Part shown: one piece after another, positions 1-64,000 of the stretch
How the letters are laid out: every line of letters starts with the position of its first letter
How positions within the stretch are numbered: position 1 is the first letter of the stretch
Source of the DNA: Scytolyngbya sp. HA4215-MV1
GTDB taxonomy: Bacteria > Cyanobacteriota > Cyanobacteriia > Leptolyngbyales > Leptolyngbyaceae
DNA: 64,000 bases
Direction: 5' to 3'
NCBI GenBank assembly: GCA_019359045.1
Contig: JAHHIA010000001.1
Location: 186,001 to 250,000 of the forward strand
Position numbers and translations under genes: made by a program
The notes under the pieces: model-generated
The model's database searches: none
What the model was told of the DNA's origin: nothing
Seen by the model: only the letters and a program-made list of their open reading frames with translations

Positions 1-443
1 TCCTGATCGTTAATGATTTCGGCATCCCACTCCACACGGGTATCCAATGGCGCGCTGGCAACCCAGTGAGAGCGCTGATTGTCAAAAACCGTCACCGATT
101 GGAGATGCTTCATGAATGTAGGCAGGTTCTCAAAATTTCGCCAGAAGCGATATAGCTCTTCAGGCGATTTATTTTGAATTGTGAGCGTTTTCTCAACCCG
201 CAGCCCCTTGTCAATTCCGGTGGCTTCAGTCACTTTGTCCTGCAAGCTTTTTTGTCCCATCGCACCGTGATAGGCTAGCCCCCCCCCAGCGATCGCTAGT
301 AGTACTCCTCGCAAGGAACGCTGACTTAACCCGGTTAAAACCATTGCGCCTCCTGTAATTAGAGAACCCCAGCGTTCTACATCGCTAGGAGCACTCGATT
401 GATCAGCCTGTGGCTCAATTCTCTGCGTTGATTGCAATTCCAT
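1..443 (-). CDS. SRPBCC (cyclase/dehydrase-like) family protein, partial at window edge
   Basis: The reading frame starts at the ATG complementary to 441-443 and runs off the left edge, so the C-terminus is missing. The visible 147 codons hold a short polar N-terminus, a Gly/Ala-rich hydrophobic segment (about residues 30-60, with a GGGLAYHG stretch and HGAMGQK motif reminiscent of DUF2892 proteins) and then the start of an SRPBCC/START-like lipid-binding fold (VEKTLTIQNKSPEELYRFWR, then NFENLPTFMKHL). Such proteins are usually annotated as polyketide cyclase/dehydrase or COQ10-like; the ligand is unknown. It lies 16 nt downstream of the SDR gene on the same strand, so the two probably share a transcript. 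Nine consecutive C residues at 279-287 encode three glycines. Confidence 0.75.
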   Translation of the reverse strand, partial: MELQSTQRIEPQADQSSAPSDVERWGSLITGGAMVLTGLSQRSLRGVLLAIAGGGLAYHGAMGQKSLQDKVTEATGIDKGLRVEKTLTIQNKSPEELYRFWRNFENLPTFMKHLQSVTVFDNQRSHWVASAPLDTRVEWDAEIINDQ

Positions 444-459
444 GGTGATAGCCTTCCAA

Positions 460-1482
460 TTATTTAAGGGATTCTGTATCTTGCAAAACATGAGTTGCTA
501 ACAGGGCAAATGCTCCCAATCCGGCAACGGTTGCCCATTTTGCAGCAGGGTGAAAATCGAACCAGTCCAAGAAACTGGGGATTGTCTTATCGCTAAAATC
601 TCCGATCGCTGTGTCGTAGCCTTCGATCGGTTCAAATAGATTATTGGGATCGGTTTCAAGTTTGGTGACGTGAGTGCGTTGCCCTTTAACAGCGATGAGA
701 CTGAGCAGTGCATCACTGAATTCAGGTGAGAGTTTCTGGAGTAGATCCAGAAACCGACCCACATCGCCAACGATAATGTCACGGGTGCGATGTTCAGCAA
801 CATGCAGAATTGCCTCGGCAACTAGGCTGGGTTGATAGTAGGGCGGCACTCCCGTCGGTTGAACGCCCAGTTTTGTCAGAGCCTTATTGTAGAAGGGGGT
901 ATTAATGGTGGCAGGCATGACATTGGTCACGCTAATGGGAACTTCTTCATGCTGTAGCTCCACCCGCAATGAATCCAGAAACCCCTCAATCGCGTGTTTG
1001 GAGGCCGCATAAGAGCTTTGCAGAGGCAGCGATCGATGTGCCTCAACTGAAGAGAGGTGAATCAATGCACCACGTCCTTCACGCCTCAAATGGGGCAATG
1101 CTACCATTGCGCCATAAACTTGCCCCATCAAGTTCACATCGATGACACGCTTGAATTCGTCGGGTGTCACTTGCTCAAAAGGAGCAATAATTGCGGTCGC
1201 AGCTGTATGAACCCAGGTGTCTAGGCGTCCATAGTGTTCGACGGTTTTGTCGGCAATTTTCTGTACCTGTTCAAATACAGAGACATCCGCCAGCACCGCG
1301 ATCGCATCTCCCCCCAACTGAGTAATTTCATCGACCAATGAGAGCAACCCTGATTCGCTGCGGGCAGAAACTACTAACTTCGCCCGTCGCCTGGCAAACT
1401 GGAGCGCGGTTTCTCGCCCAATGCCACTGGATGCTCCAACAACCGCAACCACTTGTTGTTCAATGGGTTTAAGTTCTATCAC
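460..1482 (-). CDS. SDR family NAD(P)-dependent oxidoreductase
   Basis: This is a classical short-chain dehydrogenase of about 340 residues. The Rossmann cofactor motif (VVGASSGIGRETA) is near the N-terminus, the catalytic Ser lies in HLSSVEAHRS and the catalytic Tyr/Lys pair in SYAASKHAIEGF. After the SDR domain there is a roughly 90-residue extension ending in a hydrophobic helix (WATVAGLGAFALLATHVL), so the protein may be tail-anchored in the membrane. I chose the GTG at 1480-1482, which gives VIELKPIEQQ directly before the Rossmann strand; a TTG at 1515 would add 11 residues. The substrate cannot be read from sequence. It precedes the SRPBCC gene, a pairing suggestive of envelope or stress functions (inference). 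Confidence 0.88.
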   Translation of the reverse strand: MIELKPIEQQVVAVVGASSGIGRETALQFARRRAKLVVSARSESGLLSLVDEITQLGGDAIAVLADVSVFEQVQKIADKTVEHYGRLDTWVHTAATAIIAPFEQVTPDEFKRVIDVNLMGQVYGAMVALPHLRREGRGALIHLSSVEAHRSLPLQSSYAASKHAIEGFLDSLRVELQHEEVPISVTNVMPATINTPFYNKALTKLGVQPTGVPPYYQPSLVAEAILHVAEHRTRDIIVGDVGRFLDLLQKLSPEFSDALLSLIAVKGQRTHVTKLETDPNNLFEPIEGYDTAIGDFSDKTIPSFLDWFDFHPAAKWATVAGLGAFALLATHVLQDTESLK

Positions 1483-1791
1483 AGTTATAACCTTGAGACC
1501 CCAGTACCTTAACAACGCAAATGCTGGTGATCTTCTCCCCCAAGAGGTAGGCTGCTTTGAAAATTTGTAGATTTAATCGTTTGTATCTCTCTAGACAGAT
1601 TGAACTTTAATCTGTCTCTGCTGACATTAAGACTAGGAATTAAGCAGGCAATTGCCAATGTTTTCATTTGCAGACTAGTGTGGCAAGCACTAAATTTTGC
1701 AACATGGGGGCTTGGAGGCTCCGCTCCCAACAAGGGGTTCTACCCCTTTCAAAACTTTTGTTTTGCTGTACTAGTATTGAAAAGGCAAGAT
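1483..1791. other. Intergenic region between divergent SDR and DUF2993 genes
   Basis: This 309-nt gap holds the divergent promoters. A small hairpin (AAGGGGT/ACCCCTT, three-base loop) lies at 1732-1748, preceded by a GC-rich stretch (1707-1729, containing GGAGGCTCCGC) that loosely resembles the GC-rich insert in the repeat at 12110-12175. The downstream reading frame is open through this stretch from 1600, but the translation has no protein-like character, so I regard it as untranslated. Confidence 0.4.
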
Positions 1792-2532
1792 ATGGCACCA
1801 GATAATCCCGATTTGGGCGAGAAAGCGTTGAGCAAGGTGGCAGAAGTAGGGATTGCCAGCCAGTTGGATGAAGTTGAAGCGATTGATGTAGATGTTCGAA
1901 CAAATCCTGGAAAGCTGATTCAGGGCGAGGTCGATTCTGTCTCTATCTCTGGCAAAGGCTTAGTGATGCGGCAAGACCTTCGCATGGAGACGCTGGAAGT
2001 CAATACAAACAAAGTTTCAATCAATCCGTTGAGTGCAGTTTTTGGCAACCTTGAACTCACGCAGCCAACCGCCGCCGAAGCTCAAATTGTTTTGACCGAA
2101 GCTGACATTAATCGCGCTTTTAGTTCTGATTATCTTCAAAGCAAGTTACACAACTTGACAATGGAGATAGAAGGACGTTCTACCCCGGTGGATGTGAAAC
2201 AAGCCACCGTTACCCTGCCTGGTGACAACCAACTTGTCATTACAGCTCATTTTTTGTTGAAGGAACAAGATGAGGTAATCAAGCTTGCAGCGACGGCGAT
2301 TCCTCAAATTCAAGAGAACGGACATCAGATTTCTTTAGAAATTCTATCAGCTGAAGCACCAGGGTTAACCGCAGAGCTTGTCACTGCTATTTTTGAGCAA
2401 CTTACAGCTTTATTAGACCTGCGAAACTTCAATATTCCAGGGATTACGCTTCAGCTGCATCAACTCGCGGTTCAGCCAGGCAGGTTAGTGATCCATGCAA
2501 GGACTTACATCGAACAACTCCCTTCGGCTTAA
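1792..2532 (+). CDS. DUF2993 (LmeA-like) phospholipid-binding domain protein
   Basis: This 246-residue protein matches the DUF2993 family, whose actinobacterial member LmeA acts on phosphatidylinositol mannosides; cyanobacterial members have no assigned role. Family features are the opening GEKALSKVAEVGIASQLDEVE, the central repeat of beta strands (QGEVDSVSISGKGLVMRQDLRM) and the ALTEADINRAF-like segment (VLTEADINRAFSSDYLQ). I chose the ATG at 1792 over the upstream in-frame start at 1600 because it follows AAAGGCAAGAT and the upstream translation looks non-coding. No signal peptide follows from this start, so it may be a cytoplasmic or peripheral lipid-binding protein. The next gene (DUF2231) begins 33 nt later. 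Confidence 0.8.
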   Translation: MAPDNPDLGEKALSKVAEVGIASQLDEVEAIDVDVRTNPGKLIQGEVDSVSISGKGLVMRQDLRMETLEVNTNKVSINPLSAVFGNLELTQPTAAEAQIVLTEADINRAFSSDYLQSKLHNLTMEIEGRSTPVDVKQATVTLPGDNQLVITAHFLLKEQDEVIKLAATAIPQIQENGHQISLEILSAEAPGLTAELVTAIFEQLTALLDLRNFNIPGITLQLHQLAVQPGRLVIHARTYIEQLPSA

Positions 2533-2565
2533 TTTTCTACTATTCAACCTTTAGGAGCAAAGACC

Positions 2566-3087
2566 ATGACAGAAACTCCCAGTGTGCCGCCTTTCATTGA
2601 AAGTAATGAGCGTGAGTATCGTGACAGTGGCGTTCCCAGTACCGTTGCGATCGCGGGTCACCCACTGCATCCCTTACTGGTTACTTTCCCTATTGCCTTC
2701 CTGACAGGGGCTTTCGGAGCAGATCTCGGATATTGGCTGACCCATGATCCTTTTTGGGCACGGGCGGCACTATGGCTAATTGGTGGGGGATTTGTTGCAG
2801 GGTTGGTCGCAGCGTTTACTGGAATGTTGGATTTTCTGAGGATCGATCGGGTTAAAAAACATAATGCAGGCTGGATTCATATGTTTGGCAATGTTGCTGC
2901 CATGGTTCTAACGCTGGTGAATTGGATCTTGCGTTGGCATGATATTGAAGGTGCCGTTTTACCAACCGGATTGACGCTTTCCTTGATCGTGGCATCTCTG
3001 CTGGGAATTACAGGCTGGTATGGCGCTGAGCTGGTTTACCGACATAAGGTTGCGGTGATCGGCTATAGCAATCGTCATGAGCCATAG
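2566..3087 (+). CDS. DUF2231 domain membrane protein
   Basis: A 173-residue membrane protein of the DUF2231 family. The hallmark HPLHPLLVTFPIAF motif is at residues 32-45 and is followed by four predicted membrane helices (roughly 37-55, 65-90, 103-122 and 133-152). The His/Pro-rich motif in this family has been suspected of binding metal or haem, but the function is not established. An AGGAGC ribosome binding site lies 8-13 nt before the ATG. It forms a probable two-gene unit with the DUF2993 gene. A hairpin of the dispersed repeat beginning at 3097 lies just downstream and can act as a terminator. Confidence 0.85.
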   Translation: MTETPSVPPFIESNEREYRDSGVPSTVAIAGHPLHPLLVTFPIAFLTGAFGADLGYWLTHDPFWARAALWLIGGGFVAGLVAAFTGMLDFLRIDRVKKHNAGWIHMFGNVAAMVLTLVNWILRWHDIEGAVLPTGLTLSLIVASLLGITGWYGAELVYRHKVAVIGYSNRHEP

Positions 3088-3096
3088 TAAAAGTTC

Positions 3097-3185
3097 GGCG
3101 TTGCTAAAAAGCAGGATGATTTAGAACTAAGTTCCAAGTCATCCTGCTTTTTCAGCATCATTTTCATCCCGATGTTGAGCAACTC
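3097..3185. repeat. MITE-like repeat, copy A (GGCGTTGCT family)
   Basis: The element starts GGCGTTGCT and ends TTGAGCAAC, with an internal 14-bp perfect stem (3106-3119 with 3139-3152, AAAAAGCAGGATGA) followed by T residues. It aligns with copy D at 32899-32982 across its length, apart from one small indel and scattered substitutions. Shorter or diverged relatives occur at 12063 and 14968. It sits right after the DUF2231 gene, where its T-rich hairpin can serve as a terminator. Confidence 0.8.
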
Positions 3186-3448
3186 AAAAGTTCAGTCAGA
3201 TTGAATCGATCAGTATCTAGGTGCAATTAAATTTAAACCGCGATCGTTTCAGATGCTTGTAGGGGCGTTTTTTGCGATTAGGTTGAAACAAAGCCGTTCA
3301 TCTAAGTAGGTAACTCTAATTAATTGGAGGTATTACGAGCAAGCTTGGTCACGGTTGGGGATAGCGAGCCTTGTTAAGCGGGCTTTTACCGATCGGAAAT
3401 GGTAAAGCCAGAGATATGTTTAAGATAGTCCTGTTTATCGATAAGATA

Positions 3449-3462
3449 ACCGTAGTATATTA
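3449..3462 (+). promoter_or_regulatory. Candidate operator ACCGTAnTATnTTA upstream of the CysA-like gene
   Basis: The 14-mer ACCGTAGTATATTA is 28 nt before the start of the CysA-like gene. It matches the site at 7332-7345 between the Rrf2 and LysR genes at 12 of 14 positions, and its core ACCGTA recurs in the inverted repeat at 4694-4729. The regulator is not known; the nearby Rrf2 and LysR proteins are candidates. The remaining gap (3186-3448) shows no gene. Confidence 0.45.
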
Positions 3463-3490
3463 GGGTATCGCTAAACGTAGAAAATAAACC

Positions 3491-4561
3491 ATGGGTATAG
3501 CTGTTCAAGCGGTTTCCAAGCAATTTGGCTCGTTCCGTGCCATTGATAATGTCAACCTGGACATTAAGACGGGTTCACTAGTGGCACTTCTGGGACCCTC
3601 TGGTTCAGGAAAATCCACTCTGCTCAGAATGATTGCTGGGCTCGAATCGCCGGATTCAGGCCAAATTTATTTAATTGGGGAAGACGCGACCTATCGAAAG
3701 GTACAAGAACGCCAAATTGGGTTTGTGTTTCAGCACTATGCGTTGTTTAAACATTTGACCGTGCGGCAGAATGTGGCGTTTGCGTTGGAAATTCGCAAGG
3801 TCAATAAAAATCGAATTCGCAACCGTGTTGAAGAATTGATTGACCTAGTGCAACTGACGGGGATGGGAGATCGTTACCCCTCTCAACTTTCAGGTGGACA
3901 GCGACAGCGAGTCGCGTTGGCAAGGGCATTAGCAGTCCAACCTAGGGTATTGCTGCTAGACGAACCTTTTGGAGCGCTGGATGCCAAAGTTCGCAAAGAG
4001 TTGCGAACCTGGCTACGCAATCTGCACCACGAGGTCAATGTGACTACCGTGTTTGTGACTCATGACCAAGAAGAGGCAATGGAAGTTGCCGATGAAATTG
4101 TCATTATGAATCAGGGAAAAGTGGAGCAGGTTGGCACCGCCGCAGAAATTTACGACAATCCAGCATCGTCTTTTGTCATGAGTTTCATTGGTCCGGTGAA
4201 TGTGTTGCCTGCTGCCTCCGGCATTTTGCCAAGGAATGGCAAAGGTTTGGGTAGTAAGGCATCTACACCTCAGTTATCCAGCGATCGGGCATGGGATGAA
4301 TCAGTCCGGGTATTTTGGCGCCCTCAGGATGTGGTAATTCAGTTGCAACCAACGGATGAGTCCGTACCTGCCAAGGTTGAGCGGGTAATTCACTTGGGCT
4401 GGGAAATTCAAGTTGAGCTGGTGTTGGAACCTGGTCAAACAGTCACCGCGCATTTGAGCCGGGATGATTTCGATCGGCTTCAGCTTCAGCCACATCAATC
4501 CGTTCATATCAAACCTAAACAGGTCAAAGTATTCACAGACTATGCCTTAAGTCCGAGATGA
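3491..4561 (+). CDS. cysA: Sulfate/thiosulfate-type ABC transporter ATP-binding protein (CysA-like)
   Basis: A 356-residue ABC ATPase of the CysA/PotA/MalK group. It has Walker [10 protein letters not shown] (about residues 35-43), the Q-loop in FVFQHYALF, the signature [15 protein letters not shown], Walker [12 protein letters not shown] and the switch His in [12 protein letters not shown]-terminal TOBE-type regulatory domain (about 235-350) follows. Length and sequence fit the sulfate importer ATPase, which would energise CysT/CysW permeases at the plasma membrane. No permease or binding-protein gene is adjacent, so its partners must be encoded elsewhere. It ends in a strong terminator and so appears monocistronic. 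The substrate (sulfate, thiosulfate, or possibly molybdate) is inferred from similarity and from sulfur-related neighbours. Confidence 0.85.
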
Positions 4562-4582
4562 AGACGGTGACAGTTGAGTGCT

Positions 4583-4616
4583 AAAAAGAGCAGTTTCTCA
4601 GAAACTGCTCTTTTTT
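4583..4616 (+). terminator. Rho-independent terminator of the CysA-like gene
   Basis: A 15-bp perfect stem (AAAAAGAGCAGTTTC with GAAACTGCTCTTTTT) encloses a TCA loop and ends in a run of T. It lies 22 nt after the stop codon. Confidence 0.9.
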
Positions 4617-4693
4617 CGGCATAAAACACGGTAAACATATCAAGATTTAGTATTTTTGTTGCGAAAGTGGGCTTGTTGCGATCCCTTAACTGT

Positions 4694-4729
4694 TAAAATA
4701 CGGTAAATACATAGATGAACCGTATTTTA
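4694..4729. promoter_or_regulatory. Inverted-repeat operator overlapping the start codon of the next gene
   Basis: Perfect 11-bp arms, TAAAATACGGT (4694-4704) and ACCGTATTTTA (4719-4729), are separated by 14 nt. The last base of the right arm is the A of the ATG at 4729. The arms share ACCGTA with the sites at 3449 and 7332. A protein bound here would block transcription start or translation start of the membrane-protein/TauE operon. Confidence 0.6.
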
Positions 4730-5190
4730 TGAATCCATTCAAAGCCATCAACCCTAAATTCTGGTCAGTCGTCCAGGCTGAGCCGTCCTCGTCTGAAGCT
4801 TTTGCCCAGTCCAGCACTAGCCAACCGCCCCTTAGAAAACTCAGAGGCGGTTTTTTAATGCTGCTGGGTTATGCACTATCGCCCTTGTGCTGGTGGAATG
4901 ATCTGTTGTTTAACTTGCCCATTGCCTATGGTTTTGGCTATCTCTGCAGTTTGGTTTCACCTAATTGCTTGATTCCAGGAGCGATCGTGGGCTACTGGCT
5001 GTCAAATGTAGTGGGTATTTTGTTAATGCAAGCTGGCTTTTTGGATGTGGTTCAGGGACAAACTGGGGATCGCAATCTCCAGAAAGAACTGTGGACGGGT
5101 ATCCTTTCTTCAAGCCTTTACACCGGAGTCATTGTGCTGCTGTTGCAGTTCAAGATCCTGGAAACACCTCTGTTGTCCCTGCATCCTTAA
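4729..5190 (+). CDS. Small conserved membrane protein, first gene of the TauE/PAP2 operon
   Basis: A 153-residue protein that I do not recognise. The first 45 residues are polar, followed by about three membrane segments (roughly 45-60 with an LSPLCWWNDLLFNLPIAYGFGYLC region, 82-105 and 125-145). The ATG overlaps the right arm of an inverted repeat, and there is no Shine-Dalgarno sequence before it, so the mRNA may be leaderless or translation may start further in. The TauE/SafE gene follows after 15 nt, so a role beside that exporter is plausible but unproven. Confidence 0.7.
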   Translation: MNPFKAINPKFWSVVQAEPSSSEAFAQSSTSQPPLRKLRGGFLMLLGYALSPLCWWNDLLFNLPIAYGFGYLCSLVSPNCLIPGAIVGYWLSNVVGILLMQAGFLDVVQGQTGDRNLQKELWTGILSSSLYTGVIVLLLQFKILETPLLSLHP

Positions 5191-5205
5191 CTTGCTGGCG
5201 CTGTC

Positions 5206-6003
5206 ATGAACGAATTACTTCTGCCGTTGCTCAGCTTTGGCGTAGGCATTGTCGTAGGTTTGACTGGGATTGGTGGAGCTTCCCTGATTACACCGATGTT
5301 GATTGTTGTGTTTCAAGTGCCACCCTCGGTTGCGGTCAGTTCGGATGTGGTCGCGGCAACCTTGATGAAGGTAGTGGGCGGTATCAAACACTGGCGGCAA
5401 CAAACGGTTGATCGTCAAGTGGTGCAATGGTTGGCGATGGGGAGCGTTCCTGGTGCTCTATGCGGGGTCGGTATTCTTCACCAAATTCAGCAAACTGCAA
5501 CACTCAATCTGGATAGCATTTTGCTCCGGTTCATTGGGTTAGCAATTTTATTGGTGACGCTACTGGCATTGCTACAACTGGGGTTGTTAACCCTTGTGCC
5601 TGATTTCCAATTTCCTCAACCGCCGATGCTCGATCTAGCTACATTGCCAGGACGCACAGGCACGATCGCGATTGGGGCAGGATTAGGTTGCATTGTCGGT
5701 ATGACGAGTGTCTCTTCTGGCTCGCTATTTGCTCTGGTGCTGATTACTTTTTTCCGATTGAATGCTCAGCGATTAGTGGGAACCGATCTCGCCCAAGCCG
5801 CAATTTTGTTAGGCTTTACCTCATTGGGACATTTAGGTTTGGGAACAGTCGATTGGCATTTGGTACTGCCCATCTGGTTTGGCTCAGTACCAGGTGTATT
5901 GGTTGGTGCAAAGCTTTGCCAGCTTGCTCCTCAACGGCTTTTGCGGTTTATCGTTTATCTGCTGCTCGTCACTGTAAGTTGGAAATTAGCCTATTCCGTT
6001 TGA
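5206..6003 (+). CDS. TauE/SafE family sulfite exporter-like permease
   Basis: A 265-residue polytopic protein with about eight hydrophobic segments arranged as two homologous halves. The first half begins LLSFGVGIVVGLTGIGGASLITPML and the second contains GAGLGCIVGMTSVSSGSLFALVL, the paired motifs of the TauE/SafE (DUF81) family. Characterised members export sulfite, sulfoacetate or related organosulfur anions across the plasma membrane. The neighbouring CysA-like ATPase and CysL-like regulator support a sulfur anion as substrate. It lies between the small membrane protein (15 nt upstream) and the PAP2 gene (3 nt downstream), so the three are probably one operon. Confidence 0.85.
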   Translation: MNELLLPLLSFGVGIVVGLTGIGGASLITPMLIVVFQVPPSVAVSSDVVAATLMKVVGGIKHWRQQTVDRQVVQWLAMGSVPGALCGVGILHQIQQTATLNLDSILLRFIGLAILLVTLLALLQLGLLTLVPDFQFPQPPMLDLATLPGRTGTIAIGAGLGCIVGMTSVSSGSLFALVLITFFRLNAQRLVGTDLAQAAILLGFTSLGHLGLGTVDWHLVLPIWFGSVPGVLVGAKLCQLAPQRLLRFIVYLLLVTVSWKLAYSV

Positions 6004-6006
6004 AAT

Positions 6007-6726
6007 ATGCGTGTTGATCGTATGGAGTTCTTTAAAAATAAAAATCAATTTTTATTATCCCGTAGAACAACGTTTTTAGGGCTGGGGGTACTCTTGCCGT
6101 TGCTGGTGTTTAGTTTGCTGGCAAGCCATATTTGGCAGCAGGGTCAGGGCTTCAGCTGGGATGTTCCAATTCTGCAATGGCTTTATACAACCCAACACCC
6201 GCTGCTAGAGACGATCGCTCGAACACTGACACCGCTGGGGGTGTTTTGGGGGGTATTTCCAGTATTGGCAGTGCTTGGCACCGGATTAATTTATCAGCGC
6301 AAAGGGCGATCGCTCCTTTACCTAATGATGACACCTCTGGGCAGTGCGCTGCTCAACTATCGCCTCAAATTCCTGTTTCATCGGGAACGTCCTCATCTTT
6401 GGGAGAACTTGTCGCCTGATTTAAGCTATGCCTTTCCCAGTGGACACGCCATGTCCAGTGTATCTTTCGTCATGGTGTTAATTGTATTGACATGGAATAC
6501 TCGCTGGCGTTGGTTGGCAGTGTGGGCAGGAGGTGGATTTGTGGGGATCATTGGTTGGACTCGACTCTATTTAGGCAGACATTATCCTAGCGATGTTTTG
6601 GGAGGATGGATGTTGGCGCTGGCATGGTCAGTCGCGGTCATGCTCCTGATTCAACCTCAGAATGTTGCGAGTTGTGAGTCTGATCGATTGTCAGAACCCA
6701 TTCCCCCAAAGGTGGAACGCTCTTAA
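6007..6726 (+). CDS. PAP2 superfamily membrane phosphatase
   Basis: A 239-residue membrane phosphatase. All three PAP2 motifs are present: K-x6-RP in KFLFHRERP, the PSGH motif in PSGHAMSS with its catalytic His, and the R-x5-H-x3-D block in TRLYLGRHYPSDVLGG (Thr replaces the usual Ser before Arg). Five to six membrane helices flank them. Such enzymes remove phosphate from lipid phosphates (undecaprenyl diphosphate, phosphatidic acid or phosphatidylglycerophosphate) at the outer face of the plasma membrane. An alternative ATG at 6022 (MEFFKNKN) would remove five residues. Its link to the TauE gene three bases upstream is by operon position only. Confidence 0.85.
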   Translation: MRVDRMEFFKNKNQFLLSRRTTFLGLGVLLPLLVFSLLASHIWQQGQGFSWDVPILQWLYTTQHPLLETIARTLTPLGVFWGVFPVLAVLGTGLIYQRKGRSLLYLMMTPLGSALLNYRLKFLFHRERPHLWENLSPDLSYAFPSGHAMSSVSFVMVLIVLTWNTRWRWLAVWAGGGFVGIIGWTRLYLGRHYPSDVLGGWMLALAWSVAVMLLIQPQNVASCESDRLSEPIPPKVERS

Positions 6727-6745
6727 ATCACCGTAGGATTAGGGT

Positions 6746-7213
6746 CTAGATATAGTACATCGGATTGTTTTGTTTGCGAATATCACGACGCTGACATAAA
6801 TCCTGAAGCGTATGCTGGCTCAAGGCTGTTTGAAATGCGGTGCTCGCCTGTTGCCAAATTTCATGGATCATTTCCTGTTCAACAGTCCAGGAGGCACCCA
6901 GCATTCGGTTTCTACGATCGCCTTCTACTAAGGTGATCACTTCCAGCACGGTAATCTGCCACGGCTCTTTCGACAGCGTATAGCCACCCCTCGCTCCCCG
7001 TTGACTTTGCAGCACTCCGCCTCGCCGCAGTAAGGTAAAAATCTGTTCCAAATAGCGTTCTGGAATCAGTTGTCGAGCTGAGATTTCATTAATCGTTAGT
7101 GGATTTTTGGGATCGGGATGACCGGCCAGTTCAATTAACGCCAATAGCGCATATTGGGCTTTGGCAGAGAGTTCGGACAAAGTATTGCGAGGATTGCCAT
7201 GATTCAGCGACAT
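6746..7213 (-). CDS. Rrf2 family transcriptional regulator, CymR-like without Fe-S cysteines
   Basis: A 155-residue Rrf2 protein with an N-terminal winged helix (SAKAQYALLALIELAGH, then recognition helix ISARQLIPERYLEQIF and wing GGVLQSQRGARGGYTLS). IscR and NsrR ligate a cluster with three clustered cysteines; this protein has only one Cys (in LQDLCQRRD), so it should not carry that cluster and resembles CymR, the cysteine-metabolism repressor that works with cysteine synthase. I chose the ATG at 7211-7213; a TTG at 7228 is possible. It is divergent from the LysR unit across a region carrying an ACCGTA site and a long palindrome, which suggests shared or autogenous control of the sulfur locus. 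Confidence 0.85.
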   Translation of the reverse strand: MSLNHGNPRNTLSELSAKAQYALLALIELAGHPDPKNPLTINEISARQLIPERYLEQIFTLLRRGGVLQSQRGARGGYTLSKEPWQITVLEVITLVEGDRRNRMLGASWTVEQEMIHEIWQQASTAFQTALSQHTLQDLCQRRDIRKQNNPMYYI

Positions 7214-7331
7214 TTCTGGAGATTTCAATAAGGTTGCTGGGCGACAAAGTCAAACAAAAATGGACCCCTTTGCCTGGGCGTTATTGGCGATCGATTCGGC
7301 TACAAATAATATACTGCTATCCGACCGATTT

Positions 7332-7345
7332 ACCGTATTATTTTA
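7332..7345 (+). promoter_or_regulatory. Candidate operator ACCGTAnTATnTTA between Rrf2 and LysR genes
   Basis: ACCGTATTATTTTA differs from the site before the CysA-like gene (3449-3462) at two of 14 positions. It directly abuts and overlaps the left arm of the palindrome at 7342-7397, in a spot that could control both divergent regulators. Confidence 0.45.
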
Positions 7346-7397
7346 AAGGTATAAACTCCACTAATTCTACAGAATTAGTGGAGTTTATACCTTTAAA
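7342..7397. repeat. 56-nt perfect palindrome (27-bp arms) in the Rrf2/LysR intergenic region
   Basis: The arms 7342-7368 and 7371-7397 are exact reverse complements (TTTAAAGGTATAAACTCCAC... and its mirror) with only AC between them. There is no T-tract on either side, so it is not a simple terminator. It may be a cruciform, a high-affinity operator for a dimeric regulator or the footprint of a mobile element. Confidence 0.9.
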
Positions 7398-7433
7398 GCC
7401 GATTGGGGCTCGCCGAATTTGGCATACGCTTTG

Positions 7434-7571
7434 ATGCTGCGCATAAACCTCTCTGGGCTGGATGTCCATCCCCTTGCGATTTGTGACTGGCTAGAAACGC
7501 AAGATGGCGAAAAGATTTTGAGCGATCGCGGGATCGACGATTTTTTGAGTGGTGCGGAGATTCGCAAATGA
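7434..7571 (+). CDS. Small unrecognised ORF (45 aa) coupled to the LysR gene
   Basis: The frame MLRINLSGLDVHPLAICDW..., 45 residues, ends in a TGA that overlaps the ATG of the LysR gene (ATGA, 7568-7571), the classic arrangement for translational coupling. The translation is free of low-complexity sequence and ends in a helix-like acidic segment (DRGIDDFLSGAEIRK). The frame stays open upstream to 7365 inside the palindrome, so a TTG start (7419 or 7431) is possible. I do not recognise the family. It could be a small sulfur-regulon protein or a leader peptide for the regulator. Confidence 0.5.
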   Translation: MLRINLSGLDVHPLAICDWLETQDGEKILSDRGIDDFLSGAEIRK

Positions 7572-8530
7572 CCCTAGAACAATTACGAATTTTTTTAGCC
7601 GTTGCAGAACATTTGCATTTCACCCGCGCCGCCGAAACTCTTTATATTACTCAACCTGCGGTGAGTGCAGCAATTCAGAGCTTAGAGGCAGAATATGGCA
7701 TTAAACTGTTTCACCGAGTGGGGCGACGGGTAGAAATTACAGAAGCTGGCAGACTCTTATACATTGAGGCTCAGAAAATTTTGGAACAAGTGATGATTAC
7801 TGAGCGCAATTTGAGGGAACTGAACAATTTGCAGCGCGGTGAATTACGCTTGGGTGCTAGTTTGACCATTGGTAATTACTGGCTGCCCGATAAGATCAGT
7901 CAATTTCAACAAGAATTTCCAGGCATTCGGGTCAATTGCACACTGGCAAATGCTGAAGAAATAGCCGAAGGAACCGCTTCCGGACGGTTTGACCTGGGGT
8001 TAATATCCGGCGAAGTAAAATCAACCTTGCAACACTCCCTCTTGCAAGAAGTAGTTGGGCGCGATCGCTTGCAAATTGTGGTGGGGCAGTCTCATCCCTG
8101 GTTCCAGCGAGCAGCCATCCAGGTTAGCGAGTTATTGGCGACTTCCTGGGTGCTGCGAGAGCCAGGTTCCGGTGCTCAACAGGTATTTGAGTATGCCTTA
8201 CGGAGTTGGGGGGTTGAGCTAGCGCAATTAACCGTCATGCTAGTACTCAGCAGCAGCGAAATGGTCAAAGCAGTGGTGGAACAAGGGAATGGTGCCGCAG
8301 CGATTCCAGAATTAATGGTGCATAAAGAACTGCGATTAAAGACACTGAAAGCGGTTCAAATCTTCACTCAAAATCCTGATTCATCCACCATTTTAGAAAT
8401 TACCCAGCCTATTTTGAAGCTGAAACATGCTCAACGGTTTCAAACTCAAACAATGGTTGCATTTGAAAAAATTTTGCAGCAGCAATGGTCGATCGCAGAA
8501 TCACTCTCAACCTATTTTGAAGTTGGGTAG
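7568..8530 (+). CDS. LysR family transcriptional regulator, CysL-like
   Basis: A 320-residue LysR regulator. The N-terminal helix-turn-helix (MTLEQLRIFLAVAEHLHFTRAAETLYITQPAVSAAIQSLE) is canonical, a linker helix follows, and residues about 90-300 form the two-lobed co-inducer domain beginning GELRLGASLTIGNYWLPDKI, the form seen in CysL-type regulators. CysL activates sulfite reductase genes in Bacillus, so the family and the neighbouring TauE and CysA-like genes agree on a sulfur role (inference). The small ORF before it overlaps its start by four bases. It ends 43 nt from the convergent prohibitin gene. Confidence 0.85.
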   Translation: MTLEQLRIFLAVAEHLHFTRAAETLYITQPAVSAAIQSLEAEYGIKLFHRVGRRVEITEAGRLLYIEAQKILEQVMITERNLRELNNLQRGELRLGASLTIGNYWLPDKISQFQQEFPGIRVNCTLANAEEIAEGTASGRFDLGLISGEVKSTLQHSLLQEVVGRDRLQIVVGQSHPWFQRAAIQVSELLATSWVLREPGSGAQQVFEYALRSWGVELAQLTVMLVLSSSEMVKAVVEQGNGAAAIPELMVHKELRLKTLKAVQIFTQNPDSSTILEITQPILKLKHAQRFQTQTMVAFEKILQQQWSIAESLSTYFEVG

Positions 8531-8573
8531 CCGATGGGATGTTGAAAGGTTGGGGGATGTGGCTAAATCTCAC

Positions 8574-9464
8574 TTACTCTCTGGCGCTTTCGTGACCACC
8601 TGTTTGTATGCGTTGATTGGTTTCTACCAGTTGCCGCAAATCCAGCAACTTTGTCCCTGTACTACCAACAATTAAAGGTAAATTGCCATTCCACTTTTCA
8701 ATGACCTGTCGTTGCAACAGTTCTGGAGTCAAATTTTCTCGCAGTAAGCGTTGCGCTTCGGCTTCGCCTTTGGCAAGATTCACCCTTGCTTCTGCTTCTT
8801 TAATCGCTTTGAGCGCAACAAATTCAGCCCGTTTTGCTTCTTGTTCAGCTACCTGTTTTGCTTCTACTGCATCACTAAAGCGGTTCGAGAAATGCACATG
8901 CACCAGGGAGATATCATCCACTGCTATGTGATAAGGTCTGAGGCGCTCAATCAGTGCCTGATCCACTCCAGTTTTGACCTGTCCTCGTTTAGTAATAATT
9001 TCCTCGGCAGTATACCTTGCCATCACTGCCTTTAAAACTTCTTCAACTGCTGGATTAATGATGTGCTGAATAATTGCAGTCTGTTCACCAATCTGCTGAA
9101 AAATCAGATAGGTTTCTTCAGGTACAATATGCCAGTTCAACGCAACATCGGTATAGACATCTTGCAGATCTTTGGATGATGCCTCTGCAGTAATTTCTTG
9201 GCTTTGTACTCGCACACTGAGGTTTTTAACCGTGTGAACGATCGGAATAATTGGATGAATTCCTTCGCCCAAAACTGTATTTTGTACCTCGCCAAATTTA
9301 AGCAATACACCTCGTTCGCCTGCATTCACAATGACAAAAAAACTGGCAACCATCGCCAACCCAAATAAAAATAAGAAAACTTTCCCCGTTGCGTATAAAT
9401 CTTTGTTAGCTCTGCGGCTAGTGCGAGTTGGTTTCAAATCTGACAGTTTTGGCAGTGTTTCCAT
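8574..9464 (-). CDS. phb: Prohibitin family (SPFH/Band 7) membrane protein
   Basis: This 296-residue protein has one N-terminal membrane anchor (about residues 28-48, VFLFLFGLAMVASFFVIV), then the Band 7/SPFH domain (NAGERGVLLKFGEV onward), and a long coiled coil rich in Ala/Glu/Lys (VEAKQVAEQEAKRAEFVALKAIKEAEAR). This matches cyanobacterial prohibitin, which assembles ring-like complexes at the plasma or thylakoid membrane. It is monocistronic and convergent with the LysR gene. Tandem 34-nt repeats lie 70-150 nt upstream of its start. Confidence 0.9.
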   Translation of the reverse strand: METLPKLSDLKPTRTSRRANKDLYATGKVFLFLFGLAMVASFFVIVNAGERGVLLKFGEVQNTVLGEGIHPIIPIVHTVKNLSVRVQSQEITAEASSKDLQDVYTDVALNWHIVPEETYLIFQQIGEQTAIIQHIINPAVEEVLKAVMARYTAEEIITKRGQVKTGVDQALIERLRPYHIAVDDISLVHVHFSNRFSDAVEAKQVAEQEAKRAEFVALKAIKEAEARVNLAKGEAEAQRLLRENLTPELLQRQVIEKWNGNLPLIVGSTGTKLLDLRQLVETNQRIQTGGHESARE

Positions 9465-9536
9465 TGTGTGCGTGGGGAGGGGTAGGGCAGCAATTTTCAG
9501 AGCCGGAAAGCACGATCTCGTAGGTATCAGCCAGCT

Positions 9537-9613
9537 ATTGCAGTGTGAAGTGATGAAAGCTTAACTCGATCAGCCCGCAATTGCAGTGCGAAGTGATGAA
9601 AATCTAACTCGAT
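9537..9613. repeat. Two tandem 34-nt direct repeats upstream of the prohibitin gene
   Basis: Copies at 9537-9570 and 9580-9613 (ATTGCAGTGTGAAGTGATGA... versus ATTGCAGTGCGAAGTGATGA...) recur with a 43-nt period and differ at a few positions. They lie between divergent genes (prohibitin and APC permease) and could be repeated regulator sites. Nothing else in the 9465-9826 gap is gene-like. Confidence 0.75.
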
Positions 9614-9826
9614 TTATAGCTTATCGACTGACAAAGCGACTGAAAATCAAGACAAATCTTCTTCCATAAATTGGATTTATCGTTTCAACAAAAAACACTA
9701 TTTGCTTCTATTGGTGGGGATCAATACATTGACTGTATTGTTTGCGAAGGATTCTGCTCACGTACTCAAGGCTCTGCAATTGAGGGTGACGTCCTCCCTA
9801 TCATTGCTGTTCAATCAGGATCATTC

Positions 9827-11329
9827 ATGACCAGTGAGACTCAACCCATTCAAAGAACGCGCAGTATGCATGGGTTAAAGCCCGATTGTCTTTCCTTTGG
9901 AGGAGTGCTTGCCCAATCCTTTGCGGTCATTGCTCCCACCACAATTCCCGCTGCCAATCTGGGCTTAATTGTGGCGTTGTCAGGCAGTGGCACCTGGCTT
10001 AGTTTTGTGATTGGTTTGGTGGGACTCGTGCTGGTCAGTATCAATATCAACCAGTTTGCTAGTCGATCGGCCTCTCCCGGTTCACTCTATTCCTACATTG
10101 TCAAAGGACTGGGTCCGACTGCTGGGGTAGTGTGTGGCTGGAGTATGGTATTGGCGTATCTGTTTACAGGCATGTCGGTGCTCTGCGGCTTTGCCAACTT
10201 TAGCAGTATCTTGATTGGTCAGCTTGGAATTCATCCTTCTAGTATGACGCTGCTAGCGATCGGGGCAAGTACTGCCTGGTATACCGCTTACAAAGATATT
10301 CAACTGTCAGCGATCGCCATGCTCTGGTTAGAAGGCATTTCCATTGCGCTCATTGCCCTGTTGGGAGGCATCATTTGGGCACACAAAGGCTTTGCTTTGG
10401 ATGAGGCTCAACTCACACTGGTGGGAGTGGCACCAGGACAGGTGGCAATGGGTTTAGTTTTGGTGATGTTTAGCTTTTCTGGCTTTGAAAGTGCCACTAC
10501 TTTAGGAGACGAAGCCCGTCATCCCCTAAAAACGATTCCCAAAGCGGTGATGGGGAGTGTTGTGCTGGCAGGCTTATTTTTTATTGCGATGACCTACATT
10601 GAAGTACTCGGCTTCAGTGGGACAGGCGTAGAGATTACGCAAACGGAGGAACCTTTGGGGTTCCTGGCAAAGCAGGCGGGAGTTGGCTGGCTAGGAGATG
10701 TGATTGCGTTGGGGGCGTTGTTTAGTTTTTTCGCCTGTGTTTTGGGCAGCATCAACCCAGCCGCCCGTGTTTTTTTTACAATGGCACGACATGGATTGTT
10801 TCCCTCTTCTTTGGGGGAAACGCATTCAGCCAATCGAACTCCTCACATTGCCGTGACGGTTTGTGCCCTGATTTTATTTCTAGTGCCTGCGGGAATGGCA
10901 CTCTGCCAGATCAAACTTTTTGAAAGTATGGGTTATCTCGGTGCGATCGCCAGTTATGGATTTCTCACCATTTACCTGTTAATTTCTATTGCCGCTCCTA
11001 TTTACTTGCGTAGAATTTGCCAGTTTCAATGGCGAGATGCAGTCATTGCTGGTCTCTCGATCGGTTGCATGATGATTCCAGTGCTGGGGAGTGTGGGCAT
11101 TCGTGGCAGTCGCTGGTTTCCCGTGCCTCAAGCCCCCTATGATGCTTTTCCCTACCTGTTTTTAATATATTTGGTGATCACTTGCGGTTGGTTTGTGTGG
11201 CAGCGGCTGCGATCGCCCCAGGTTGTGCGATCGATGGAACGGGGAATTGAAGCAATTCATGCTCAGTTTGAACCGACCCCTCAGCCTTCGTTATGCGAGA
11301 TTCCTTCCCTGACTGACGAATTGGGTTAA
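9827..11329 (+). CDS. APC superfamily amino acid permease
   Basis: A 500-residue transporter with about 12 membrane segments. The first helix region (SFGGVLAQSFAVIAPTTIPAANLG) carries the broken-helix character of APC-fold symporters, and the middle holds the conserved motif GFESATTLGDEARHPLKTIPKAV, typical of the family. The substrate is probably an amino acid or polyamine. I chose the ATG at 9827 (after AGGATC, giving MTSETQPIQRTRSMHGLKP) because the open frame back to 9671 is cysteine-rich and not protein-like. The CadD-like transporter gene follows after 18 nt, so the two may be co-transcribed. Confidence 0.85.
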   Translation: MTSETQPIQRTRSMHGLKPDCLSFGGVLAQSFAVIAPTTIPAANLGLIVALSGSGTWLSFVIGLVGLVLVSININQFASRSASPGSLYSYIVKGLGPTAGVVCGWSMVLAYLFTGMSVLCGFANFSSILIGQLGIHPSSMTLLAIGASTAWYTAYKDIQLSAIAMLWLEGISIALIALLGGIIWAHKGFALDEAQLTLVGVAPGQVAMGLVLVMFSFSGFESATTLGDEARHPLKTIPKAVMGSVVLAGLFFIAMTYIEVLGFSGTGVEITQTEEPLGFLAKQAGVGWLGDVIALGALFSFFACVLGSINPAARVFFTMARHGLFPSSLGETHSANRTPHIAVTVCALILFLVPAGMALCQIKLFESMGYLGAIASYGFLTIYLLISIAAPIYLRRICQFQWRDAVIAGLSIGCMMIPVLGSVGIRGSRWFPVPQAPYDAFPYLFLIYLVITCGWFVWQRLRSPQVVRSMERGIEAIHAQFEPTPQPSLCEIPSLTDELG

Positions 11330-11347
11330 ATAAAAGAAATAACCGCC

Positions 11348-12055
11348 ATGAACCATTTGACCACAGCTTTCTCAACCGGCATTACGGCTTTTATTGCCAC
11401 CAATCTCGATGACATCGTGATCCTCTTACTCTTTTTCTCCCAGATCAATGGGTTGCTTCGGCGGCGACACATTGTTGCAGGGCAATATTTGGGCTTTGCA
11501 GCGCTGGTGCTTGCCTGTTTACCAGGCTTCTTCGGCAGTTTGCTATTGCCTCGTCCCTGGATTGGGTTATTGGGACTGGTGCCGATCGCGATCGGGCTCA
11601 ACCGCCTACTCAATCAAACCGAAGATATGCCAGTAGAAGCTCAAGCCGTTGATCAGACTGAGCGTCCCTGGTACGCAGGGTTTCTCTCTCCTCAGGCTTA
11701 TGGGGTTGCAGCCGTAACCTTTGCCAATGGTGGCGATAATATTGGCATTTACGTCCCATTGTTCGCCCACAGTGCCTGGGAAGAACTCCTGGTGATTTTG
11801 AGCGTGTTCTTTTCGTTGGTGGGCGTGTGGTGCTACACCGCATTCCAACTGACTCGCCTCCCTGTGATGGCTGAGATTTTAGCCCACTATGGCAACCAAC
11901 TGGTACCCTTTGTGCTGGTCGGGTTAGGCGGATTGATTTTGATCGACAGCCACACGTTAGAAAATCGCAGTCTGGCGACCCTAGCCCTGGTTGTGGGCGG
12001 GTTGGTGCTACTCATGTTGTTTAGAAACGCAGAACGAACAGTCAGCCGATCGTAG
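11348..12055 (+). CDS. CadD-like cadmium resistance transporter family protein
   Basis: A 235-residue membrane protein with about six hydrophobic segments. Two family signatures are clear: FIATNLDDIVILLLFFSQ near the N-terminus and FANGGDNIGIYVPLF in the middle, both containing acidic residues in membrane segments as in CadD-family transporters. Characterised staphylococcal CadD gives low-level cadmium resistance; the substrate here is unknown. It starts 18 nt after the APC permease gene and is followed by a repeat-rich gap. Confidence 0.8.
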   Translation: MNHLTTAFSTGITAFIATNLDDIVILLLFFSQINGLLRRRHIVAGQYLGFAALVLACLPGFFGSLLLPRPWIGLLGLVPIAIGLNRLLNQTEDMPVEAQAVDQTERPWYAGFLSPQAYGVAAVTFANGGDNIGIYVPLFAHSAWEELLVILSVFFSLVGVWCYTAFQLTRLPVMAEILAHYGNQLVPFVLVGLGGLILIDSHTLENRSLATLALVVGGLVLLMLFRNAERTVSRS

Positions 12056-12062
12056 AAAAGGA

Positions 12063-12259
12063 GGTGTTGCTGAATAGCAGTAAGTAGCTGGGCTAAATTA
12101 AATTGAAGATGTTTTTGGGGGTGGAGGGGGTGCCCCCCCTGCCTGGAGGCCGCAGCCCCCAAACCCTTTCTTACAATTAATTAGAGCTACCTACTATGAA
12201 TTGGAACGAAGTTTCAATTTGTACAACTCTAAATTCATACCTTGATTCAACAACGCCGA
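12063..12259. repeat. MITE-like repeat, copy B, with a GC-rich insert
   Basis: The left end GGTGTTGCTGAATAGCAG and right part GAATTGGAACGAAGTTTC...CAACAACGCC match the ends of copies A and D. Between them, 12110-12175 is a GC-rich segment (CCTGGAGGCCGCAGCCCCC) with its own palindromic character, and flanking AGTAAGTAGCTG and AGCTACCTACT are inverted. This looks like an older element into which another repeat has inserted. The remainder of the 12056-12346 gap holds nothing gene-like. Confidence 0.65.
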
Positions 12260-12346
12260 AGAGGAAGGGTTGGGCAATGGATAAGGCGTTGAGTTATACA
12301 GCTTCTTAAAATTGACTTACACAAAATTTGATTCACACCACAGGAG

Positions 12347-12964
12347 ATGATGATGAAACCTTTCAAGATTATATGGGTGGTAGGTTTATTGTTATTCAAC
12401 TTATTGATTGCCTGTCCTGCTTGGGCAGATGCAGGCAAGTTTATGCAAACGCCTGAGTATACTGAAGTGACTCAGGCGATCGCCGATTTGACTAATCCTG
12501 AAAAAACATCTGATATGACGCCCGCAGCTATTCAACAAAAGCTGGCGGATCTCCGCTTTCAGAAATATATTTTGGAAACGGCTGAAGGGCGATCGAATTG
12601 TCGAAACGAAACTGGAAAAACTCTGGCAATTTACGCTCGCTCCAAAAAAAGCACCGATGCCCCAATCCTCTACTTCTTAGGGACAGGTCAAGCCATTGAT
12701 GAGGATTTTGAATGTACCGGAGTCTATCTACCCAGTGGCAGCAAGGTGATTTTGGCAACCATTGAACAAGAACTGGCGAATGCCACTGCGATCAAGTTTG
12801 TCCCTGGTACTCAATTAATTGCAACTGCTAATTCAGATACAGGCGTCATTGAATTCAACGCGCCCGCAGCCCAATCCTTCAAAGCAGGGGAGATCGACTG
12901 GTCGATTCCCACCCTCACCTCGGAAGAAATTGCAACCCAAACTCTAAATGCTCCAGTCGATTGA
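12347..12964 (+). CDS. Secreted protein of unknown function
   Basis: A 205-residue protein with a clear signal peptide (MMMKPFKIIWVVGLLLFNLLIACPAWA, cleavage after AWA). The mature part has an alpha-helical start (TPEYTEVTQAIADL), two Cys residues about 43 apart (RSNCRNETGK and DFECTGVYL) that could form a disulfide, and beta-rich segments. I do not recognise the family. AGGAG lies before three consecutive ATGs (12347, 12350, 12353); the third has the best spacing. The gene stands alone ahead of the DUF202 gene. Confidence 0.75.
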   Translation: MMMKPFKIIWVVGLLLFNLLIACPAWADAGKFMQTPEYTEVTQAIADLTNPEKTSDMTPAAIQQKLADLRFQKYILETAEGRSNCRNETGKTLAIYARSKKSTDAPILYFLGTGQAIDEDFECTGVYLPSGSKVILATIEQELANATAIKFVPGTQLIATANSDTGVIEFNAPAAQSFKAGEIDWSIPTLTSEEIATQTLNAPVD

Positions 12965-13061
12965 GGGAGTAATGGGTCTGTCAGTGAACTGATGAATAGT
13001 GGGTAGAGGATTGAATAACATCGATCGTCTACCCATGGAGTGTAAGGAGTGAATTAAATCC

Positions 13062-13490
13062 ATGATGTCATTGTTCAAAACGCGAGAAGTCACAGTGGAG
13101 GCTGAAGCAAGATCCAAACGAAATCCTAATCGAATTCGGGATCATCTGGCCAATGAGCGAACTTATCTTTCCTGGATGCGAAGTGCGATCGCGTTGATGG
13201 GGTTTGGTGTGCTGATTGTCAGAATGCGGATTCTGCGTCCCCCCTTAGCCCCTCAAGCGCCTGGTAACGGCTGGAAATTGGGACTGGCATTTGCGATCGT
13301 CGGATTGCTCGCGGTCTTGCTTTCCACCCAGCATTATTTCGCGGTGCGAGATGACATCGAAGAAGATACCTATGAACCCCCCGATCGTTGGGTAGTGCTC
13401 TCCAGCCTGGCAGTGTTGATGCTGGGTGCAGGAGTGATTTACTACGTTTTCACGATTCCCCTGGAATTGAATGCTGTGCTGATTGAGTAA
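13062..13490 (+). CDS. DUF202 (YidH-like) membrane protein
   Basis: A 142-residue protein of the DUF202 family: the motif DHLANERTYLSWMRSAIALMGFGV at residues 27-50 is diagnostic, and three membrane helices follow (about 38-55, 74-92 and 112-132). The function of the family is unknown. A GTAAGGAG sequence lies upstream of the ATG. It is separated by about 100 nt from the secreted protein and converges on the hpnI gene. Confidence 0.85.
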   Translation: MMSLFKTREVTVEAEARSKRNPNRIRDHLANERTYLSWMRSAIALMGFGVLIVRMRILRPPLAPQAPGNGWKLGLAFAIVGLLAVLLSTQHYFAVRDDIEEDTYEPPDRWVVLSSLAVLMLGAGVIYYVFTIPLELNAVLIE

Positions 13491-13556
13491 AGTCCTTAGC
13501 AGGATTGCAATGCGACCCATGAAAGAAATTCATGCCCGAATGACAGCAGGTCATGC

Positions 13557-14774
13557 TCATCCTATAACTTCTCCCCAAGGTTTTGCCAGTTCTCGCTCAA
13601 TTAAACAGCCTCCTTTCGCCAAGATGAATTGTTGATCACGCCACTGGACCGTATTTCCGAAGAAACTGTAGCACCATAGGGTAAAGCTCACGAAATCTCG
13701 CAACGGCAGAAGCCACAGAAACCTTTTTGCAACTGGATCTCTAAGATATTTCACACCAATTAGCCATCCCATGAGCAACCGCATAAACCAGGTAATCGAC
13801 AACATCAACCAGCCCAAGGAGGAGTCAGTTGAAGCCAGTAAAAACAACAAGCTGCTGGTAATGCCATAGGTAAGAATTAAGCCCATATAACCGATAGGAC
13901 GAGCAAATCGGCTTCCTCGTGCCCAACGGGTTTGATGGTTGACAAAGTCAGTTAAGCTTTCGGTTGCCATGATATGGTCAACGATGCAATCAGACAATAT
14001 CACCTGGTATCCCGCTTGAGCCGCTAGATTCCCTAATTGATAGTCATCTTCCAGATAATTGGCAACGGCTAAAAATCCTCCAATTTCATCCAAAACCGAT
14101 CGCCGAATGGCGATCGTTGCACCCAGGGCAAAGGTCATCCCCTCCAGCTTTTTAGCAACTAGCACACTGGGCAAAAAATCAGTTGTGATGCTGATTGCTT
14201 CAAATGCAGCCAACCTTCCTTTTGTCAGTGAACGGTACATACAGGTCACAACTCCGACAGCAGAGTTATGGAATGGTTGCACAACCTGGTTTAAATAGTT
14301 TGTTTTTACCCGAATGTCACTGTCTGCTAGCAACACAATTTCATGTTTCGCCTCATTGATAGCGTTTGCCAAATTGCAGACCTTTCGATTAATGCCAATG
14401 GTGCGATCGCTTACAACCAGATGGATATCGACATTGGGGAAGTCTCGCATCAATTGTTTTACGATCTCAATGCTGGGATCATTGATTGCCTGGATACCGA
14501 AGATAATTTGATAGGTCGGATAGTCCTGTTGGCAAAATGATGCCAAATTTGTGTAAGCGTGCCAATCGAGTCCACAAACTGGTTTGAGGATGCTGATCGG
14601 CGGATAAAAGTCTGACGTGATTTTGGCTGACTGAGAAAAGAAATCCATCGCAGCGTAGATTGCCAAACTATAGTAGACAATTGCCGATAGACAAAAGAGA
14701 AAAAGAATCCCTGTCAGATAGTGTCCAGTTCCAAGCCAGGTGATTAAGGTTGTGAGGAGCGAATACAAATTCAT
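13557..14774 (-). CDS. hpnI: Hopanoid glycosyltransferase HpnI (GT2/GT21-like)
   Basis: A 405-residue membrane glycosyltransferase. It has an N-terminal helix, then a GT-A domain with PPISILKPVCGLD, the DSD metal motif in VLLADSDIRV, the EDD motif in ANYLEDDYQLG and the Q-x2-RW motif in HQTRWARGSR, then several C-terminal membrane helices. The sequence resembles ceramide glucosyltransferase-like HpnI, which adds N-acetylglucosamine to bacteriohopanetetrol at the membrane. HpnK, encoded just upstream on the same strand, would deacetylate the product. I chose the ATG at 14774, preceded by AAGAG; an upstream ATG at 14840 gives a Cys-rich, unlikely N-terminus. The hopane-forming genes are not in the window. 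Confidence 0.85.
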   Translation of the reverse strand: MNLYSLLTTLITWLGTGHYLTGILFLFCLSAIVYYSLAIYAAMDFFSQSAKITSDFYPPISILKPVCGLDWHAYTNLASFCQQDYPTYQIIFGIQAINDPSIEIVKQLMRDFPNVDIHLVVSDRTIGINRKVCNLANAINEAKHEIVLLADSDIRVKTNYLNQVVQPFHNSAVGVVTCMYRSLTKGRLAAFEAISITTDFLPSVLVAKKLEGMTFALGATIAIRRSVLDEIGGFLAVANYLEDDYQLGNLAAQAGYQVILSDCIVDHIMATESLTDFVNHQTRWARGSRFARPIGYMGLILTYGITSSLLFLLASTDSSLGWLMLSITWFMRLLMGWLIGVKYLRDPVAKRFLWLLPLRDFVSFTLWCYSFFGNTVQWRDQQFILAKGGCLIERELAKPWGEVIG

Positions 14775-14856
14775 GATGATGAGCTCTTGGCAAAGTTCAA
14801 AAGATTCAGTCAATCCGCATCCACACTGAATCAGTAGCAAGTCTCAATGATTTGTA

Positions 14857-14900
14857 GGATGGGTTTCGTCTTCGTTGATTTCTGCCCACACAAACCATCC
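14857..14900. repeat. Imperfect inverted repeat (GGATGGGTTT/AAACCATCC)
   Basis: Arms at 14857-14866 and 14892-14900 pair with one bulged G and enclose about 25 nt. It is the kind of GTAGGATGGGTTT hairpin dispersed in cyanobacterial genomes. It lies between hpnK and hpnI. Confidence 0.55.
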
Positions 14901-14967
14901 AACGTCACACTGTCCAAAATGAGCAATGGACAAGCTAGAAGCATCAACGAAATCGATCTCTTTGATT

Positions 14968-15018
14968 GGTGTTGCTGAATCGCAGACTGAATGGGCACGA
15001 AAGTTCAATTCAGCCAAC
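14968..15018. repeat. MITE-like repeat, copy C (truncated)
   Basis: GGTGTTGCTGAATCGCAG...GGGCACGAAAGTTCAATTCAGCCAAC follows the left half of copies B and D; the right terminus is missing or diverged. It lies between hpnK and hpnI. Confidence 0.5.
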
Positions 15019-15046
15019 TCTAGAGGTCTCCAAAGATACAGCCTGA

Positions 15047-15991
15047 TCAGGGCTGTGCTGGAAGCGATGCATCGATAGCGATTCGCTGTTCAGAGTAATT
15101 CGTAAGGGTGAAGCCCTGCTGTTTTAGCAACTCACGTACGCGATCGCTGAGCAATGCCTCCAATTCGGCTGGCCCCAATCCTAGAGGAGCATTGGAGGGC
15201 TCTTCGGCAATCGCAATTGCCGGATGAGAATAAATTTCCACCCGTTCTGCCTGGATTTTTGGAATCAACTTCAGCAGATAATCTTCAGTCATGCGTCCAC
15301 TTTGCAGTAAGCCATAGACGCGATCGACCGATTGAATTCCATTTGCCTTTAAAAGCCTTTTACCATAGCGGCACAAGCCTGTAAAAACACAAAACCAGAC
15401 AAGCTTAGTCCATAAGTCAGAGCGATCAACTTCTAGCGTGATGTTTAGCTCTTCCCATGGCAACCGAATAAATCGAATCTGAAATGTGGGTGCCAATTTT
15501 ACCAAGTGGCGCAACACCACTGGATGCAGGTGCAGGTGCAGATGTCCATCCACATGAGACAGCGGTAATCCAGTCTGATAAAACTTTTCCAGTTGAGCAC
15601 GAATTTCCAGGGGAATTTCTTGTTGTGCTGCCCGACTAAACTGGTAACGCCAGCCAGTCAGATTAGGCTGATTAGAAAAATTTCCACAGTCATCGACCAA
15701 ATGAGGAATCTGGCTGGCTGGCAAGACCGAGCGTCCACAGGTAAGAACCAAGTGTAGTCCAACCGCTAGATTGGGACGTTTTTTTGCCAATTCAACGGCT
15801 TCCTCAAAGGCATCGCCCGTCACCATCAAACTGGTACTGGTCAGAATACCGCGATCGTGAGCGTCGATAATCGCTCGGTTGACCCCTGAGGAGAAGCCAA
15901 AATCATCCCCATTCACCACCATCCACCGAGATGAGGAGAAAGGCTTGGTAGAGACTGGTGACCCTGTAGGTTGAGTCTGTAAGTTAGCCAT
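15047..15991 (-). CDS. hpnK: Hopanoid deacetylase HpnK (YdjC/ChbG family)
   Basis: A 314-residue YdjC-family protein. The metal-binding NGDDFG motif is near residue 28, the second metal ligand cluster is HVDGHLHLHLHP, and a C-terminal YSHPA motif completes the deacetylase site. In hopanoid biosynthesis HpnK removes the acetyl group from N-acetylglucosaminyl bacteriohopanetetrol, the step after HpnI. Its ATG overlaps the end of the peptidoglycan-binding gene by eight bases, suggesting translational coupling. A repeat-bearing gap of about 270 nt separates it from hpnI, so both are probably on one transcript, though that is not certain. Confidence 0.88.
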   Translation of the reverse strand: MANLQTQPTGSPVSTKPFSSSRWMVVNGDDFGFSSGVNRAIIDAHDRGILTSTSLMVTGDAFEEAVELAKKRPNLAVGLHLVLTCGRSVLPASQIPHLVDDCGNFSNQPNLTGWRYQFSRAAQQEIPLEIRAQLEKFYQTGLPLSHVDGHLHLHLHPVVLRHLVKLAPTFQIRFIRLPWEELNITLEVDRSDLWTKLVWFCVFTGLCRYGKRLLKANGIQSVDRVYGLLQSGRMTEDYLLKLIPKIQAERVEIYSHPAIAIAEEPSNAPLGLGPAELEALLSDRVRELLKQQGFTLTNYSEQRIAIDASLPAQP

Positions 15992-16421
15992 TCAGAGCTT
16001 TCCACGTTTTTGAACCCACAATGCCATCTGCCCGCAATCCCTTCGCGTGCTGAAATTTACTCACAGCTGTTTGAGTTTGGACACCAAACACGCCATCAAT
16101 CCGCTCCTGGTAATAGCCTGCCGTTTTGAGCAAGTTTTGCAGCCGCTTCACAGCCTCACCCCGACTGCCAAACTTCAATATTGGCGTGGTTGCTTGCATA
16201 GCAGGCGGCTGATTCATCATGCTGCCTGTTGGCGCAGGCACTTTGGGTTTGGGAGTGGTTGCAAGGACTGATGGAATACGATTCCCCAACCCCAAGGAAA
16301 TGACGGCAAAGGCGATCAATAAACGGGGCAATAGAACATTGATCTGAATGGTTTTATGCATTGCTAACCGAACGCGCTGTAAATCTGGGCGGGGAAGTTG
16401 AGGAATCATGTTTTTTTTCAT
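15984..16421 (-). CDS. Exported peptidoglycan-binding domain protein
   Basis: A 145-residue protein with an N-terminal hydrophobic export segment (about residues 28-48, INVLLPRLLIAFAVISLGLG), a Pro/Thr linker, and a C-terminal PG_binding_1 domain (LKFGSRGEAVKRLQNLL, GYYQERIDGVFGVQTQTAVSKFQ, LRADGIVGSKTWKAL). It should bind peptidoglycan in the periplasm. No catalytic domain is attached. The last eight bases overlap the hpnK start, which ties it to the hopanoid genes in expression, an odd partnership that may reflect envelope remodelling. Confidence 0.85.
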   Translation of the reverse strand: MKKNMIPQLPRPDLQRVRLAMHKTIQINVLLPRLLIAFAVISLGLGNRIPSVLATTPKPKVPAPTGSMMNQPPAMQATTPILKFGSRGEAVKRLQNLLKTAGYYQERIDGVFGVQTQTAVSKFQHAKGLRADGIVGSKTWKALNG

Positions 16422-16483
16422 TGAATGTCACTCCAAGATGACGGGGGCACGATTTGTAAAAGTCTGATGCACAATTGACTCGA

Positions 16484-17350
16484 CTACTGCTCAGAAACGC
16501 CGAACTTAGTGCCCGACAAAATACTTCGCTGGGGCAATAGTTTGAGGGTGCGTAACGCGATCGTCGATAACCGGGGCAACAGCATGGGCTGAAGCAATCG
16601 TTCATCAAAAACGCTCATCCGGCGAGCATTTTCCTGAAGGGTCATGGATAGAAATTTTTCCACAGTTAAATCATCGATAAATGTCTTTGCTCCGGTTGCG
16701 GTAAACCCCTCTCCGCTACCATCACCAGCACTGCCAAACGCTTTAAGCAGGTGCAAGATAGCTCGTCCGTAGTGCCAGAGTGCATGGCTTCCTCGCAACA
16801 AGTTGACACCCCGCCCCTGCTGAACTTGCCGATACGTCACCCAATTGATAAAAAACACGATATGCCGTGCTTCCTCATCTAGAAGGGGTTCAAAAATCGT
16901 AAACAAGGATTCTGGAAAGTATCCCGCCTGTCGCGCCAGCCCAAATAATCCAAACGCAAAGAACGAGTCCAGGCACTCACCAAATCCGAAATCAATGAAG
17001 GATTGCTCGATCTGACTGGGAGCCGGAGGAACCGGACGTTCCACGATTGGGATGTCATAGTGACGAATCAGGAACTCCAGCAAACGACCGTGACGGTTTT
17101 CTTCTCGCCCCTGAAGGGCGATCGCATCACGAATGATTGGATCACCAACCGTATCAGCAAACGCACTCACCATAACGCCCGCTTCTCGTTCGGTGCTCAG
17201 CGCTTCCTCCCAGAATGGAATATTGCGCAATCGTGCCAAAGTCACTGTATCCAGTTGTGGCCAGGCAAGTTGTTCAGGCTCATAGTCCTGATAGCTGTCC
17301 ATGAAATTTCGGCAAAACAATTCCTTGTGCGCTTCGGAGCCAATTTTCAT
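16484..17350 (-). CDS. Ferritin-like diiron protein
   Basis: A 288-residue protein with ferritin-like carboxylate-bridged diiron motifs: a Glu in STEREAGVMVSAFAD, E-x2-H in GREENRHGRLLEF, and E-x2-H in LDEEARHIVFF. These give the two E-x2-H signatures expected of a diiron four-helix bundle (rubrerythrin, ferritin or oxygenase type). It could be a diiron oxygenase or hydroxylase; the substrate is unknown. It lies upstream of the peptidoglycan-binding and hpnK genes on the same strand with about 62 nt between them, so a shared transcript and a role in hopanoid or envelope lipid modification are possible but not shown. Confidence 0.75.
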   Translation of the reverse strand: MKIGSEAHKELFCRNFMDSYQDYEPEQLAWPQLDTVTLARLRNIPFWEEALSTEREAGVMVSAFADTVGDPIIRDAIALQGREENRHGRLLEFLIRHYDIPIVERPVPPAPSQIEQSFIDFGFGECLDSFFAFGLFGLARQAGYFPESLFTIFEPLLDEEARHIVFFINWVTYRQVQQGRGVNLLRGSHALWHYGRAILHLLKAFGSAGDGSGEGFTATGAKTFIDDLTVEKFLSMTLQENARRMSVFDERLLQPMLLPRLSTIALRTLKLLPQRSILSGTKFGVSEQ

Positions 17351-17673
17351 GCTTCACACTCTCCCATCTATTCAAGAAGTTGGCTTGCACGTTCTGATTG
17401 TGGAGTTCTGTAATGTTTGTCCCCTATGTCAATTGCTTTCTTCAGGATTTTCATCAGCAGTTGTCAAAACCATGTGAAAGATAAACATAAAAGGGAAAGG
17501 TCAAGAACTCGGAAAGATTGGGTTGCTTCTAAATCTTTTCGAGTTCTTGACAGTTGCTAGATAAGATGAAATTAGTGGGGATGCCAGGCTTTGAGTTTCT
17601 ACAATCAATAGATTTTTGAGGTTGATTGAGTCTACGTTCCTAAAGCTAACGGGATATTGCCAGGTCAATCGTT
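17351..17673. other. Intergenic region upstream of the response regulator
   Basis: This gap lies between divergent ferritin-like and response-regulator genes. The main feature is the hairpin at 17500-17551. No small ORF was convincing. Confidence 0.5.
17500..17551. repeat. Long inverted repeat (about 20-bp stem) before the two-component genes
   Basis: GTCAAGAACTCGGAAAGATT (17500-17519) pairs with 17532-17551 with a single mismatch and encloses about 12 nt. No T-tract follows. It lies 120-170 nt upstream of the response regulator and may be an operator, an RNA structure in the leader or a small mobile hairpin. Confidence 0.8.
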
Positions 17674-18348
17674 ATGAGAATTCTGCTCGTTGAAGATGAT
17701 GCCCGAATTGCTAGTCCCCTGGCTGAAGATCTACGGCATCAAAATCATGCGGTGGACATTGCCGACGATGGGATTGCAGGATGGGAGTGCGCTCAGACAG
17801 TTCCTTATGACCTGATTCTCTTGGACTTGATGCTGCCTCGCTTAAATGGAATTGAGTTATGTCAACGACTTCGCAGCGCTGGCTCCAAAACCTTGATCCT
17901 GATGTTGACTGCACGCGATACCACCCACGATAAGATTGTTGGGCTGGATGCTGGAGCAGATGATTATCTGGTTAAACCTTTTGAGATCGAAGAATTGGCT
18001 GCCCGCATCCGTGCTTTATCTCGTAGAACTCAGGATTTGCATCAGTCCATCCTGACTCATGGTTCGCTTCAGCTTAATCCTGGCACTTGCACGGTGACTT
18101 ATGCCGAAAAACCTGTATCTCTAACCTCTCGAGAATATATGATCTTGGAATGCTTTCTGCGAAATCCGACTCAGGTATTAACCCGTTCAGCACTGTTGGA
18201 TAAGCTGTGGGAGTTTGACCAGGTATCTGGCGAGCAGACAATCAAAACTCACATCACCAATCTACGCCGAAAGCTTAAGGAAGCAGGAGGTCCAGAGGAT
18301 CTAATTGAAACTGTTTATGGTATGGGCTACCGACTTCACCGTGTTTAA
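17674..18348 (+). CDS. OmpR/PhoB-type response regulator
   Basis: A 224-residue response regulator. The receiver domain has the acidic pair in LLVEDDARIASP, the phosphoacceptor Asp in LILLDLMLPRLNG, the Thr in LTARD and Lys in DYLVKPFE. The C-terminal winged helix (about 130-222) ends in the family pattern TIKTHITNLRRKLKEAGGPEDLIETVYGMGYRL. It activates or represses promoters once phosphorylated by the kinase encoded 50 nt downstream. The pair resembles RppA/RppB and other metal- or redox-sensing cyanobacterial systems in layout, but the signal cannot be assigned. Confidence 0.9.
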   Translation: MRILLVEDDARIASPLAEDLRHQNHAVDIADDGIAGWECAQTVPYDLILLDLMLPRLNGIELCQRLRSAGSKTLILMLTARDTTHDKIVGLDAGADDYLVKPFEIEELAARIRALSRRTQDLHQSILTHGSLQLNPGTCTVTYAEKPVSLTSREYMILECFLRNPTQVLTRSALLDKLWEFDQVSGEQTIKTHITNLRRKLKEAGGPEDLIETVYGMGYRLHRV

Positions 18349-18398
18349 AGAAAGCTTCGAAATAGTCGATTTTTGTCTCTCCCATTTCATTGCTACCC

Positions 18399-19637
18399 GT
18401 GTTTCAGAAGATCCGTTATCAGTTGCTTCTCTCGTACCTGGTCGTTCTCGCAAGCGTTTTGACCGTATTTGCGATCGCCGTCCGCTTGGTGTTTACTCAA
18501 AGCCTGAGTTCTGAAAAGCGAGAAGAATTGGCGATTCTAGCAAAATCAGCAGCTGTAAGTTCTGAATTTAATCACGGTCACCTTTCAGTTGGAAATGAGT
18601 TTTCCACAAACCGTTTAACTTCTCGGGATGAAGCATTGCAATGGTTTGACATCAAGCAAAAAATGATTGCTCAACAGGGCGAAGATTTTGTCACGCTACC
18701 GATGGCAATGGATGAGCCAACTCAAATTCAGAAGGGAAAGGAAACCGTTTTAGCTATCACATTACCGATTATTGGCAGCCGCGATCATCGACCTATTGGA
18801 TATGTCAGAGCTAGTGAATCGTTGGAATCGATGGAAAAAACCATCGAGAAATTGGATTGGGGGCTGGGGAGCGGCATTTTGGTGGCTCTGGCGTTGAGCG
18901 GGATGGGAGGACTATGGCTGACACGACAGGCAATGAAACCTGCTGAAATCAGTTTTCAGCAGCTTAAGCAATTTACAGCCGATGCCTCCCATGAACTTCG
19001 GAGTCCACTCACTGCAATTAAGAGTAATGCCGCCGTAGCGCTGAAGTACTCAGAGGGCATGCGTCCTTCCGATAAGGAGAAATTTCAGGCGATCGCCAGC
19101 GCCATCAACCAAATGACTCGCTTAACCGAAGATTTATTATTACTAGCACAAACTGACCAAATAACTAATCTCAAACCAGCAGTGGTTGATTTAGCTGATG
19201 TGCTAAACCATCTGATTGTGCTTTACCAGCATCAGGCAACTGCCAATCAAATTCAGTTATCCGCTCAACTTGCAAACAATTTAAATGTCTTGGGAGATGC
19301 CGTTCAACTGAATCGAGTCTTTGCCAACTTAATCGAAAATGCGCTTCGTTATACCCCCGCCAAGGGTAAAGTTGAAATTCAAACTTACATCAATCATCAT
19401 CAGATCGGAGTCAGTGTAAAAGATACTGGAATTGGCATTGCTCCTGAAAATTTGGAGCGAGTGTTTGATCGATTTTGGCAGGCAGATCAATCTCGTTCCC
19501 ATCGAGTGGGCGGATCGGGGTTGGGTTTGGCAATCACCCAAGCGATCGTGCAACAACATGGGGGTTCTATTACAGTCACTAGCGAGTTAGGCAAAGGAAG
19601 TTGCTTTACGGTTCAACTTCCTAACAGTGCAACTTGA
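18399..19637 (+). CDS. Sensor histidine kinase partner of the response regulator
   Basis: About 412 residues. Two membrane helices (about 10-30 and 155-175) bracket an extracytoplasmic sensor region; there is no clear HAMP domain. The H-box is FTADASHELRSPLTAIKSN, followed by N (NLIENALRYTP), G1 (DTGIGIAPENL), F and G2 (GGSGLGLAITQ) boxes, an intact kinase. I chose the GTG at 18399, giving the MFQKIRYQLLLSYL start usual for cyanobacterial kinases; TTG at 18390 is an alternative. It follows the response regulator and converges on a secreted-protein gene. Confidence 0.88.
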   Translation: MFQKIRYQLLLSYLVVLASVLTVFAIAVRLVFTQSLSSEKREELAILAKSAAVSSEFNHGHLSVGNEFSTNRLTSRDEALQWFDIKQKMIAQQGEDFVTLPMAMDEPTQIQKGKETVLAITLPIIGSRDHRPIGYVRASESLESMEKTIEKLDWGLGSGILVALALSGMGGLWLTRQAMKPAEISFQQLKQFTADASHELRSPLTAIKSNAAVALKYSEGMRPSDKEKFQAIASAINQMTRLTEDLLLLAQTDQITNLKPAVVDLADVLNHLIVLYQHQATANQIQLSAQLANNLNVLGDAVQLNRVFANLIENALRYTPAKGKVEIQTYINHHQIGVSVKDTGIGIAPENLERVFDRFWQADQSRSHRVGGSGLGLAITQAIVQQHGGSITVTSELGKGSCFTVQLPNSAT

Positions 19638-19806
19638 AAGGAAGCCTGAAAGGATGAAAATCGTTGTCCAAATGCCACGTCCCTACGGGGTTTGACAGCT
19701 CCAACACAAAACCCATCAGAAGCAGAAAATTGCTTGCCTTTTTGCTTGCTGCATGCCCCTATTTGATCTGAGGGTTGCCATCAGGCGAGTTATGAGTCCA
19801 TATGGT

Positions 19807-20613
19807 TTATGGGTTTGCAGCCTGACAGTATAGTAGCGTCGGTTCCGTTTGTTTAATTGTATAAGCAGCCCCAGGCACCAAAACAAACTCACTTGCACCC
19901 ACGTGACTAATCGGGCTACCCCAATCATAGGTATAACCCATCCCAGTCCAGGGTTGAAGCGCAGTACGAATGCTTTTAAAGTACAGCCTTTGGTAAAAAG
20001 ACTGATAGTCTTGAATCCTTGCCCCTGGCGTATGACCCGTCACCGTGGGCGGCACCCCTGTAAAATTGATCGGGCATTGTCGCTGCGTAATGTCTGGATT
20101 CACACAGGGTCGAAAGAGGTCGTGGGGATGAACCCAGAGTTCGACAAACAGATCGTAATTCCAACTGGGATCCAATCCCAGGTATTGCTTTAAGCGTAGT
20201 GTTAAGTCGGCTTCAGTGGCGTTGGGATGCTGCTTCAAATAGCGTTGACAGAACACTTTGACTTGAGGCGCAACGGTGACCCAGAGGAGTTGATCTTCAC
20301 GCTTAGAACTCCGAGTGTTGGGCCTGATGTAGTGCTCATAGACACTTTGGCTTTTCCAGGTGACGACTAATACGTGCGTTTTGGTTGGATTCCACACCAA
20401 GAATGGATTGTCGGGTGTAATTGGGATTAACGTATCAACATCTTTTTCAGGTTCAACGAACGCAGCATCTTGAATCGCCGCACGATATTTTGCCCGCAGC
20501 GATTCTGTTAAGGATTGGGCAAACGCTGATTGCATCAAAGCAGTTTGCACCAATAATGCTGTCAATACGAATCCAAACGAATGACGACCTTTTGAATTTG
20601 CCATCTTGCTCAT
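19807..20613 (-). CDS. Secreted protein of unknown function
   Basis: A 268-residue protein with a signal peptide (FVLTALLVQTALMQSAFAQ, cleavage after AFA). The mature part contains several Trp/Tyr/Pro-rich segments (NPFLVWNPTKTHVLVVTW and ELWVHPHDLFRPCVNPD), three Cys residues, and a YDWGSPISHVGASEFVLVPG stretch. I do not recognise the family. The start could be ATG 20613 or the fourth codon (20604). Its ATG overlaps the stop of a small upstream frame (20610-20792). Confidence 0.7.
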   Translation of the reverse strand: MSKMANSKGRHSFGFVLTALLVQTALMQSAFAQSLTESLRAKYRAAIQDAAFVEPEKDVDTLIPITPDNPFLVWNPTKTHVLVVTWKSQSVYEHYIRPNTRSSKREDQLLWVTVAPQVKVFCQRYLKQHPNATEADLTLRLKQYLGLDPSWNYDLFVELWVHPHDLFRPCVNPDITQRQCPINFTGVPPTVTGHTPGARIQDYQSFYQRLYFKSIRTALQPWTGMGYTYDWGSPISHVGASEFVLVPGAAYTIKQTEPTLLYCQAANP

Positions 20614-20792
20614 GCCCCGAAGCGAGTGGCAATCAGGGAAGCAGGGGCGACTTGCTGCTGATCATTTTTGAGGGCAGACGATCGCCGATCTGGATGATGA
20701 GTCTGTCCCTGGCTGGGAATCACTTGGCGCTTATGACAGTTCAAATGTTTCATGGATCGAGGAATCACTGCGGCAGGGATCTGAGTCACCAC
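20610..20792 (-). CDS. Doubtful small ORF (60 aa) overlapping the secreted-protein gene
   Basis: This frame ends in a TGA sharing ATGA with the start of the secreted-protein gene, an arrangement that would allow translational coupling. The peptide is basic and Gln/His/Ser-rich with no membrane segment or recognised motif, so it may be chance. The rest of the gap (20793-20991) holds a GATGGGC/GCCCATC inverted pair at about 20897-20931 and nothing gene-like. Confidence 0.25.
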   Translation of the reverse strand: MVTQIPAAVIPRSMKHLNCHKRQVIPSQGQTHHPDRRSSALKNDQQQVAPASLIATRFGA

Positions 20793-20991
20793 TTTTTGTT
20801 AGGATTCCCTGATTGATCGCGCTTTTCAACTCTTTCCAAGGGTATTTCAGGTGCAGTTCTTTCTCTGGCGATCGCGAAACTCAGAGGGATGGGCTTGTCA
20901 ATGGGCACGGGCAAATGCCCTTTGCCCATCCTAGGTTTTAGCGACCTTGCTCAATCCCGCCAGAGATGCTTGATCGGCACAGGGGTCCAAT

Positions 20992-22317
20992 CTACAGTCC
21001 TGCACCAAGCCATCCCAAAAATGTTTGTAGCAGCAACCATGCGTTTAATCCCACGATGATAGTGGTCACAGCCCAAGCCAAGACTTTGAGCCAGCGGGGA
21101 TTGACGAACTCTCCCATAAGGCGACGATCGCTGGTAAACATCACCAGTGGAATGACCGCAAACGAGAGTTGCAAACTCAACACCACCTGACTAAAAACCA
21201 GCAACCGCCCTGTACTCTGCTCTCCAAAATAGACGATCGTAATTAGCGCTGGAATAACTGCTAGCAAACGGGTTGCCAACCGACGCAACCAGGGTGGCAG
21301 CCGGAATCTCAAAAAGCCTTCCATCACAATCTGTCCTGCCAGAGTTGCCGTGAGCGTTGAACTCTGACCAGAAGCCAGCAGAGCCAACCCAAAAATGGCA
21401 CTGGCTGCACTGACGCCCAACAAAGGTGACAGCAATTTGTAAGCATCTTGAATCTCAGCCACACCGTGATAGCCAGAGACATGGAAGGTCGCTGCGGCAA
21501 CGATCAAAATGGCAGAGTTAATGAACAGAGCAAAAGACAGGGCAACTGTAGAGTCGAGCGTGCCGAACTTAATAGCTTCCCATTTTTTCTCCGATGTGGG
21601 TTGCCAAGCGCGAGTCTGGACGATCGACGAATGCAGATACAGATTATGTGGCATCACCGTTGCCCCCAAGATCCCGATCGCAATGTAGAGCATCGCGGGA
21701 TTCCGTAAAATCTCACGATTTGGGATATACCCTTGCAAAATGCCGCCGACATCCGGTCGAGAAAATAAAATCTCCGCCCCAAAACAGACGCCGACTGTTG
21801 CCACCAGCAGGATGACGATCGCTTCTACATAGCGGAAGCCTTTTCCTTGCAAAAATAGCAATGCCAGCACATCTAGCGCGGTCAGGCAGACTCCCCATAC
21901 CAGGGGAATGCCAAACAACAATTTCAAGGCGATCGCGCTTCCCAACAGTTCAGCTAAATCACAGGCAGCGATCGCGATCTCGCACAATACCCACAGGACA
22001 AAGCTAACTCGCGGATCGAAGTAGTCTCGGCAAGCCTGTGCTAAATCTTTGCCAGTAGCAACCCCTAACCGCACACAGAGCGATTGCAGCAAAACCGCCA
22101 TCAAGTTTGACAGCAGGATCACACTCAACAAGGTATAACCAAATCGAGATCCGCCAGCAATATCGGTCGCCCAATTGCCAGGATCAATGTAACCGACCGA
22201 GACCAAATAGCCGGGTCCGGCGAATGCCAGCATTTTGCGCCAAAATCCTTTGGCACTGGGGATCGCAATACTGCGGTGAACTTCTGGCAAGCTAGGAGAG
22301 GGGTTTAAGAGTGCCAT
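20992..22317 (-). CDS. mntH: Nramp family divalent metal transporter (MntH)
   Basis: A 441-residue Nramp transporter with about 11 membrane helices. The metal-binding DPGN motif is in GYIDPGNWATDIAGGS (helix 1), and the helix 6 motif MPHNLYLHSSIVQTR is intact, so Mn2+ (or Fe2+) uptake by proton symport across the plasma membrane is expected. GATTATGAAA occurs twice in tandem 15-37 nt before the ATG and may be part of the regulated promoter. It lies next to the metal-resistance genes ynfA-like, ziaR-like and ziaA-like on the same side of the window. Confidence 0.93.
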   Translation of the reverse strand: MALLNPSPSLPEVHRSIAIPSAKGFWRKMLAFAGPGYLVSVGYIDPGNWATDIAGGSRFGYTLLSVILLSNLMAVLLQSLCVRLGVATGKDLAQACRDYFDPRVSFVLWVLCEIAIAACDLAELLGSAIALKLLFGIPLVWGVCLTALDVLALLFLQGKGFRYVEAIVILLVATVGVCFGAEILFSRPDVGGILQGYIPNREILRNPAMLYIAIGILGATVMPHNLYLHSSIVQTRAWQPTSEKKWEAIKFGTLDSTVALSFALFINSAILIVAAATFHVSGYHGVAEIQDAYKLLSPLLGVSAASAIFGLALLASGQSSTLTATLAGQIVMEGFLRFRLPPWLRRLATRLLAVIPALITIVYFGEQSTGRLLVFSQVVLSLQLSFAVIPLVMFTSDRRLMGEFVNPRWLKVLAWAVTTIIVGLNAWLLLQTFLGWLGAGL

Positions 22318-22437
22318 TACTGAAATTTTTCATAATCCTTTCATAATCAACCGTAACACCATACGATTAGGTTAAGGAAGCCTTTAAGAAAGTTCATACG
22401 TCTCAGGAACTATTTACGTTGAATTTGCCTATATGTT

Positions 22438-22797
22438 CTAAAGCTGAGCTCTGGGCGCATACATCATGATTAGGACTCCCATCAGGACAATTGCAGCCCC
22501 GACCCAATCCAGACGATCGGGCACCATTTTGTCTACCTGCCATCCCCAGACAATGGAAAGTATGATAAAAACCCCGCCGTAAGCAGCATAAGCCCGTCCA
22601 AAGTTTACGGGTTGCAAGGTGGCGACAAAGCCGTAAATTGTCAGGAGAATCGCACCATTAACCGCCAACCACCCACTTTTTCCTTCCCGTATCCACTGCC
22701 AAACGAGATATCCGCCACCAATTTCACAAAGACCCGCCACCAAAAAATAGAACAGAGATTTGAGCATCGCTGTAAAAGATTGCAAAAACAGTCTCAC
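22438..22797 (-). CDS. YnfA family small multidrug-type membrane protein
   Basis: A 119-residue four-helix membrane protein of the YnfA/UPF0060 family, recognised by [26 protein letters not shown] and the C-terminal [10 protein letters not shown]-like block ([19 protein letters not shown]). YnfA is related to the small multidrug resistance fold and forms dimers. The GTG at 22797 overlaps the TGA of the upstream repressor gene (GTGA), suggesting coupling; the ATG at 22767 would give the usual family length of about 109 residues. Its cotranscription with a zinc/cadmium repressor hints at a metal or cation efflux role (inference). Confidence 0.85.
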
Positions 22798-23213
22798 TCT
22801 ACCCCCATAGAGGATGAACCCGTTTCTTGAAGATGATCGACCACTTCCCGATACAGGTTAATGACATGGCCATCTGCCAAACTGTAGTAAACATTGCGCC
22901 CTTCCTTGCGGTACTTGACTAACCGCATGGCGCGGAGAATCCGAAGCTGATGCGACACCGCAGAATCCCCCATCTTCAACCCAGCCGCTAAATCGCAGAC
23001 ACATAACTCTTGATTCGCCAGAGCAGACAGGAGACGTAAGCGATTTGGGTCTGCCAACACTCCAAAAAACTCTGCCATGCGCTGGGCTTCTGGCATCGGC
23101 AGAATTTCGGGTTGTACCTTCCGCACAATATTCAGATCCACCAGCCGGACTTCACAATTGAGTGCATCTGGGGCTTGGGATTGTTGTTGCTCTGGACGGT
23201 TTTGTTTTGCCAT
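22794..23213 (-). CDS. ziaR: ArsR/SmtB family metal-sensing repressor, ZiaR/BxmR-like
   Basis: A 139-residue ArsR/SmtB repressor. The winged helix ([34 protein letters not shown]) is standard. Both metal sites are present: cysteines near the N-terminus (LNCEV) with the ELCVCDLA cysteines at alpha-3, and the alpha-5 ligands Asp, His, His and Glu in [19 protein letters not shown]. That combination is found in ZiaR and BxmR, which release the ziaA/bxa1 operator on binding Zn, Cd or other thiophilic ions. Start chosen at ATG 23213 ([10 protein letters not shown]) rather than the upstream ATG at 23252, because the latter would begin at the edge of the operator region. It is divergent from the ATPase. 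Confidence 0.9.
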
Positions 23214-23250
23214 CGGGGAGGTTGAAAGCAGCTTTCTCCAGTATAAAAAC

Positions 23251-23292
23251 AAAAATGATTATCGTTCTATATCTGAACAGATATTCAGATAT
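23251..23292. promoter_or_regulatory. SmtB-type operator with an adjacent Fur/Zur-like half-box
   Basis: Positions 23269-23292 form a 12+12 imperfect palindrome (ATATCTGAACAG and ATATTCAGATAT), the pattern bound by SmtB/ZiaR repressors. Just left of it, 23252-23264 reads AATGATTATCGTT, which resembles a Fur-family box in its GATAATCATT complement. Both lie in the shared divergent promoter of the ziaR-like and ziaA-like genes. Confidence 0.75.
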
Positions 23293-23340
23293 TTAGATAT
23301 TTGTTCTAAAATGGCAAGGATAATCTCGCGCTCAATCGCT

Positions 23341-25491
23341 ATGACTCAGACACCTGCGCTTAAAACCCAACAACTGCAAGTGGGTGGAATGGATTGTCCC
23401 AGTTGTGCCATGAAGATCGAGAGCAACTTGCAGTTGTTGAAAGGAGTGGCTGAAGTTGCCGTCAGCGTTGCAACCGAGCGTTTGACAGTTTCCTATGACC
23501 CACAGCAGGTCAGTGAAGCCGAGATTCGGACCCGGGTAAAAGCACTGGGATATAGCATTGCAACGCCAGCCACCCAGACGGAGCTTCACGACCATCATCA
23601 TGACCATCACCATGAGCATCATTCCAGAACCGAATTTAACCTCAAACGAGAACTGCCCCCGGTACTGGTAGTCGTTGCCTTGTTCGGACTGGGGCTAATC
23701 TTTGAGGAGCCTTTGCAACATACCCCTAGTCGATTGGGGGAGTATGCCGTGTTCATTCCGGCGTATCTGATCAGTGGATGGTCGGTGTTGAAGACTGCCG
23801 GACGCAACATCCTACGCGGACAAGTTTTTGACGAAAATTTTCTGATGACGATCGCCACCCTCGGGGCGATCGCGATTCACAAAATCCCTGAAGCCGTGGG
23901 GGTAATGCTGTTCTACAAAGTGGGCGAACTGTTTCAGGACATGGCAGTGAGTCGTTCGCGGCGATCGATTCAGTCCTTGTTGGCAATTCGCCCGGATACT
24001 GCCAATCTCAAAACTGACCAAGGGATTCTGGTGGTTACGCCAGAACAGGTTCAAGTGGGTGAGCGGATTCTGGTCAAGCCAGGAGAGCGAATTCCGTTGG
24101 ATGGAGAAGTGCTCGAGGGAACATCTCAGGTGGAGACTTCTGCCCTGACTGGGGAATCCGTTCCTCGCACAATCCGACCTGGAGAAGCTGTGCTGGCAGG
24201 CATGATCAATCAGTCTGGTGTAGTAACCATTCGAGTCACCAAACGGTTTAGTGAATCTTCGATCGCCCGGATTCTGGACCTCGTAGAAAATGCCAGCAGC
24301 AAAAAAGCGACAACTGAAAAATTTATCACCCGCTTTGCCCAACGCTATACTCCGGTTGTGGTGATGCTTTCGCTAGCCGTTGCTCTGATTCCACCTCTTT
24401 TGATCCCAGGGGCAACTCAGGCAGAATGGGTCTATCGAGCGCTGATTCTACTCGTGATCTCTTGCCCCTGTGGGCTAGTCATCAGCATTCCCTTAGGCTA
24501 CTTTGGTGGCATTGGTGGAGCTGCCAAGCGGGGCATTTTGGTGAAGGGATCTACCTTTCTGGATACCCTGGCAAACGTGAAAACAGTGGTATTTGACAAG
24601 ACGGGAACGCTGACCAAAGGCGTGTTCAACGTCACTGAGATCCTGACCCAAAATGGCTTCACTCAATCTGAATTACTGGAACTGGCAGCCCAAGTAGAAG
24701 CCCATTCAACCCATCCTGTAGCACAAGCGATTCGCACAGCCTATGGTCGCGCCATTGATGACTCCCAGGTAGAAAATTACGTTGAGATGGCTGGATATGG
24801 CATTCAAGCCAAAATCAATGGGCAGGTCGTTATGGCGGGCAACGATCGCCTATTGCATCGGGAGAAGATTGAACACAACGTTTGCACGGTCGATGGTACG
24901 GTAGTGCACCTGGCGGTTGATAGCCAGTATGCCGGACGTATCATCATTGCTGATGAATTGAAAGATGATGCAGCTCAAGCGATTCAAGTGTTGAAAGCAA
25001 ACGGCATTCAGAAAATCGTCATGCTGACTGGCGATAATCAATCCGCCGCGGCTAGGATTGCTGACAAGGTCGGTCTAGACAGTTTTTTGGCAGAGTTGCT
25101 ACCCGAAGGAAAAGTTCAGGCGATCGAAACCCTTTTGGCTCAGGGGCGCCCTGGCAATCGCGTTGCTTTTGTCGGTGATGGTATCAATGATGCTCCGGTT
25201 CTGGCGAGAGCCGATGTGGGCATTGCGATGGGGGCGCTAGGATCAGATGCCGCGATCGAGACAGCGGATGTCGTTTTGATGACGGATGCCCCCTCAAAAG
25301 TAGCCGAAGCGATTCAAGTAGGACGAAAAACGCTACGAATTGTCTGGCAGAACATCACCTTTGCGATCGTGATCAAGGGCATCTTCATTGTGCTGGGAGT
25401 TTTCGGCATTGCAACCATGTGGACAGCAGTTTTTGCCGACATTGGGGTAGCCCTCATCGCCATCTTCAACGCTATGCGAGTGCTGAGGTGA
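23341..25491 (+). CDS. ziaA: P1B-type Zn/Cd/Co-transporting ATPase, ZiaA-like
   Basis: About 716 residues. It has an N-terminal heavy-metal domain with GMDCPSCAMKIESNL (CxxC), a His-rich linker (DHHHDHHHEHHS), the transmembrane CPC motif in LVISCPCGLVISIP, the phosphorylation site DKTGTLTKG, the HP-locus in HSTHPVAQAI, and the hinge GDGINDAPVLARADVGIAMG. These define a zinc/cadmium-exporting P1B ATPase in the plasma membrane. I chose ATG 23341; ATG 23311 would add ten residues and the frame is open further back across the operator. It is divergent from its likely repressor with an SmtB-type operator between them. Confidence 0.93.
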   Translation: MTQTPALKTQQLQVGGMDCPSCAMKIESNLQLLKGVAEVAVSVATERLTVSYDPQQVSEAEIRTRVKALGYSIATPATQTELHDHHHDHHHEHHSRTEFNLKRELPPVLVVVALFGLGLIFEEPLQHTPSRLGEYAVFIPAYLISGWSVLKTAGRNILRGQVFDENFLMTIATLGAIAIHKIPEAVGVMLFYKVGELFQDMAVSRSRRSIQSLLAIRPDTANLKTDQGILVVTPEQVQVGERILVKPGERIPLDGEVLEGTSQVETSALTGESVPRTIRPGEAVLAGMINQSGVVTIRVTKRFSESSIARILDLVENASSKKATTEKFITRFAQRYTPVVVMLSLAVALIPPLLIPGATQAEWVYRALILLVISCPCGLVISIPLGYFGGIGGAAKRGILVKGSTFLDTLANVKTVVFDKTGTLTKGVFNVTEILTQNGFTQSELLELAAQVEAHSTHPVAQAIRTAYGRAIDDSQVENYVEMAGYGIQAKINGQVVMAGNDRLLHREKIEHNVCTVDGTVVHLAVDSQYAGRIIIADELKDDAAQAIQVLKANGIQKIVMLTGDNQSAAARIADKVGLDSFLAELLPEGKVQAIETLLAQGRPGNRVAFVGDGINDAPVLARADVGIAMGALGSDAAIETADVVLMTDAPSKVAEAIQVGRKTLRIVWQNITFAIVIKGIFIVLGVFGIATMWTAVFADIGVALIAIFNAMRVLR

Positions 25492-25593
25492 AGATCACCC
25501 CTCAGATGGACAATCTGAACTTTTTGAGCAAGGTGAAGCGAATCAACATTGGCTGAAAATTGGGTCAGGGTCGTAAGACGCTACCGAAATGAT

Positions 25594-25770
25594 TCAGAGA
25601 AACCCTAAGTATTTTGAGAAACGATAGCCAAGCCAAATACCTGCGACACCACCGACCAGTCCAAAAAATATCGAGATTAATGAAAACACACTGCCGCCCC
25701 ACAGGACAGGGATGTAACTCCCTATGCTTGAGCCCAAAAACATTCCCAAGCCGATTATTAATTTATTCAT
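25594..25770 (-). CDS. Small membrane protein (58 aa)
   Basis: The frame MNKLIIGLGMFLGSSIGSYI... encodes 58 residues that are almost wholly hydrophobic, with two Gly-zipper-like helices (IIGLGMFLGSSIGSYIPVL and ISIFFGLVGGVAGIWLGY) and a short basic end. Small glycine-zipper proteins of this kind are widespread in bacteria; the function is not known. It converges on the ZiaA-like gene with about 100 nt between. Confidence 0.65.
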   Translation of the reverse strand: MNKLIIGLGMFLGSSIGSYIPVLWGGSVFSLISIFFGLVGGVAGIWLGYRFSKYLGFL

Positions 25771-25826
25771 GTGCTGATCTTATCGAGTCCACGGCATGAA
25801 AATTGTCGATCGCTGAGTGGATGGTT

Positions 25827-26240
25827 TTACTCTTCGACCTTCCCTCTGAGCGCTTTGATTTGCCCCCGTTTAGTTTTGCTGTCGAGCCGTTTTTGCCCAG
25901 ACCTGCGAGAAGACCGGGTAGGCTTGCGCTTTTTAGGCATGATCGTCACGCTTTGGAGCAGTTCTTGCAGGCGGCTAAGCGCATCTGCTTTGTTTTGCTC
26001 TTGGGTGCGTTGTTGTTGGGCTTTAATGATGATGATGCCATCTTTGGTAATGCGGCTGTCGCTCAGGTTGAGCAGGCGCTCTTTGTAAAGGGGCGAGAGC
26101 GAGGAGGTGCGAATGTCGAAGCGTAGGTGGATGGCGGTGGCGACTTTGTTGACGTTCTGTCCGCCTGCACCTTGGGAGCGAATGGCAGTCAGTTCAATTT
26201 CACTGAGGGGAATAGCGGTTCGATCGGTAATTTGCAGCAT
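25827..26240 (-). CDS. arfB: Ribosome rescue factor ArfB (peptidyl-tRNA hydrolase, YaeJ family)
   Basis: A 137-residue class-I release-factor-like protein. The GGQ motif is in RSQGAGGQNVNKVAT and the basic C-terminal tail (PKKRKPTRSSRRSGQKRLDSKTKRGQ) matches the part of ArfB that inserts into the empty mRNA channel. It hydrolyses peptidyl-tRNA on stalled ribosomes lacking a stop codon. It lacks the stop-codon recognition domains of RF1/RF2, consistent with its short length. It lies just downstream of the hybrid kinase gene on the same strand. Confidence 0.92.
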   Translation of the reverse strand: MLQITDRTAIPLSEIELTAIRSQGAGGQNVNKVATAIHLRFDIRTSSLSPLYKERLLNLSDSRITKDGIIIIKAQQQRTQEQNKADALSRLQELLQSVTIMPKKRKPTRSSRRSGQKRLDSKTKRGQIKALRGKVEE

Positions 26241-26308
26241 GAGTGGGGAAGGTCTTTGGGCAACACCATCATCAGTGTAGAGTCGTTTTTAAGGCAGGGT
26301 GGTTATGA

Positions 26309-29128
26309 TCACAAGCGATTGAGCAAGTTTGCCACAACTGCAATAAATTCCGCTGGTTCCACTGGCTTGGGGACATGGGACTGAAACCCTGCGGCTAATG
26401 CTTTGATCCGGTCTTCTGTGCGAGCGTAAGCTGTGAGGGCAATCGCCGGAATGCGACCTCCCTGTTCTGGCGCTAAGGCTCGAATTTGCCGAATTAGCAT
26501 ATACCCATCTTCCTCTGGCATCCCAATGTCACTGACCAATAGATCGGGTCTTTGGTCAAACGAGCTTTGGGTAAGGGTCGAAAACGCTTCCCGTGCCGAT
26601 GCCACAGCCGTCACCATTGCTCCACTTTCCCGCAAAAGCGTTCCCAATAGCTCGCGAGCATCGGTTTCATCATCCACAATCAAAACCTTCAACCCCTCTA
26701 ATCTCGGCGCATCCATCAGAGGAATTGTGTCACTCACGATCGGATGCACGCGTTCAATGTCGGTGGGTTCTGGGCGAAAGATAGTGGTGGGCAGATTGAT
26801 CATAAAGGTGGCTCCCTGCCCTATCCCTGCACTGGCAGCCTGAATGCTGCCTCCATGCAATTCTATTAAATGACGGACGATCGATAGTCCGAGACCTAAC
26901 CCCCCATATTTTCGAGTGGTTGTACTATCTGCTTGCTGTAACCGCTCGAACACATGGGGGAGAAATTCTGGGCTAATGCCCTGCCCAGTATCGCTGACGG
27001 TGATCTCAACATGTGAATTGATGCGTTCTAAGCGAATCTGAACTCGACCGCCTTTGGGTGTGAACTTCACCGCATTGGACAGCAAATTCCAAAACACCTG
27101 TTGGAGCCGATCGGGGTCGCCAGAAACAGGACCCGCAGCAGGGTCTAAAAGACTTTGAATCCGGATGTTTTTGGCTTGTGCAGCAGGGCGAATGGAATCG
27201 ATCGCAGCCTCAATCACCGCAACCAGAACAACCGGACGAACGTTTAATCGCAGTTTGCCAGTAATGATTCGCGAGACATCTAACAGGTCGTTAATCAGTT
27301 GATTTTGTGCTCTGGCATTGCGCTCGATCGTTTCGATCGCCCGATTCATTGTCGCCTCATTGAGTTGTTTAGAACGTAGCATCGTTGCCCATCCCAATAT
27401 GGCGTTCAAGGGGGTCCGCAACTCATGAGAAACCGTTGCGAGAAACTCATCTTTCAATCGATTGGCACGGGATAACTCGGTTGCTTGTTGACGCAGTAAT
27501 GACTCAATCTCCTTACTTTTAGTTAGGTCCAAAACAAAACAGACCCAGGCGATTTCGTCGCTTTCGAGTTGGGCGGCTCCCAGCAGAATAGGGACTCGAC
27601 TGCCATCTTTGCGAATATATTCTTTTTCAAAGGGCGCACAACTGCCAGCGATCGCCAGTTCCTGTAACACTTGCTCGTCTTGCGAAATGTATTCTGGTGG
27701 CGTCATGTCACTCCAATTCATCACGCCATTATGCAGATCCTCACGGGTATAACCCACAATTTGGAGAAATGCATCATTTGCCTCCATAATCGTGCCATTG
27801 GGACCTGCCAAAAGCACCCCAATAATGTTGGCTTCGACCAGGCGACTAAACCGGGCTTCGCTTTTCTTGAGGGCAATCTGTTGCGCGCTCAGGTCTGCCG
27901 CTAAAGCTTCAGCTTGTCGTCGTGCTACAACTTGATTGGTAACCTCAAAGCCAAAGGTAATGACTCCTTCCACCGCACCATGAATATCGAAGATTGGCTG
28001 GTAGATAAAGTTGAAAAAGCCTTCCTCGATCGTTCCATTCCCTTGCCGATCCAATTGAGCTGCGATTTCGTTACCAACAAACGGTTGCCCGGTTGCATAG
28101 ACCTGATCCAACAGTTCAAAAAAACCTTGTCCCTCCAGGTCAGAAAAAGCCTCCCGTGCAGTCCGTCCCATCAGCTTGCGATTCCCTACAAGTTGACAAT
28201 AGAGCGGATTGGCAAACTCGAAAACATGATCAGAACCACGATTAATGCAGATAAATGCTGGAGCTTCCAGCAAGAGCGAGTAAAGGCGATTTCGCTGTAC
28301 CTCCACTTCTGCTCGGGCAGCTTGCTCCCGCAGCAAAAGTTGATCGCGTTGGGCTTCTGCTTGCCTGCGCTCCGTCATATCCCGAGAAATAGCAACCACC
28401 GATTTCGTAGATGGATCGGTACTCAATGGAGTGAGGATATATTCGTAGTAACGGACTCCACTGTCTGTGACAAAAACCGTCTCACTTCTCAGCGATCGCC
28501 CAGTAGACATCACCGTTTCTCGTTGCGTATCCACAGGTTCCATCAAATCGGCGGGCAAACCCAGATCTCGCCATGTCTTACCAATCAAATCATCGGGTTG
28601 CAAACCGAGCATTGCGGCACTGCCAGCGCTGACATGGCGATAGCGCCCCGCTTGATCGAAAACGTAAAGATGATCGACAGACGCTGAAAAAATTGCATTC
28701 AATGTATTCGCCTGGTCTTGCGCTTGAATAGCAAGTTGCCGATACTGTGCCTCACTGATCTGCAACCTTGACAATGCTCGCTCAAGTCGCTGCTTTGCAT
28801 GCCGCAGCGCACCAGAGAGAACACTGATCAGCACACCCTCTAACAAAAATAAACTCAATCGCGAACCACTCACCCAGGTTAACGACAAAGAATAAATGGG
28901 CGGGACAAAGTAGTAGGTACTAATAAACCCTGACAAAGCGGTTGCCACCAGTCCCGGACCAAAGCCACCATATCCGGCACTGACCATCACCGCGCCAAAG
29001 AATAAGAGGAAGGGACTCTGGGTCATGGACAGGAGCGGATCGAGCAGAAGCATCAACAGTGTTGCCAACAAGACGCTGAGTCCAGCGATGCTGTAGCGTA
29101 CAAGTTGGGAGCGGGTCAGATTCAGCAT
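26309..29128 (-). CDS. Hybrid histidine kinase: DUF4118-PAS-PAS-PAS-kinase-receiver
   Basis: A 939-residue membrane kinase. Four N-terminal helices (about residues 12-110, with the GFGPGLVATALSGFISTYYFVPP block of DUF4118) are followed by three PAS domains (about 140-255, 285-405 and 430-545), a HisKA H-box FLATVSHELRTPLNAILGW, an ATPase domain (DTGQGISPEFLPHVFERL and GGLGLGLSIVRHL) and a C-terminal receiver (LIVDDETDARELL and phosphoacceptor in LLVSDIGMPEEDGY). No response regulator or output domain is adjacent, so its partner is unknown. The kinase and receiver parts are closely similar to those of the next gene, indicating a duplication of the core with different sensor modules. Confidence 0.92.
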   Translation of the reverse strand: MLNLTRSQLVRYSIAGLSVLLATLLMLLLDPLLSMTQSPFLLFFGAVMVSAGYGGFGPGLVATALSGFISTYYFVPPIYSLSLTWVSGSRLSLFLLEGVLISVLSGALRHAKQRLERALSRLQISEAQYRQLAIQAQDQANTLNAIFSASVDHLYVFDQAGRYRHVSAGSAAMLGLQPDDLIGKTWRDLGLPADLMEPVDTQRETVMSTGRSLRSETVFVTDSGVRYYEYILTPLSTDPSTKSVVAISRDMTERRQAEAQRDQLLLREQAARAEVEVQRNRLYSLLLEAPAFICINRGSDHVFEFANPLYCQLVGNRKLMGRTAREAFSDLEGQGFFELLDQVYATGQPFVGNEIAAQLDRQGNGTIEEGFFNFIYQPIFDIHGAVEGVITFGFEVTNQVVARRQAEALAADLSAQQIALKKSEARFSRLVEANIIGVLLAGPNGTIMEANDAFLQIVGYTREDLHNGVMNWSDMTPPEYISQDEQVLQELAIAGSCAPFEKEYIRKDGSRVPILLGAAQLESDEIAWVCFVLDLTKSKEIESLLRQQATELSRANRLKDEFLATVSHELRTPLNAILGWATMLRSKQLNEATMNRAIETIERNARAQNQLINDLLDVSRIITGKLRLNVRPVVLVAVIEAAIDSIRPAAQAKNIRIQSLLDPAAGPVSGDPDRLQQVFWNLLSNAVKFTPKGGRVQIRLERINSHVEITVSDTGQGISPEFLPHVFERLQQADSTTTRKYGGLGLGLSIVRHLIELHGGSIQAASAGIGQGATFMINLPTTIFRPEPTDIERVHPIVSDTIPLMDAPRLEGLKVLIVDDETDARELLGTLLRESGAMVTAVASAREAFSTLTQSSFDQRPDLLVSDIGMPEEDGYMLIRQIRALAPEQGGRIPAIALTAYARTEDRIKALAAGFQSHVPKPVEPAEFIAVVANLLNRL

Positions 29129-29180
29129 TCCTGTATTTGAAATTAAGTTGTTAAAAATCGCGACTCCAGGTTTTTTCCAA

Positions 29181-32100
29181 TCAAGATTTCATCAAAGTTA
29201 CGATCGCATTCACCAACGCTTCTGGTTCGATCGGTTTGGCAAGATGTTGTTGAAATCCAGCTGCTAATGCCTGCTGTTGGTCGAGTTCGCCGGCGTAGGC
29301 AGTCAGGGCGATCGCCGGAATTTGTCCGCCTCGTTCTGGGGGTAGACTTCGCACCTGACGCATGAGTTCATAACCATCTATCTCTGGCATACCAATGTCG
29401 CTAATGAGAATATCTGGCTTAAATCCATCTAAGGCTGCAACGGCTGCAACGGCGGATGCTACAACTTTTGTCTCTGCTCCGGTTAGGTTCAAAATGGTAA
29501 AAGTGAGTTCTCGCATATCGGCTTCATCATCCACCACTAAAATCCGCAAATTAGCCAGGGGTAAGGTCGTCGCCTCCGGGCTGAACCCCTCGACTTGATC
29601 AAGGGGTTCTCCAACCGCATTTTTTGATATCGGTAATAAAACTGTAAAGGTGGCGCCGAAGCCTTCGCCTTGGCTCTCCGCCTTGACTGTTCCGCCATGC
29701 AGTTCAGTGAAATATCGGACGATCGCCAGCCCTAATCCCAATCCACCAAATTTTCGGGTTGTTGTGCCATCTTCCTGTCGAAAATACTCAAACACATAAG
29801 GGAGAAACTCTGACGAAATCCCTTTGCCAGTGTCTCTCACCTGAATTTGAGCCTGGATGCCCACCCGTTCCAGACAGATATCAATATGTCCACCGGCAGG
29901 TGTGAACTTGACGGCATTGGACAGCAAATTCCACATGACCTGTTGGAGGCGCCCCGAATCGCCTGAGATTAGCCCAATATTGCCTATTACCACTTTCTGA
30001 ATTTCGATGTTTTTGGCTGCGGCTGACAAGTGCACAGTTTCAATCGCCGCATCAATCACCGTCACCAAATTAACTTCACAAACATTCAACATCATCTTGC
30101 CGCGCAAGATACGTGAGATGTCGAGTAAATCATCAATCAGTTGCGTTTGCAATTTAGCATTCCGTTCGATCGTCTCTAAGGCTCGCTGGGTCGCTGACTG
30201 ATCAAATTGGCGCGTTTGGAGCAACTTTGTCCACCCTAAGATGGGGTTGAGGGGCGATCGTAACTCATGGGACAATACTGCCAAAAACTCATCTTTAATC
30301 CGGTTCGCTCGTTCTGCTTCGGCTCTCGCTTGCTGCTCTGCCTTGTAAAGTTGGGCACGCACAATGGCTTGAGCACATTGGCGGCTGACGGCAAGAGTAA
30401 ATTCGCGATCGTCCTGGCTCAGGAGTTTGAACTCCTGGAAACTGAGCAGCATTCCACCTACGGAAGTGCCCTCAGCCACCAAAGGAATCGCTATCCAGGA
30501 TTTAAAATTATATCGATTATAAACTTCAGCGAGATGCGGGTAGCGAGCAATCCGCTCTAACACGGTTTCTGCCCATATGGGTTCCCCAGTTCGGATAGCC
30601 TCTGCTAAAGGGACATCAAGGTTAATCGAAAACCTGCGCCAAGATTCTATCAGGTCTGCTGAATACCCCACTGATTTGACGATTTCGAGTTCGGTTCTCT
30701 CGTTGCTGACTAAAACCACCAGTGCAGCCGCAGTCTCTAAAGTTGCCATGCTCTGTTCGACGATGACTTCTGCGACTTGTTCAGGTGTTAGAGATTCTGA
30801 GAGAGCAGCGGTTACCATTTGTAGGCGAGAAATTCGAACAGCAGTGCGTTCGGCGGCTTGTTGCGCTTGTTGGGCTGCCTGGTATAAACGCGCATTATCT
30901 AAGGCGATCGCTGCCCGGCGTGCTAATTCTTCTGCCAGGGATAGGTCATCTAAACTGTAGGAATACTCAGACTCTGCCGAGACAAAGGAAATGACTCCTA
31001 ACGTCCTGCCGCGTGCATTCAGCGGTATCAGCATTACCGATCTCAAGCCAATTGCCCGTAAGATCCTGAGATGTTCGTCATCCCGAGCCGCCGTCACAAT
31101 TTGCTCGTCCGAAATCGTTGGATAATGCTCTGACTGTCCAGTGCGTAATACCTGGGCAATGCCTCGGGGTGCGTTTAAGTCAGGGGGATAGCGACGATGC
31201 AGATCCATCCCCCATTGCACCTTAGCGGGATCAACATGCGTAGTTGCCAGCCGTTCCAGCGTGCCATCCTCTTTGAGAATATCGACTGCACACCAATCTG
31301 CCAGCATGGGAACAACAGCTTGCGCCACGCTTTTAATGGTGTATTCATAATCCAACGAGGAGGTCAGGGTCGTACTTGCTTTTACCAGGAATTTCGCCCG
31401 TTGCTCGGCGGTTTCCGCAGCTTCCCGTGCCGCTTGTTCTCGTACGAGTAACTGTTCTCGTTCTGTCTCAGCTTGCTTGCGATCGGTGATGTCCTGAATC
31501 AGAACCACTGCGGAAGTAATTTCTCCTTTGCTGTTGAAAATGGGTGAAGAATTCGCATCAATTACAATCCGGTTTCCATTTGCATGGTTAATTTCCATCT
31601 CTTCATGCGTGACCACTTCACCCGTGCGAAGCGATCGCACTAAAGGATATTCATCAGGTGCATAAGCTTGTCCGTTTGGGTGATAAGCCTGGAACGGCAC
31701 CTGTTGGTCATAGTTTTCCAGCTCCAGATTTAGCTCGAAAGAATGTTGAAGAATTTGGCTAGTGCGCTCATTCGACAAGATCATCTTTTCGGAGGCGGCG
31801 TCGGCGATAATGACCCCTTCAGGCATTTGGCGTAAGACGGCTTCAAAGCGGGTACGTTCAGCTGCCAGGTCTTGAAGGAGCTGCTCCCGTTCAACTTCTG
31901 CCTGCGGTTGTTCAGCTTCGCTGAGCCTGCGCTCAGGTAAATTTGGGTGATTTAAGGCGAGAGATGCGGGAAAACCCGTTGCAAAGACCCCCCCGATCTG
32001 ATCGGTTTCATGCCAAATTGCACTATAAGACCAAGTATAGAATCGTTCTCCAGAAGTGCCGTTTTGATTAGGAAACGGTTGATTTTGGTGCTGAGACGAT

Positions 32101-32453
32101 TGCCCGGTTGTGAAGACCTGCTCAATGTCTGTGTGGAGGCTGCTCCAGGTTTCACGCCAGCGATCGTCGATGGCTTGACCGAAGCCGGTACAAAGGTTGG
32201 GCTCTTGTAGAAGGGAAAAAAAGGCATCATTGTAAACCAGGATGCGATCTTGTCCCCAAACCAGAAACATGGGACAACAGGCGTTTAATAGGATACCCAA
32301 GGCACTTTTTAGACTGGAAGACCAAGTTTCGATCGCACCCAGAGGCGTTGGTAGTCCATCTGCCACTTCTTTTGCACTGAAAAACTGCGATCGCATCCAT
32401 GCCGCTATCTCGCGATTATACGCAAATAGATCCTCGACACTTGGGTTTCCCAT
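29181..32453 (-). CDS. Hybrid histidine kinase: PAS/GAF-kinase-receiver, cytoplasmic
   Basis: About 1090 residues without clear membrane helices. The N-terminal region (about 30-180) is a PAS-like sensor (SALGILLNACCPMFLVWGQDRILVYNDAF), then a PAS domain (about 200-330), two GAF domains (about 360-530 and 550-710), the H-box FLAVLSHELRSPLNPILGW, an ATPase domain (DTGKGISSEFLPYVFEYF and GGLGLGLAIVRYF) and a receiver (LVVDDEADMRELT and ILISDIGMPEIDGYE). GAF domains may bind a small ligand or chromophore; no bilin-binding Cys was obvious. I chose the ATG at 32453 after GGAAGTGGAG; an upstream ATG at 32495 is possible. It starts 52 nt upstream of the paralogous kinase gene on the same strand. Confidence 0.9.
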   Translation of the reverse strand: MGNPSVEDLFAYNREIAAWMRSQFFSAKEVADGLPTPLGAIETWSSSLKSALGILLNACCPMFLVWGQDRILVYNDAFFSLLQEPNLCTGFGQAIDDRWRETWSSLHTDIEQVFTTGQSSQHQNQPFPNQNGTSGERFYTWSYSAIWHETDQIGGVFATGFPASLALNHPNLPERRLSEAEQPQAEVEREQLLQDLAAERTRFEAVLRQMPEGVIIADAASEKMILSNERTSQILQHSFELNLELENYDQQVPFQAYHPNGQAYAPDEYPLVRSLRTGEVVTHEEMEINHANGNRIVIDANSSPIFNSKGEITSAVVLIQDITDRKQAETEREQLLVREQAAREAAETAEQRAKFLVKASTTLTSSLDYEYTIKSVAQAVVPMLADWCAVDILKEDGTLERLATTHVDPAKVQWGMDLHRRYPPDLNAPRGIAQVLRTGQSEHYPTISDEQIVTAARDDEHLRILRAIGLRSVMLIPLNARGRTLGVISFVSAESEYSYSLDDLSLAEELARRAAIALDNARLYQAAQQAQQAAERTAVRISRLQMVTAALSESLTPEQVAEVIVEQSMATLETAAALVVLVSNERTELEIVKSVGYSADLIESWRRFSINLDVPLAEAIRTGEPIWAETVLERIARYPHLAEVYNRYNFKSWIAIPLVAEGTSVGGMLLSFQEFKLLSQDDREFTLAVSRQCAQAIVRAQLYKAEQQARAEAERANRIKDEFLAVLSHELRSPLNPILGWTKLLQTRQFDQSATQRALETIERNAKLQTQLIDDLLDISRILRGKMMLNVCEVNLVTVIDAAIETVHLSAAAKNIEIQKVVIGNIGLISGDSGRLQQVMWNLLSNAVKFTPAGGHIDICLERVGIQAQIQVRDTGKGISSEFLPYVFEYFRQEDGTTTRKFGGLGLGLAIVRYFTELHGGTVKAESQGEGFGATFTVLLPISKNAVGEPLDQVEGFSPEATTLPLANLRILVVDDEADMRELTFTILNLTGAETKVVASAVAAVAALDGFKPDILISDIGMPEIDGYELMRQVRSLPPERGGQIPAIALTAYAGELDQQQALAAGFQQHLAKPIEPEALVNAIVTLMKS

Positions 32454-33243
32454 CTCCACTTCCTTCGCGTTGAATTTGGGCGAAATGTAATGCAAGCAGC
32501 CCTTTGATCTTCTCTCCTAAGTCGGTTGGGAAGTAGATTGGCTCTGTCCTTCAATCAAGACTTGAACTTGATGTAATGCGAATGGGCAGATTGAATCTAA
32601 CCCGATTCCCAACGGCTGATCGTGGCTATGCCACGCCAATTGCTACTGCAAAATGCCCTAGAGTTACTTGGCTCAAATTCTGCAATTCACGGATTGGCTG
32701 ACCGAACGAAGGTTGCTTCAGCGGCAGGACTTGTTCCAAAAGGAGCTTGTGTAAGTAAGGCTGCATGGAATGCATGGGTTGAACATCTGATAAAACTCAT
32801 TCTCCTCTCAATGATAGAATTCACTCTCTATCCTTTGAGGGATTTGTTTTCTGCCTTGTTCGTTTACAGACTAACTGGATCGATAGCAGACGGGGGGTGG
32901 CGTTGCTGAAAAGCAGGATGATTTGGAACGAAGTTTTAAATCATTCAGCAGCATCACTTTCATCCCGTTATTGAGCAACGCCGACGGGTTGCTGACAAGA
33001 ATGAGCAGAGCATCGGTTTCAAGGGTCATCCCGATACCAACTTGTAACACAAAATTAATCCTCGTCCCTCTCTCCAGAAATCCCCGTCCCGCTTCTCCCA
33101 TCGAAATTTAAAGTTCTTTTTACAGAAGGGTTTCAAGCGCTGAGTACAGCCTTAATAACTTTAATCAGGGTTGCCAAATTCTACTCAATTCGGGGTACAT
33201 GCTACAAACGAAGTTGGTAGTCAAACGCCCTTTGAGATCCATC
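32454..33243. other. Long intergenic region with a MITE-like repeat
   Basis: This 790-nt gap separates the divergent kinase and nitrogenase-associated genes. It holds repeat copy D. Open frames here (for example 32622-32909 on the plus strand) have no recognisable domain and mixed composition, so I do not call genes in it. Confidence 0.5.
32899..32982. repeat. MITE-like repeat, copy D (best preserved)
   Basis: Perfect 9-bp terminal inverted repeats GGCGTTGCT and AGCAACGCC bound an 84-nt element with the shared core AAAAGCAGGATGATTT, GGAACGAAGTT and CTTTCATCCCG. It is the reference copy for the family (others at 3097, 12063 and 14968). Confidence 0.85.
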
Positions 33244-33714
33244 ATGGCAATTGTCATCTTTTACGAAAAACCAGGCTGCATCAACAACACGAAACAAAAA
33301 ACGTTGCTAAAAGCCGCAGGACATGATGTACAAGCGCAGAATCTGCTCACCACACCCTGGACGGTCGAAAGCCTCCGCCCATTTTTTGGCACACTCCTGG
33401 TTGCAGATTGGTTTAATCGATCGGCTCCTACAATCCAATCAGGCGCCGTGATTCCTGAAAATTTGGACGCTGAAACCGCCTTGTCATTGATGGTGGAAAC
33501 GCCGTTACTGATTCGTCGTCCATTAATTCAGGTCGGCGATCGACGATCGGTTGGCTTTGATGTCGCAGCAATTAACGCCTGGATCGGATTACAGTCCATC
33601 GATCCAGCTCAACAAGCTACCCACGAAACCCTAAAGCAACAAGATTTACAGACTTGTCCCCGCAGTCAGACAGAAGGTCCCCGTCAAGTTCTGCCATCGA
33701 AAATTTCTCGTTGA
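33244..33714 (+). CDS. ArsC-family nitrogenase-associated protein
   Basis: A 156-residue thioredoxin-fold protein of the arsenate-reductase (ArsC/Spx) group. It opens MAIVIFYEKPGCINNTKQKTLL, in which a single Cys follows KPG, then the domain continues through FFGTLLVADWFNRSAP and LLIRRPLIQVGDRRSVGFD. This matches the family called nitrogenase-associated protein in diazotrophs. I chose ATG 33244; the ORF is open from 33199. A cupin gene follows after 16 nt and molybdate transport genes lie beyond, which fits a role around molybdenum or nitrogenase. No nif structural gene is in the window. Confidence 0.8.
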   Translation: MAIVIFYEKPGCINNTKQKTLLKAAGHDVQAQNLLTTPWTVESLRPFFGTLLVADWFNRSAPTIQSGAVIPENLDAETALSLMVETPLLIRRPLIQVGDRRSVGFDVAAINAWIGLQSIDPAQQATHETLKQQDLQTCPRSQTEGPRQVLPSKISR

Positions 33715-33730
33715 TCATTGGAGGTTTAAG

Positions 33731-34261
33731 ATGTTGACACCCCCATTAAAACCCCTTGCAACGCAGTTGCAGGATGAAGTTGACTATGGTGATAACGGTA
33801 TGTCCAGAAAATATCTGGTCAAAAGACCACAACACCAAGCCATGCTGATTTGTTTACAAGCTGGTATTCAGATCCCTGAACATACCAGCACCTACGATGG
33901 ATTTATTACAGTAATTCAGGGACGCGGGGTCTTTGTGTTAGCAGGGCAAGCAGTGGCACTAGAGCCGGGTGTTTTTATTGAATTGCCTGCAAACACACTG
34001 CACGCTCTCACAGCCGTAGAAGACCTGGCAATCCTGAAGGTGGTAGATAGTCACGAATCGCAAAAATCTAACCCTGGGAACAAGAAAATCTCCTGTCAGG
34101 ATCAGGGACGGGAAAATCGATCCAAACAGGCAACTTGTGCAGAGTCACTGGTAGAAATGTTCAAGCCCTATTTACAACTTTTGCCGTTAGTGGACACTTC
34201 GTCACCCAACCCTGCCGAAGTGAACCAGCGCTTCGGCACGAACTCCGATGAAGTGAATTAG
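33731..34261 (+). CDS. Cupin domain protein
   Basis: A 176-residue protein with one cupin beta-barrel (about residues 30-105): the segments ICLQAGIQIPEHTSTYDGFITVIQGRGVFVLAG and PGVFIELPANTLHALTAVED give the two cupin motifs, with His in PEHTS and Glu/His residues that could hold a metal. The last 65 residues are a polar tail, probably disordered. GGAGG lies before the ATG. It follows the nitrogenase-associated gene by 16 nt, so both are likely one unit. The ligand is unknown. Confidence 0.75.
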   Translation: MLTPPLKPLATQLQDEVDYGDNGMSRKYLVKRPQHQAMLICLQAGIQIPEHTSTYDGFITVIQGRGVFVLAGQAVALEPGVFIELPANTLHALTAVEDLAILKVVDSHESQKSNPGNKKISCQDQGRENRSKQATCAESLVEMFKPYLQLLPLVDTSSPNPAEVNQRFGTNSDEVN

Positions 34262-34265
34262 GGGC

Positions 34266-34358
34266 CTGTCAAGACTGGTTTGAGGGTTTTCAACCCCTCA
34301 AACCATCTCAAAAATGGTTTTTGTAGATTTGAATGACCTCTCAAATCTACCCTGACGG
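34266..34358. repeat. 93-nt structured repeat, copy 1 (cloverleaf-like)
   Basis: This element fills the gap between the convergent cupin and modBC genes. It is closed by CTGTCA/TGACGG (one G-T pair), with hairpins at 34277-34304 (10 bp, GGTTTGAGGG), 34309-34323 (CAAAAA, loop TGG) and 34323-34350 (10 bp, GTAGATTTGA). It aligns without gaps to 56693-56785 at 76 of 93 positions (counted by hand). Confidence 0.8.
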
Positions 34359-34362
34359 ACTA

Positions 34363-36219
34363 CTACGCTTCTAACAAAATTAGCCGCAGTGCATCGAGTT
34401 GCACAAGCCAGGGTAGGGGTTTGTGCTTGAGAACATTCCACTTTTCTTTAAAGACTTCAGCCTGAAGGTGATAGTCCTGAGGATCAGCAGGATGAAGATT
34501 AAATTTGAGAAAGACCGTCATGCGATGGGGGGTTTCACTGGTGGAAGCGAGCCAGCAAGGGAAGGTGTTGGGCTGGCTGAGCTGATCCGTAAACCGGATT
34601 TGATGGGCACGAATACCCACATACGCCAGGCGATCGGGCATCGGCTTCAGCACTCGCAGTTGAATCCCCCAAGCAATTGCCAGGATTTCTTGCTCAGCAA
34701 GCATCTGGGCAGGGGAAATATTCTTACACCCGGTTAATTGAGCCACGCCCAATGTACCGGGACGTTCAAAAATGTCGTACTTGGAACCATCGGCAAGGGC
34801 ATGTCCCGCCTCCAGCACTAGCAAATCATCACAGACCCGGTAGGCTTCTTCTAAATTGTGAGTAACTAATAGACTCACCCCGCTAAAGCTCCGAAGGCGA
34901 GCAATCATCGCCTGTTCTATCTGGCTACGCAGGTGCGTGTCCAATGCCGAAAAAGGTTCATCCAGCAATAGCACTTCGGGTTCACTTGCCAGTGCCCGTG
35001 CCAGTGCAACTCGTTGTTGCTGACCCCCAGAAAGCTGGTTGGGATAGCGATCGCCATAGCCCTGCAATTGCACAGCTTCCAGTTGGGCTTCCACCTTTAG
35101 CCGGGATTCCTGGGCTGAAAGGGATTTGGGCAAGCCAAAGGCAATATTTTGGGCAACCGTCATGTTGGGAAACAGCGCATAATTTTGCACCAAAAACCCA
35201 ATTCGGCGATCGCGGCTCAGCACATTAATCCGTTGTTTGGCATCAAATAGGACGCGCCCGTTTAATACAATCTGTCCGCTAGTTGGGCTTTCCATGCCAG
35301 CGATACACCGCAGCAACATACTTTTACCGGCACCTGACCCACCCAAAATACCCAGGGTTGATCCAGTCACGGTAAACGCCAAATCCAGATCAAAATTGGC
35401 AAGCTGCTTTTGAATATCGATCGCTAAGCCAACTGCACCCTTCGCAGGCAACCTGGAAGATCGAGCGGAAGCTGCCTCTCGATCATTTCCCCAGGGTTTA
35501 ACCGCTAGCGATCTCTTTACAGGGGCACTCTGGAAGAGTTGCCGCTTTTGCTGTTGGTCTCGCCAAAAATTGACTGCCACGATGCCCGAAAGCGACATCA
35601 ACAGGATAATAACCGCCCAAAACCAGGCTTCATTGATGGCGCCAGCTTCCACAGCAAAGTAAATTGCCATAGGAATGGTCTGGGTCTGCCCTGGAATATT
35701 GCCTGCCAGCATCAGAGTGGCACCAAATTCACCCAACGCCCGAGCGAACGCCAATACCGCTCCTGCCAAAACCCCTGGCAGTGCCAAAGGCAACAGAATG
35801 CGACAAAATACGCTCCATTCGGAAGCCCCCAATGTTCGGGCAACCGCTAACAAATTGCTGTCAACTTGTTCAAAGGCTCCTAAGGCAGTGCGGTACATCA
35901 GAGGAAAAGACACCACCATCGCGGTAATCACTGCCCCGTACCAGGTAAAGACGATACTGAAATCAAAGGACAGCAGCAACTGACCAGCAGGTCCATTTTT
36001 GCCAAATAACAATAGCAATAGAAACCCAACCACGGTGGGTGGCAAGATCAAGGGCGAGATCAAGATCCCTTCCAGCAAAGATTTTCCTTTGCCACGGTAG
36101 TTCTGCATCCAGTAGGCAACGGCAATTCCAGCAAAAAAGGTGAAGACCGTTGCCAACAACGATACCTTGAGTGAAATCCAGAGTGGAGAAAGGTCTAGTG
36201 GCACCGCGATCGCGTCCAT
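34363..36219 (-). CDS. modBC: Molybdate ABC transporter ModB-ModC fusion (permease and ATPase)
   Basis: A 618-residue fusion. The first 225 residues are a ModB permease with about five membrane helices and the cytoplasmic coupling motif EWSVFCRILLPLALPGVLAGAVLAFARALGEFGAT. The rest is a ModC ATPase with Walker A GGSGAGKSM, signature [15 protein letters not shown], Walker [13 protein letters not shown] and switch His in LLVTHNLEEA. A C-terminal segment follows in place of a long TOBE domain. Fusion of ModB and ModC is known in cyanobacteria. It imports molybdate or tungstate delivered by ModA, whose gene starts 94 nt upstream on the same strand. Confidence 0.92.
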   Translation of the reverse strand: MDAIAVPLDLSPLWISLKVSLLATVFTFFAGIAVAYWMQNYRGKGKSLLEGILISPLILPPTVVGFLLLLLFGKNGPAGQLLLSFDFSIVFTWYGAVITAMVVSFPLMYRTALGAFEQVDSNLLAVARTLGASEWSVFCRILLPLALPGVLAGAVLAFARALGEFGATLMLAGNIPGQTQTIPMAIYFAVEAGAINEAWFWAVIILLMSLSGIVAVNFWRDQQQKRQLFQSAPVKRSLAVKPWGNDREAASARSSRLPAKGAVGLAIDIQKQLANFDLDLAFTVTGSTLGILGGSGAGKSMLLRCIAGMESPTSGQIVLNGRVLFDAKQRINVLSRDRRIGFLVQNYALFPNMTVAQNIAFGLPKSLSAQESRLKVEAQLEAVQLQGYGDRYPNQLSGGQQQRVALARALASEPEVLLLDEPFSALDTHLRSQIEQAMIARLRSFSGVSLLVTHNLEEAYRVCDDLLVLEAGHALADGSKYDIFERPGTLGVAQLTGCKNISPAQMLAEQEILAIAWGIQLRVLKPMPDRLAYVGIRAHQIRFTDQLSQPNTFPCWLASTSETPHRMTVFLKFNLHPADPQDYHLQAEVFKEKWNVLKHKPLPWLVQLDALRLILLEA

Positions 36220-36313
36220 TCATTGGGATTGTTTCAGTCGTTCTAAGGCACGAATAGGGGGCTGTGAGGACTTAGCTTTAGAGCAATGAATCCACAACCG
36301 AATTGAATTTTCG

Positions 36314-37105
36314 TTAGTTCGACACGATAAATCCGTATTTTCGCAATACACTTTTGGCTTGGCTACCGGACAAATATTGCACAAATGCTTTTGCCGCACC
36401 CATGTTCTTGCTACGCTTCAGCACTGCCATGGGATAGACGATCGGTGAATGGTATGAATTTTCTGCAATGACAACGACTTTCACTTTATTAGAGATTTTG
36501 GCATCTGTCATATAAACAAACCCGGCGTCCACATTACCACTTTCAACCGCTGCCAATACCTGCCGTACGTTGTTTGCATAAACCAGCTTGGGTTTCACCG
36601 CGTTCCACAAGTTCAGTTTCTGCAAAACCTGTTGGGCATACTGTCCAGCCGGAACACTACGCGGTTCCCCAATAGCAATACGCCTGATTTCAGGCTGCTT
36701 TAAACTCGTGAAACTGGTGACGGCTCTGGAACCTTGGGGCACAATCAAAACCAACTGGTTATTCGCTAGATTTTTACGAGTGCCAGGAACAAGCGCCCCT
36801 TTTTGATCCAAGCTATCCATTTGACGCTTTGCAGCAGAAATAAAAATATCGGCAGGGGCACCTTGCTCGATCTGCTGGAGCAAGGCACCTGATGCCCCAA
36901 AGTTGAAAGTCAGGTTTACATCAGAATGGGTTTTCTGATAAAGCGGTTTAATTTCCGTCATCACCTCCTTCAAACTAGCAGCCGCTGACACCAGCACATC
37001 TGCATTGGCGTAAGCAGGCGCAGGATTGATCAACCGTAAACCAAGCGCCAGAAAAAAACTGGTTAGCAAGGCACTGAAAAAAAGTAGAAACTGTTTGCGT
37101 TTCAT
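36314..37105 (-). CDS. modA: Molybdate-binding periplasmic protein ModA
   Basis: A 263-residue binding protein with a signal peptide (FFLALGLRLINPAPAYANA). The mature part opens DVLVSAAASLKEVMTEI and contains FGASGALLQQIEQGAPADIFISA, motifs that form the oxyanion site of ModA. It captures molybdate or tungstate in the periplasm for the ModBC importer. The start lies 34 nt from the nearest half-site of a regulator operator; the divergently encoded RHH/Mop protein is the obvious controller. Confidence 0.95.
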   Translation of the reverse strand: MKRKQFLLFFSALLTSFFLALGLRLINPAPAYANADVLVSAAASLKEVMTEIKPLYQKTHSDVNLTFNFGASGALLQQIEQGAPADIFISAAKRQMDSLDQKGALVPGTRKNLANNQLVLIVPQGSRAVTSFTSLKQPEIRRIAIGEPRSVPAGQYAQQVLQKLNLWNAVKPKLVYANNVRQVLAAVESGNVDAGFVYMTDAKISNKVKVVVIAENSYHSPIVYPMAVLKRSKNMGAAKAFVQYLSGSQAKSVLRKYGFIVSN

Positions 37106-37138
37106 ACAATAATCACTATGCTGAGAGTCTAGAGTAAA

Positions 37139-37187
37139 GTTGGTAGAATCATACCAACCTCAGGTATTCTTTCCAACTAAATTGGTA
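37139..37187. promoter_or_regulatory. Four GTTGGTA/TACCAAC half-sites between modA and its regulator
   Basis: GTTGGTA (37139-37145) and TACCAAC (37152-37158) are perfect inverted arms with a 6-nt spacer. TTCCAAC (37171-37177) and ATTGGTA (37181-37187) form a second, near-identical pair in opposite order. The cluster ends five bases before the regulator ATG, so the regulator could repress both its own gene and modA. Confidence 0.7.
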
Positions 37188-37192
37188 ACAAA

Positions 37193-37684
37193 ATGCCGAG
37201 AAAAGATCAGGGATGGATCACATTTCAAACATCGGAAGAGGAGCGCCAGATCCTTGAAGAGATTTGTCAGCTATCTCAGCGCACCAAAACAGAGGTGTTG
37301 CGGGAACTTTTGCGGGGATTGAGATACGCCACACCTGTCTCGACAGAGGAGCCTGAACCCGATCGACTGGTACCAGACTCAACGCCCCAACGCGCGCCTG
37401 CTCCGAAAGCTGTGCTTCAGCAATCGCCTCCAGTCCCCAACTCCGTAGACGATCTGCCTGCTTCCCATAAACCCCTCAAAGTCAGTTCCCGCAATGTTTT
37501 AGAAGGAACTGTCAAGCGGATGATCAAAGGCTCGATTCATAGCGAGGTGACCCTCGAAATCGTGCATCGAGTTGAACTGACTTCGACGATTACAACCACC
37601 TCCGCTGAAGTTTTAGAGTTGGCAGAAGGTAAGAAAGCTTACGCTGTGATCAAGTCCAGCGATGTGGTGATTGCAATGGATTGA
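37193..37684 (+). CDS. RHH-Mop (TOBE) molybdate-responsive regulator
   Basis: A 163-residue protein with an N-terminal ribbon-helix-helix DNA-binding fold (WITFQTSEEERQILEEICQLSQRTKTEVLRELLRGL), a Pro-rich linker (about residues 45-95) and a C-terminal Mop/TOBE domain (SSRNVLEGTVKRMIKGSIHSEVTLEI through ELAEGKKAYAVIKSSDVVIAMD) that binds molybdate or tungstate. The domain pair does the job of ModE with an unrelated DNA-binding module. It is divergent from modA and overlooks four half-sites, which makes auto- and modA regulation the likely role (inference). Confidence 0.85.
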   Translation: MPRKDQGWITFQTSEEERQILEEICQLSQRTKTEVLRELLRGLRYATPVSTEEPEPDRLVPDSTPQRAPAPKAVLQQSPPVPNSVDDLPASHKPLKVSSRNVLEGTVKRMIKGSIHSEVTLEIVHRVELTSTITTTSAEVLELAEGKKAYAVIKSSDVVIAMD

Positions 37685-37767
37685 GCCGCAAGCGCTGGGC
37701 ATTCGATGCATCGATTCGGCACCGATTCTTTCCCACGCGTTCTGAAACTGTTGATGTTCAGTCCGGT

Positions 37768-39438
37768 TCACTGTCCCGGCAAGTCAAATTTCGTTTTACC
37801 AACTGCTGGTTGATGCCGCCAAACTTTGATTTGAATCTGGTTGGGATCGAAACCACTGGTCAACCCAGCCAAGAGCTTGCCATCCGGTGTCACTACCAGA
37901 TCTCCCATCCATCCCGTCTCCAAAACCGCTTCGAGTTGTGCGGTTTGGAGGTTCCACACTTTCAGGAATTGACCTGTGGTACCAAAAATGCGATCGCGGC
38001 TCAGCGCTAAGGGCAGATTCTCGAACATATTGTGAGAAAAGGCTGCACTGCTTATGGCTTGAACCTTGCCTGTCTGCAAATCCCAAATTTTGAGCCGCGT
38101 TTCAAACTTCTTAAAGGCATTACCGTACTGTAAAGCGGCGAGTTTGCCATCTAGACTTATGTGCGCCGATAAAAAATTATCGACAAAGAGATTTTCGACG
38201 CGATCGGTGGGTAAGGATCTGGTCTGATTGGTGGTCAGATCGACGATTTTCAGCCCACTAATGAGAGCAATGTTGCGATTGGGATTGATATCTAGCGGGC
38301 TGAACTGTTCTGCCTCATCATGAATCACGGCAATGGGACCCCAGGTCGTCTGATATTGACCCACTTTGGGAAAGGTAGCTTTCAACTGCCCCGTTGCCAG
38401 ATCCCACTGTTTAATTGCACCATAACTGCCGCTAATCACGGTTTTGCCATCGGGCGTGATGCTCACAAAATTAACGGCTTCAGAATGCCCTACCAACATG
38501 CGAGGAGGATGGGCATGGGTCAGATCCCAGATCCGCACTCTGTGGTCAGCGCTGCCGCTCACCACAGTTTTACCATCTGGCGCGATCGCCACGGCATTAA
38601 TTTTGCCCGAATCGCTCTGGAGGGTTGTCTGCAACCGTCCAGTTTTCACATCCCATACCTTAATCGCCTTATCCGTGCCACCGCTGACCAGGGTTTGTCC
38701 ATCTCCACTTACGGCTAGCGCGGCTGCTGTTGGATGTCCATTCAGCGTATGGATTAGGGAAAGTTGACAGGCCTCGGGGGGCGGGGTTACCTGGGAACAA
38801 GAGACCGTAGCCCAAGACTCTGATTCGGATTCTACGGACGCGAAGGGACGAAAGATGCCCGTAATTTGCAGGAGTGCCAGCGTGATCCCCGCTAGGAAGA
38901 GACCCCATTGCAAGGCATTCGGTAGCCATTGATAGAAAACGGGGGACGAATACGAGCGATTTGCCCGTCCCATAATTATCTGAGTTAAATCCCAGCGACT
39001 GCGGGCGGCTTCAGCCCAAAACGCGCACCAAAATATGATTAAGAGGACGATCGGCAACCCTAAAAACTGTGAAGCAACTGAGATCGGCATGGCTCCGGTC
39101 AACCAAACCGGGAGGAAAAAGCCATACCAAATTAAATACCAAAAAGCTAAAAAGACAATGACAAAGGGATGCAAGCGCATCGTGATACGGACGCGGGTGC
39201 CCATGGGTAAAGACTCGAACTTTCCTTCAATCAAGGGTAAGAAGGAATTGCGATGATGAATAATACGGCGAATCTGAAATCCAGCCTCCGAAAAGGTGCC
39301 TTCATAGGGCAAGTGATCGCGGGAGAATTGCCATCGGACAGGTTTTTCGGGTTCAACCTGAGTGGCGAATCGCAGCAGGACGATCGACAAGGGATCGGGA
39401 GTTTTTAGGGTGAAGGCATCGTAGGGAAGAAGTCGCAT
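37768..39438 (-). CDS. Membrane-anchored WD40 repeat protein
   Basis: A 556-residue protein. The first 85 residues are cytoplasmic-like, two or three membrane helices lie around residues 90-145 and 170-195, and the rest is a beta-propeller with recognisable WD40 blades (for example GHPTAAALAVSGDGQTLVSGGTDKAIKVWD and APDGKTVVSGSADHRVRIWDL, then SPDGKTVISGSYGAIKQWDL-type repeats and several weaker ones). It may serve as a protein-protein scaffold at a membrane. No partner can be inferred. It converges on the RHH/Mop gene. Confidence 0.85.
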   Translation of the reverse strand: MRLLPYDAFTLKTPDPLSIVLLRFATQVEPEKPVRWQFSRDHLPYEGTFSEAGFQIRRIIHHRNSFLPLIEGKFESLPMGTRVRITMRLHPFVIVFLAFWYLIWYGFFLPVWLTGAMPISVASQFLGLPIVLLIIFWCAFWAEAARSRWDLTQIIMGRANRSYSSPVFYQWLPNALQWGLFLAGITLALLQITGIFRPFASVESESESWATVSCSQVTPPPEACQLSLIHTLNGHPTAAALAVSGDGQTLVSGGTDKAIKVWDVKTGRLQTTLQSDSGKINAVAIAPDGKTVVSGSADHRVRIWDLTHAHPPRMLVGHSEAVNFVSITPDGKTVISGSYGAIKQWDLATGQLKATFPKVGQYQTTWGPIAVIHDEAEQFSPLDINPNRNIALISGLKIVDLTTNQTRSLPTDRVENLFVDNFLSAHISLDGKLAALQYGNAFKKFETRLKIWDLQTGKVQAISSAAFSHNMFENLPLALSRDRIFGTTGQFLKVWNLQTAQLEAVLETGWMGDLVVTPDGKLLAGLTSGFDPNQIQIKVWRHQPAVGKTKFDLPGQ

Positions 39439-39916
39439 GGAGGGATCACTCTAGTACTTTGGAGCGTAAGTTAGGCAACCATTCTGAGGGAATCAGGAGT
39501 CAGGAGTTAGGAGCCAAAACGGTAGGCAGATTTCCGCCAAGTTCCACTAGCGGATGGAAGACTATTCGATTGGAGCATTGGGTGATTGCGCCTACAGGAT
39601 GATACGCATCCCCGTAGTTTGATTTCGATTAAGTGTTGTAATGACTCGATATCTTTCTCTAAGAGGGTAAAAGCTAGAGAGCAGATGGGGCAAAGCTTGG
39701 GTTGAGAGGAGTCGTCGGGTCTAAACCGGAGTAAAGGGAGACGCAAGGACACGGAGAGTGAGAAAGACAATCAAAATTCCTACATCTCCTTACTAGCGGA
39801 TATGCCTCACTGTGAACCGATATCGAAGCGAACGAAGTAGAATTGCGGAAAGCCGAATCATTACCTGCCTTTGTGAATACGACAACATCTGGAAGATAGA
39901 ACTAGGTCTCTAATAC
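39439..39916. other. Intergenic region with heptamer repeats
   Basis: This 478-nt gap lies between divergent WD40 and receiver-fusion genes. Three tandem heptamers, TCAGGAG, TCAGGAG and TTAGGAG (39493-39513), are of the short tandemly repeated type known from filamentous cyanobacteria. A possible frame on the minus strand (39507-39770) has no recognisable domain. Confidence 0.5.
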
Positions 39917-41578
39917 ATGGCAAAACCTGTAATTTTGACAGTTGATGATGATGCAGATGTTCTGCAAGCTGTGTCACGGGACTTGCGGTACCAGTATGGC
40001 GATCGCTTTCGGGTTGTACGTGCCGACTCTGGTCGTGCAGCGTTGGATGCATTGCAACAATTGAAGTTGCGAAATGAATCTGTAGCACTATTTCTGGTTG
40101 ATCAGCGGATGCCGCAAATGAGTGGCGTGGAATTTTTGGAGCAAGCGTTAGTTCTCTACCCGCATGCAAAGCGGGCACTGCTCACTGCCTATGCCGACAC
40201 GGACGCTGCCATTCGTGCCATTAACAATACCCAAATTGATTATTACTTGCTCAAACCCTGGGACCCTCCAGCAGAGAGGCTCTACCCAGTTCTGGATGAC
40301 TTGCTGGACGACTGGTTCGCCTCCTTTCGCCCCCCTTTTGAAGGCATCCGTGTTGTTGGTAACCGCTGGTCGCCGCTGTCCCATCAAGTCAAAGACTTTC
40401 TGGCACGAAACCAAATTCCCTACCAGTGGCTAGATATTGAACTTGAATCCGAAGCCACTCAACTGGTGGAATATGGTGAAGCTAAGAGCAACCATCAACT
40501 ACCCCTGGTTCTATTTCCCGACGGCTCTCGATTGATTCAGCCCTCTAACCTGGCGATCGCTGAGAAAATTGGGCTGCGAACTCAGGCAGAGCACCCTTTC
40601 TACGACTTAGCAATTATTGGAGGGGGTCCGGCAGGGCTAGCCGCCGCTGTCTATGGCGCCTCTGAAGGACTCACCACCGTGATGATTGAACGAGAAGCCC
40701 CTGGAGGGCAGGCAGGTTCCAGTTCTCGCATTGAAAACTATCTGGGATTCCCGATCGGCTTGAGTGGTGCAGATCTAGCCCGTCGAGCTGTAACCCAAGC
40801 CCGGCGATTTGGGGTAGAAATTCTCACGCCTCAAACGGTCACTGGCGTTCGGATTGCCAACCCCTACCGAATTTTACAATTAGCCGATGGTAGCGAGATT
40901 AGTTGCCATGCATTGTTGGTGGCAACAGGGGTAGCCTATCGCAAACTTGACATCCCGGGAATGGACAAACTTTGTGGAGCGGGAGTTTACTACGGGGCTG
41001 CCATGACAGAAGCGATCGCCTGTCAAGGTGAAGCGGTTTATATCGTTGGTGGAGCAAACTCAGCTGGGCAAGCAGCCATGCACTTCTCAAAATACGCTCG
41101 TGAAGTGGTGATGTTAGTGCGATCGCCGCTGACTAAAAGCATGTCTCAATATCTAATTGACCAAATCGAGGCAACGCAGAACATTACGGTTTGCACAGGC
41201 TGTGTCGTGGAGGAAGTCAAAGGTGAAACAAATTTAGAACTACTGGTCACCAAGAATATCCACACTGGTGAGATTCAAATGGTCGAGGCAACGTCACTCT
41301 TTATCTTCATTGGTGCCATGCCTCAAACTGATTGGCTGGATCATACGGTTGAACGAGATGAACGCGGCTTTATCTTTACGGGACCTGATCTCATTCGTGA
41401 CGGCAAACCGCCCAAAGGCTGGAATCAGGATCGCTCTCCGTTTTTACTCGAAACGAGCGTTCCTGGTATTTTTGCGGCTGGAGATGTGCGGTATAACTCC
41501 GTCAAACGAGTCGCATCGGGTGTGGGAGAAGGCGCGATCGCAGTGCAATTTATCCACCGTTACTTGAGTAAGGTCTAG
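39917..41578 (+). CDS. Receiver - glutaredoxin-like - thioredoxin-reductase-like fusion without redox cysteines
   Basis: A 553-residue protein. Residues 5-125 are a receiver (VDDDADVLQAV; phosphoacceptor in LFLVDQRMPQMSG; KPWD). Residues 138-220 look like a glutaredoxin fold (VVGNRWSPLSHQVKDFL ... QLPLVLFPDGSRL), but WSPLSH replaces the usual redox CxxC. Residues 230-550 are a thioredoxin-reductase-like flavoprotein with FAD motif IIGGGPAGLAAAVYGAS, NADPH motif VYIVGGANSAGQAA and C-terminal GIFAAGDVR, but YYGA stands where CATC normally lies. It can probably bind FAD and NAD(P)H yet not reduce thioredoxin by the usual dithiol. The kinase gene follows one base later and should phosphorylate the receiver. 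Confidence 0.9.
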   Translation: MAKPVILTVDDDADVLQAVSRDLRYQYGDRFRVVRADSGRAALDALQQLKLRNESVALFLVDQRMPQMSGVEFLEQALVLYPHAKRALLTAYADTDAAIRAINNTQIDYYLLKPWDPPAERLYPVLDDLLDDWFASFRPPFEGIRVVGNRWSPLSHQVKDFLARNQIPYQWLDIELESEATQLVEYGEAKSNHQLPLVLFPDGSRLIQPSNLAIAEKIGLRTQAEHPFYDLAIIGGGPAGLAAAVYGASEGLTTVMIEREAPGGQAGSSSRIENYLGFPIGLSGADLARRAVTQARRFGVEILTPQTVTGVRIANPYRILQLADGSEISCHALLVATGVAYRKLDIPGMDKLCGAGVYYGAAMTEAIACQGEAVYIVGGANSAGQAAMHFSKYAREVVMLVRSPLTKSMSQYLIDQIEATQNITVCTGCVVEEVKGETNLELLVTKNIHTGEIQMVEATSLFIFIGAMPQTDWLDHTVERDERGFIFTGPDLIRDGKPPKGWNQDRSPFLLETSVPGIFAAGDVRYNSVKRVASGVGEGAIAVQFIHRYLSKV

Positions 41579-41579
41579 C

Positions 41580-42986
41580 ATGATGGAAAATCAGCTGTGT
41601 ATCAAAGATTTGCTGATGCTGGAACCCTTTCAACACCTGCCTCAAGCACGATTGGAATGGGTGTGCGATCGGGCTCAAAGGGTCATGCTCCCAACGGGAG
41701 CGGTGTTAGTCCAGGAAGGTGAACCACATCGGGGACTATTCATTCTAGCTCAGGGTCAAATGGTGATTACTCGTCGTAGTGAAGGGGTTGAAATTCCCTT
41801 AGGACGACATGATGCCCCTGCGTTCTTTGGTGAAATTCAAGTGATGACTGATCAACCCATGTCTGTCACCTTGCGAGCATTGACCGATTGTAGTCTTTAC
41901 GAAGTCGAGGGCGATGATTTTCGTGAGTTACTGCACGAATGCCGCGAGTTCGAACGTGGCGTGTTTCGTATGATGGAGCGACGGCTGCGAGGACTCGAAT
42001 CCTTCATTCGCGGGCGGGAAAAGATGGCAGCCTTGGGCACTCTGGCTGCGGGACTCGCCCATGAATTGAATAATCCAGCGGCTGCCCTGGTTCGGGCGTT
42101 GAAGGAGATGCCAGCAGCAGTGCTGGAACTGCAACGAATGAACTTGGTCTATGGACAACGCCAGGTTGAACCAGCGCATACCCAGCAATGGTTGAATGTT
42201 CGGGATAAGGGACATGATGCAATTCTCAACGATCGCACTGATCCAGTCACGTTGAGCGATCGGGAAGAGATTTTACTGGCTTGGTTAGAAGACTACGGCG
42301 TAGACCAGGCATGGAAACTGGCTGAACCCTTGGCAGCCGGAGGCATCGAAACGAGTACGCTGGAACAACTGATGGAACGTTGGCGAGAAGATCCAACGGA
42401 ACTGCGCGAAATGGGGCTGCATTGGTTGGCGCTCTCGCTTGATGTTATGTCGATGATTCAACATGGCTTACGCGGAGCTGAACGCATTTCAGAATTGGTG
42501 CAAGCGATGAAGTCCTACTCCTATCTCGATCAAGGCATTCGACAGGAGGTCGATGTGCATCAAGGATTAGAAGATACTCTCCGATTATTTGCTCACAAAC
42601 TCAAACAGGGTATCCAGGTTCATCGTCGTTATGATCCCCAGATCCCCAGGGTGCCTGCTTACGGCAGCGAATTGAATCAGGTATGGACGAACTTAATCGA
42701 TAATGCGATCGATGCCATGAACGGTCATGGCGTGCTAGAAATTATGACGCATTCTAAAGGAAACACGGTTCGGATTGATATTATCGATTCTGGGAGTGGA
42801 ATTCCATCGGAAATTCAATCGCGCATTTTTGAACCTTTCTTCACGACAAAACAGGTAGGTCAAGGGTCAGGCTTAGGGTTGGAAACAGTCCGACGCATTG
42901 TTGAGAATCGTCATCAGGGAACCATCTTATTTGACTCAAAACCAGGAAGAACCTGCTTTATCATTTGCTTACCATTGGGTCGGTAA
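41580..42986 (+). CDS. Cyclic-nucleotide-domain histidine kinase paired with the redox fusion
   Basis: A 468-residue soluble kinase. A cNMP-binding domain (about residues 10-130, LVQEGEPHRGLFILAQGQMVITRR) is followed by an H-box GTLAAGLAHELNNPAAALVRA, a helical insertion (about 190-300) and an ATPase domain (NLIDNAIDAMNG, DSGSGIPSEIQSRIFEPFFTTK, GSGLGLETVRRIV). The ligand pocket is not sure to bind cAMP; such domains may have other ligands. The first base of its ATG is two bases after the stop of the receiver fusion, so the two form one operon and probably a signalling pair. Confidence 0.9.
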   Translation: MMENQLCIKDLLMLEPFQHLPQARLEWVCDRAQRVMLPTGAVLVQEGEPHRGLFILAQGQMVITRRSEGVEIPLGRHDAPAFFGEIQVMTDQPMSVTLRALTDCSLYEVEGDDFRELLHECREFERGVFRMMERRLRGLESFIRGREKMAALGTLAAGLAHELNNPAAALVRALKEMPAAVLELQRMNLVYGQRQVEPAHTQQWLNVRDKGHDAILNDRTDPVTLSDREEILLAWLEDYGVDQAWKLAEPLAAGGIETSTLEQLMERWREDPTELREMGLHWLALSLDVMSMIQHGLRGAERISELVQAMKSYSYLDQGIRQEVDVHQGLEDTLRLFAHKLKQGIQVHRRYDPQIPRVPAYGSELNQVWTNLIDNAIDAMNGHGVLEIMTHSKGNTVRIDIIDSGSGIPSEIQSRIFEPFFTTKQVGQGSGLGLETVRRIVENRHQGTILFDSKPGRTCFIICLPLGR

Positions 42987-43052
42987 TCATCAAAGAACCA
43001 GGTGAACCACCAGGTATGCTGCCTTCATTGACCTGGCTTCGGCACCGATACC

Positions 43053-44513
43053 CTAAATACTCAAGCTCTTTGCCAGTCTGTCAATGCCGATCTGAATTTG
43101 TTCGGCACTGAGTTCAGCATAGCCAAAAATAAACTCACCCCGATCACCAGGCGTTAAATACTGAGGGTGAGCAGGCATCAATCCCACACCTGCGCTGGCT
43201 GCCCGTTCAACAATTTCGGCATCACTTAAGGAGGTGTGGAGCTTCACCATCAGATGCAGTCCAGCTTTTTCGCCAAAGAGGGTCATACGATCGCCAAACT
43301 GTTGTTTTAAGCAATGCACTAAGGCTTGACGCAACCGATCGTAGTGTGATCTCATTTTGCGAATATGACTTTCCAGATGTCCAGTAGTGATGAAATCGGT
43401 CAGGACTCGCTGTTCCAGGCTGGGCAGTTGGCGATCGCTCAACCACTTTGCCTGAGCAAACAACGCCACGAGAGGTTTGGGCAACACGAGATAACCGATG
43501 CGTAAAGCCGGGAATAACACCTTAGAAAAGGTGCCAATGTAGATCACCGATTGATGGCTATCTAAACCTTGCAACGCCGGCATTGGACGATCGCCATAGC
43601 GATACTCACTGTCATAATCATCTTCTAGGATCAATGCACCCGTTTGTTGTGCCCATGCCAGCAATTCTAATCGCCGAGGTAAGGATAGCGTTGCTCCCGT
43701 AGGAAACTGATGAGAGGGTGTCACATAGACCAATCGAATCTGCGCAAAATGATGCACCAGTTTCTCAACCATTAGCCCAGACATATCAACCGGAATGGGA
43801 AACAAATTGACACCATGGCTCAAAAAAATACGCCGCGCGCTTAAATATCCAGGATCTTCCAACGCCAATTCCATTCCTGGTGCCATCAGTAATCGCACGA
43901 TCAAATCAAGGGCTTGCTGCGTGCCGTTGGTGAGGATGATTTGGTCGGGGTGGCATTGGACGGCACGGGCACGCCCCAGATAATGGGCGATCGCTTGCCT
44001 TAAGGGGAGATAACCTTGAAAATCGATCGCGTAATCTAACCAGTCAGCAGTGTGCTCACAGTGTCGTGCCAATAATCTACGCCACACTTGCATAGGGAAG
44101 TGCTGGAGCGCCGGACGCCCATAGCGAAAGCTAATTGGGGCTTTGGGTTCTGCTTGCAAGGCAAAGGGCGTTTGGCTCAAGCGTTGCCCATACTGCGATA
44201 GCTGAATTGGGGTTGGGGACGAAGCGGCTGGGGATTCCAGCGCAGGAGCGTGCAAGAGGTCATCCGGGATTTGCGCGCACACATAGGTGCCAGAACCCAC
44301 GATCGTTTCCAGATAGCCTTCACTGAGTAGGCGATCGTAACTCTGAGTCACGGTGGTGCGCGAAATGTTGAGCGAGTTTGCCAGCGATCGGGTGGAAGGC
44401 AAGCGCTGACGGGGTAACAATCGACCACTGAGAATGGCACAGCGCAAAGCATCGTAGACTTGATGATGCAGGGGCAGCGTTGATTGAGGATTGAGCACAA
44501 TGGGTAGATCCAT
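43053..44513 (-). CDS. MocR/PdxR-type regulator (GntR HTH with aminotransferase domain)
   Basis: A 486-residue protein with an N-terminal GntR winged helix (LPLHHQVYDALRCAILSGRLLPRQRLPSTRSLANSLNISRTTVTQSYDRLLSEGYL) and a class I aminotransferase-like domain from about residue 115, with the PLP-binding Lys in GTFSKVLFPALRIGY. MocR proteins such as PdxR control vitamin B6 synthesis or amino acid genes using PLP as cofactor. It could regulate a target elsewhere; a divergent tiny ORF starts 13 nt away. It converges on the kinase operon. Confidence 0.88.
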   Translation of the reverse strand: MDLPIVLNPQSTLPLHHQVYDALRCAILSGRLLPRQRLPSTRSLANSLNISRTTVTQSYDRLLSEGYLETIVGSGTYVCAQIPDDLLHAPALESPAASSPTPIQLSQYGQRLSQTPFALQAEPKAPISFRYGRPALQHFPMQVWRRLLARHCEHTADWLDYAIDFQGYLPLRQAIAHYLGRARAVQCHPDQIILTNGTQQALDLIVRLLMAPGMELALEDPGYLSARRIFLSHGVNLFPIPVDMSGLMVEKLVHHFAQIRLVYVTPSHQFPTGATLSLPRRLELLAWAQQTGALILEDDYDSEYRYGDRPMPALQGLDSHQSVIYIGTFSKVLFPALRIGYLVLPKPLVALFAQAKWLSDRQLPSLEQRVLTDFITTGHLESHIRKMRSHYDRLRQALVHCLKQQFGDRMTLFGEKAGLHLMVKLHTSLSDAEIVERAASAGVGLMPAHPQYLTPGDRGEFIFGYAELSAEQIQIGIDRLAKSLSI

Positions 44514-44525
44514 GAGGCAATTGAG

Positions 44526-44630
44526 ATGACAGAATTATCGGGGAGTTGGCAAGATTGGCTAACAGTGCTGGGATACATTGCCTTTCTCGGCTTTATTGCC
44601 TGGCGAGTGATGCGGACGCCTCCGGCTTAG
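44526..44630 (+). CDS. Tiny single-helix membrane protein candidate (34 aa)
   Basis: MTELSGSWQDWLTVLGYIAF... encodes 34 residues with one membrane helix (WLTVLGYIAFLGFIAWRVM) and a short end rich in Pro. It starts 13 nt from the divergent MocR gene. The pattern (polar Trp-containing start, one helix, Arg then Pro-rich tail) is protein-like, but the length prevents certainty. Confidence 0.4.
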   Translation: MTELSGSWQDWLTVLGYIAFLGFIAWRVMRTPPA

Positions 44631-44683
44631 GGGTGCGTAGAAAATGCGGAGACAGACACTTTGGATGCTTGAGGGGGGGCATT

Positions 44684-45715
44684 TCAGCAGAGCGGAGATT
44701 GGGAGGGCAAGCGCTGTTCTGTTTCGCCGTGGGATCTGAGTAATGCGGCGAGTTTATGACGCATCACAATTCCAGGTTTATCGGTTGTCATGTGTTGTTC
44801 TTCGCGCATATTTAAGGGCACATCGTAGTGGGTGCCTTCCAGGATGTTTTTGTCTTCTAGGGTAACGGCACGATCGAAGGCGATGACATTCTCGGCACTG
44901 ACTTCGGCTTCGGTGTCGTTGCGAAGACAAAACTGAATAATTTGGGAAGTGCGATCGTCGATCGGGGTTGCTGCCGTAAAAATTATATGGATTAAACCCG
45001 TGGGATAGGTGATTTTTAGCGTGCGAATAAACGGCATGAACCAGGTGCCTTCACTCATTCTGACCGTGCGCGTTTCTTGAGTTTGCAGATTTTGTTTCTG
45101 CACATCTAGATTGAACACAGGCAGAATGTATTTCATTCGCAGCCCCCAGGGCGTTTCTTCAAACTCATCGGGATCAGGGGGCACCGGTTCCTGCGCCAAC
45201 CCAAAGGTTTTGGCATGGACAAACTGAGGATGGGCATTGTCAAACGAGTTTTCCATCAGTCGCAGTCCAGCACAGCGCCAGGGTTCATAAAATTGGGGAA
45301 TTTGACGAAAATGGGGATCGATCGCTTCGGGAATATCGGGAATCGGAGTGAGCGGGTCAGCCAAACACACCCAAACATAGCCATAGCGCTCGGTACAGCG
45401 AAAGGCAGGGACTCGATAGGTTTTGGGAATGGGACGATCGGGACATTGGGGCACCTCGATACAGGTTCCAGTGCCGTCAAATGTCCACCCATGATAGGGA
45501 CAACGCACATTTCCTGCCACCACCGATCCCTGCGAGAGGCGAGCCGTACGGTGACAACACCGATCGTCCAGTGCGACTGGATTGCGTGCGGCATCTAACC
45601 ACAACACCAACGGTTGCCCCAATAGTTGAAACGACTGAGGCGCAGTTTGTAGTTGTGCGATCGGCATCACCGGGTACCAGAAGCGCCGGAGGATCGGTTG
45701 CTGAGTGACAAGCAT
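44684..45715 (-). CDS. Rieske-type ring-hydroxylating oxygenase (PaO/VanA-like)
   Basis: About 343 residues. A Rieske [2Fe-2S] motif lies in CCHRTARLSQGSVVAGNVRCPYHGW (C-x-H and C-x2-H), and the mononuclear iron site has D-x2-H-x4-H in ENSFDNAHPQFVHAKTFG. The family includes pheophorbide a oxygenase, chlorophyllide a oxygenase and VanA-type demethylases; the cyanobacterial member acts on an unidentified substrate. I chose the ATG at 45715 (MLVTQQPILRRFWYPVMP); the frame extends 30 codons upstream without family character. It is divergent from the SpeD-like gene. Confidence 0.85.
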   Translation of the reverse strand: MLVTQQPILRRFWYPVMPIAQLQTAPQSFQLLGQPLVLWLDAARNPVALDDRCCHRTARLSQGSVVAGNVRCPYHGWTFDGTGTCIEVPQCPDRPIPKTYRVPAFRCTERYGYVWVCLADPLTPIPDIPEAIDPHFRQIPQFYEPWRCAGLRLMENSFDNAHPQFVHAKTFGLAQEPVPPDPDEFEETPWGLRMKYILPVFNLDVQKQNLQTQETRTVRMSEGTWFMPFIRTLKITYPTGLIHIIFTAATPIDDRTSQIIQFCLRNDTEAEVSAENVIAFDRAVTLEDKNILEGTHYDVPLNMREEQHMTTDKPGIVMRHKLAALLRSHGETEQRLPSQSPLC

Positions 45716-45852
45716 ACAGATAGGTGCAAAGTTCAGATTTACAGTACATCGTCTATCGCCGATCGTCCATTGCTTCTCAAGCCTCCTGGCTGCTCTAGAT
45801 CCCAACCAGTTACCCCGATAAAATCGGTTAAAACTAACTTTGAAGGGTTCTC

Positions 45853-46215
45853 ATGAAAAATCTCGCACCCCATATTTTTCGACAGCGATTGCTGATTGAA
45901 GGTTTTTATACAACACACGTGAACCGAGAAGTTTTAGAAATCTACCTCCTTGAAGTAGCAGAGCATCTTGACCTTCGCACCTATGGCAATCCCATTGTTT
46001 TTTCACCCGCATCTGGCATGGGTCGAGATGAGAACGCAGGCTATGATGCGTTCGTTCCGTTGATTGATTCTGGGATTTCAGCCTATATTTGGAGCAGTGC
46101 CCAGTTTTTCTCAATTGTAATTTACACCTGCAAAGGTTTTAACGATCAGGCAGCGATTGAATTTACACGGGAATACTTTGCCGTGTCCGAAGAAGTTGTC
46201 AGTGCATCATTCTGA
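45853..46215 (+). CDS. S-adenosylmethionine decarboxylase-related protein, tentative
   Basis: A 120-residue protein whose central part (GYDAFVPLIDSGISAYIWSSAQFFSIVIYTCKGFNDQAAIEF) recalls the S-adenosylmethionine decarboxylase fold. In true SpeD enzymes an internal Ser is cleaved to a pyruvoyl group next to SHISIHTWPE; that motif is not clear here (SGISAYIWSS), so activity is doubtful. It may be a non-catalytic relative. It is divergent from the Rieske gene and stands alone. Confidence 0.45.
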   Translation: MKNLAPHIFRQRLLIEGFYTTHVNREVLEIYLLEVAEHLDLRTYGNPIVFSPASGMGRDENAGYDAFVPLIDSGISAYIWSSAQFFSIVIYTCKGFNDQAAIEFTREYFAVSEEVVSASF

Positions 46216-46389
46216 AATTTACGCAATTCAGTCCTTCTAATGAAGTGGACGGTTATAGAGGTACTGTGTTTATTCAATTTGATCGGCTGGTGTGGATGTG
46301 AGCTGTGCGATCGGCCGTTCCGGCTGGGCGGCTCTGTTAACCTTATGCATTGCCACCGAGATCACCCTTTAGCCCGCTCCAGCCGAACT

Positions 46390-46413
46390 GTTATACAGCG
46401 ATCGCTATATAAC
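46390..46413. promoter_or_regulatory. 24-bp near-perfect palindrome centred on HIP1
   Basis: GTTATACA, GCGATCGC-containing centre and TATATAAC make a palindrome with two symmetric-position mismatches, 46 nt before the GTG of the serine hydrolase gene. It may be an operator or simply a HIP1 site with chance flanks. Confidence 0.4.
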
Positions 46414-46458
46414 TCTTACCATAGAAACTGAACTGCTCCATTTTGCAGGTATTTTACT

Positions 46459-47508
46459 GTGGAAGATCTTCAAGAGCAACTCAGATTAGTCGTCAGGCAA
46501 TCCCTCATTGAAGCCCAGATTCCTGGTGCTGCCGTCGCTATACATGTAAATGGGCAGGCTTTTCTTGAAGCGGGCTTTGGCTATCAAGACAGAAATCATG
46601 AGATACCATTGTCCACAGATGCTAACTTCTACCTCTACAGCATCACTAAAAGCCTGATAGCAACGACATCGCTACACTTAGTTGGCAAAGGATTTCTTGA
46701 ACTAGATGCACCTGTGCAAACTTATTTAACTAATTTTCCGCTGAATACCCCTGTCACACTTCGCCAACTGTTAAGTCATACCAGCGGATTACCAGATTAC
46801 GGCGGAGTAGCTACTTATTCTGAGGCTGTCAAAGCAAATCCTAGCTCTCCTTGGTCAACAGAAACATTTCTCGACCTTGCCCACACTCAAGAACTACAAT
46901 TTGTACCGGGTATGGGATGGGCATATTCAAACATCGGTTATTTGTTACTCAAATGCATCCTTGAGAAAACAACAGGTTTATCTATACAGAAGCTCTTAAA
47001 TAAAGTTATTTTCAGCCCGTTGTCTTTGAAGAAAACCTTTGTTCCAACGACTTTAGACGATGTTGCTGAACTCACACCAGGATATACCACTTTTTTTAGT
47101 GGAGATGAACTGCAAGATATGACCCGCGTTTACCATCCATCGTGGGTCGCACATAGCGTTGTTATCTCAACTGCACCAGAACTTGCAAAAATCATAGACG
47201 CGCTGTTCAGGGGTAAGCTCCTCGACCTGTCACTTGTTGAGCAAATGTCCCACCCCATTCACAACTTGGGAAAGTATCCGTTGTTTGAAAATCTAGGATA
47301 TGGGTTGGGACTATTTGTAGATACAGAGTCTCCGCACGGAAAGGTTAAAGGGCATACAGGGGAAGGACCAGGATATTCGGTAGCTGCATTTCATTTTCCA
47401 AAATTGGCTAGTTCTAGCACGACAATCGCAGCACTGGTTAACCAAGATAAACACGACTATGGAGCAGCCCTAGTTTATAAGATGGCTCACATCCTTGCCG
47501 AACACTAA
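46459..47508 (+). CDS. Serine hydrolase of the beta-lactamase/D-alanyl-D-alanine carboxypeptidase fold
   Basis: A 349-residue protein. The catalytic SxxK is in YSITKSLIATT, the second motif YxN in GWAYSNIGYLLL, and the third HxG in HTGEGPGYSV, the triad of class C beta-lactamase-like hydrolases (esterases, carboxypeptidases, amidases). There is no signal peptide, so it acts in the cytoplasm or starts elsewhere. The GTG start was chosen with weak ribosome-site evidence. It converges on the heparinase-like gene. Confidence 0.85.
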   Translation: MEDLQEQLRLVVRQSLIEAQIPGAAVAIHVNGQAFLEAGFGYQDRNHEIPLSTDANFYLYSITKSLIATTSLHLVGKGFLELDAPVQTYLTNFPLNTPVTLRQLLSHTSGLPDYGGVATYSEAVKANPSSPWSTETFLDLAHTQELQFVPGMGWAYSNIGYLLLKCILEKTTGLSIQKLLNKVIFSPLSLKKTFVPTTLDDVAELTPGYTTFFSGDELQDMTRVYHPSWVAHSVVISTAPELAKIIDALFRGKLLDLSLVEQMSHPIHNLGKYPLFENLGYGLGLFVDTESPHGKVKGHTGEGPGYSVAAFHFPKLASSSTTIAALVNQDKHDYGAALVYKMAHILAEH

Positions 47509-47531
47509 CCAATAAGCTTGCGGTTGCGTCT

Positions 47532-49559
47532 TCACCGACAAGCTGAGCCACATAGCAACTCGTTCACAATGCGATCGCTAGCAGCATTGTAGTAAATGCG
47601 CGCCTTGCCTACCTGCAAGACACGGTTGAGACCTTTCCCAGAAACCAAGGCTGTAGGAGGTGCACCTGTTCCTAAGACCATTGCGATCCAGAGGTTGGCG
47701 TTTCGTCCTGTAGTGGTGATCTGGAATGGGTCGGCTGGGACGATCGTCCCTTGGCTGGGGGCAAGCACCCAGCCTTTGAGATAGCTGCCATTCTTGCCAA
47801 ATAAGGTGAAACTGGGTAAGCCAGCATCGATACTGGTCGTGACGCTCACCCCGCCATTGCCCAAGTTATCGCCCAAATTGAGTTGCCAGGTATAGGTATG
47901 GCTGGTGTCAGCCTGAATGCGATCGAGGGTGGAAAAAACAGCCGCACCCCCATTGCCAGAAAAATCTACCAGAAAATGCCGTTGAATCCTTCGTAAACCC
48001 AGTCGGGCATATTTTTGTCCCCCATCCACAATCACATACCCGCTACCACTGGGGTTCAGGTCAGTCACATCGAGTGCCCCCACGTCAGCCCCCTCAACCT
48101 GCGCATTGCCATCAACTAACAACGCACTCATACCAGCATTGCGGGTGCCATTTTTGCCCGGTCCTCCCATAAACCGAGTATTGTAAGCAATCAATCCCAA
48201 TTGCAGAGCTTCTGCCTGATCCCAGGCTTTGTCGTGATGGCGAATATCCGCCATGATCGAGACCAGCACATCATTCTCGTCTTGCCAGCGATCGCGGAAG
48301 AAAAAGGCTCCTTTTTGAGTATCGCCCAGGGTGTGATTGAAGACAGGATTGGGGTCGATCGCACTGCCACGAGTGGGATAGTAAAGTAACGCCCACACCG
48401 TTCCCGCATGGTCAGGGTCAAACGACCGAGCAGGCGGGAGGGCAGACTGAAGCCCCATCTGGCGATCGTAAAAATATTGGAAATAGGGACGTTGACTGAT
48501 AGGTACAGAGTTGAACAGTAAACTCATCCAACCCTGATCGCCAATACTGCCTCCATCGACTCCCGACATGAGAAACATACGACGAGGCGTAAACGAACCG
48601 GACATCATCGCCAAACGCCAGAACGATCGGCGATTGAATGCCGCATCCAGATCGGTATCACCAATGCTCTGAGCTGCATACACAGCAGGCAACAAAAATT
48701 GCCCAGCATAACTGTCGTACCCCAACCCCTCTTGGGTCCAGCCACTGCTGCCATAGGCGTTAGTCAGATGGGTATTCAACCAGGACTTGAGTTGATGATA
48801 GCGACTGGCACGATTGCCCTCTTCGCCGATCGCCAACAGCATTACCAATTCTGCCCCTCGACATACAGCCACCCAGTTCGAGGCAAAGTCGGTGCTACTT
48901 AAATTGGCGTGGTGGTATGTTGTCCAGGCATCCAGAGAAGCGAGAATTCTGCCTCGGATTTCCTCCCGTTGTGGCGGTGTCCAACCGCTCGCAGCCCAGT
49001 CGTAAGCTAAGGCAAATCCCATGCCGACGGTGGCTCTTGACAACCCATAGCCACGATCGGGCAAGCGACCATCGGGATCAGGATCAGTATCGATGGCATG
49101 CAGCAGAGCATAAGCCACCCTAGCGTACCAGGGATTGTTTGTAATTTGATACATCAGGGCAGCTTCTCGTGCCATATAGGAACGGGCGTAGTTCCAGTTG
49201 GTATCCGCTGGCTGATCATCATAAATTCGCCAGTTATTTTGATCGACCCTGGCTTTCATGGCGTAGAAGGCAGCTTGTTGGGGCGACCCATTCACCTGAA
49301 TTGCGGTGCGGATCTGGCTGAGGTTGCTGGCGGTTAAAAATAGGCGAGGATGGTTGGTGTGAAAGGTGGACACTGGAATGTTTTCCAGCACGGGCGAAAG
49401 GGGCGCTTTTAGACTGATGTTTTGAACGGGCAACCGAAGTGATGGATTGGGGGTTACAGGGTTTACGATCGAAATGGGGTCAATTGAATTCTGGAAATCG
49501 CATGAGTGTAGGGGATCACAGGTGCGATTGAGCAGACCGATCGCAGGATAGGATGTCAT
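47532..49559 (-). CDS. Heparinase II/III-like polysaccharide lyase family protein
   Basis: About 675 residues from the chosen ATG 49559. The N-terminal half is an all-alpha toroid (for example FYAMKARVDQNNWRIYDDQPADTNWNYARSYMAREAALMYQ, then ALAYDWAASGWTPPQREEIRGRIL), and the second half is a beta-rich domain (AMVLGTGAPPTALVSGKGLNRVLQVGKARIYYN at the end), the architecture of heparinase II/III-type lyases. Tyr/His catalytic residues cannot be assigned by eye. The frame is open upstream to 49712, which would add a possible signal peptide but would run over the divergent HD gene. It could degrade a uronic-acid polymer of the sheath. Confidence 0.7.
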   Translation of the reverse strand: MTSYPAIGLLNRTCDPLHSCDFQNSIDPISIVNPVTPNPSLRLPVQNISLKAPLSPVLENIPVSTFHTNHPRLFLTASNLSQIRTAIQVNGSPQQAAFYAMKARVDQNNWRIYDDQPADTNWNYARSYMAREAALMYQITNNPWYARVAYALLHAIDTDPDPDGRLPDRGYGLSRATVGMGFALAYDWAASGWTPPQREEIRGRILASLDAWTTYHHANLSSTDFASNWVAVCRGAELVMLLAIGEEGNRASRYHQLKSWLNTHLTNAYGSSGWTQEGLGYDSYAGQFLLPAVYAAQSIGDTDLDAAFNRRSFWRLAMMSGSFTPRRMFLMSGVDGGSIGDQGWMSLLFNSVPISQRPYFQYFYDRQMGLQSALPPARSFDPDHAGTVWALLYYPTRGSAIDPNPVFNHTLGDTQKGAFFFRDRWQDENDVLVSIMADIRHHDKAWDQAEALQLGLIAYNTRFMGGPGKNGTRNAGMSALLVDGNAQVEGADVGALDVTDLNPSGSGYVIVDGGQKYARLGLRRIQRHFLVDFSGNGGAAVFSTLDRIQADTSHTYTWQLNLGDNLGNGGVSVTTSIDAGLPSFTLFGKNGSYLKGWVLAPSQGTIVPADPFQITTTGRNANLWIAMVLGTGAPPTALVSGKGLNRVLQVGKARIYYNAASDRIVNELLCGSACR

Positions 49560-50212
49560 CCATGGGGCAAGTAACACGGGAAAATAGGCTATGGCAGAAT
49601 TGGCAGCGATCGCTCCAACCTTACGCAGTGGACTTAGAATCCGCCAGAACGGCTTTTGCCGCTTTAGTTCAGGCATATTCCAGCCCCGATCGTTACTACC
49701 ACACCCTGACACATATTCACCATGTTCTAGTGCTCCTCAAATCGCTCCAAAGCCATGCCCAAAATCCATTCACACTGGAACTTGCTGCATGGTTTCACGA
49801 TGCAGTATATAACTCACAAGCAAGCGATAACGAAGCCCAAAGTGCAGAGTACGCTGCTCAGGTCTTACGATCGCTCAATTTACCTGGAGCAGATATCACC
49901 ACAGTCTGTCATCTCATCCTTTGTACCAAACACCATCATGCCGATGTGCATGACATCAATGCTCAACTCTTATTGGATACCGATCTGAGTATTTTGGGAG
50001 CAGGTAAAAAACGATACTGGCACTATGCCAATGCAATTCGGCAAGAATACGCCTGGGTACCCGAAGCCGAGTATCGAGAGGGTCGGCGCAAAGTATTAGA
50101 AACTTTTTTGTATCGCGATCGATTGTATTGGACGGATGCAATGTTTACACGCTTTGAAGCGATCGCACGCTCGAATCTACAGGCAGAACTGCAACAGTTA
50201 TCGCAGGAGTGA
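49553..50212 (+). CDS. HD-domain predicted metal-dependent phosphohydrolase
   Basis: A 219-residue protein. Metal ligands are seen in YYHTLTHIHHVLVLLKSL, in the HD pair LELAAWFHDAVYN, in CHLILCTKHHHADVHD and in LLLDTDLSILG, the order expected of HD hydrolases. The substrate is unknown, though it may be a nucleotide or small phosphoester. Two ATGs (49553 and 49562) are possible, both abutting the start of the divergent heparinase-like gene. Confidence 0.8.
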   Translation: MSSMGQVTRENRLWQNWQRSLQPYAVDLESARTAFAALVQAYSSPDRYYHTLTHIHHVLVLLKSLQSHAQNPFTLELAAWFHDAVYNSQASDNEAQSAEYAAQVLRSLNLPGADITTVCHLILCTKHHHADVHDINAQLLLDTDLSILGAGKKRYWHYANAIRQEYAWVPEAEYREGRRKVLETFLYRDRLYWTDAMFTRFEAIARSNLQAELQQLSQE

Positions 50213-50258
50213 GTTGTCTCTACTTCTGATGGATTTTGTGCTAGAGCTGTCAAAGCCT

Positions 50259-50329
50259 GTAGGGGCGTGGCATTTGGACAACGATTTTCAGGCTAAGCAA
50301 GGATTTCGCACCCAATGCCGCGCCCCTAC
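50259..50329. repeat. Dispersed hairpin with GTAGGGGCG arms
   Basis: Arms GTAGGGGCGTGGCATT (50259-50274) and AATGCCGCGCCCCTAC (50314-50329) are inverted with one mismatch and about 39 nt between. A second hairpin of the same type lies at 50368-50430. Similar GTAGGGGCG palindromes are common in cyanobacterial intergenic DNA. Confidence 0.7.
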
Positions 50330-50367
50330 GCCAGATCAACACAAATTGAGTTAGAACCAGTCAAATT

Positions 50368-50430
50368 GTACGGGCGGGTTTGACCGTACTATCGGTAACG
50401 GTGTGAGGATTTCGGTAAATCCGCCCCTAC
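50368..50430. repeat. Second dispersed hairpin with GTAGGGGCG-like arms
   Basis: The arms GTACGGGCGGGTTTGACCG and CGGTAAATCCGCCCCTAC pair imperfectly, with about 27 nt between. The two hairpins fill much of the 50213-50682 gap. Confidence 0.65.
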
Positions 50431-50682
50431 CAAATTCCCGAACTTATTTAATTCTCATTCGTTAAGACATTGACGCCATGGAATGACCCACTTCATTGCC
50501 AAGCACGTGCCGGAATTGTCATTGCTATCGCCTCTGCATTCAGACGGCTCGAATTCGAGACCGCAAGATACATTTATTCCAGACAGTTGCACTACGAACA
50601 ATTTAATGTTAAATTAGTTTTGTGGCAATCCTCTGTCTTTGTGCCACTTCCAAGACTTCCAATTCAAGGAGCGTAAACCTCA

Positions 50683-51381
50683 ATGATTACCCTGCGACCT
50701 GCCGATGAACGCGGTCATGCAAATCATGGCTGGCTCGACAGTTATCACACCTTCTCTTTTGCCAATTACTACGATCCTCAGCACATGGGGTTTCGTGCCT
50801 TACGCGTCATCAATGAAGACTGGATACAGCCAGGCGGCGGGTTTGGCACGCACGGACACCGCGATATGGAAATTGTGACCTACGTGCTAGAGGGTGCCCT
50901 AGAACACAAAGATAGTCTGGGCAATGGAGCCATTATTCGTCCTGGTGAAGTACAACGAATGACAGCAGGAACCGGCATTTTTCACAGCGAATTTAACCCT
51001 TCTCGCGCTGAAGCAGTGCATCTTCTCCAAATTTGGATTTTGCCTGATCAACAAAATCTGGAACCTGGCTACGAACAGGTCGAATTTCCTTTAGAGGAGC
51101 GATCGGGTAAATTTCGGTTAATTGCAGCGCCCAACGGACGAGAAGGAGCCGTTACCATCCATCAAGATGTCAATCTCTATGCAGCTACGCTCAACGCTGG
51201 AGATGCTCTGACCTACGAACTGGCTCCTGCCCGTCATGCTTGGCTCCAAGTCGCTCGCGGTGAGGTAACGCTGGACGGTCACCATCTCCAGACTGGGGAT
51301 GCGGCTGCTATCAGTGAGCCAGCATTACTCAAACTCAGCACCGATACGAGTGCAGAAGTGTTGCTATTTGATTTGGTCTAG
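50683..51381 (+). CDS. Pirin family protein (bicupin, YhhW-like)
   Basis: A 232-residue pirin. The metal-binding half opens [28 protein letters not shown] and includes [25 protein letters not shown] with HxH...E...H ligands typical of pirins; the second half is a cupin domain with [11 protein letters not shown] and a C-terminal cupin-like segment. Pirin/YhhW proteins can have quercetinase activity or act as iron-binding regulators. AAGGAG precedes the ATG. It stands alone. Confidence 0.92.
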
Positions 51382-51692
51382 CGCATTGGGTATCTAGTCT
51401 CAGAAGTTGAGGGTCTTTGGGGGAATGTTCGCAATTCTGAATCTTTCCTACCCTGATCCTCACGATTTTTCTTAAGTCATTGTTGAGCGCAATTGACGGA
51501 TAAATGTGTTGGGGCTTTTCTGCAAATTGAGTCTTAGACCTCCTGTTAATGGACTCTATTCAAGAAAGCCTCAACTTTCGTGAGTGCAGTTTGGAAGCAA
51601 ACTCAACCTGCCACTGAGTTGTTGCCCATTGGTCAATCTTACCAACAGCGCCATTCCTAGCCCAAAATCTGACATCTCATCACGAGTTCTGG
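51382..51692. other. Intergenic region without recognised features
   Basis: Between the pirin gene and the convergent small ORF I see no gene, repeat or terminator. A GTTGAGG/CCTCAAC pair spans a large distance and is probably chance. Confidence 0.3.
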
Positions 51693-51989
51693 CTAACTCG
51701 CGATCGATAAAGAATAGCTAGACTGCATTGTTTTTTCTTCAGCTTCGAGGTAGCCAATGAACCCTTCTAGAGTCTTCTCAATTCTGATTTTAGAGCCGTC
51801 TTCGTTTCTCACATGAACAAATTTGGCTCCACCTAATTCCAGGGAACGAGATAGCAGAATTTCTAACGAAATAACCTGAAATGCAACTGTTGCGTATGCA
51901 CTTGAGTTTTTTGAAATCGAGATTGGGAATCCAGAGTTGTCAAATACACCAATCCGAAAAGCACATCTATTCTGGCTTTCAAGTTCCAT
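51693..51989 (-). CDS. Small protein of unknown function (98 aa)
   Basis: Ninety-eight residues with mixed alpha/beta character (MELESQNRCAFRIGVFDNSG, ISLEILLSRSLELGGAKFV, IRIEKTLEGFIGYLEAEE). AGAGGTTAC precedes the ATG at a plausible spacing. No family is recognised. It is an isolated gene between long gaps. Confidence 0.5.
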   Translation of the reverse strand: MELESQNRCAFRIGVFDNSGFPISISKNSSAYATVAFQVISLEILLSRSLELGGAKFVHVRNEDGSKIRIEKTLEGFIGYLEAEEKTMQSSYSLSIAS

Positions 51990-52378
51990 GTAACCTCTTT
52001 ACCGGGAGAATTAGATAGATCAATCATCCTTTAGGGATGCTATTAGTTTTCCCTATTCGCGCTCCCTTCTACCACTTCTTGTTGGGATTTGGGTAGATTC
52101 CCCCAGGTTGATAGGGAAATATGCTAAACAATGAATGAGTCAGTTTGACGATGTAGACTCAGCGAGTGTGCTGGTTTCTAGCTTTAGAGATGACTGATTT
52201 GAATTGCATCCATCAACGGTAGGATGTAGCAACATTTTGATTGCGTTATCGTCTTGTAATCTTATAGACAAAGGGTTTTGTTTTAAAGGTGTAGTTGATA
52301 TGGCTGACAGTTTTGTTGACTGTGGCAGTTACATACTTGGAACCTAGCCTAAGCTACGGTGCTAATACATTGGAATTT
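51990..52378. other. Intergenic region before the DUF1400 gene
   Basis: This gap separates divergent genes and presumably carries two promoters. No repeat, terminator or gene is evident. The downstream frame opens at 52295 but the encoded part before 52379 is not needed for the signal peptide. Confidence 0.35.
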
Positions 52379-52930
52379 ATGATGTCTTTACGCTTCTCTG
52401 TCCTGCTTGGTTTATCGAGTTTGGGATTCGTGTTGACTGGATGGCTGTCAGGTACACCCGTTCTGGCGGCGGAGCGGGTAGTCTTGAAGTACAAGATTTT
52501 TCAACAGTCTGTTTCAGTGTCTGAGTTAAGTACATTTGCGGCGACCGGACAAATGTCGCCTGATCTGGCCACTTATATGAAGCTATCGAAGCAAGATCCC
52601 AAAAAAGTTCGTCAGGCATTGGCAGATGAGGTTCATGTAAATGCGATCGTGCTTGATCGAGGTCTCAATAACCCGGTCGGTAACATCCTCTTGGATGAAG
52701 TTGGGTCGGTAATCCGAACCCCCTCTGGCGAGGCAAATCGGCAGGCACTACGCGCAGCCATTGTGCTTTCGGCAAGTCAGGATAACAAGCTCTCGTTGAT
52801 AGAGACGATTCAAAACTATCCGACCAGAGAGGTCTATGTTGAAGGCGATCGCCTGGTTGATGTCTATCAGCAAATTAGTAAGTTAGAAAGAGGGTTGGGG
52901 AATTTTTTAGGCAAAATTAAATTATTCTAA
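52379..52930 (+). CDS. Exported stand-alone DUF1400 domain protein
   Basis: About 183 residues. A signal peptide (SVLLGLSSLGFVLTGWLSGTPVLAA) precedes a DUF1400 domain (AERVVLKYKIFQQSVSVSELSTFAATGQM ... GNILLDEVGSVIRTPSGEANRQALRAAIVLSAS ... LIETIQNYPTREVYVEGDRL). In most cyanobacterial proteins DUF1400 precedes an alpha/beta hydrolase; here no hydrolase follows, so it may regulate a separate enzyme or be an adaptor. I chose ATG 52379, the first of two. A terminator follows. Confidence 0.8.
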   Translation: MMSLRFSVLLGLSSLGFVLTGWLSGTPVLAAERVVLKYKIFQQSVSVSELSTFAATGQMSPDLATYMKLSKQDPKKVRQALADEVHVNAIVLDRGLNNPVGNILLDEVGSVIRTPSGEANRQALRAAIVLSASQDNKLSLIETIQNYPTREVYVEGDRLVDVYQQISKLERGLGNFLGKIKLF

Positions 52931-52950
52931 TGCTTCGACGCAAGCCATTC

Positions 52951-52989
52951 AAAAGCCGAGAATTGCGATAAACGCAGTTCTCGGCTTTT
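52951..52989. terminator. Bidirectional terminator between convergent genes
   Basis: AAAAGCCGAGAATTGCG pairs with CGCAGTTCTCGGCTTTT around a short loop; A and T runs flank both sides, so it can stop both the DUF1400 gene and the small ORF that converges on it. Confidence 0.9.
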
Positions 52990-53039
52990 CTAGTTTTTGG
53001 TGTTAACTGCGAATCGCTGAGTCTCAGTGCAATGCAAAT

Positions 53040-53243
53040 CTAGTAAGCAAGGGTTTCCAGAGTTTCTCGCAAATAACGGCGTACCAGGGTATCCAGACTA
53101 TGTACTTGTAGTTTGGCATCAGAACTACGCTCAAGCTGCCAACGTTGAAACCCAGAACTGGCAGAGATCGCTTGCTTCAAGCTATCCCAAATTGCACTAT
53201 CTTCAGAAGGCAATGGATGAAGGGAGTAAGGTGAACTAGCCAT
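53040..53243 (-). CDS. Small conserved protein (67 aa)
   Basis: Sixty-seven residues: MASSPYSLHPLPSEDSAIWDSLKQAISASSGFQRWQL..., ending in LVRRYLRETLETLAY. The amphipathic pattern, Trp residues and a highly conserved-looking end suggest a small cyanobacterial conserved protein; the function is unknown. I chose ATG 53243; the frame also runs upstream to 53294. Confidence 0.65.
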   Translation of the reverse strand: MASSPYSLHPLPSEDSAIWDSLKQAISASSGFQRWQLERSSDAKLQVHSLDTLVRRYLRETLETLAY

Positions 53244-53457
53244 AAAGACACCGATAGGTGAGGGAAACATCAGGATAAAGACACGGCTATCCAAAACTTT
53301 CGGATACTTTGCTTAGCTCCATCCTCTTACAGGATAGCGTAGGGGCAAAACTTAAACTGTTGTTAAGGACACTTCTACCTGTCTTATCCTAGTTTGTCCC
53401 GGCCTTTTCAGGTGAAATCTTCCAAAAGATTGAAGGCTTGCTTGGATATCTCGATTT

Positions 53458-54477
53458 TTACCCAGCAGTAGCAGGCTTTGTATTAGAGCGGGCGTTTTCC
53501 ATGGTTTTCACTAATTGCGCCAGAGCATATTCCAGTTGGGTGCCAGCATCCATGGCAATCCAACCATCAGAGGTTAACTGGCGGAATTCAAAATGCAAGT
53601 GGGGACCGGTCGAATCACCTGTGCTACCAACGCGACCGATGACAGCGCCCTGCTCGACCCATTCACCTGGCTTAACAAAGATTTCGGACAGGTGGGCGTA
53701 AAGCGTTTCCTGAGTCTGTTTGTTGTGTTGGAGGGCAACGGTGAGGCCGTATCCTCCTAGAAAATCGGCGATCGCCACATTTCCGGCATAAGCTGCCAGG
53801 ACGGGTGTTCCCAAAGGTGCGCCCAGATCCGTACCCGAATGGAGACGCGGTGCTCCTGTAATAGGATGAATGCGCCAACCAAAAGCAGAGGTGATAATGG
53901 CTGGAATTGCCAAGGGGAAGATGAGCCGAATATTGCCATTACCCAAACGTCCAGCTGGGCGAGCCGTTCGGTAGTAATACGATCGTCCCGCCGCTGTGGT
54001 GCTGCCGGGGGAGGCAAGCCATGCTCGGTAGCTTTCTGGACTCATTGCAACGATCGGGGCAGATTGAGAAAATCCGCTGGGCGTTGGAGATTGCCAAGCT
54101 ACAGCAGGCTTTTTAGTTTCTCGCTGGGTCGCACCAATGCTGTAGCTAGTGGAATCAATGTAGGGTTCGAGCGGCGCATTGACCAGCGGCTCAGCAGGCG
54201 AAACTGTGCGGATGGTGAGGTCGGGGGTTGATACAGTTGGGGATGATTCAGTTGGGGATGAGGCAGTATCCAGAGCAGCTGAGTCTGGAGGGGATACTGC
54301 GTTGGATTCTTGCTCTACTGGAGTTGGCGCAATTTCGGGCTCGGTGACTGGAGGCGTTGCCCACGCCATCCCCCCACTAAGAATGCTGACAGCACTCATC
54401 CAACCCAACCCCGGCACCGACAAGAAGCGCAGGCACGTTTTGAAAGATATAAAAGCAGAGTTCGGTTGCCGGGTCAT
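53458..54477 (-). CDS. Exported M23 (LytM-type) peptidase
   Basis: About 339 residues. A signal-like segment (GLGWMSAVSILSGGMAWA) is followed by a Pro/Ser/Thr-rich linker (about 35-175) and a C-terminal LytM domain with the metal ligands in HSGTDLGAPLGTPVLA (H-x3-D) and HLHFEF. It should cut peptide bonds in peptidoglycan, or act as an EnvC/NlpD-like regulator if inactive. I chose ATG 54477, with GAAGGATCTGAAA before it; an ATG 36 codons upstream gives an odd N-terminus. Confidence 0.88.
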   Translation of the reverse strand: MTRQPNSAFISFKTCLRFLSVPGLGWMSAVSILSGGMAWATPPVTEPEIAPTPVEQESNAVSPPDSAALDTASSPTESSPTVSTPDLTIRTVSPAEPLVNAPLEPYIDSTSYSIGATQRETKKPAVAWQSPTPSGFSQSAPIVAMSPESYRAWLASPGSTTAAGRSYYYRTARPAGRLGNGNIRLIFPLAIPAIITSAFGWRIHPITGAPRLHSGTDLGAPLGTPVLAAYAGNVAIADFLGGYGLTVALQHNKQTQETLYAHLSEIFVKPGEWVEQGAVIGRVGSTGDSTGPHLHFEFRQLTSDGWIAMDAGTQLEYALAQLVKTMENARSNTKPATAG

Positions 54478-54605
54478 TTTCAGATCCTTCTGATGTTGAG
54501 TGAATTTATAAATGACTGAAGTGCGGTTTTGGAGAAGAACATCCTGAATTGCCCCGTTTTCAGTCCGTGAAGATCCATGGCTCATAACTCTATTATGAAG
54601 GATTG

Positions 54606-56294
54606 TTAAGGATTGGTTGGGGGTACCGTAGAAATCACGTTCAGCGGCAAGTTGGTAACCGCGCGCTGGAGCGCAGCCAAAGCTCGGTTGTAACCCAAAA
54701 TTGCCTGGATACGGTTTCCTTCGGCACGGGTCAGGGCGGTTTCAGCATCAATCACCTGGGATTGGGTGCCAACGCCTGCCTGAAAACGCAGCCGTGCTAG
54801 TCGTAATGCCTCCCTTGCCTGGTCAACCGCAGTCGTTGCAGTGGTGATGTTCTGCAAATTAGACTGAAGACTGCTATAGGCTTGTTCCACCTCAAACCGC
54901 ACAACATTGCGTTGGTCGGCAAACCGGGTTTCAGCGATCGCCATATCCGCTTCGGACTGTCGGGCTTGCGCTCTAGCGGCTCCTCCTTCAAACAGTTGCC
55001 AGTTAATATTTGCCGCGAAACTATATCCATCTGCAATACCGACCCCATCATCAAAAATATCGAGCAGGTTGTACTGAGCCACCAGACTGACTCTGGGACC
55101 GAGGGCAGAAAGGGCTAACCGTCGTTGTTGGTTGGCGATTTCTCGTTGAACCAGTTGCTGTTCTAGCTCTGCTCGATTCTTGAATGCCAGGACGATCGTC
55201 TCTTCGATCGGAAGATTCCATTTACCGGCTTCTTGAACGGCATCCGCTACAACTACGTTCACAGTTTGTGCCAGACTGAGACGTTGTGCCAGCTGACGCT
55301 GACGCACCTGTTGTTGCGAGATCGAGTTAGTCAAATCTTGTTGGGCGTTTGCCAGTTGCACCTGGGCTTGCAATACATCAAAGCGAGTGCCTAAGCCAGC
55401 TCGTTCCAGGGCTTGTGCATCCTTTAAGCTGGTTTCCGCATTTCGGACTGCCGCAGTGTTGATTCGAACATTTTCGTCAGACTCTTGCAGATCGTAGTAG
55501 TCATTCGATACATCTAAAATCAATTGTTCCAGCGTTACTTCCACCTGGAGTTGGTCAGAACGTACTTGTCGTTCCGCGGCTCGAATCCTAGACGATCGGG
55601 CACCCGAAGTATAAACGTCGTAACTGGCTTGTACGGTACCACTCAGGCTGGAGCTGACCTGATCCTGATTACTATTCTGTCCAAAAAGAGATGCCAAACT
55701 ATTGTTGCCCTGACGCCGTTGCTGGATTTCTCCAGAAGCGGATTGTGCGCGCGTCACTCCCGTTTGCAACTCTATAGTAGGATACTCTTGCGCTTGCGCT
55801 TCTCGTAAACCTGCCCGACTGCGCTGTAGTTGAAGTTCTGCTACTTGCAAAGTGCGATTGTTGCGACGAGCAAGTTCGATCGCTTGTTGCAAAGTAATCG
55901 GTTGTGTTCCTCTAATTCTGACTTCTTCAGGTTTGGTTGGAAACTGTAAAGGGTTGGGATTGGGGTTGAGATATTCAGGAAAAACTGCTGAAGATGGTTT
56001 GGCAGCTGGTTGAACATTGGTTGGCTCAGCAGAAGGGGCTGAAGTGGGTTCTGGGGTCGGCTGAGCCTCTGAATTATCTGAATTAGTAGGTTGAGGGATG
56101 TCAGGAGAGCTTTTGGGAGAGGGTTGTTTGTCTGGGGCTGACGGCGGTAAGGGGGTTACCGGAGCGACCTCTGATGAGGGAGCGTTTTTTTTATCAGTAG
56201 GGCTACTTTGAGGCTGAGCAATTCCAGGCTTGACACCACTCAGGGCAACGACAACTCCTGCACTGATTACCACCAAAGAACGAGACACATGCAT
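54606..56294 (-). CDS. TolC family outer membrane efflux protein
   Basis: A 562-residue outer membrane factor. A signal peptide (VVISAGVVVALSGVKPGIA) precedes a low-complexity Pro/Ser/Thr segment (about 27-100) and the long TolC repeats of coiled helices (ITLQQAIELARRNNRTLQVAELQLQRSRAGLREAQAQEYP, then RAGLGTRFDVLQAQVQLANAQQDL and RLRFQAGVGTQSQVIDAETALTRAE). It would form the outer-membrane and periplasmic tunnel of an export system. No inner-membrane pump is adjacent. It is downstream of the M23 gene in sequence but each has its own ATG and 128-nt gap. Confidence 0.93.
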   Translation of the reverse strand: MHVSRSLVVISAGVVVALSGVKPGIAQPQSSPTDKKNAPSSEVAPVTPLPPSAPDKQPSPKSSPDIPQPTNSDNSEAQPTPEPTSAPSAEPTNVQPAAKPSSAVFPEYLNPNPNPLQFPTKPEEVRIRGTQPITLQQAIELARRNNRTLQVAELQLQRSRAGLREAQAQEYPTIELQTGVTRAQSASGEIQQRRQGNNSLASLFGQNSNQDQVSSSLSGTVQASYDVYTSGARSSRIRAAERQVRSDQLQVEVTLEQLILDVSNDYYDLQESDENVRINTAAVRNAETSLKDAQALERAGLGTRFDVLQAQVQLANAQQDLTNSISQQQVRQRQLAQRLSLAQTVNVVVADAVQEAGKWNLPIEETIVLAFKNRAELEQQLVQREIANQQRRLALSALGPRVSLVAQYNLLDIFDDGVGIADGYSFAANINWQLFEGGAARAQARQSEADMAIAETRFADQRNVVRFEVEQAYSSLQSNLQNITTATTAVDQAREALRLARLRFQAGVGTQSQVIDAETALTRAEGNRIQAILGYNRALAALQRAVTNLPLNVISTVPPTNP

Positions 56295-56692
56295 AGGTTT
56301 CTGGATAGATACAGTCGATCAACAATCCGGCGTTAAATAACAACCTTCAGCAGAATACGGTCTGCCAAGGGATTTGGTAAATCAATACAAAAAAATCCTA
56401 GGTTTTCATTTCTCTCGCATTAATACAATGACAAGGTTGTTGGTTTGGATACTACTCCTTTAGAGAGAATTTTTAGATAGAATTTTAGACTGCTTTGATA
56501 GCGTGAAGTGTTCACTGAGTGGCGTCAAAATTATAGAGGTTGCAGGGTTCATCTTCTTGACAAGATTGTGTATTTCATCCTACAAGTTAAGCCTGCCTAT
56601 TAATTCTGTCAGCACGTTGCAAAATTACATCCTAAAAATTAACCGAAAATTAACTTCAGAACCCCGTTAAAAATCTTTGCCGGTTCTAGGGG

Positions 56693-56785
56693 CTGTCAAG
56701 ACTGTTTTAAAGAGTTGAAAACCCTCAAAACATCTCAAAAATGGTTTTTGTCGATTTAAGCGACTCCTTAAATCTATCCTGACGG
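56693..56785. repeat. 93-nt structured repeat, copy 2 (cloverleaf-like)
   Basis: The same length and order of stems as copy 1 at 34266. Closing CTGTCA/TGACGG and the hairpin CAAAAA-TGG-TTTTTG (56736-56750) are unchanged. In the second stem base pair G-C (34278/34303) is replaced by T-A (56705/56730), and in the last stem G-C (34331/34342) by A-T (56758/56769); three other second-stem positions become A-C mismatches. Confidence 0.8.
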
Positions 56786-56838
56786 GTTACTAGCCCAATC
56801 TTTCTATAAGTGAGGTTGACTGACTTCATCCCATCGAC

Positions 56839-56861
56839 TCACCTGAAGAGGTGATTTTTTT
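56839..56861 (+). terminator. Rho-independent terminator with no upstream plus-strand gene
   Basis: TCACCT-GAAG-AGGTGA followed by seven T. The nearest upstream gene on the plus strand is more than 6 kb away, so this ends either a non-coding transcript (possibly including the 93-nt repeat) or acts as an attenuator before the thioredoxin gene. Confidence 0.85.
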
Positions 56862-56974
56862 AAGAGAAATGACGTTAAGTACGTAAAAATTGACTTTTCT
56901 CAACCGGATGCACGAGAGCGTTTTTGGGTTGAGAAATTAGGATGGAAATATTAAACGATCGGGAGTTCTGCGAA

Positions 56975-57292
56975 ATGGCAGTCAAAAAGCAGTTCAATAG
57001 CTTTGAAGAGATGATCGCTGGCTCGGATATCCCTCTATTGATAGATTTCTACGCGCCCTGGTGTGGTCCCTGTCAAATGATGGCAAAAATTTTGGATCAA
57101 GTGGGTGCTCAGATGCGCGAACAAGTCCAGATTGTGAAGCTGAATACGGACAATTATCCTGAAATTGCCACCCAATACCAGATTCATGCACTGCCAACCC
57201 TGGTGCTGTTCAAAAATGGGCAACCCATTAATCGCATTGAAGGCGTTGTTCAGGCTGAGCAGTTGGTACAGCACCTCCAAACCTTGATCTAA
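56975..57292 (+). CDS. Thioredoxin
   Basis: A 105-residue thioredoxin (start MAVKKQFNSFEEMI). The redox motif WCGPC is in DFYAPWCGPCQMMAKI, the cis-Pro is in HALPTLVLFKNG, and the conserved Asp/Lys pair is present. It transfers electrons from ferredoxin- or NADPH-dependent reductase to target disulfides. I chose ATG 56975 with GGGAG before it rather than the ATG at 56942 because the extra 11 residues are not typical. The upstream terminator may modulate it. It converges on a hypothetical gene. Confidence 0.92.
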   Translation: MAVKKQFNSFEEMIAGSDIPLLIDFYAPWCGPCQMMAKILDQVGAQMREQVQIVKLNTDNYPEIATQYQIHALPTLVLFKNGQPINRIEGVVQAEQLVQHLQTLI

Positions 57293-57317
57293 GCCTCACG
57301 TGCCCTGATCTTTTCTC

Positions 57318-59072
57318 TCAAGCTCTTTGCCGTATCCAATTCCATAGCAGGGTGATTAGCTTTTCCAACCCGAGTAAAATGCGATCGACCCATTCCAATA
57401 AGACTTCCAGCGGATGTTTGACATAACCGCTAAGTGTGGCGTGGGTCTCGATCCAGTCAGGTGCTGCAGTAGGGATATTGTTGCTGAGCGTCGATCTTTC
57501 GAGAGAAGAAGGCGTTACCGCAGTCCCTGCACCCGCAGTTGCATGAACCAATTGGGATTGGGGCAGGTGAATTGAGAGATTTGCACCCTTATGCTGTCTT
57601 TTCGCCGCACTTTTAGCAAAAGATTTGGGGGATTGATCTGAATTTTGTAAGCCGTTTGCTTGAGTGACAGAATTAATTTTTTTGAGGGCACCGCTTTTCG
57701 GTTCTTCCTTTGGAGCAGCGACAGGGTTCTGCATAGACGATCGCTCAACTTTAGCAAGGACACCCTGAGACTGTTGCAATAAAGTTTGCATCAGCCCTTT
57801 GCCAAAGTGATGCAGCCCAGTCTGGAGGGTTGGTGCAGGGGGCAAAGCTGCGGCTGGTATCGGTGCCAGAGCAATGGTTGGTGAGAGTCCTGATACCTCT
57901 GCTTTTGGCTTTTGAGCCGAAGCAATCGCTGGAACAGTCGATTGAAGGGGAACAGTATCGTCTAAAGCACGATGGGAATTTTTGCTCCAGGGATCACCCA
58001 GCATTAGCCAGGCTTCAGCTTCAGCAGAATTATCAGGGAAAGCCCCGTCTGCTGCAGGCAACCAAAAATGTGCTGGGGACTCGATGCCTGCGAGTGCCAA
58101 TAATTGAGCTTGCTGCGATCGCAAATGCAGAGCAATTTCCTGAAAAAGGTTGGTCGAAACCGCAACAGGTCCCGTTTGCACCCATGCCATCAATTGACGA
58201 AACAGTCGCACGGGGGGTAACAGATGAGGCTGATTAATTTTGGGTAGGGGTAGAGGCGCGATCGGTTGTTGCTGATCCCAAAACAACCGGACTGCTCGCC
58301 AATAACCAGCCACTTCCCAGGTAATCCGCTGGCGCAATTTTTCCTGCTGTTCCGCAGTCAAGATGTCCAAAATTTGGTTGTGCGCCGTCACCAGGACGAG
58401 TCGCCGGGATTCTACCAAAGTCGCCACGCCCTGAATCAGAAGCGGTGGACGAATTGCAACCTCAGTCGCTGATTCGAGTTTCGCCAGGTCGCCCGATGAA
58501 TTGCCATGGGTTGCCAGACAACCTGCCGATTCTTGCACCGAAAGCCCTCCCGCTGGACTCCACACCAAGGGTGCAGTGGACTCACCGCCCGCTGGCAATT
58601 GTGCCAGCGCTGAAAGCATTGTGACAGGCAACTCCGGTGCAGGGAGCGCCATAATTGTTTGTAAAATATGCCGGATTGGGGCATCTGTGGTAGGCACAGT
58701 TCCTGGCAATTCTGCCTGGGTCAACGCCGGATCGATAGCTAAAACGACGCGATCGCTCAGTTTCTGCGCGGGAATTGGGTTCGATCGGGGCAGCTGGGTT
58801 TCCACCCGCGATCGCCATGCTTGCAAGCGCGGTAATGTTTGCTGCACAGCTTGTTGCAACTGCCTTCCTACCAATCGCGTTGCTTGGAAAGTCGCATAAA
58901 TCGGGTATAGCAAAATTTGACTGCCCCAGGTGGCAGCAACTCTCAAATTCCAAATAGCGCGATCGCCCCACTCCCGCAATGCTACCTGGCTGCGCCCTAG
59001 CAATTTTTGGGACTGACGAGAAAAAAAGCTAAGAACCTGGCTTTGATACCGACCAGTAGGAGGATCAGTCAT
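57318..59072 (-). CDS. Cyanobacterial hypothetical protein, possibly membrane-associated
   Basis: A 584-residue protein without a recognised domain. Residues 1-100 are amphipathic and rich in basic and aromatic residues (REWGDRAIWNLRVAATWGSQILLYPIYATFQATRLVG), which may associate with a membrane. The middle (about 210-330) is a well-ordered alpha/beta-like region (LEVTAHNQILDILTAEQQEKLRQRI-type and FWDQQQPIAPLPLPKINQPHLLPPVRLFRQLMAW). A Ser/Pro/Ala-rich linker precedes a C-terminal helix (LEVLLEWVDRILLGLEKLITLLWNWIRQ) that could be amphipathic. It converges on thioredoxin. Confidence 0.7.
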   Translation of the reverse strand: MTDPPTGRYQSQVLSFFSRQSQKLLGRSQVALREWGDRAIWNLRVAATWGSQILLYPIYATFQATRLVGRQLQQAVQQTLPRLQAWRSRVETQLPRSNPIPAQKLSDRVVLAIDPALTQAELPGTVPTTDAPIRHILQTIMALPAPELPVTMLSALAQLPAGGESTAPLVWSPAGGLSVQESAGCLATHGNSSGDLAKLESATEVAIRPPLLIQGVATLVESRRLVLVTAHNQILDILTAEQQEKLRQRITWEVAGYWRAVRLFWDQQQPIAPLPLPKINQPHLLPPVRLFRQLMAWVQTGPVAVSTNLFQEIALHLRSQQAQLLALAGIESPAHFWLPAADGAFPDNSAEAEAWLMLGDPWSKNSHRALDDTVPLQSTVPAIASAQKPKAEVSGLSPTIALAPIPAAALPPAPTLQTGLHHFGKGLMQTLLQQSQGVLAKVERSSMQNPVAAPKEEPKSGALKKINSVTQANGLQNSDQSPKSFAKSAAKRQHKGANLSIHLPQSQLVHATAGAGTAVTPSSLERSTLSNNIPTAAPDWIETHATLSGYVKHPLEVLLEWVDRILLGLEKLITLLWNWIRQRA

Positions 59073-59227
59073 AACACTCAGCGGGTAAAGCGAACGTGAA
59101 CAGCGACAGCGAAGAGTAGAACGACGAAAAAAGATTCTGTTGTAAAGTCAGAGGTGCAATTGAGCAGTCGAAAAGTGACTCGAATCGTGGGTCAAGCTGC
59201 CCAAGCAATGCCCTCATCTTACCAAGT

Positions 59228-62200
59228 ATGGCTGACGCAAGCACTCCTCAAACCGCAGCAAATCAGAACTCGATCGCGGACAATCATGCCAATTTGGCTG
59301 CTTCCGCCAGTTCCTCAATTGTTAAAGTAATTGACAAATTACGGGCGCTGACCCAGATCAGTGTGCAATCTCGCTGGCATCAGTGTTTCGCAGATTTATC
59401 GGTAGCTGAAGCGACCCATCCAGATAGTTGGCAAAGGTGGACGATCGCCCCCCTTAACGATCGCAACCACATTGCCTGGACAAAAGGACAACAAGTAATT
59501 TGGCTGGGGCAAAAGCTAACGATTCTTCCAGCGTTACAAGATTATCCTCTGGCGGGATTAACTCTGCGCCTGGCGTTGACCTGGTGGGCTGAACTGGCTC
59601 AGGTTTACGTCAATGGAAAACTTGTGCAGGAAGGGGATTTGTTCGACCATTCCGCTCGCATTGTGTTGAGTGAAGCGGCACAACCGGGCGAAGCCATTGC
59701 AGTTGCGATTCGGTTGGTGAGTCCGGGGCATGATGATGGAGCATTGGTGCGATCGCTGTGTTTGTACGAGACTCAGACCGCCGGCGATCGAGTAGAACCC
59801 GGTTTTGTCGCAGATGAACTGGCAGTTTTACATCGCTATTTGGAAACTCTAGCCCCCGAACAATTACCTGACCTGGCAAGCGCGATCACGCAGATTGGTT
59901 GGTCCCTAGTGGGCGATCGTTCCGCCTTCGATCGCACCGTGCTTACGTGCCGCCAGCACCTCCAACCCTGGGGAGATTGGCTCAAACAGTACAGCATCCA
60001 CCTCTTGGGGCACGCTCATCTGGATCTTGCCTGGTTATGGGATGTCCGAGAAACTTGGCAAGCCGCCGAGCGCACCTTTACCTCAGCGCTCAATCTGCAA
60101 ACGGACTACCCCGAACTGATCTTCTGCCACTCTACCCCTGCGCTTTATGAGTGGATGGAGCAAAATCGCCCTGATTTATTCGATCGCATCCAACAGCAAG
60201 TGGCAGCGGGACAGTGGGAAGTTGTGGCAGGCATGTGGGTTGAACCTGAACTCAACCTGATCAGTGGCGAGTCGTTGGTGCGGCAAGTGCTCTACGGACA
60301 AAGCTACTGTCAGGAAAAATTTGGTCAACTGAACCCAATTGCCTGGTTACCCGATAGCTTCGGCTTTTGCTGGCAATTGCCCCAAATCCTGAAACAGGGC
60401 GGCGTAGAGTACTTTGTCACCCAAAAACTGCGCTGGAATGACACCACCCAGTTTCCCCATGAAGTGTTTTGGTGGCAGGCACCCGATGGTAGTCGCATTC
60501 TCAGCCTCATGTCCGCCCCGATCGGCGAAGGCATCGATCCCCTCAAAATTGCCACCTATGCCAGTGATTGGTTCACCAAAACAGGCATTCCCCAAGCCCT
60601 CTGGCTTCCCGGTGTCGGCGACCACGGTGGTGGACCCACCCGCGACATGTTAGAACTCACCCGCCGTTGGCAACAATCTCCATTCTTCCCCAAACTAGAA
60701 TTCACCACTGCCTTGCAGTATCTGCAACACATTGAGCAGCAAACTATTGACCCCCTCTCTCCCCCATCCCCTCATCCCCCCATCTCCCCTCCACCCCATC
60801 CCATTCCCACCTGGCACTCCGATCTCTACCTAGAATTTCATCGCGGCTGTTACACCACCCACGCTGATCAGAAATGGTATAATCGCCGATCAGAAGGACT
60901 GCTCTACCAGGCAGAATTGTGGTCAGCCTTGGCAACGATCACGACGGGAGCGCCTTATCCTAAAGCCGAGATCGAAAGATTGTGGAAGCAGGTTTTGTTT
61001 AACCAGTTCCACGACATTTTGCCGGGTTCTGCTATTCCGCAAGTGTTTGTCGATGCCAACCAGGAATGGCAGGAGGTTCAGCAAGCTGGAACTGAGATTT
61101 TGCAACGATCGCTCACCGCGATCGCCCAGCAAATCGTCCTGCCTGCGCCTTTAGCACCCGGTGCCATTCCGATCGTCGTGTTCAACTCGCTGAACTGGCA
61201 GCGATCGCAAGTCGTCACCCTCACCTTGCCAACCGCTTCCAATGGACAACCCCTTTCCTGGCATCCTTACAATCTGGAAGGACAAAAGCTGGATGCTCAG
61301 TTTTTGGTCTCAGAAGTCCCGGAGGGACAAACTAAAGAACCCTCCATGGGGCACCTTTCTTTTCAAGCAACCGACATTCCTCCCTTCGGCCATCGTTGCT
61401 TCTGGCTGCTTCCTACCGACTCTAAAACCGCTATTTCCTGCACGCCATCTATCATCAGCAAAAAGTCCACTTCGTTCATTCTGGAAAACGCCTGGTTGCA
61501 AGTCACGATCGATCCCAGCACTGGGGAAATTGCTCAGATAGTTGACAAAATTCAGCAGCGATCGCTCCTCAGCGCGCCTGGCAATCAACTGCAAGCCTTT
61601 GAGGATAAAGGGCAATATTGGGATGCCTGGAATATTGATCCCAACTATGCCCAGCACCCACTTCCTTCCGCCACCCTACAGACGATTCAGTGGCTGGAGC
61701 AGGGAGCGGTGCGATTTCGCCTGCAAGTGGTCAGGCAATTGGGAGATTCTATTTTTTGGCAAGAATATATTCTGGACGCCGATTCCGCCCTGCTCAAAAT
61801 CCAGACTCAGGTGGATTGGCGAGAGCGGCATGTTTTGGTGAAAGCCGCTTTTCCACTCAATTTGCAGGCAGAAAGTGCGACCTACGAAATTCCCTGTGGC
61901 GCTATCACTCGCACCACTCACCCACAAACGCCTGCTGAACAAGCACAGTGGGAAGTACCAGCCTTACACTGGGCTGATTTGAGCGACGATACTTACGGTG
62001 TTAGCCTGCTCAACGATTGCAAATATGGCTACGACTGCCAACCGGGACAAATCCGCCTCACCCTGTTACGAGGATCGACCTGGCCCAATCCAGAGGCAGA
62101 TCAAGGACACCATATGTTTACCTATGCCCTCTATCCCCATGCGGGAGCCTGGCAAGCAGCCCACACGGTACGGCAGGGTTACGAGCTCAATCTCCCACTT

Positions 62201-62536
62201 CAAGTCAAGCAACTGGATTCTGAAAACCGGACTGAAGTCGCCCAACCCCAATTGTCCCCAGAAAAATTTTTCACTCTCGGAGCAAACAATCTGGTCATCA
62301 TGGCATTCAAACAAGCCGAAGATGCCGATGACGAATGGATTCTACGCGGTTACGAATGTCACGGAGCAACCGCTCAAATCAATTGCCAGAATGAGCTGAA
62401 CTTAAATTTAATTACCTCAACTGATTTGCTGGAGCGATCGATCCCCCAAGAAAAATTAGCAGGGACCACGATTACCGTTCATCCCTGGCAAATCTTCAGT
62501 TTGCGGTTGCGATCGCCATCAGCCATTTTCCACTAG
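59228..62536 (+). CDS. Alpha-mannosidase, GH38 family
   Basis: A 1102-residue GH38 enzyme. The metal/substrate motif is in LLGHAHLDLAWLWDVRETW, the nucleophile Asp in AWLPDSFGFCWQLP, and the domain continues through the GMWVEPELNLISGESLVRQ and HDILPGSAIPQVF blocks, then beta-rich C-terminal domains (PHAGAWQAAHTVRQGYELN). It removes terminal alpha-mannose residues from glycans. A Pro/Ser-rich loop (about residues 515-530, PSPHPPISPPPHPIP) interrupts the domain and is built from C-rich repetitive DNA at 60760-60810. It has no signal peptide, so it may be cytoplasmic. Confidence 0.9.
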   Translation: MADASTPQTAANQNSIADNHANLAASASSSIVKVIDKLRALTQISVQSRWHQCFADLSVAEATHPDSWQRWTIAPLNDRNHIAWTKGQQVIWLGQKLTILPALQDYPLAGLTLRLALTWWAELAQVYVNGKLVQEGDLFDHSARIVLSEAAQPGEAIAVAIRLVSPGHDDGALVRSLCLYETQTAGDRVEPGFVADELAVLHRYLETLAPEQLPDLASAITQIGWSLVGDRSAFDRTVLTCRQHLQPWGDWLKQYSIHLLGHAHLDLAWLWDVRETWQAAERTFTSALNLQTDYPELIFCHSTPALYEWMEQNRPDLFDRIQQQVAAGQWEVVAGMWVEPELNLISGESLVRQVLYGQSYCQEKFGQLNPIAWLPDSFGFCWQLPQILKQGGVEYFVTQKLRWNDTTQFPHEVFWWQAPDGSRILSLMSAPIGEGIDPLKIATYASDWFTKTGIPQALWLPGVGDHGGGPTRDMLELTRRWQQSPFFPKLEFTTALQYLQHIEQQTIDPLSPPSPHPPISPPPHPIPTWHSDLYLEFHRGCYTTHADQKWYNRRSEGLLYQAELWSALATITTGAPYPKAEIERLWKQVLFNQFHDILPGSAIPQVFVDANQEWQEVQQAGTEILQRSLTAIAQQIVLPAPLAPGAIPIVVFNSLNWQRSQVVTLTLPTASNGQPLSWHPYNLEGQKLDAQFLVSEVPEGQTKEPSMGHLSFQATDIPPFGHRCFWLLPTDSKTAISCTPSIISKKSTSFILENAWLQVTIDPSTGEIAQIVDKIQQRSLLSAPGNQLQAFEDKGQYWDAWNIDPNYAQHPLPSATLQTIQWLEQGAVRFRLQVVRQLGDSIFWQEYILDADSALLKIQTQVDWRERHVLVKAAFPLNLQAESATYEIPCGAITRTTHPQTPAEQAQWEVPALHWADLSDDTYGVSLLNDCKYGYDCQPGQIRLTLLRGSTWPNPEADQGHHMFTYALYPHAGAWQAAHTVRQGYELNLPLQVKQLDSENRTEVAQPQLSPEKFFTLGANNLVIMAFKQAEDADDEWILRGYECHGATAQINCQNELNLNLITSTDLLERSIPQEKLAGTTITVHPWQIFSLRLRSPSAIFH

Positions 62537-62561
62537 CCGAAGCAAGTGAATCAGCGATTTT

Positions 62562-62693
62562 TTAATCTTCGTGATCTTCAAAGGGATCGCTTAAATCTTT
62601 GGAAGGAGGTCCAAACGCGGTATAGATGGTGTATCCAGTAATCCCTACCAGGAGGGCACAAATTGAAATATTAAGAGCTGTTGCGGGTTCCAT
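62562..62693 (-). CDS. psbN: PsbN, photosystem II assembly protein
   Basis: Forty-three residues: [20 protein letters not shown]..., ending in [18 protein letters not shown]. The single membrane helix and the GPPSK-L-DPFE-HED end are those of PsbN, required for assembly and repair of photosystem II. Its strand is opposite to psbH, the usual arrangement in cyanobacteria and chloroplasts. It is very short but unmistakable. Confidence 0.95.
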
Positions 62694-62773
62694 GTCACTA
62701 ATCAATTATGAGCGTCTTAATCCTATAATATTGCAAAGTATTAAAAGTTCTGTCGAAATAACATAGGTGTTCT

Positions 62774-62977
62774 ATGACGCAGCGGACTCGGTTGGGAGAT
62801 GTTCTCAAGCCTCTTAACTCTGAATACGGTAAGGTTGTTCCCGGTTGGGGCACCACGCCAGTGATGGCAGTTTTTATGGTTTTGTTTTTTGTCTTCCTTT
62901 TGATTATTTTGCAGCTTTACAACTCCTCCCTCATTTTGGATGGGGGACTGCCGAGCTGGGGGAATTTGGGTAACTAA
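62774..62977 (+). CDS. psbH: PsbH, photosystem II subunit
   Basis: A 67-residue protein: [20 protein letters not shown]..., one membrane helix and the end [20 protein letters not shown]. It is the PSII core phosphoprotein-related subunit PsbH; cyanobacterial forms lack most of the plant phosphorylation extension. It stabilises the PSII dimer and quinone site. It is divergent from psbN and ends in a terminator 40 nt downstream. Confidence 0.97.
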
Positions 62978-63014
62978 GTTGCTCAGGCTGCAAACAACCC
63001 ATTATTATGAAACT

Positions 63015-63036
63015 CCCGGTTAAACCGGGTTTTTTT
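63015..63036 (+). terminator. Rho-independent terminator after psbH
   Basis: CCCGGT pairs with ACCGGG around a TAA loop and is followed by seven T. It separates psbH from tatA transcription. Confidence 0.9.
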
Positions 63037-63193
63037 GTTTGCAAAATGGCAGACTTCCAGTCCTCTTTTGACCGTTGGTAGCAACTGTAAACGACTGCTT
63101 TACAATAAAGTCAGCATCCCGCTCTGGAAATGTTCCTGGTCGTAAACCACTTTTTTCAATCAGGACATCCAGAAATTCTCAGGAGGAGATAAC

Positions 63194-63523
63194 GTGAACG
63201 TTTTTGGAATTGGTTTGCCAGAGATGATGGTAATCCTGGTGTTGGCACTTCTGGTTTTTGGTCCCAAAAAGCTGCCGGAAATTGGTCGTAGCCTGGGCAA
63301 AGCCATTCGGGGCTTTCAAGATGCTTCTAAAGAGTTTGAATCGGAGTTTAAGCGGGAAGCAGAAAATTTAGAAAAAGCGGTGAGTCAGACGATGGAAGCG
63401 TCTCTAGAACCCCCTAGCCAACCAGTTTTGCCGTCTTCAGAGAGTGAACTGACAGCCAGTGAATCCGTTGAAGTGGCTGAGGTTGTTCACCCATCTGCTG
63501 AAGAAGTTACAAATCCTTCCTGA
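63194..63523 (+). CDS. tatA: TatA/E family Sec-independent translocase subunit
   Basis: A 109-residue protein with one N-terminal helix ([19 protein letters not shown]), an amphipathic helix ([21 protein letters not shown]) and an acidic tail (about 55-109), the layout of TatA. It oligomerises to pass folded twin-arginine proteins through the thylakoid or plasma membrane. A strong AGGAGGAG precedes the GTG at 63194. The pth gene follows three bases after its stop. Confidence 0.95.
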
Positions 63524-63526
63524 AGT

Positions 63527-64000
63527 ATGTCTGAGGCAACTGCATCACCTGGGTTGGTTATTCCCCAACTGATTGTTGGTTTGGGCAATCCAGGTCAACA
63601 ATATGATCAAACCCGGCACAATATTGGATTTGCCGCAGTGGATGGGCTGGCTCGCTGCTGGCAGGTTCCACTGGCAGAAAATCGTAAATTTCAGGGTTCC
63701 TTTGGTGAGGGGGTAGGCGCAGGTGGCAAAAAGATCCGCCTGCTGAAACCCTCGACTTATATGAATAATTCTGGGCAGGCAATTCGGGCAGTGACGGACT
63801 GGTTCAAACTGCCACCCACCTCTGTATTAGTAATTTACGATGAGGCTGATTTGCCAATCGGGCGGCTACGGTTGCGGTTGTCAGGGTCCGCTGGGGGACA
63901 GAAAGGGATGAAGTCTGCGATTGCTCACCTTGGAACCCAGGATTTTCCACGCTTGCGCATTGGTATCGGCAATCCTAAAAATCAAGTACAAGGTAGCCAA
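63527..64000 (+). CDS. pth: Peptidyl-tRNA hydrolase (Pth), partial at window edge
   Basis: The first 158 codons are visible. Family motifs are LIVGLGNPGQQYDQTRHNIGF (with the catalytic His), STYMNNSGQAI, the Asp in VIYDEADLPIG and the DFPRLRIGIG block. It releases peptide from peptidyl-tRNA dropped by the ribosome. The segment that reads GGHNG in E. coli Pth (Asn114 region) is GGQKG here, the only odd point. It starts three bases after tatA and probably shares its transcript. Confidence 0.9.
   Translation, partial: MSEATASPGLVIPQLIVGLGNPGQQYDQTRHNIGFAAVDGLARCWQVPLAENRKFQGSFGEGVGAGGKKIRLLKPSTYMNNSGQAIRAVTDWFKLPPTSVLVIYDEADLPIGRLRLRLSGSAGGQKGMKSAIAHLGTQDFPRLRIGIGNPKNQVQGSQ

Follow-up and report, generated by a model that had tools for sequence, protein, structure and literature searches.

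Several small bacterial elements resemble the repeat described here. RUP of Streptococcus pneumoniae is 107 bp long, has IS630-like ends, adopts a fold in which the ends pair, and is over-represented between convergent genes (PMC3049150). It is likened to the present MITE by description; its host is another one, and the passages on RUP in that source do not mention loop inversion. In cyanobacteria, Anabaena sp. 90 carries gene-interrupting MITEs of 77–541 bp, whose predicted fold contains inverted repeats in three sets (PMC3542288). These also compare by description, but they are classed in that source as type II elements without a matching IS, whereas the present MITE has an IS630 match. Nezha, cited as an active cyanobacterial MITE (Zhou et al., 2008, in PMC10969869), is a further case likened by description.

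A second body of work concerns how hairpins change. Template switching between the arms of an inverted repeat homogenizes the arms and inverts the spacer (PMC8604942), and it creates compensatory changes (PMC8794818). Minute inversions of hairpin loops have long been known in chloroplast DNA (Kelchner and Wendel, 1996, as cited in PMC2903610). Template-switch mutations and plastid minute inversions, as far as these sources describe them, show paired stem changes and flipped loops like those reported below (PMC8604942; PMC8794818; PMC2903610). The earlier template-switch cases come from yeast coding DNA, RNA genes and plastids, whereas here the changes are found among dispersed copies of one bacterial MITE.

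The window analyzed is a stretch of 64,000 nucleotides from Scytolyngbya sp. HA4215-MV1, whose genome comprises 6.6 Mb in 33 contigs. A preliminary description had pointed to two copies of a cloverleaf-like sequence, at 34266–34358 and 56693–56785. Both are 93 nt long, and our recount agrees that they align without gaps at 76 of 93 positions. The repeat is real, with about 30 genomic copies, but its limits had been drawn too short. Alignment of these copies with their flanks, with boundaries set where similarity stops, makes the 93 nt the inner portion of an element of 102–103 bp. With its TA flanks the conserved element extends over 34259–34365 in copy 1 and 56687–56792 in copy 2, both on the + strand. 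If the TA is reckoned as duplicated target, the element proper occupies 34261–34363 (103 bp) and 56689–56790 (102 bp). The TA duplications lie at 34259–34260 and 34364–34365 in copy 1 (target T-TA-C), and at 56687–56688 and 56791–56792 in copy 2 (CTAG target).

The consensus of the aligned copies starts with CTAGTGGTCTGTCAAGA and finishes with TCCTGACGGACTACTAG, and the terminal inverted repeats read GTrGTCyGTCArGA at both ends (also given as TAGTRGTCYGTCARGA). In copy 1 the left repeat is at 34261–34275 on the + strand (GGGGCCTGTCAAGAC; consensus GTGGTCTGTCAAGAC), and the right one at 34349–34363, reading GTAGTCCGTCAGGGT on the - strand. Three hairpins lie between them on the + strand. The loop of hairpin 1 (34276–34305), GGGTTTTCAACCCC, is in the inverted orientation (B): it is exactly reverse-complementary to GGGGTTGAAAACCC, the most frequent loop. 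Hairpin 2 (34309–34323; CAAAAATGGTTTTTG) is weak and absent from the minimum-energy + strand fold, and hairpin 3 (34325–34348) has its loop in orientation A. In copy 2, hairpin 1 is at 56703–56732 (+ strand) with the loop in orientation A (GAGTTGAAAACCCTC), so that the two window copies carry opposite orientations of this loop.

Copy 1 takes up the space between two convergent genes, as had been noticed before, and both ORFs terminate on TAG codons made by the element, at 34259–34261 (+) and 34363–34365 (-). The element begins with G after the TA, so insertion writes an outward TAG at each end; insertion into a stop codon is thus harmless. A mild enrichment at stop codons is unconvincing: by our reading it involves five of about 25 copies in this genome, compared with a share of 11% among the window's non-genic CTAG sites. 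The terminator reported beyond copy 2 was found again as a terminator-like site that follows this copy, at 56839–56854.

BLAST searches of the Scytolyngbya genome, with copy 1 and then the consensus as query, located about 30 copies, full or partial, distributed over 11 contigs. This is far beyond chance, the best E-value with the consensus being about 1e-45, and full-length copies are roughly 80–97% identical to the consensus. Among 58 genomes searched, this one included, 18 match the element at E ≤ 0.001; some of them match in the left half only, a half common to sister families. Relatives in the host's family carry more copies than the Scytolyngbya genome itself. In a phylum-wide sample of 291 genomes, with up to three candidates scored per genome, no further match at E ≤ 1e-10 appeared. 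The end sequence had no relevant literature match. Nor was the family found in the literature searched, a weak negative since ISfinder and most subscription papers lay outside the search.

The best view of an insertion comes from Alkalinema sp. RU_4_3, in which one element (locus L138, 2598–2704) interrupts a gene. When the element is removed and one TA retained, a frame of 305 codons is regained. The uninterrupted gene is present in seven other genomes, with the whole 258-aa query covered. In each of the seven, an alignment to the joined DNA of about 500 bp spans the junction. Six of these alignments are gapless, and that with L178 has four gap openings. Long frames are likewise regained after joining at the L105 and L140 insertions. 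Target-site duplication is thus seen against an empty site, at L138, with TA and CTAG undistinguished there.

Most copies have CTAG at either flank. In copies with C and G flanks, duplication of TA and of the 4-bp CTAG would leave identical sequence and are indistinguishable. Copies with other flanks, such as copy 1 with T and C, would favor TA, though they may be mutated. As a separate observation, the window contains 125 CTAG sites, where its base composition would predict about 250.

A probable parent element was found when IS630-type transposase loci of related genomes were scanned for the ends of the MITE. Locus L119 is 1,220 bp long from TA to TA, has the end sequence CTAGTAGTCTGTCAA and holds two ORFs, 167 and 208 aa long. 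These match NF033545 (IS630 family transposase), DDE_3 and HTH_32, the match of the first ORF to NF033545 being under the curated cut-off. The L119 genome also holds related MITEs, and relatives of L119 with similar ends occur in several other genomes. Genome G025 has many copies with 86–97% identity to the second L119 ORF, and its matches to DDE_3, an IS630-type transposase family, number about 150. The L119 transposase is divided over two ORFs (914–2079), and the G025 copies have equal open-frame lengths of the second ORF; this layout is therefore possibly a matter of frameshifting instead of decay.

Since intact IS630-family elements in related genomes (L119, L146, L151 and others) share its ends, the repeat can be assigned to the IS630-type MITEs. 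It is short, multicopy and non-coding, being too small at 102–103 bp for a transposase, and it has terminal inverted repeats. The sequence family is a further example of this established kind. An earlier suggestion of a small mobile structured element is thus borne out by the inverted ends, the TA duplication, the empty-site comparison and autonomous IS630 elements that share these ends. That the copies might prove to belong to the ends of a known insertion sequence had been named beforehand as a refuting outcome; the result comes close to this, as their ends match those of IS630-family elements.

No relative of the L119 transposase was detected in the Scytolyngbya genome at E ≤ 1e-20. Its IS630 remnants were considered as partners; none is related to the L119 transposase at this cut-off, and those with findable ends have different ends. 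Neighbors of the MITE in Alkalinema and other genomes were considered as autonomous elements, and inspection by eye revealed no transposase-like ORF among those listed. The MITE family has probably lost its helper in this genome, albeit one assembled in 33 contigs. Since no transposase matching the MITE turned up in the host genome, the host's copies are probably relics in decay.

Both copies had been described as folding into a cloverleaf with three hairpins. On either strand both do fold more stably than dinucleotide-shuffled sequence (copy 1: z -5.6/-5.7; copy 2: z -2.8/-3.6), but in neither is the best + strand fold the one with three hairpins. Copy 1 lacks the middle hairpin in its best + strand fold; copy 2 adopts the three hairpins on the - strand only and folds differently on the + strand. 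Strand preference by folding energy was inconsistent between the copies and the consensus.

Compensatory changes between the two copies had been described, and the change of pair 34278/34303 from G-C to T-A is real. In an alignment of 39 copies (A1), with changes scored against the commonest letters, ten double changes in hairpin 1 restore Watson-Crick pairing and three do not (1.7 expected from shuffles, p ≤ 0.0002). The corresponding counts are four and one in hairpin 2 (1.8 expected, p 0.05), and three and none in hairpin 3 (0.8 expected, p 0.034). The terminal stem that would close the cloverleaf has no excess, with six restoring changes and 11 that do not restore pairing (4.9 expected, p 0.35). 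The tally for the whole structure exceeds both shuffles and slid partners, an outcome that relatedness alone can cause. A significance check of the kind proposed earlier is therefore clear for hairpin 1 and empty for the closing stem: covariation is real, yet strong in hairpin 1 alone and weak in hairpin 3.

The loops change as well, and by inversion. The hairpin 1 loop has two forms, GGGGTTGAAAACCC and GGGTTTTCAACCCC, which are exact reverse complements of each other. Its four asymmetric positions read GGAA in 13 of 39 copies and TTCC, the exact inversion, in six; the remaining loops are different or mixed, and several come close to TTCC. The hairpin 3 loop is inverted in about seven copies. 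In L022 and L025 it reads GGTCA, which is TGACC inverted; L197 and L079, both from one genome, have GGATA and TATCC, an exact reverse-complementary pair. Hairpins 1 and 3 vary independently, and both states are present in two genera. Loop orientation does not follow the tree of copies: it requires 11 changes for hairpin 1 (shuffled mean 9.1) and six for hairpin 3 (shuffled 6.6). Genome of origin requires three (shuffled mean 12.1) and does follow the tree. Recurrent flipping is likely, and only likely because the tree, built on 89 columns, has one strongly supported branch. One possibility is that two ancestral loop forms were shuffled among copies.

The repeat is an old and tiny non-autonomous transposon, and its paired changes look like errors of DNA copying within hairpins rather than signs of a conserved RNA. 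We hold with high confidence that it is an IS630-type MITE moved in trans, with template switching most likely behind the changes in its hairpins. The element carries only ends resembling those of an IS630-family insertion sequence, with three short hairpins between them. Going by the sequence comparisons, an IS630-family transposase would have moved it in trans into TA, preferably within CTAG. During replication, template switches between hairpin arms would copy one arm onto the other and flip the loop. Template switching accounts for stems and loops together and needs no selection on RNA. Taken on its own, and judged from the pattern of changes, it is the probable source of both the paired changes and the loop inversions.

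The covariation of hairpin 1 could instead reflect selection for the hairpin. The hairpins of the MITE would then be selected as DNA or in read-through transcripts, for transposase recognition, as cruciforms or for protection of mRNA ends, and selection would have made the compensatory changes. In agreement with this, TTTGAGGG adjoins both ends, within hairpins 1 and 3, the ends of IS630 elements have similar motifs, and hairpin 1 is common to sister MITE families. We nevertheless regard it as rather unlikely, as selection on pairing leaves the block inversion of unpaired loop bases unexplained. Moreover, IS630-type elements require just their ends: mini-transposons that retained 30 bp from either end of ISY100 were as mobile as the complete element (PMC2170065). 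If loop flipping were a repeated, perhaps enzyme-assisted event linked to transposition and not a replication accident, each MITE copy would record its own moves; we give this little credence.

Also improbable is the structured non-coding RNA family proposed earlier, namely a transcribed cloverleaf with its pairing under selection. The genuine compensatory changes in hairpin 1, the stable folds and a whole-structure tally above shuffles and slid partners speak in its favor. However, covariation does not extend throughout the structure, the closing stem having none, most stem changes are one-sided, and some copies lie inside genes. Block inversion of unpaired loops is not what selection on RNA pairing predicts. 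Counts of G.U and A.C mismatches are nearly equal in hairpin 1 (12:18) and hairpin 3 (8:13), which argues that pairing is not favored as RNA on either strand; the ratio of 21:5 in hairpin 2 includes 13 G.U that are one change at one pair, largely between genera. No Rfam family was matched at the gathering threshold, below which only two weak eukaryotic matches appeared. Likewise improbable is a MITE that belongs to a different IS family, for example IS5-like, and duplicates the 4-bp CTAG: most copies do have CTAG on both sides, but the autonomous elements with these ends encode an IS630-family transposase, and IS630 itself prefers TA in CTAG, going by a title cited in PMC2170065 (Tenzen and Ohtsubo, 1991).

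It follows that compensatory changes among copies of a repeat need not signal a functional RNA, and that inverted loops accompanying paired changes are a mark of template switching in DNA. With these hairpins present in approximately 30 dispersed copies, the family supplies natural replicates for estimating the rate at which bacterial hairpins are rewritten in this manner.

Two minor observations concern individual copies. Just 3' of a gene judged minC-like by eye, the Scytolyngbya genome and G009 each have a MITE in the same orientation (L025 and L190) with differing loop orientations. This is the one candidate for a loop flipped in place, but the two MITEs are at unequal distances from the gene; they lie at about 2910–3020 of L207 and about 2930–3055 of L208, reverse strand. 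In L191 (601–708), hairpin 3 is a perfect palindrome centered on GCGATCGC, which we take to be the HIP1 sequence of cyanobacteria.
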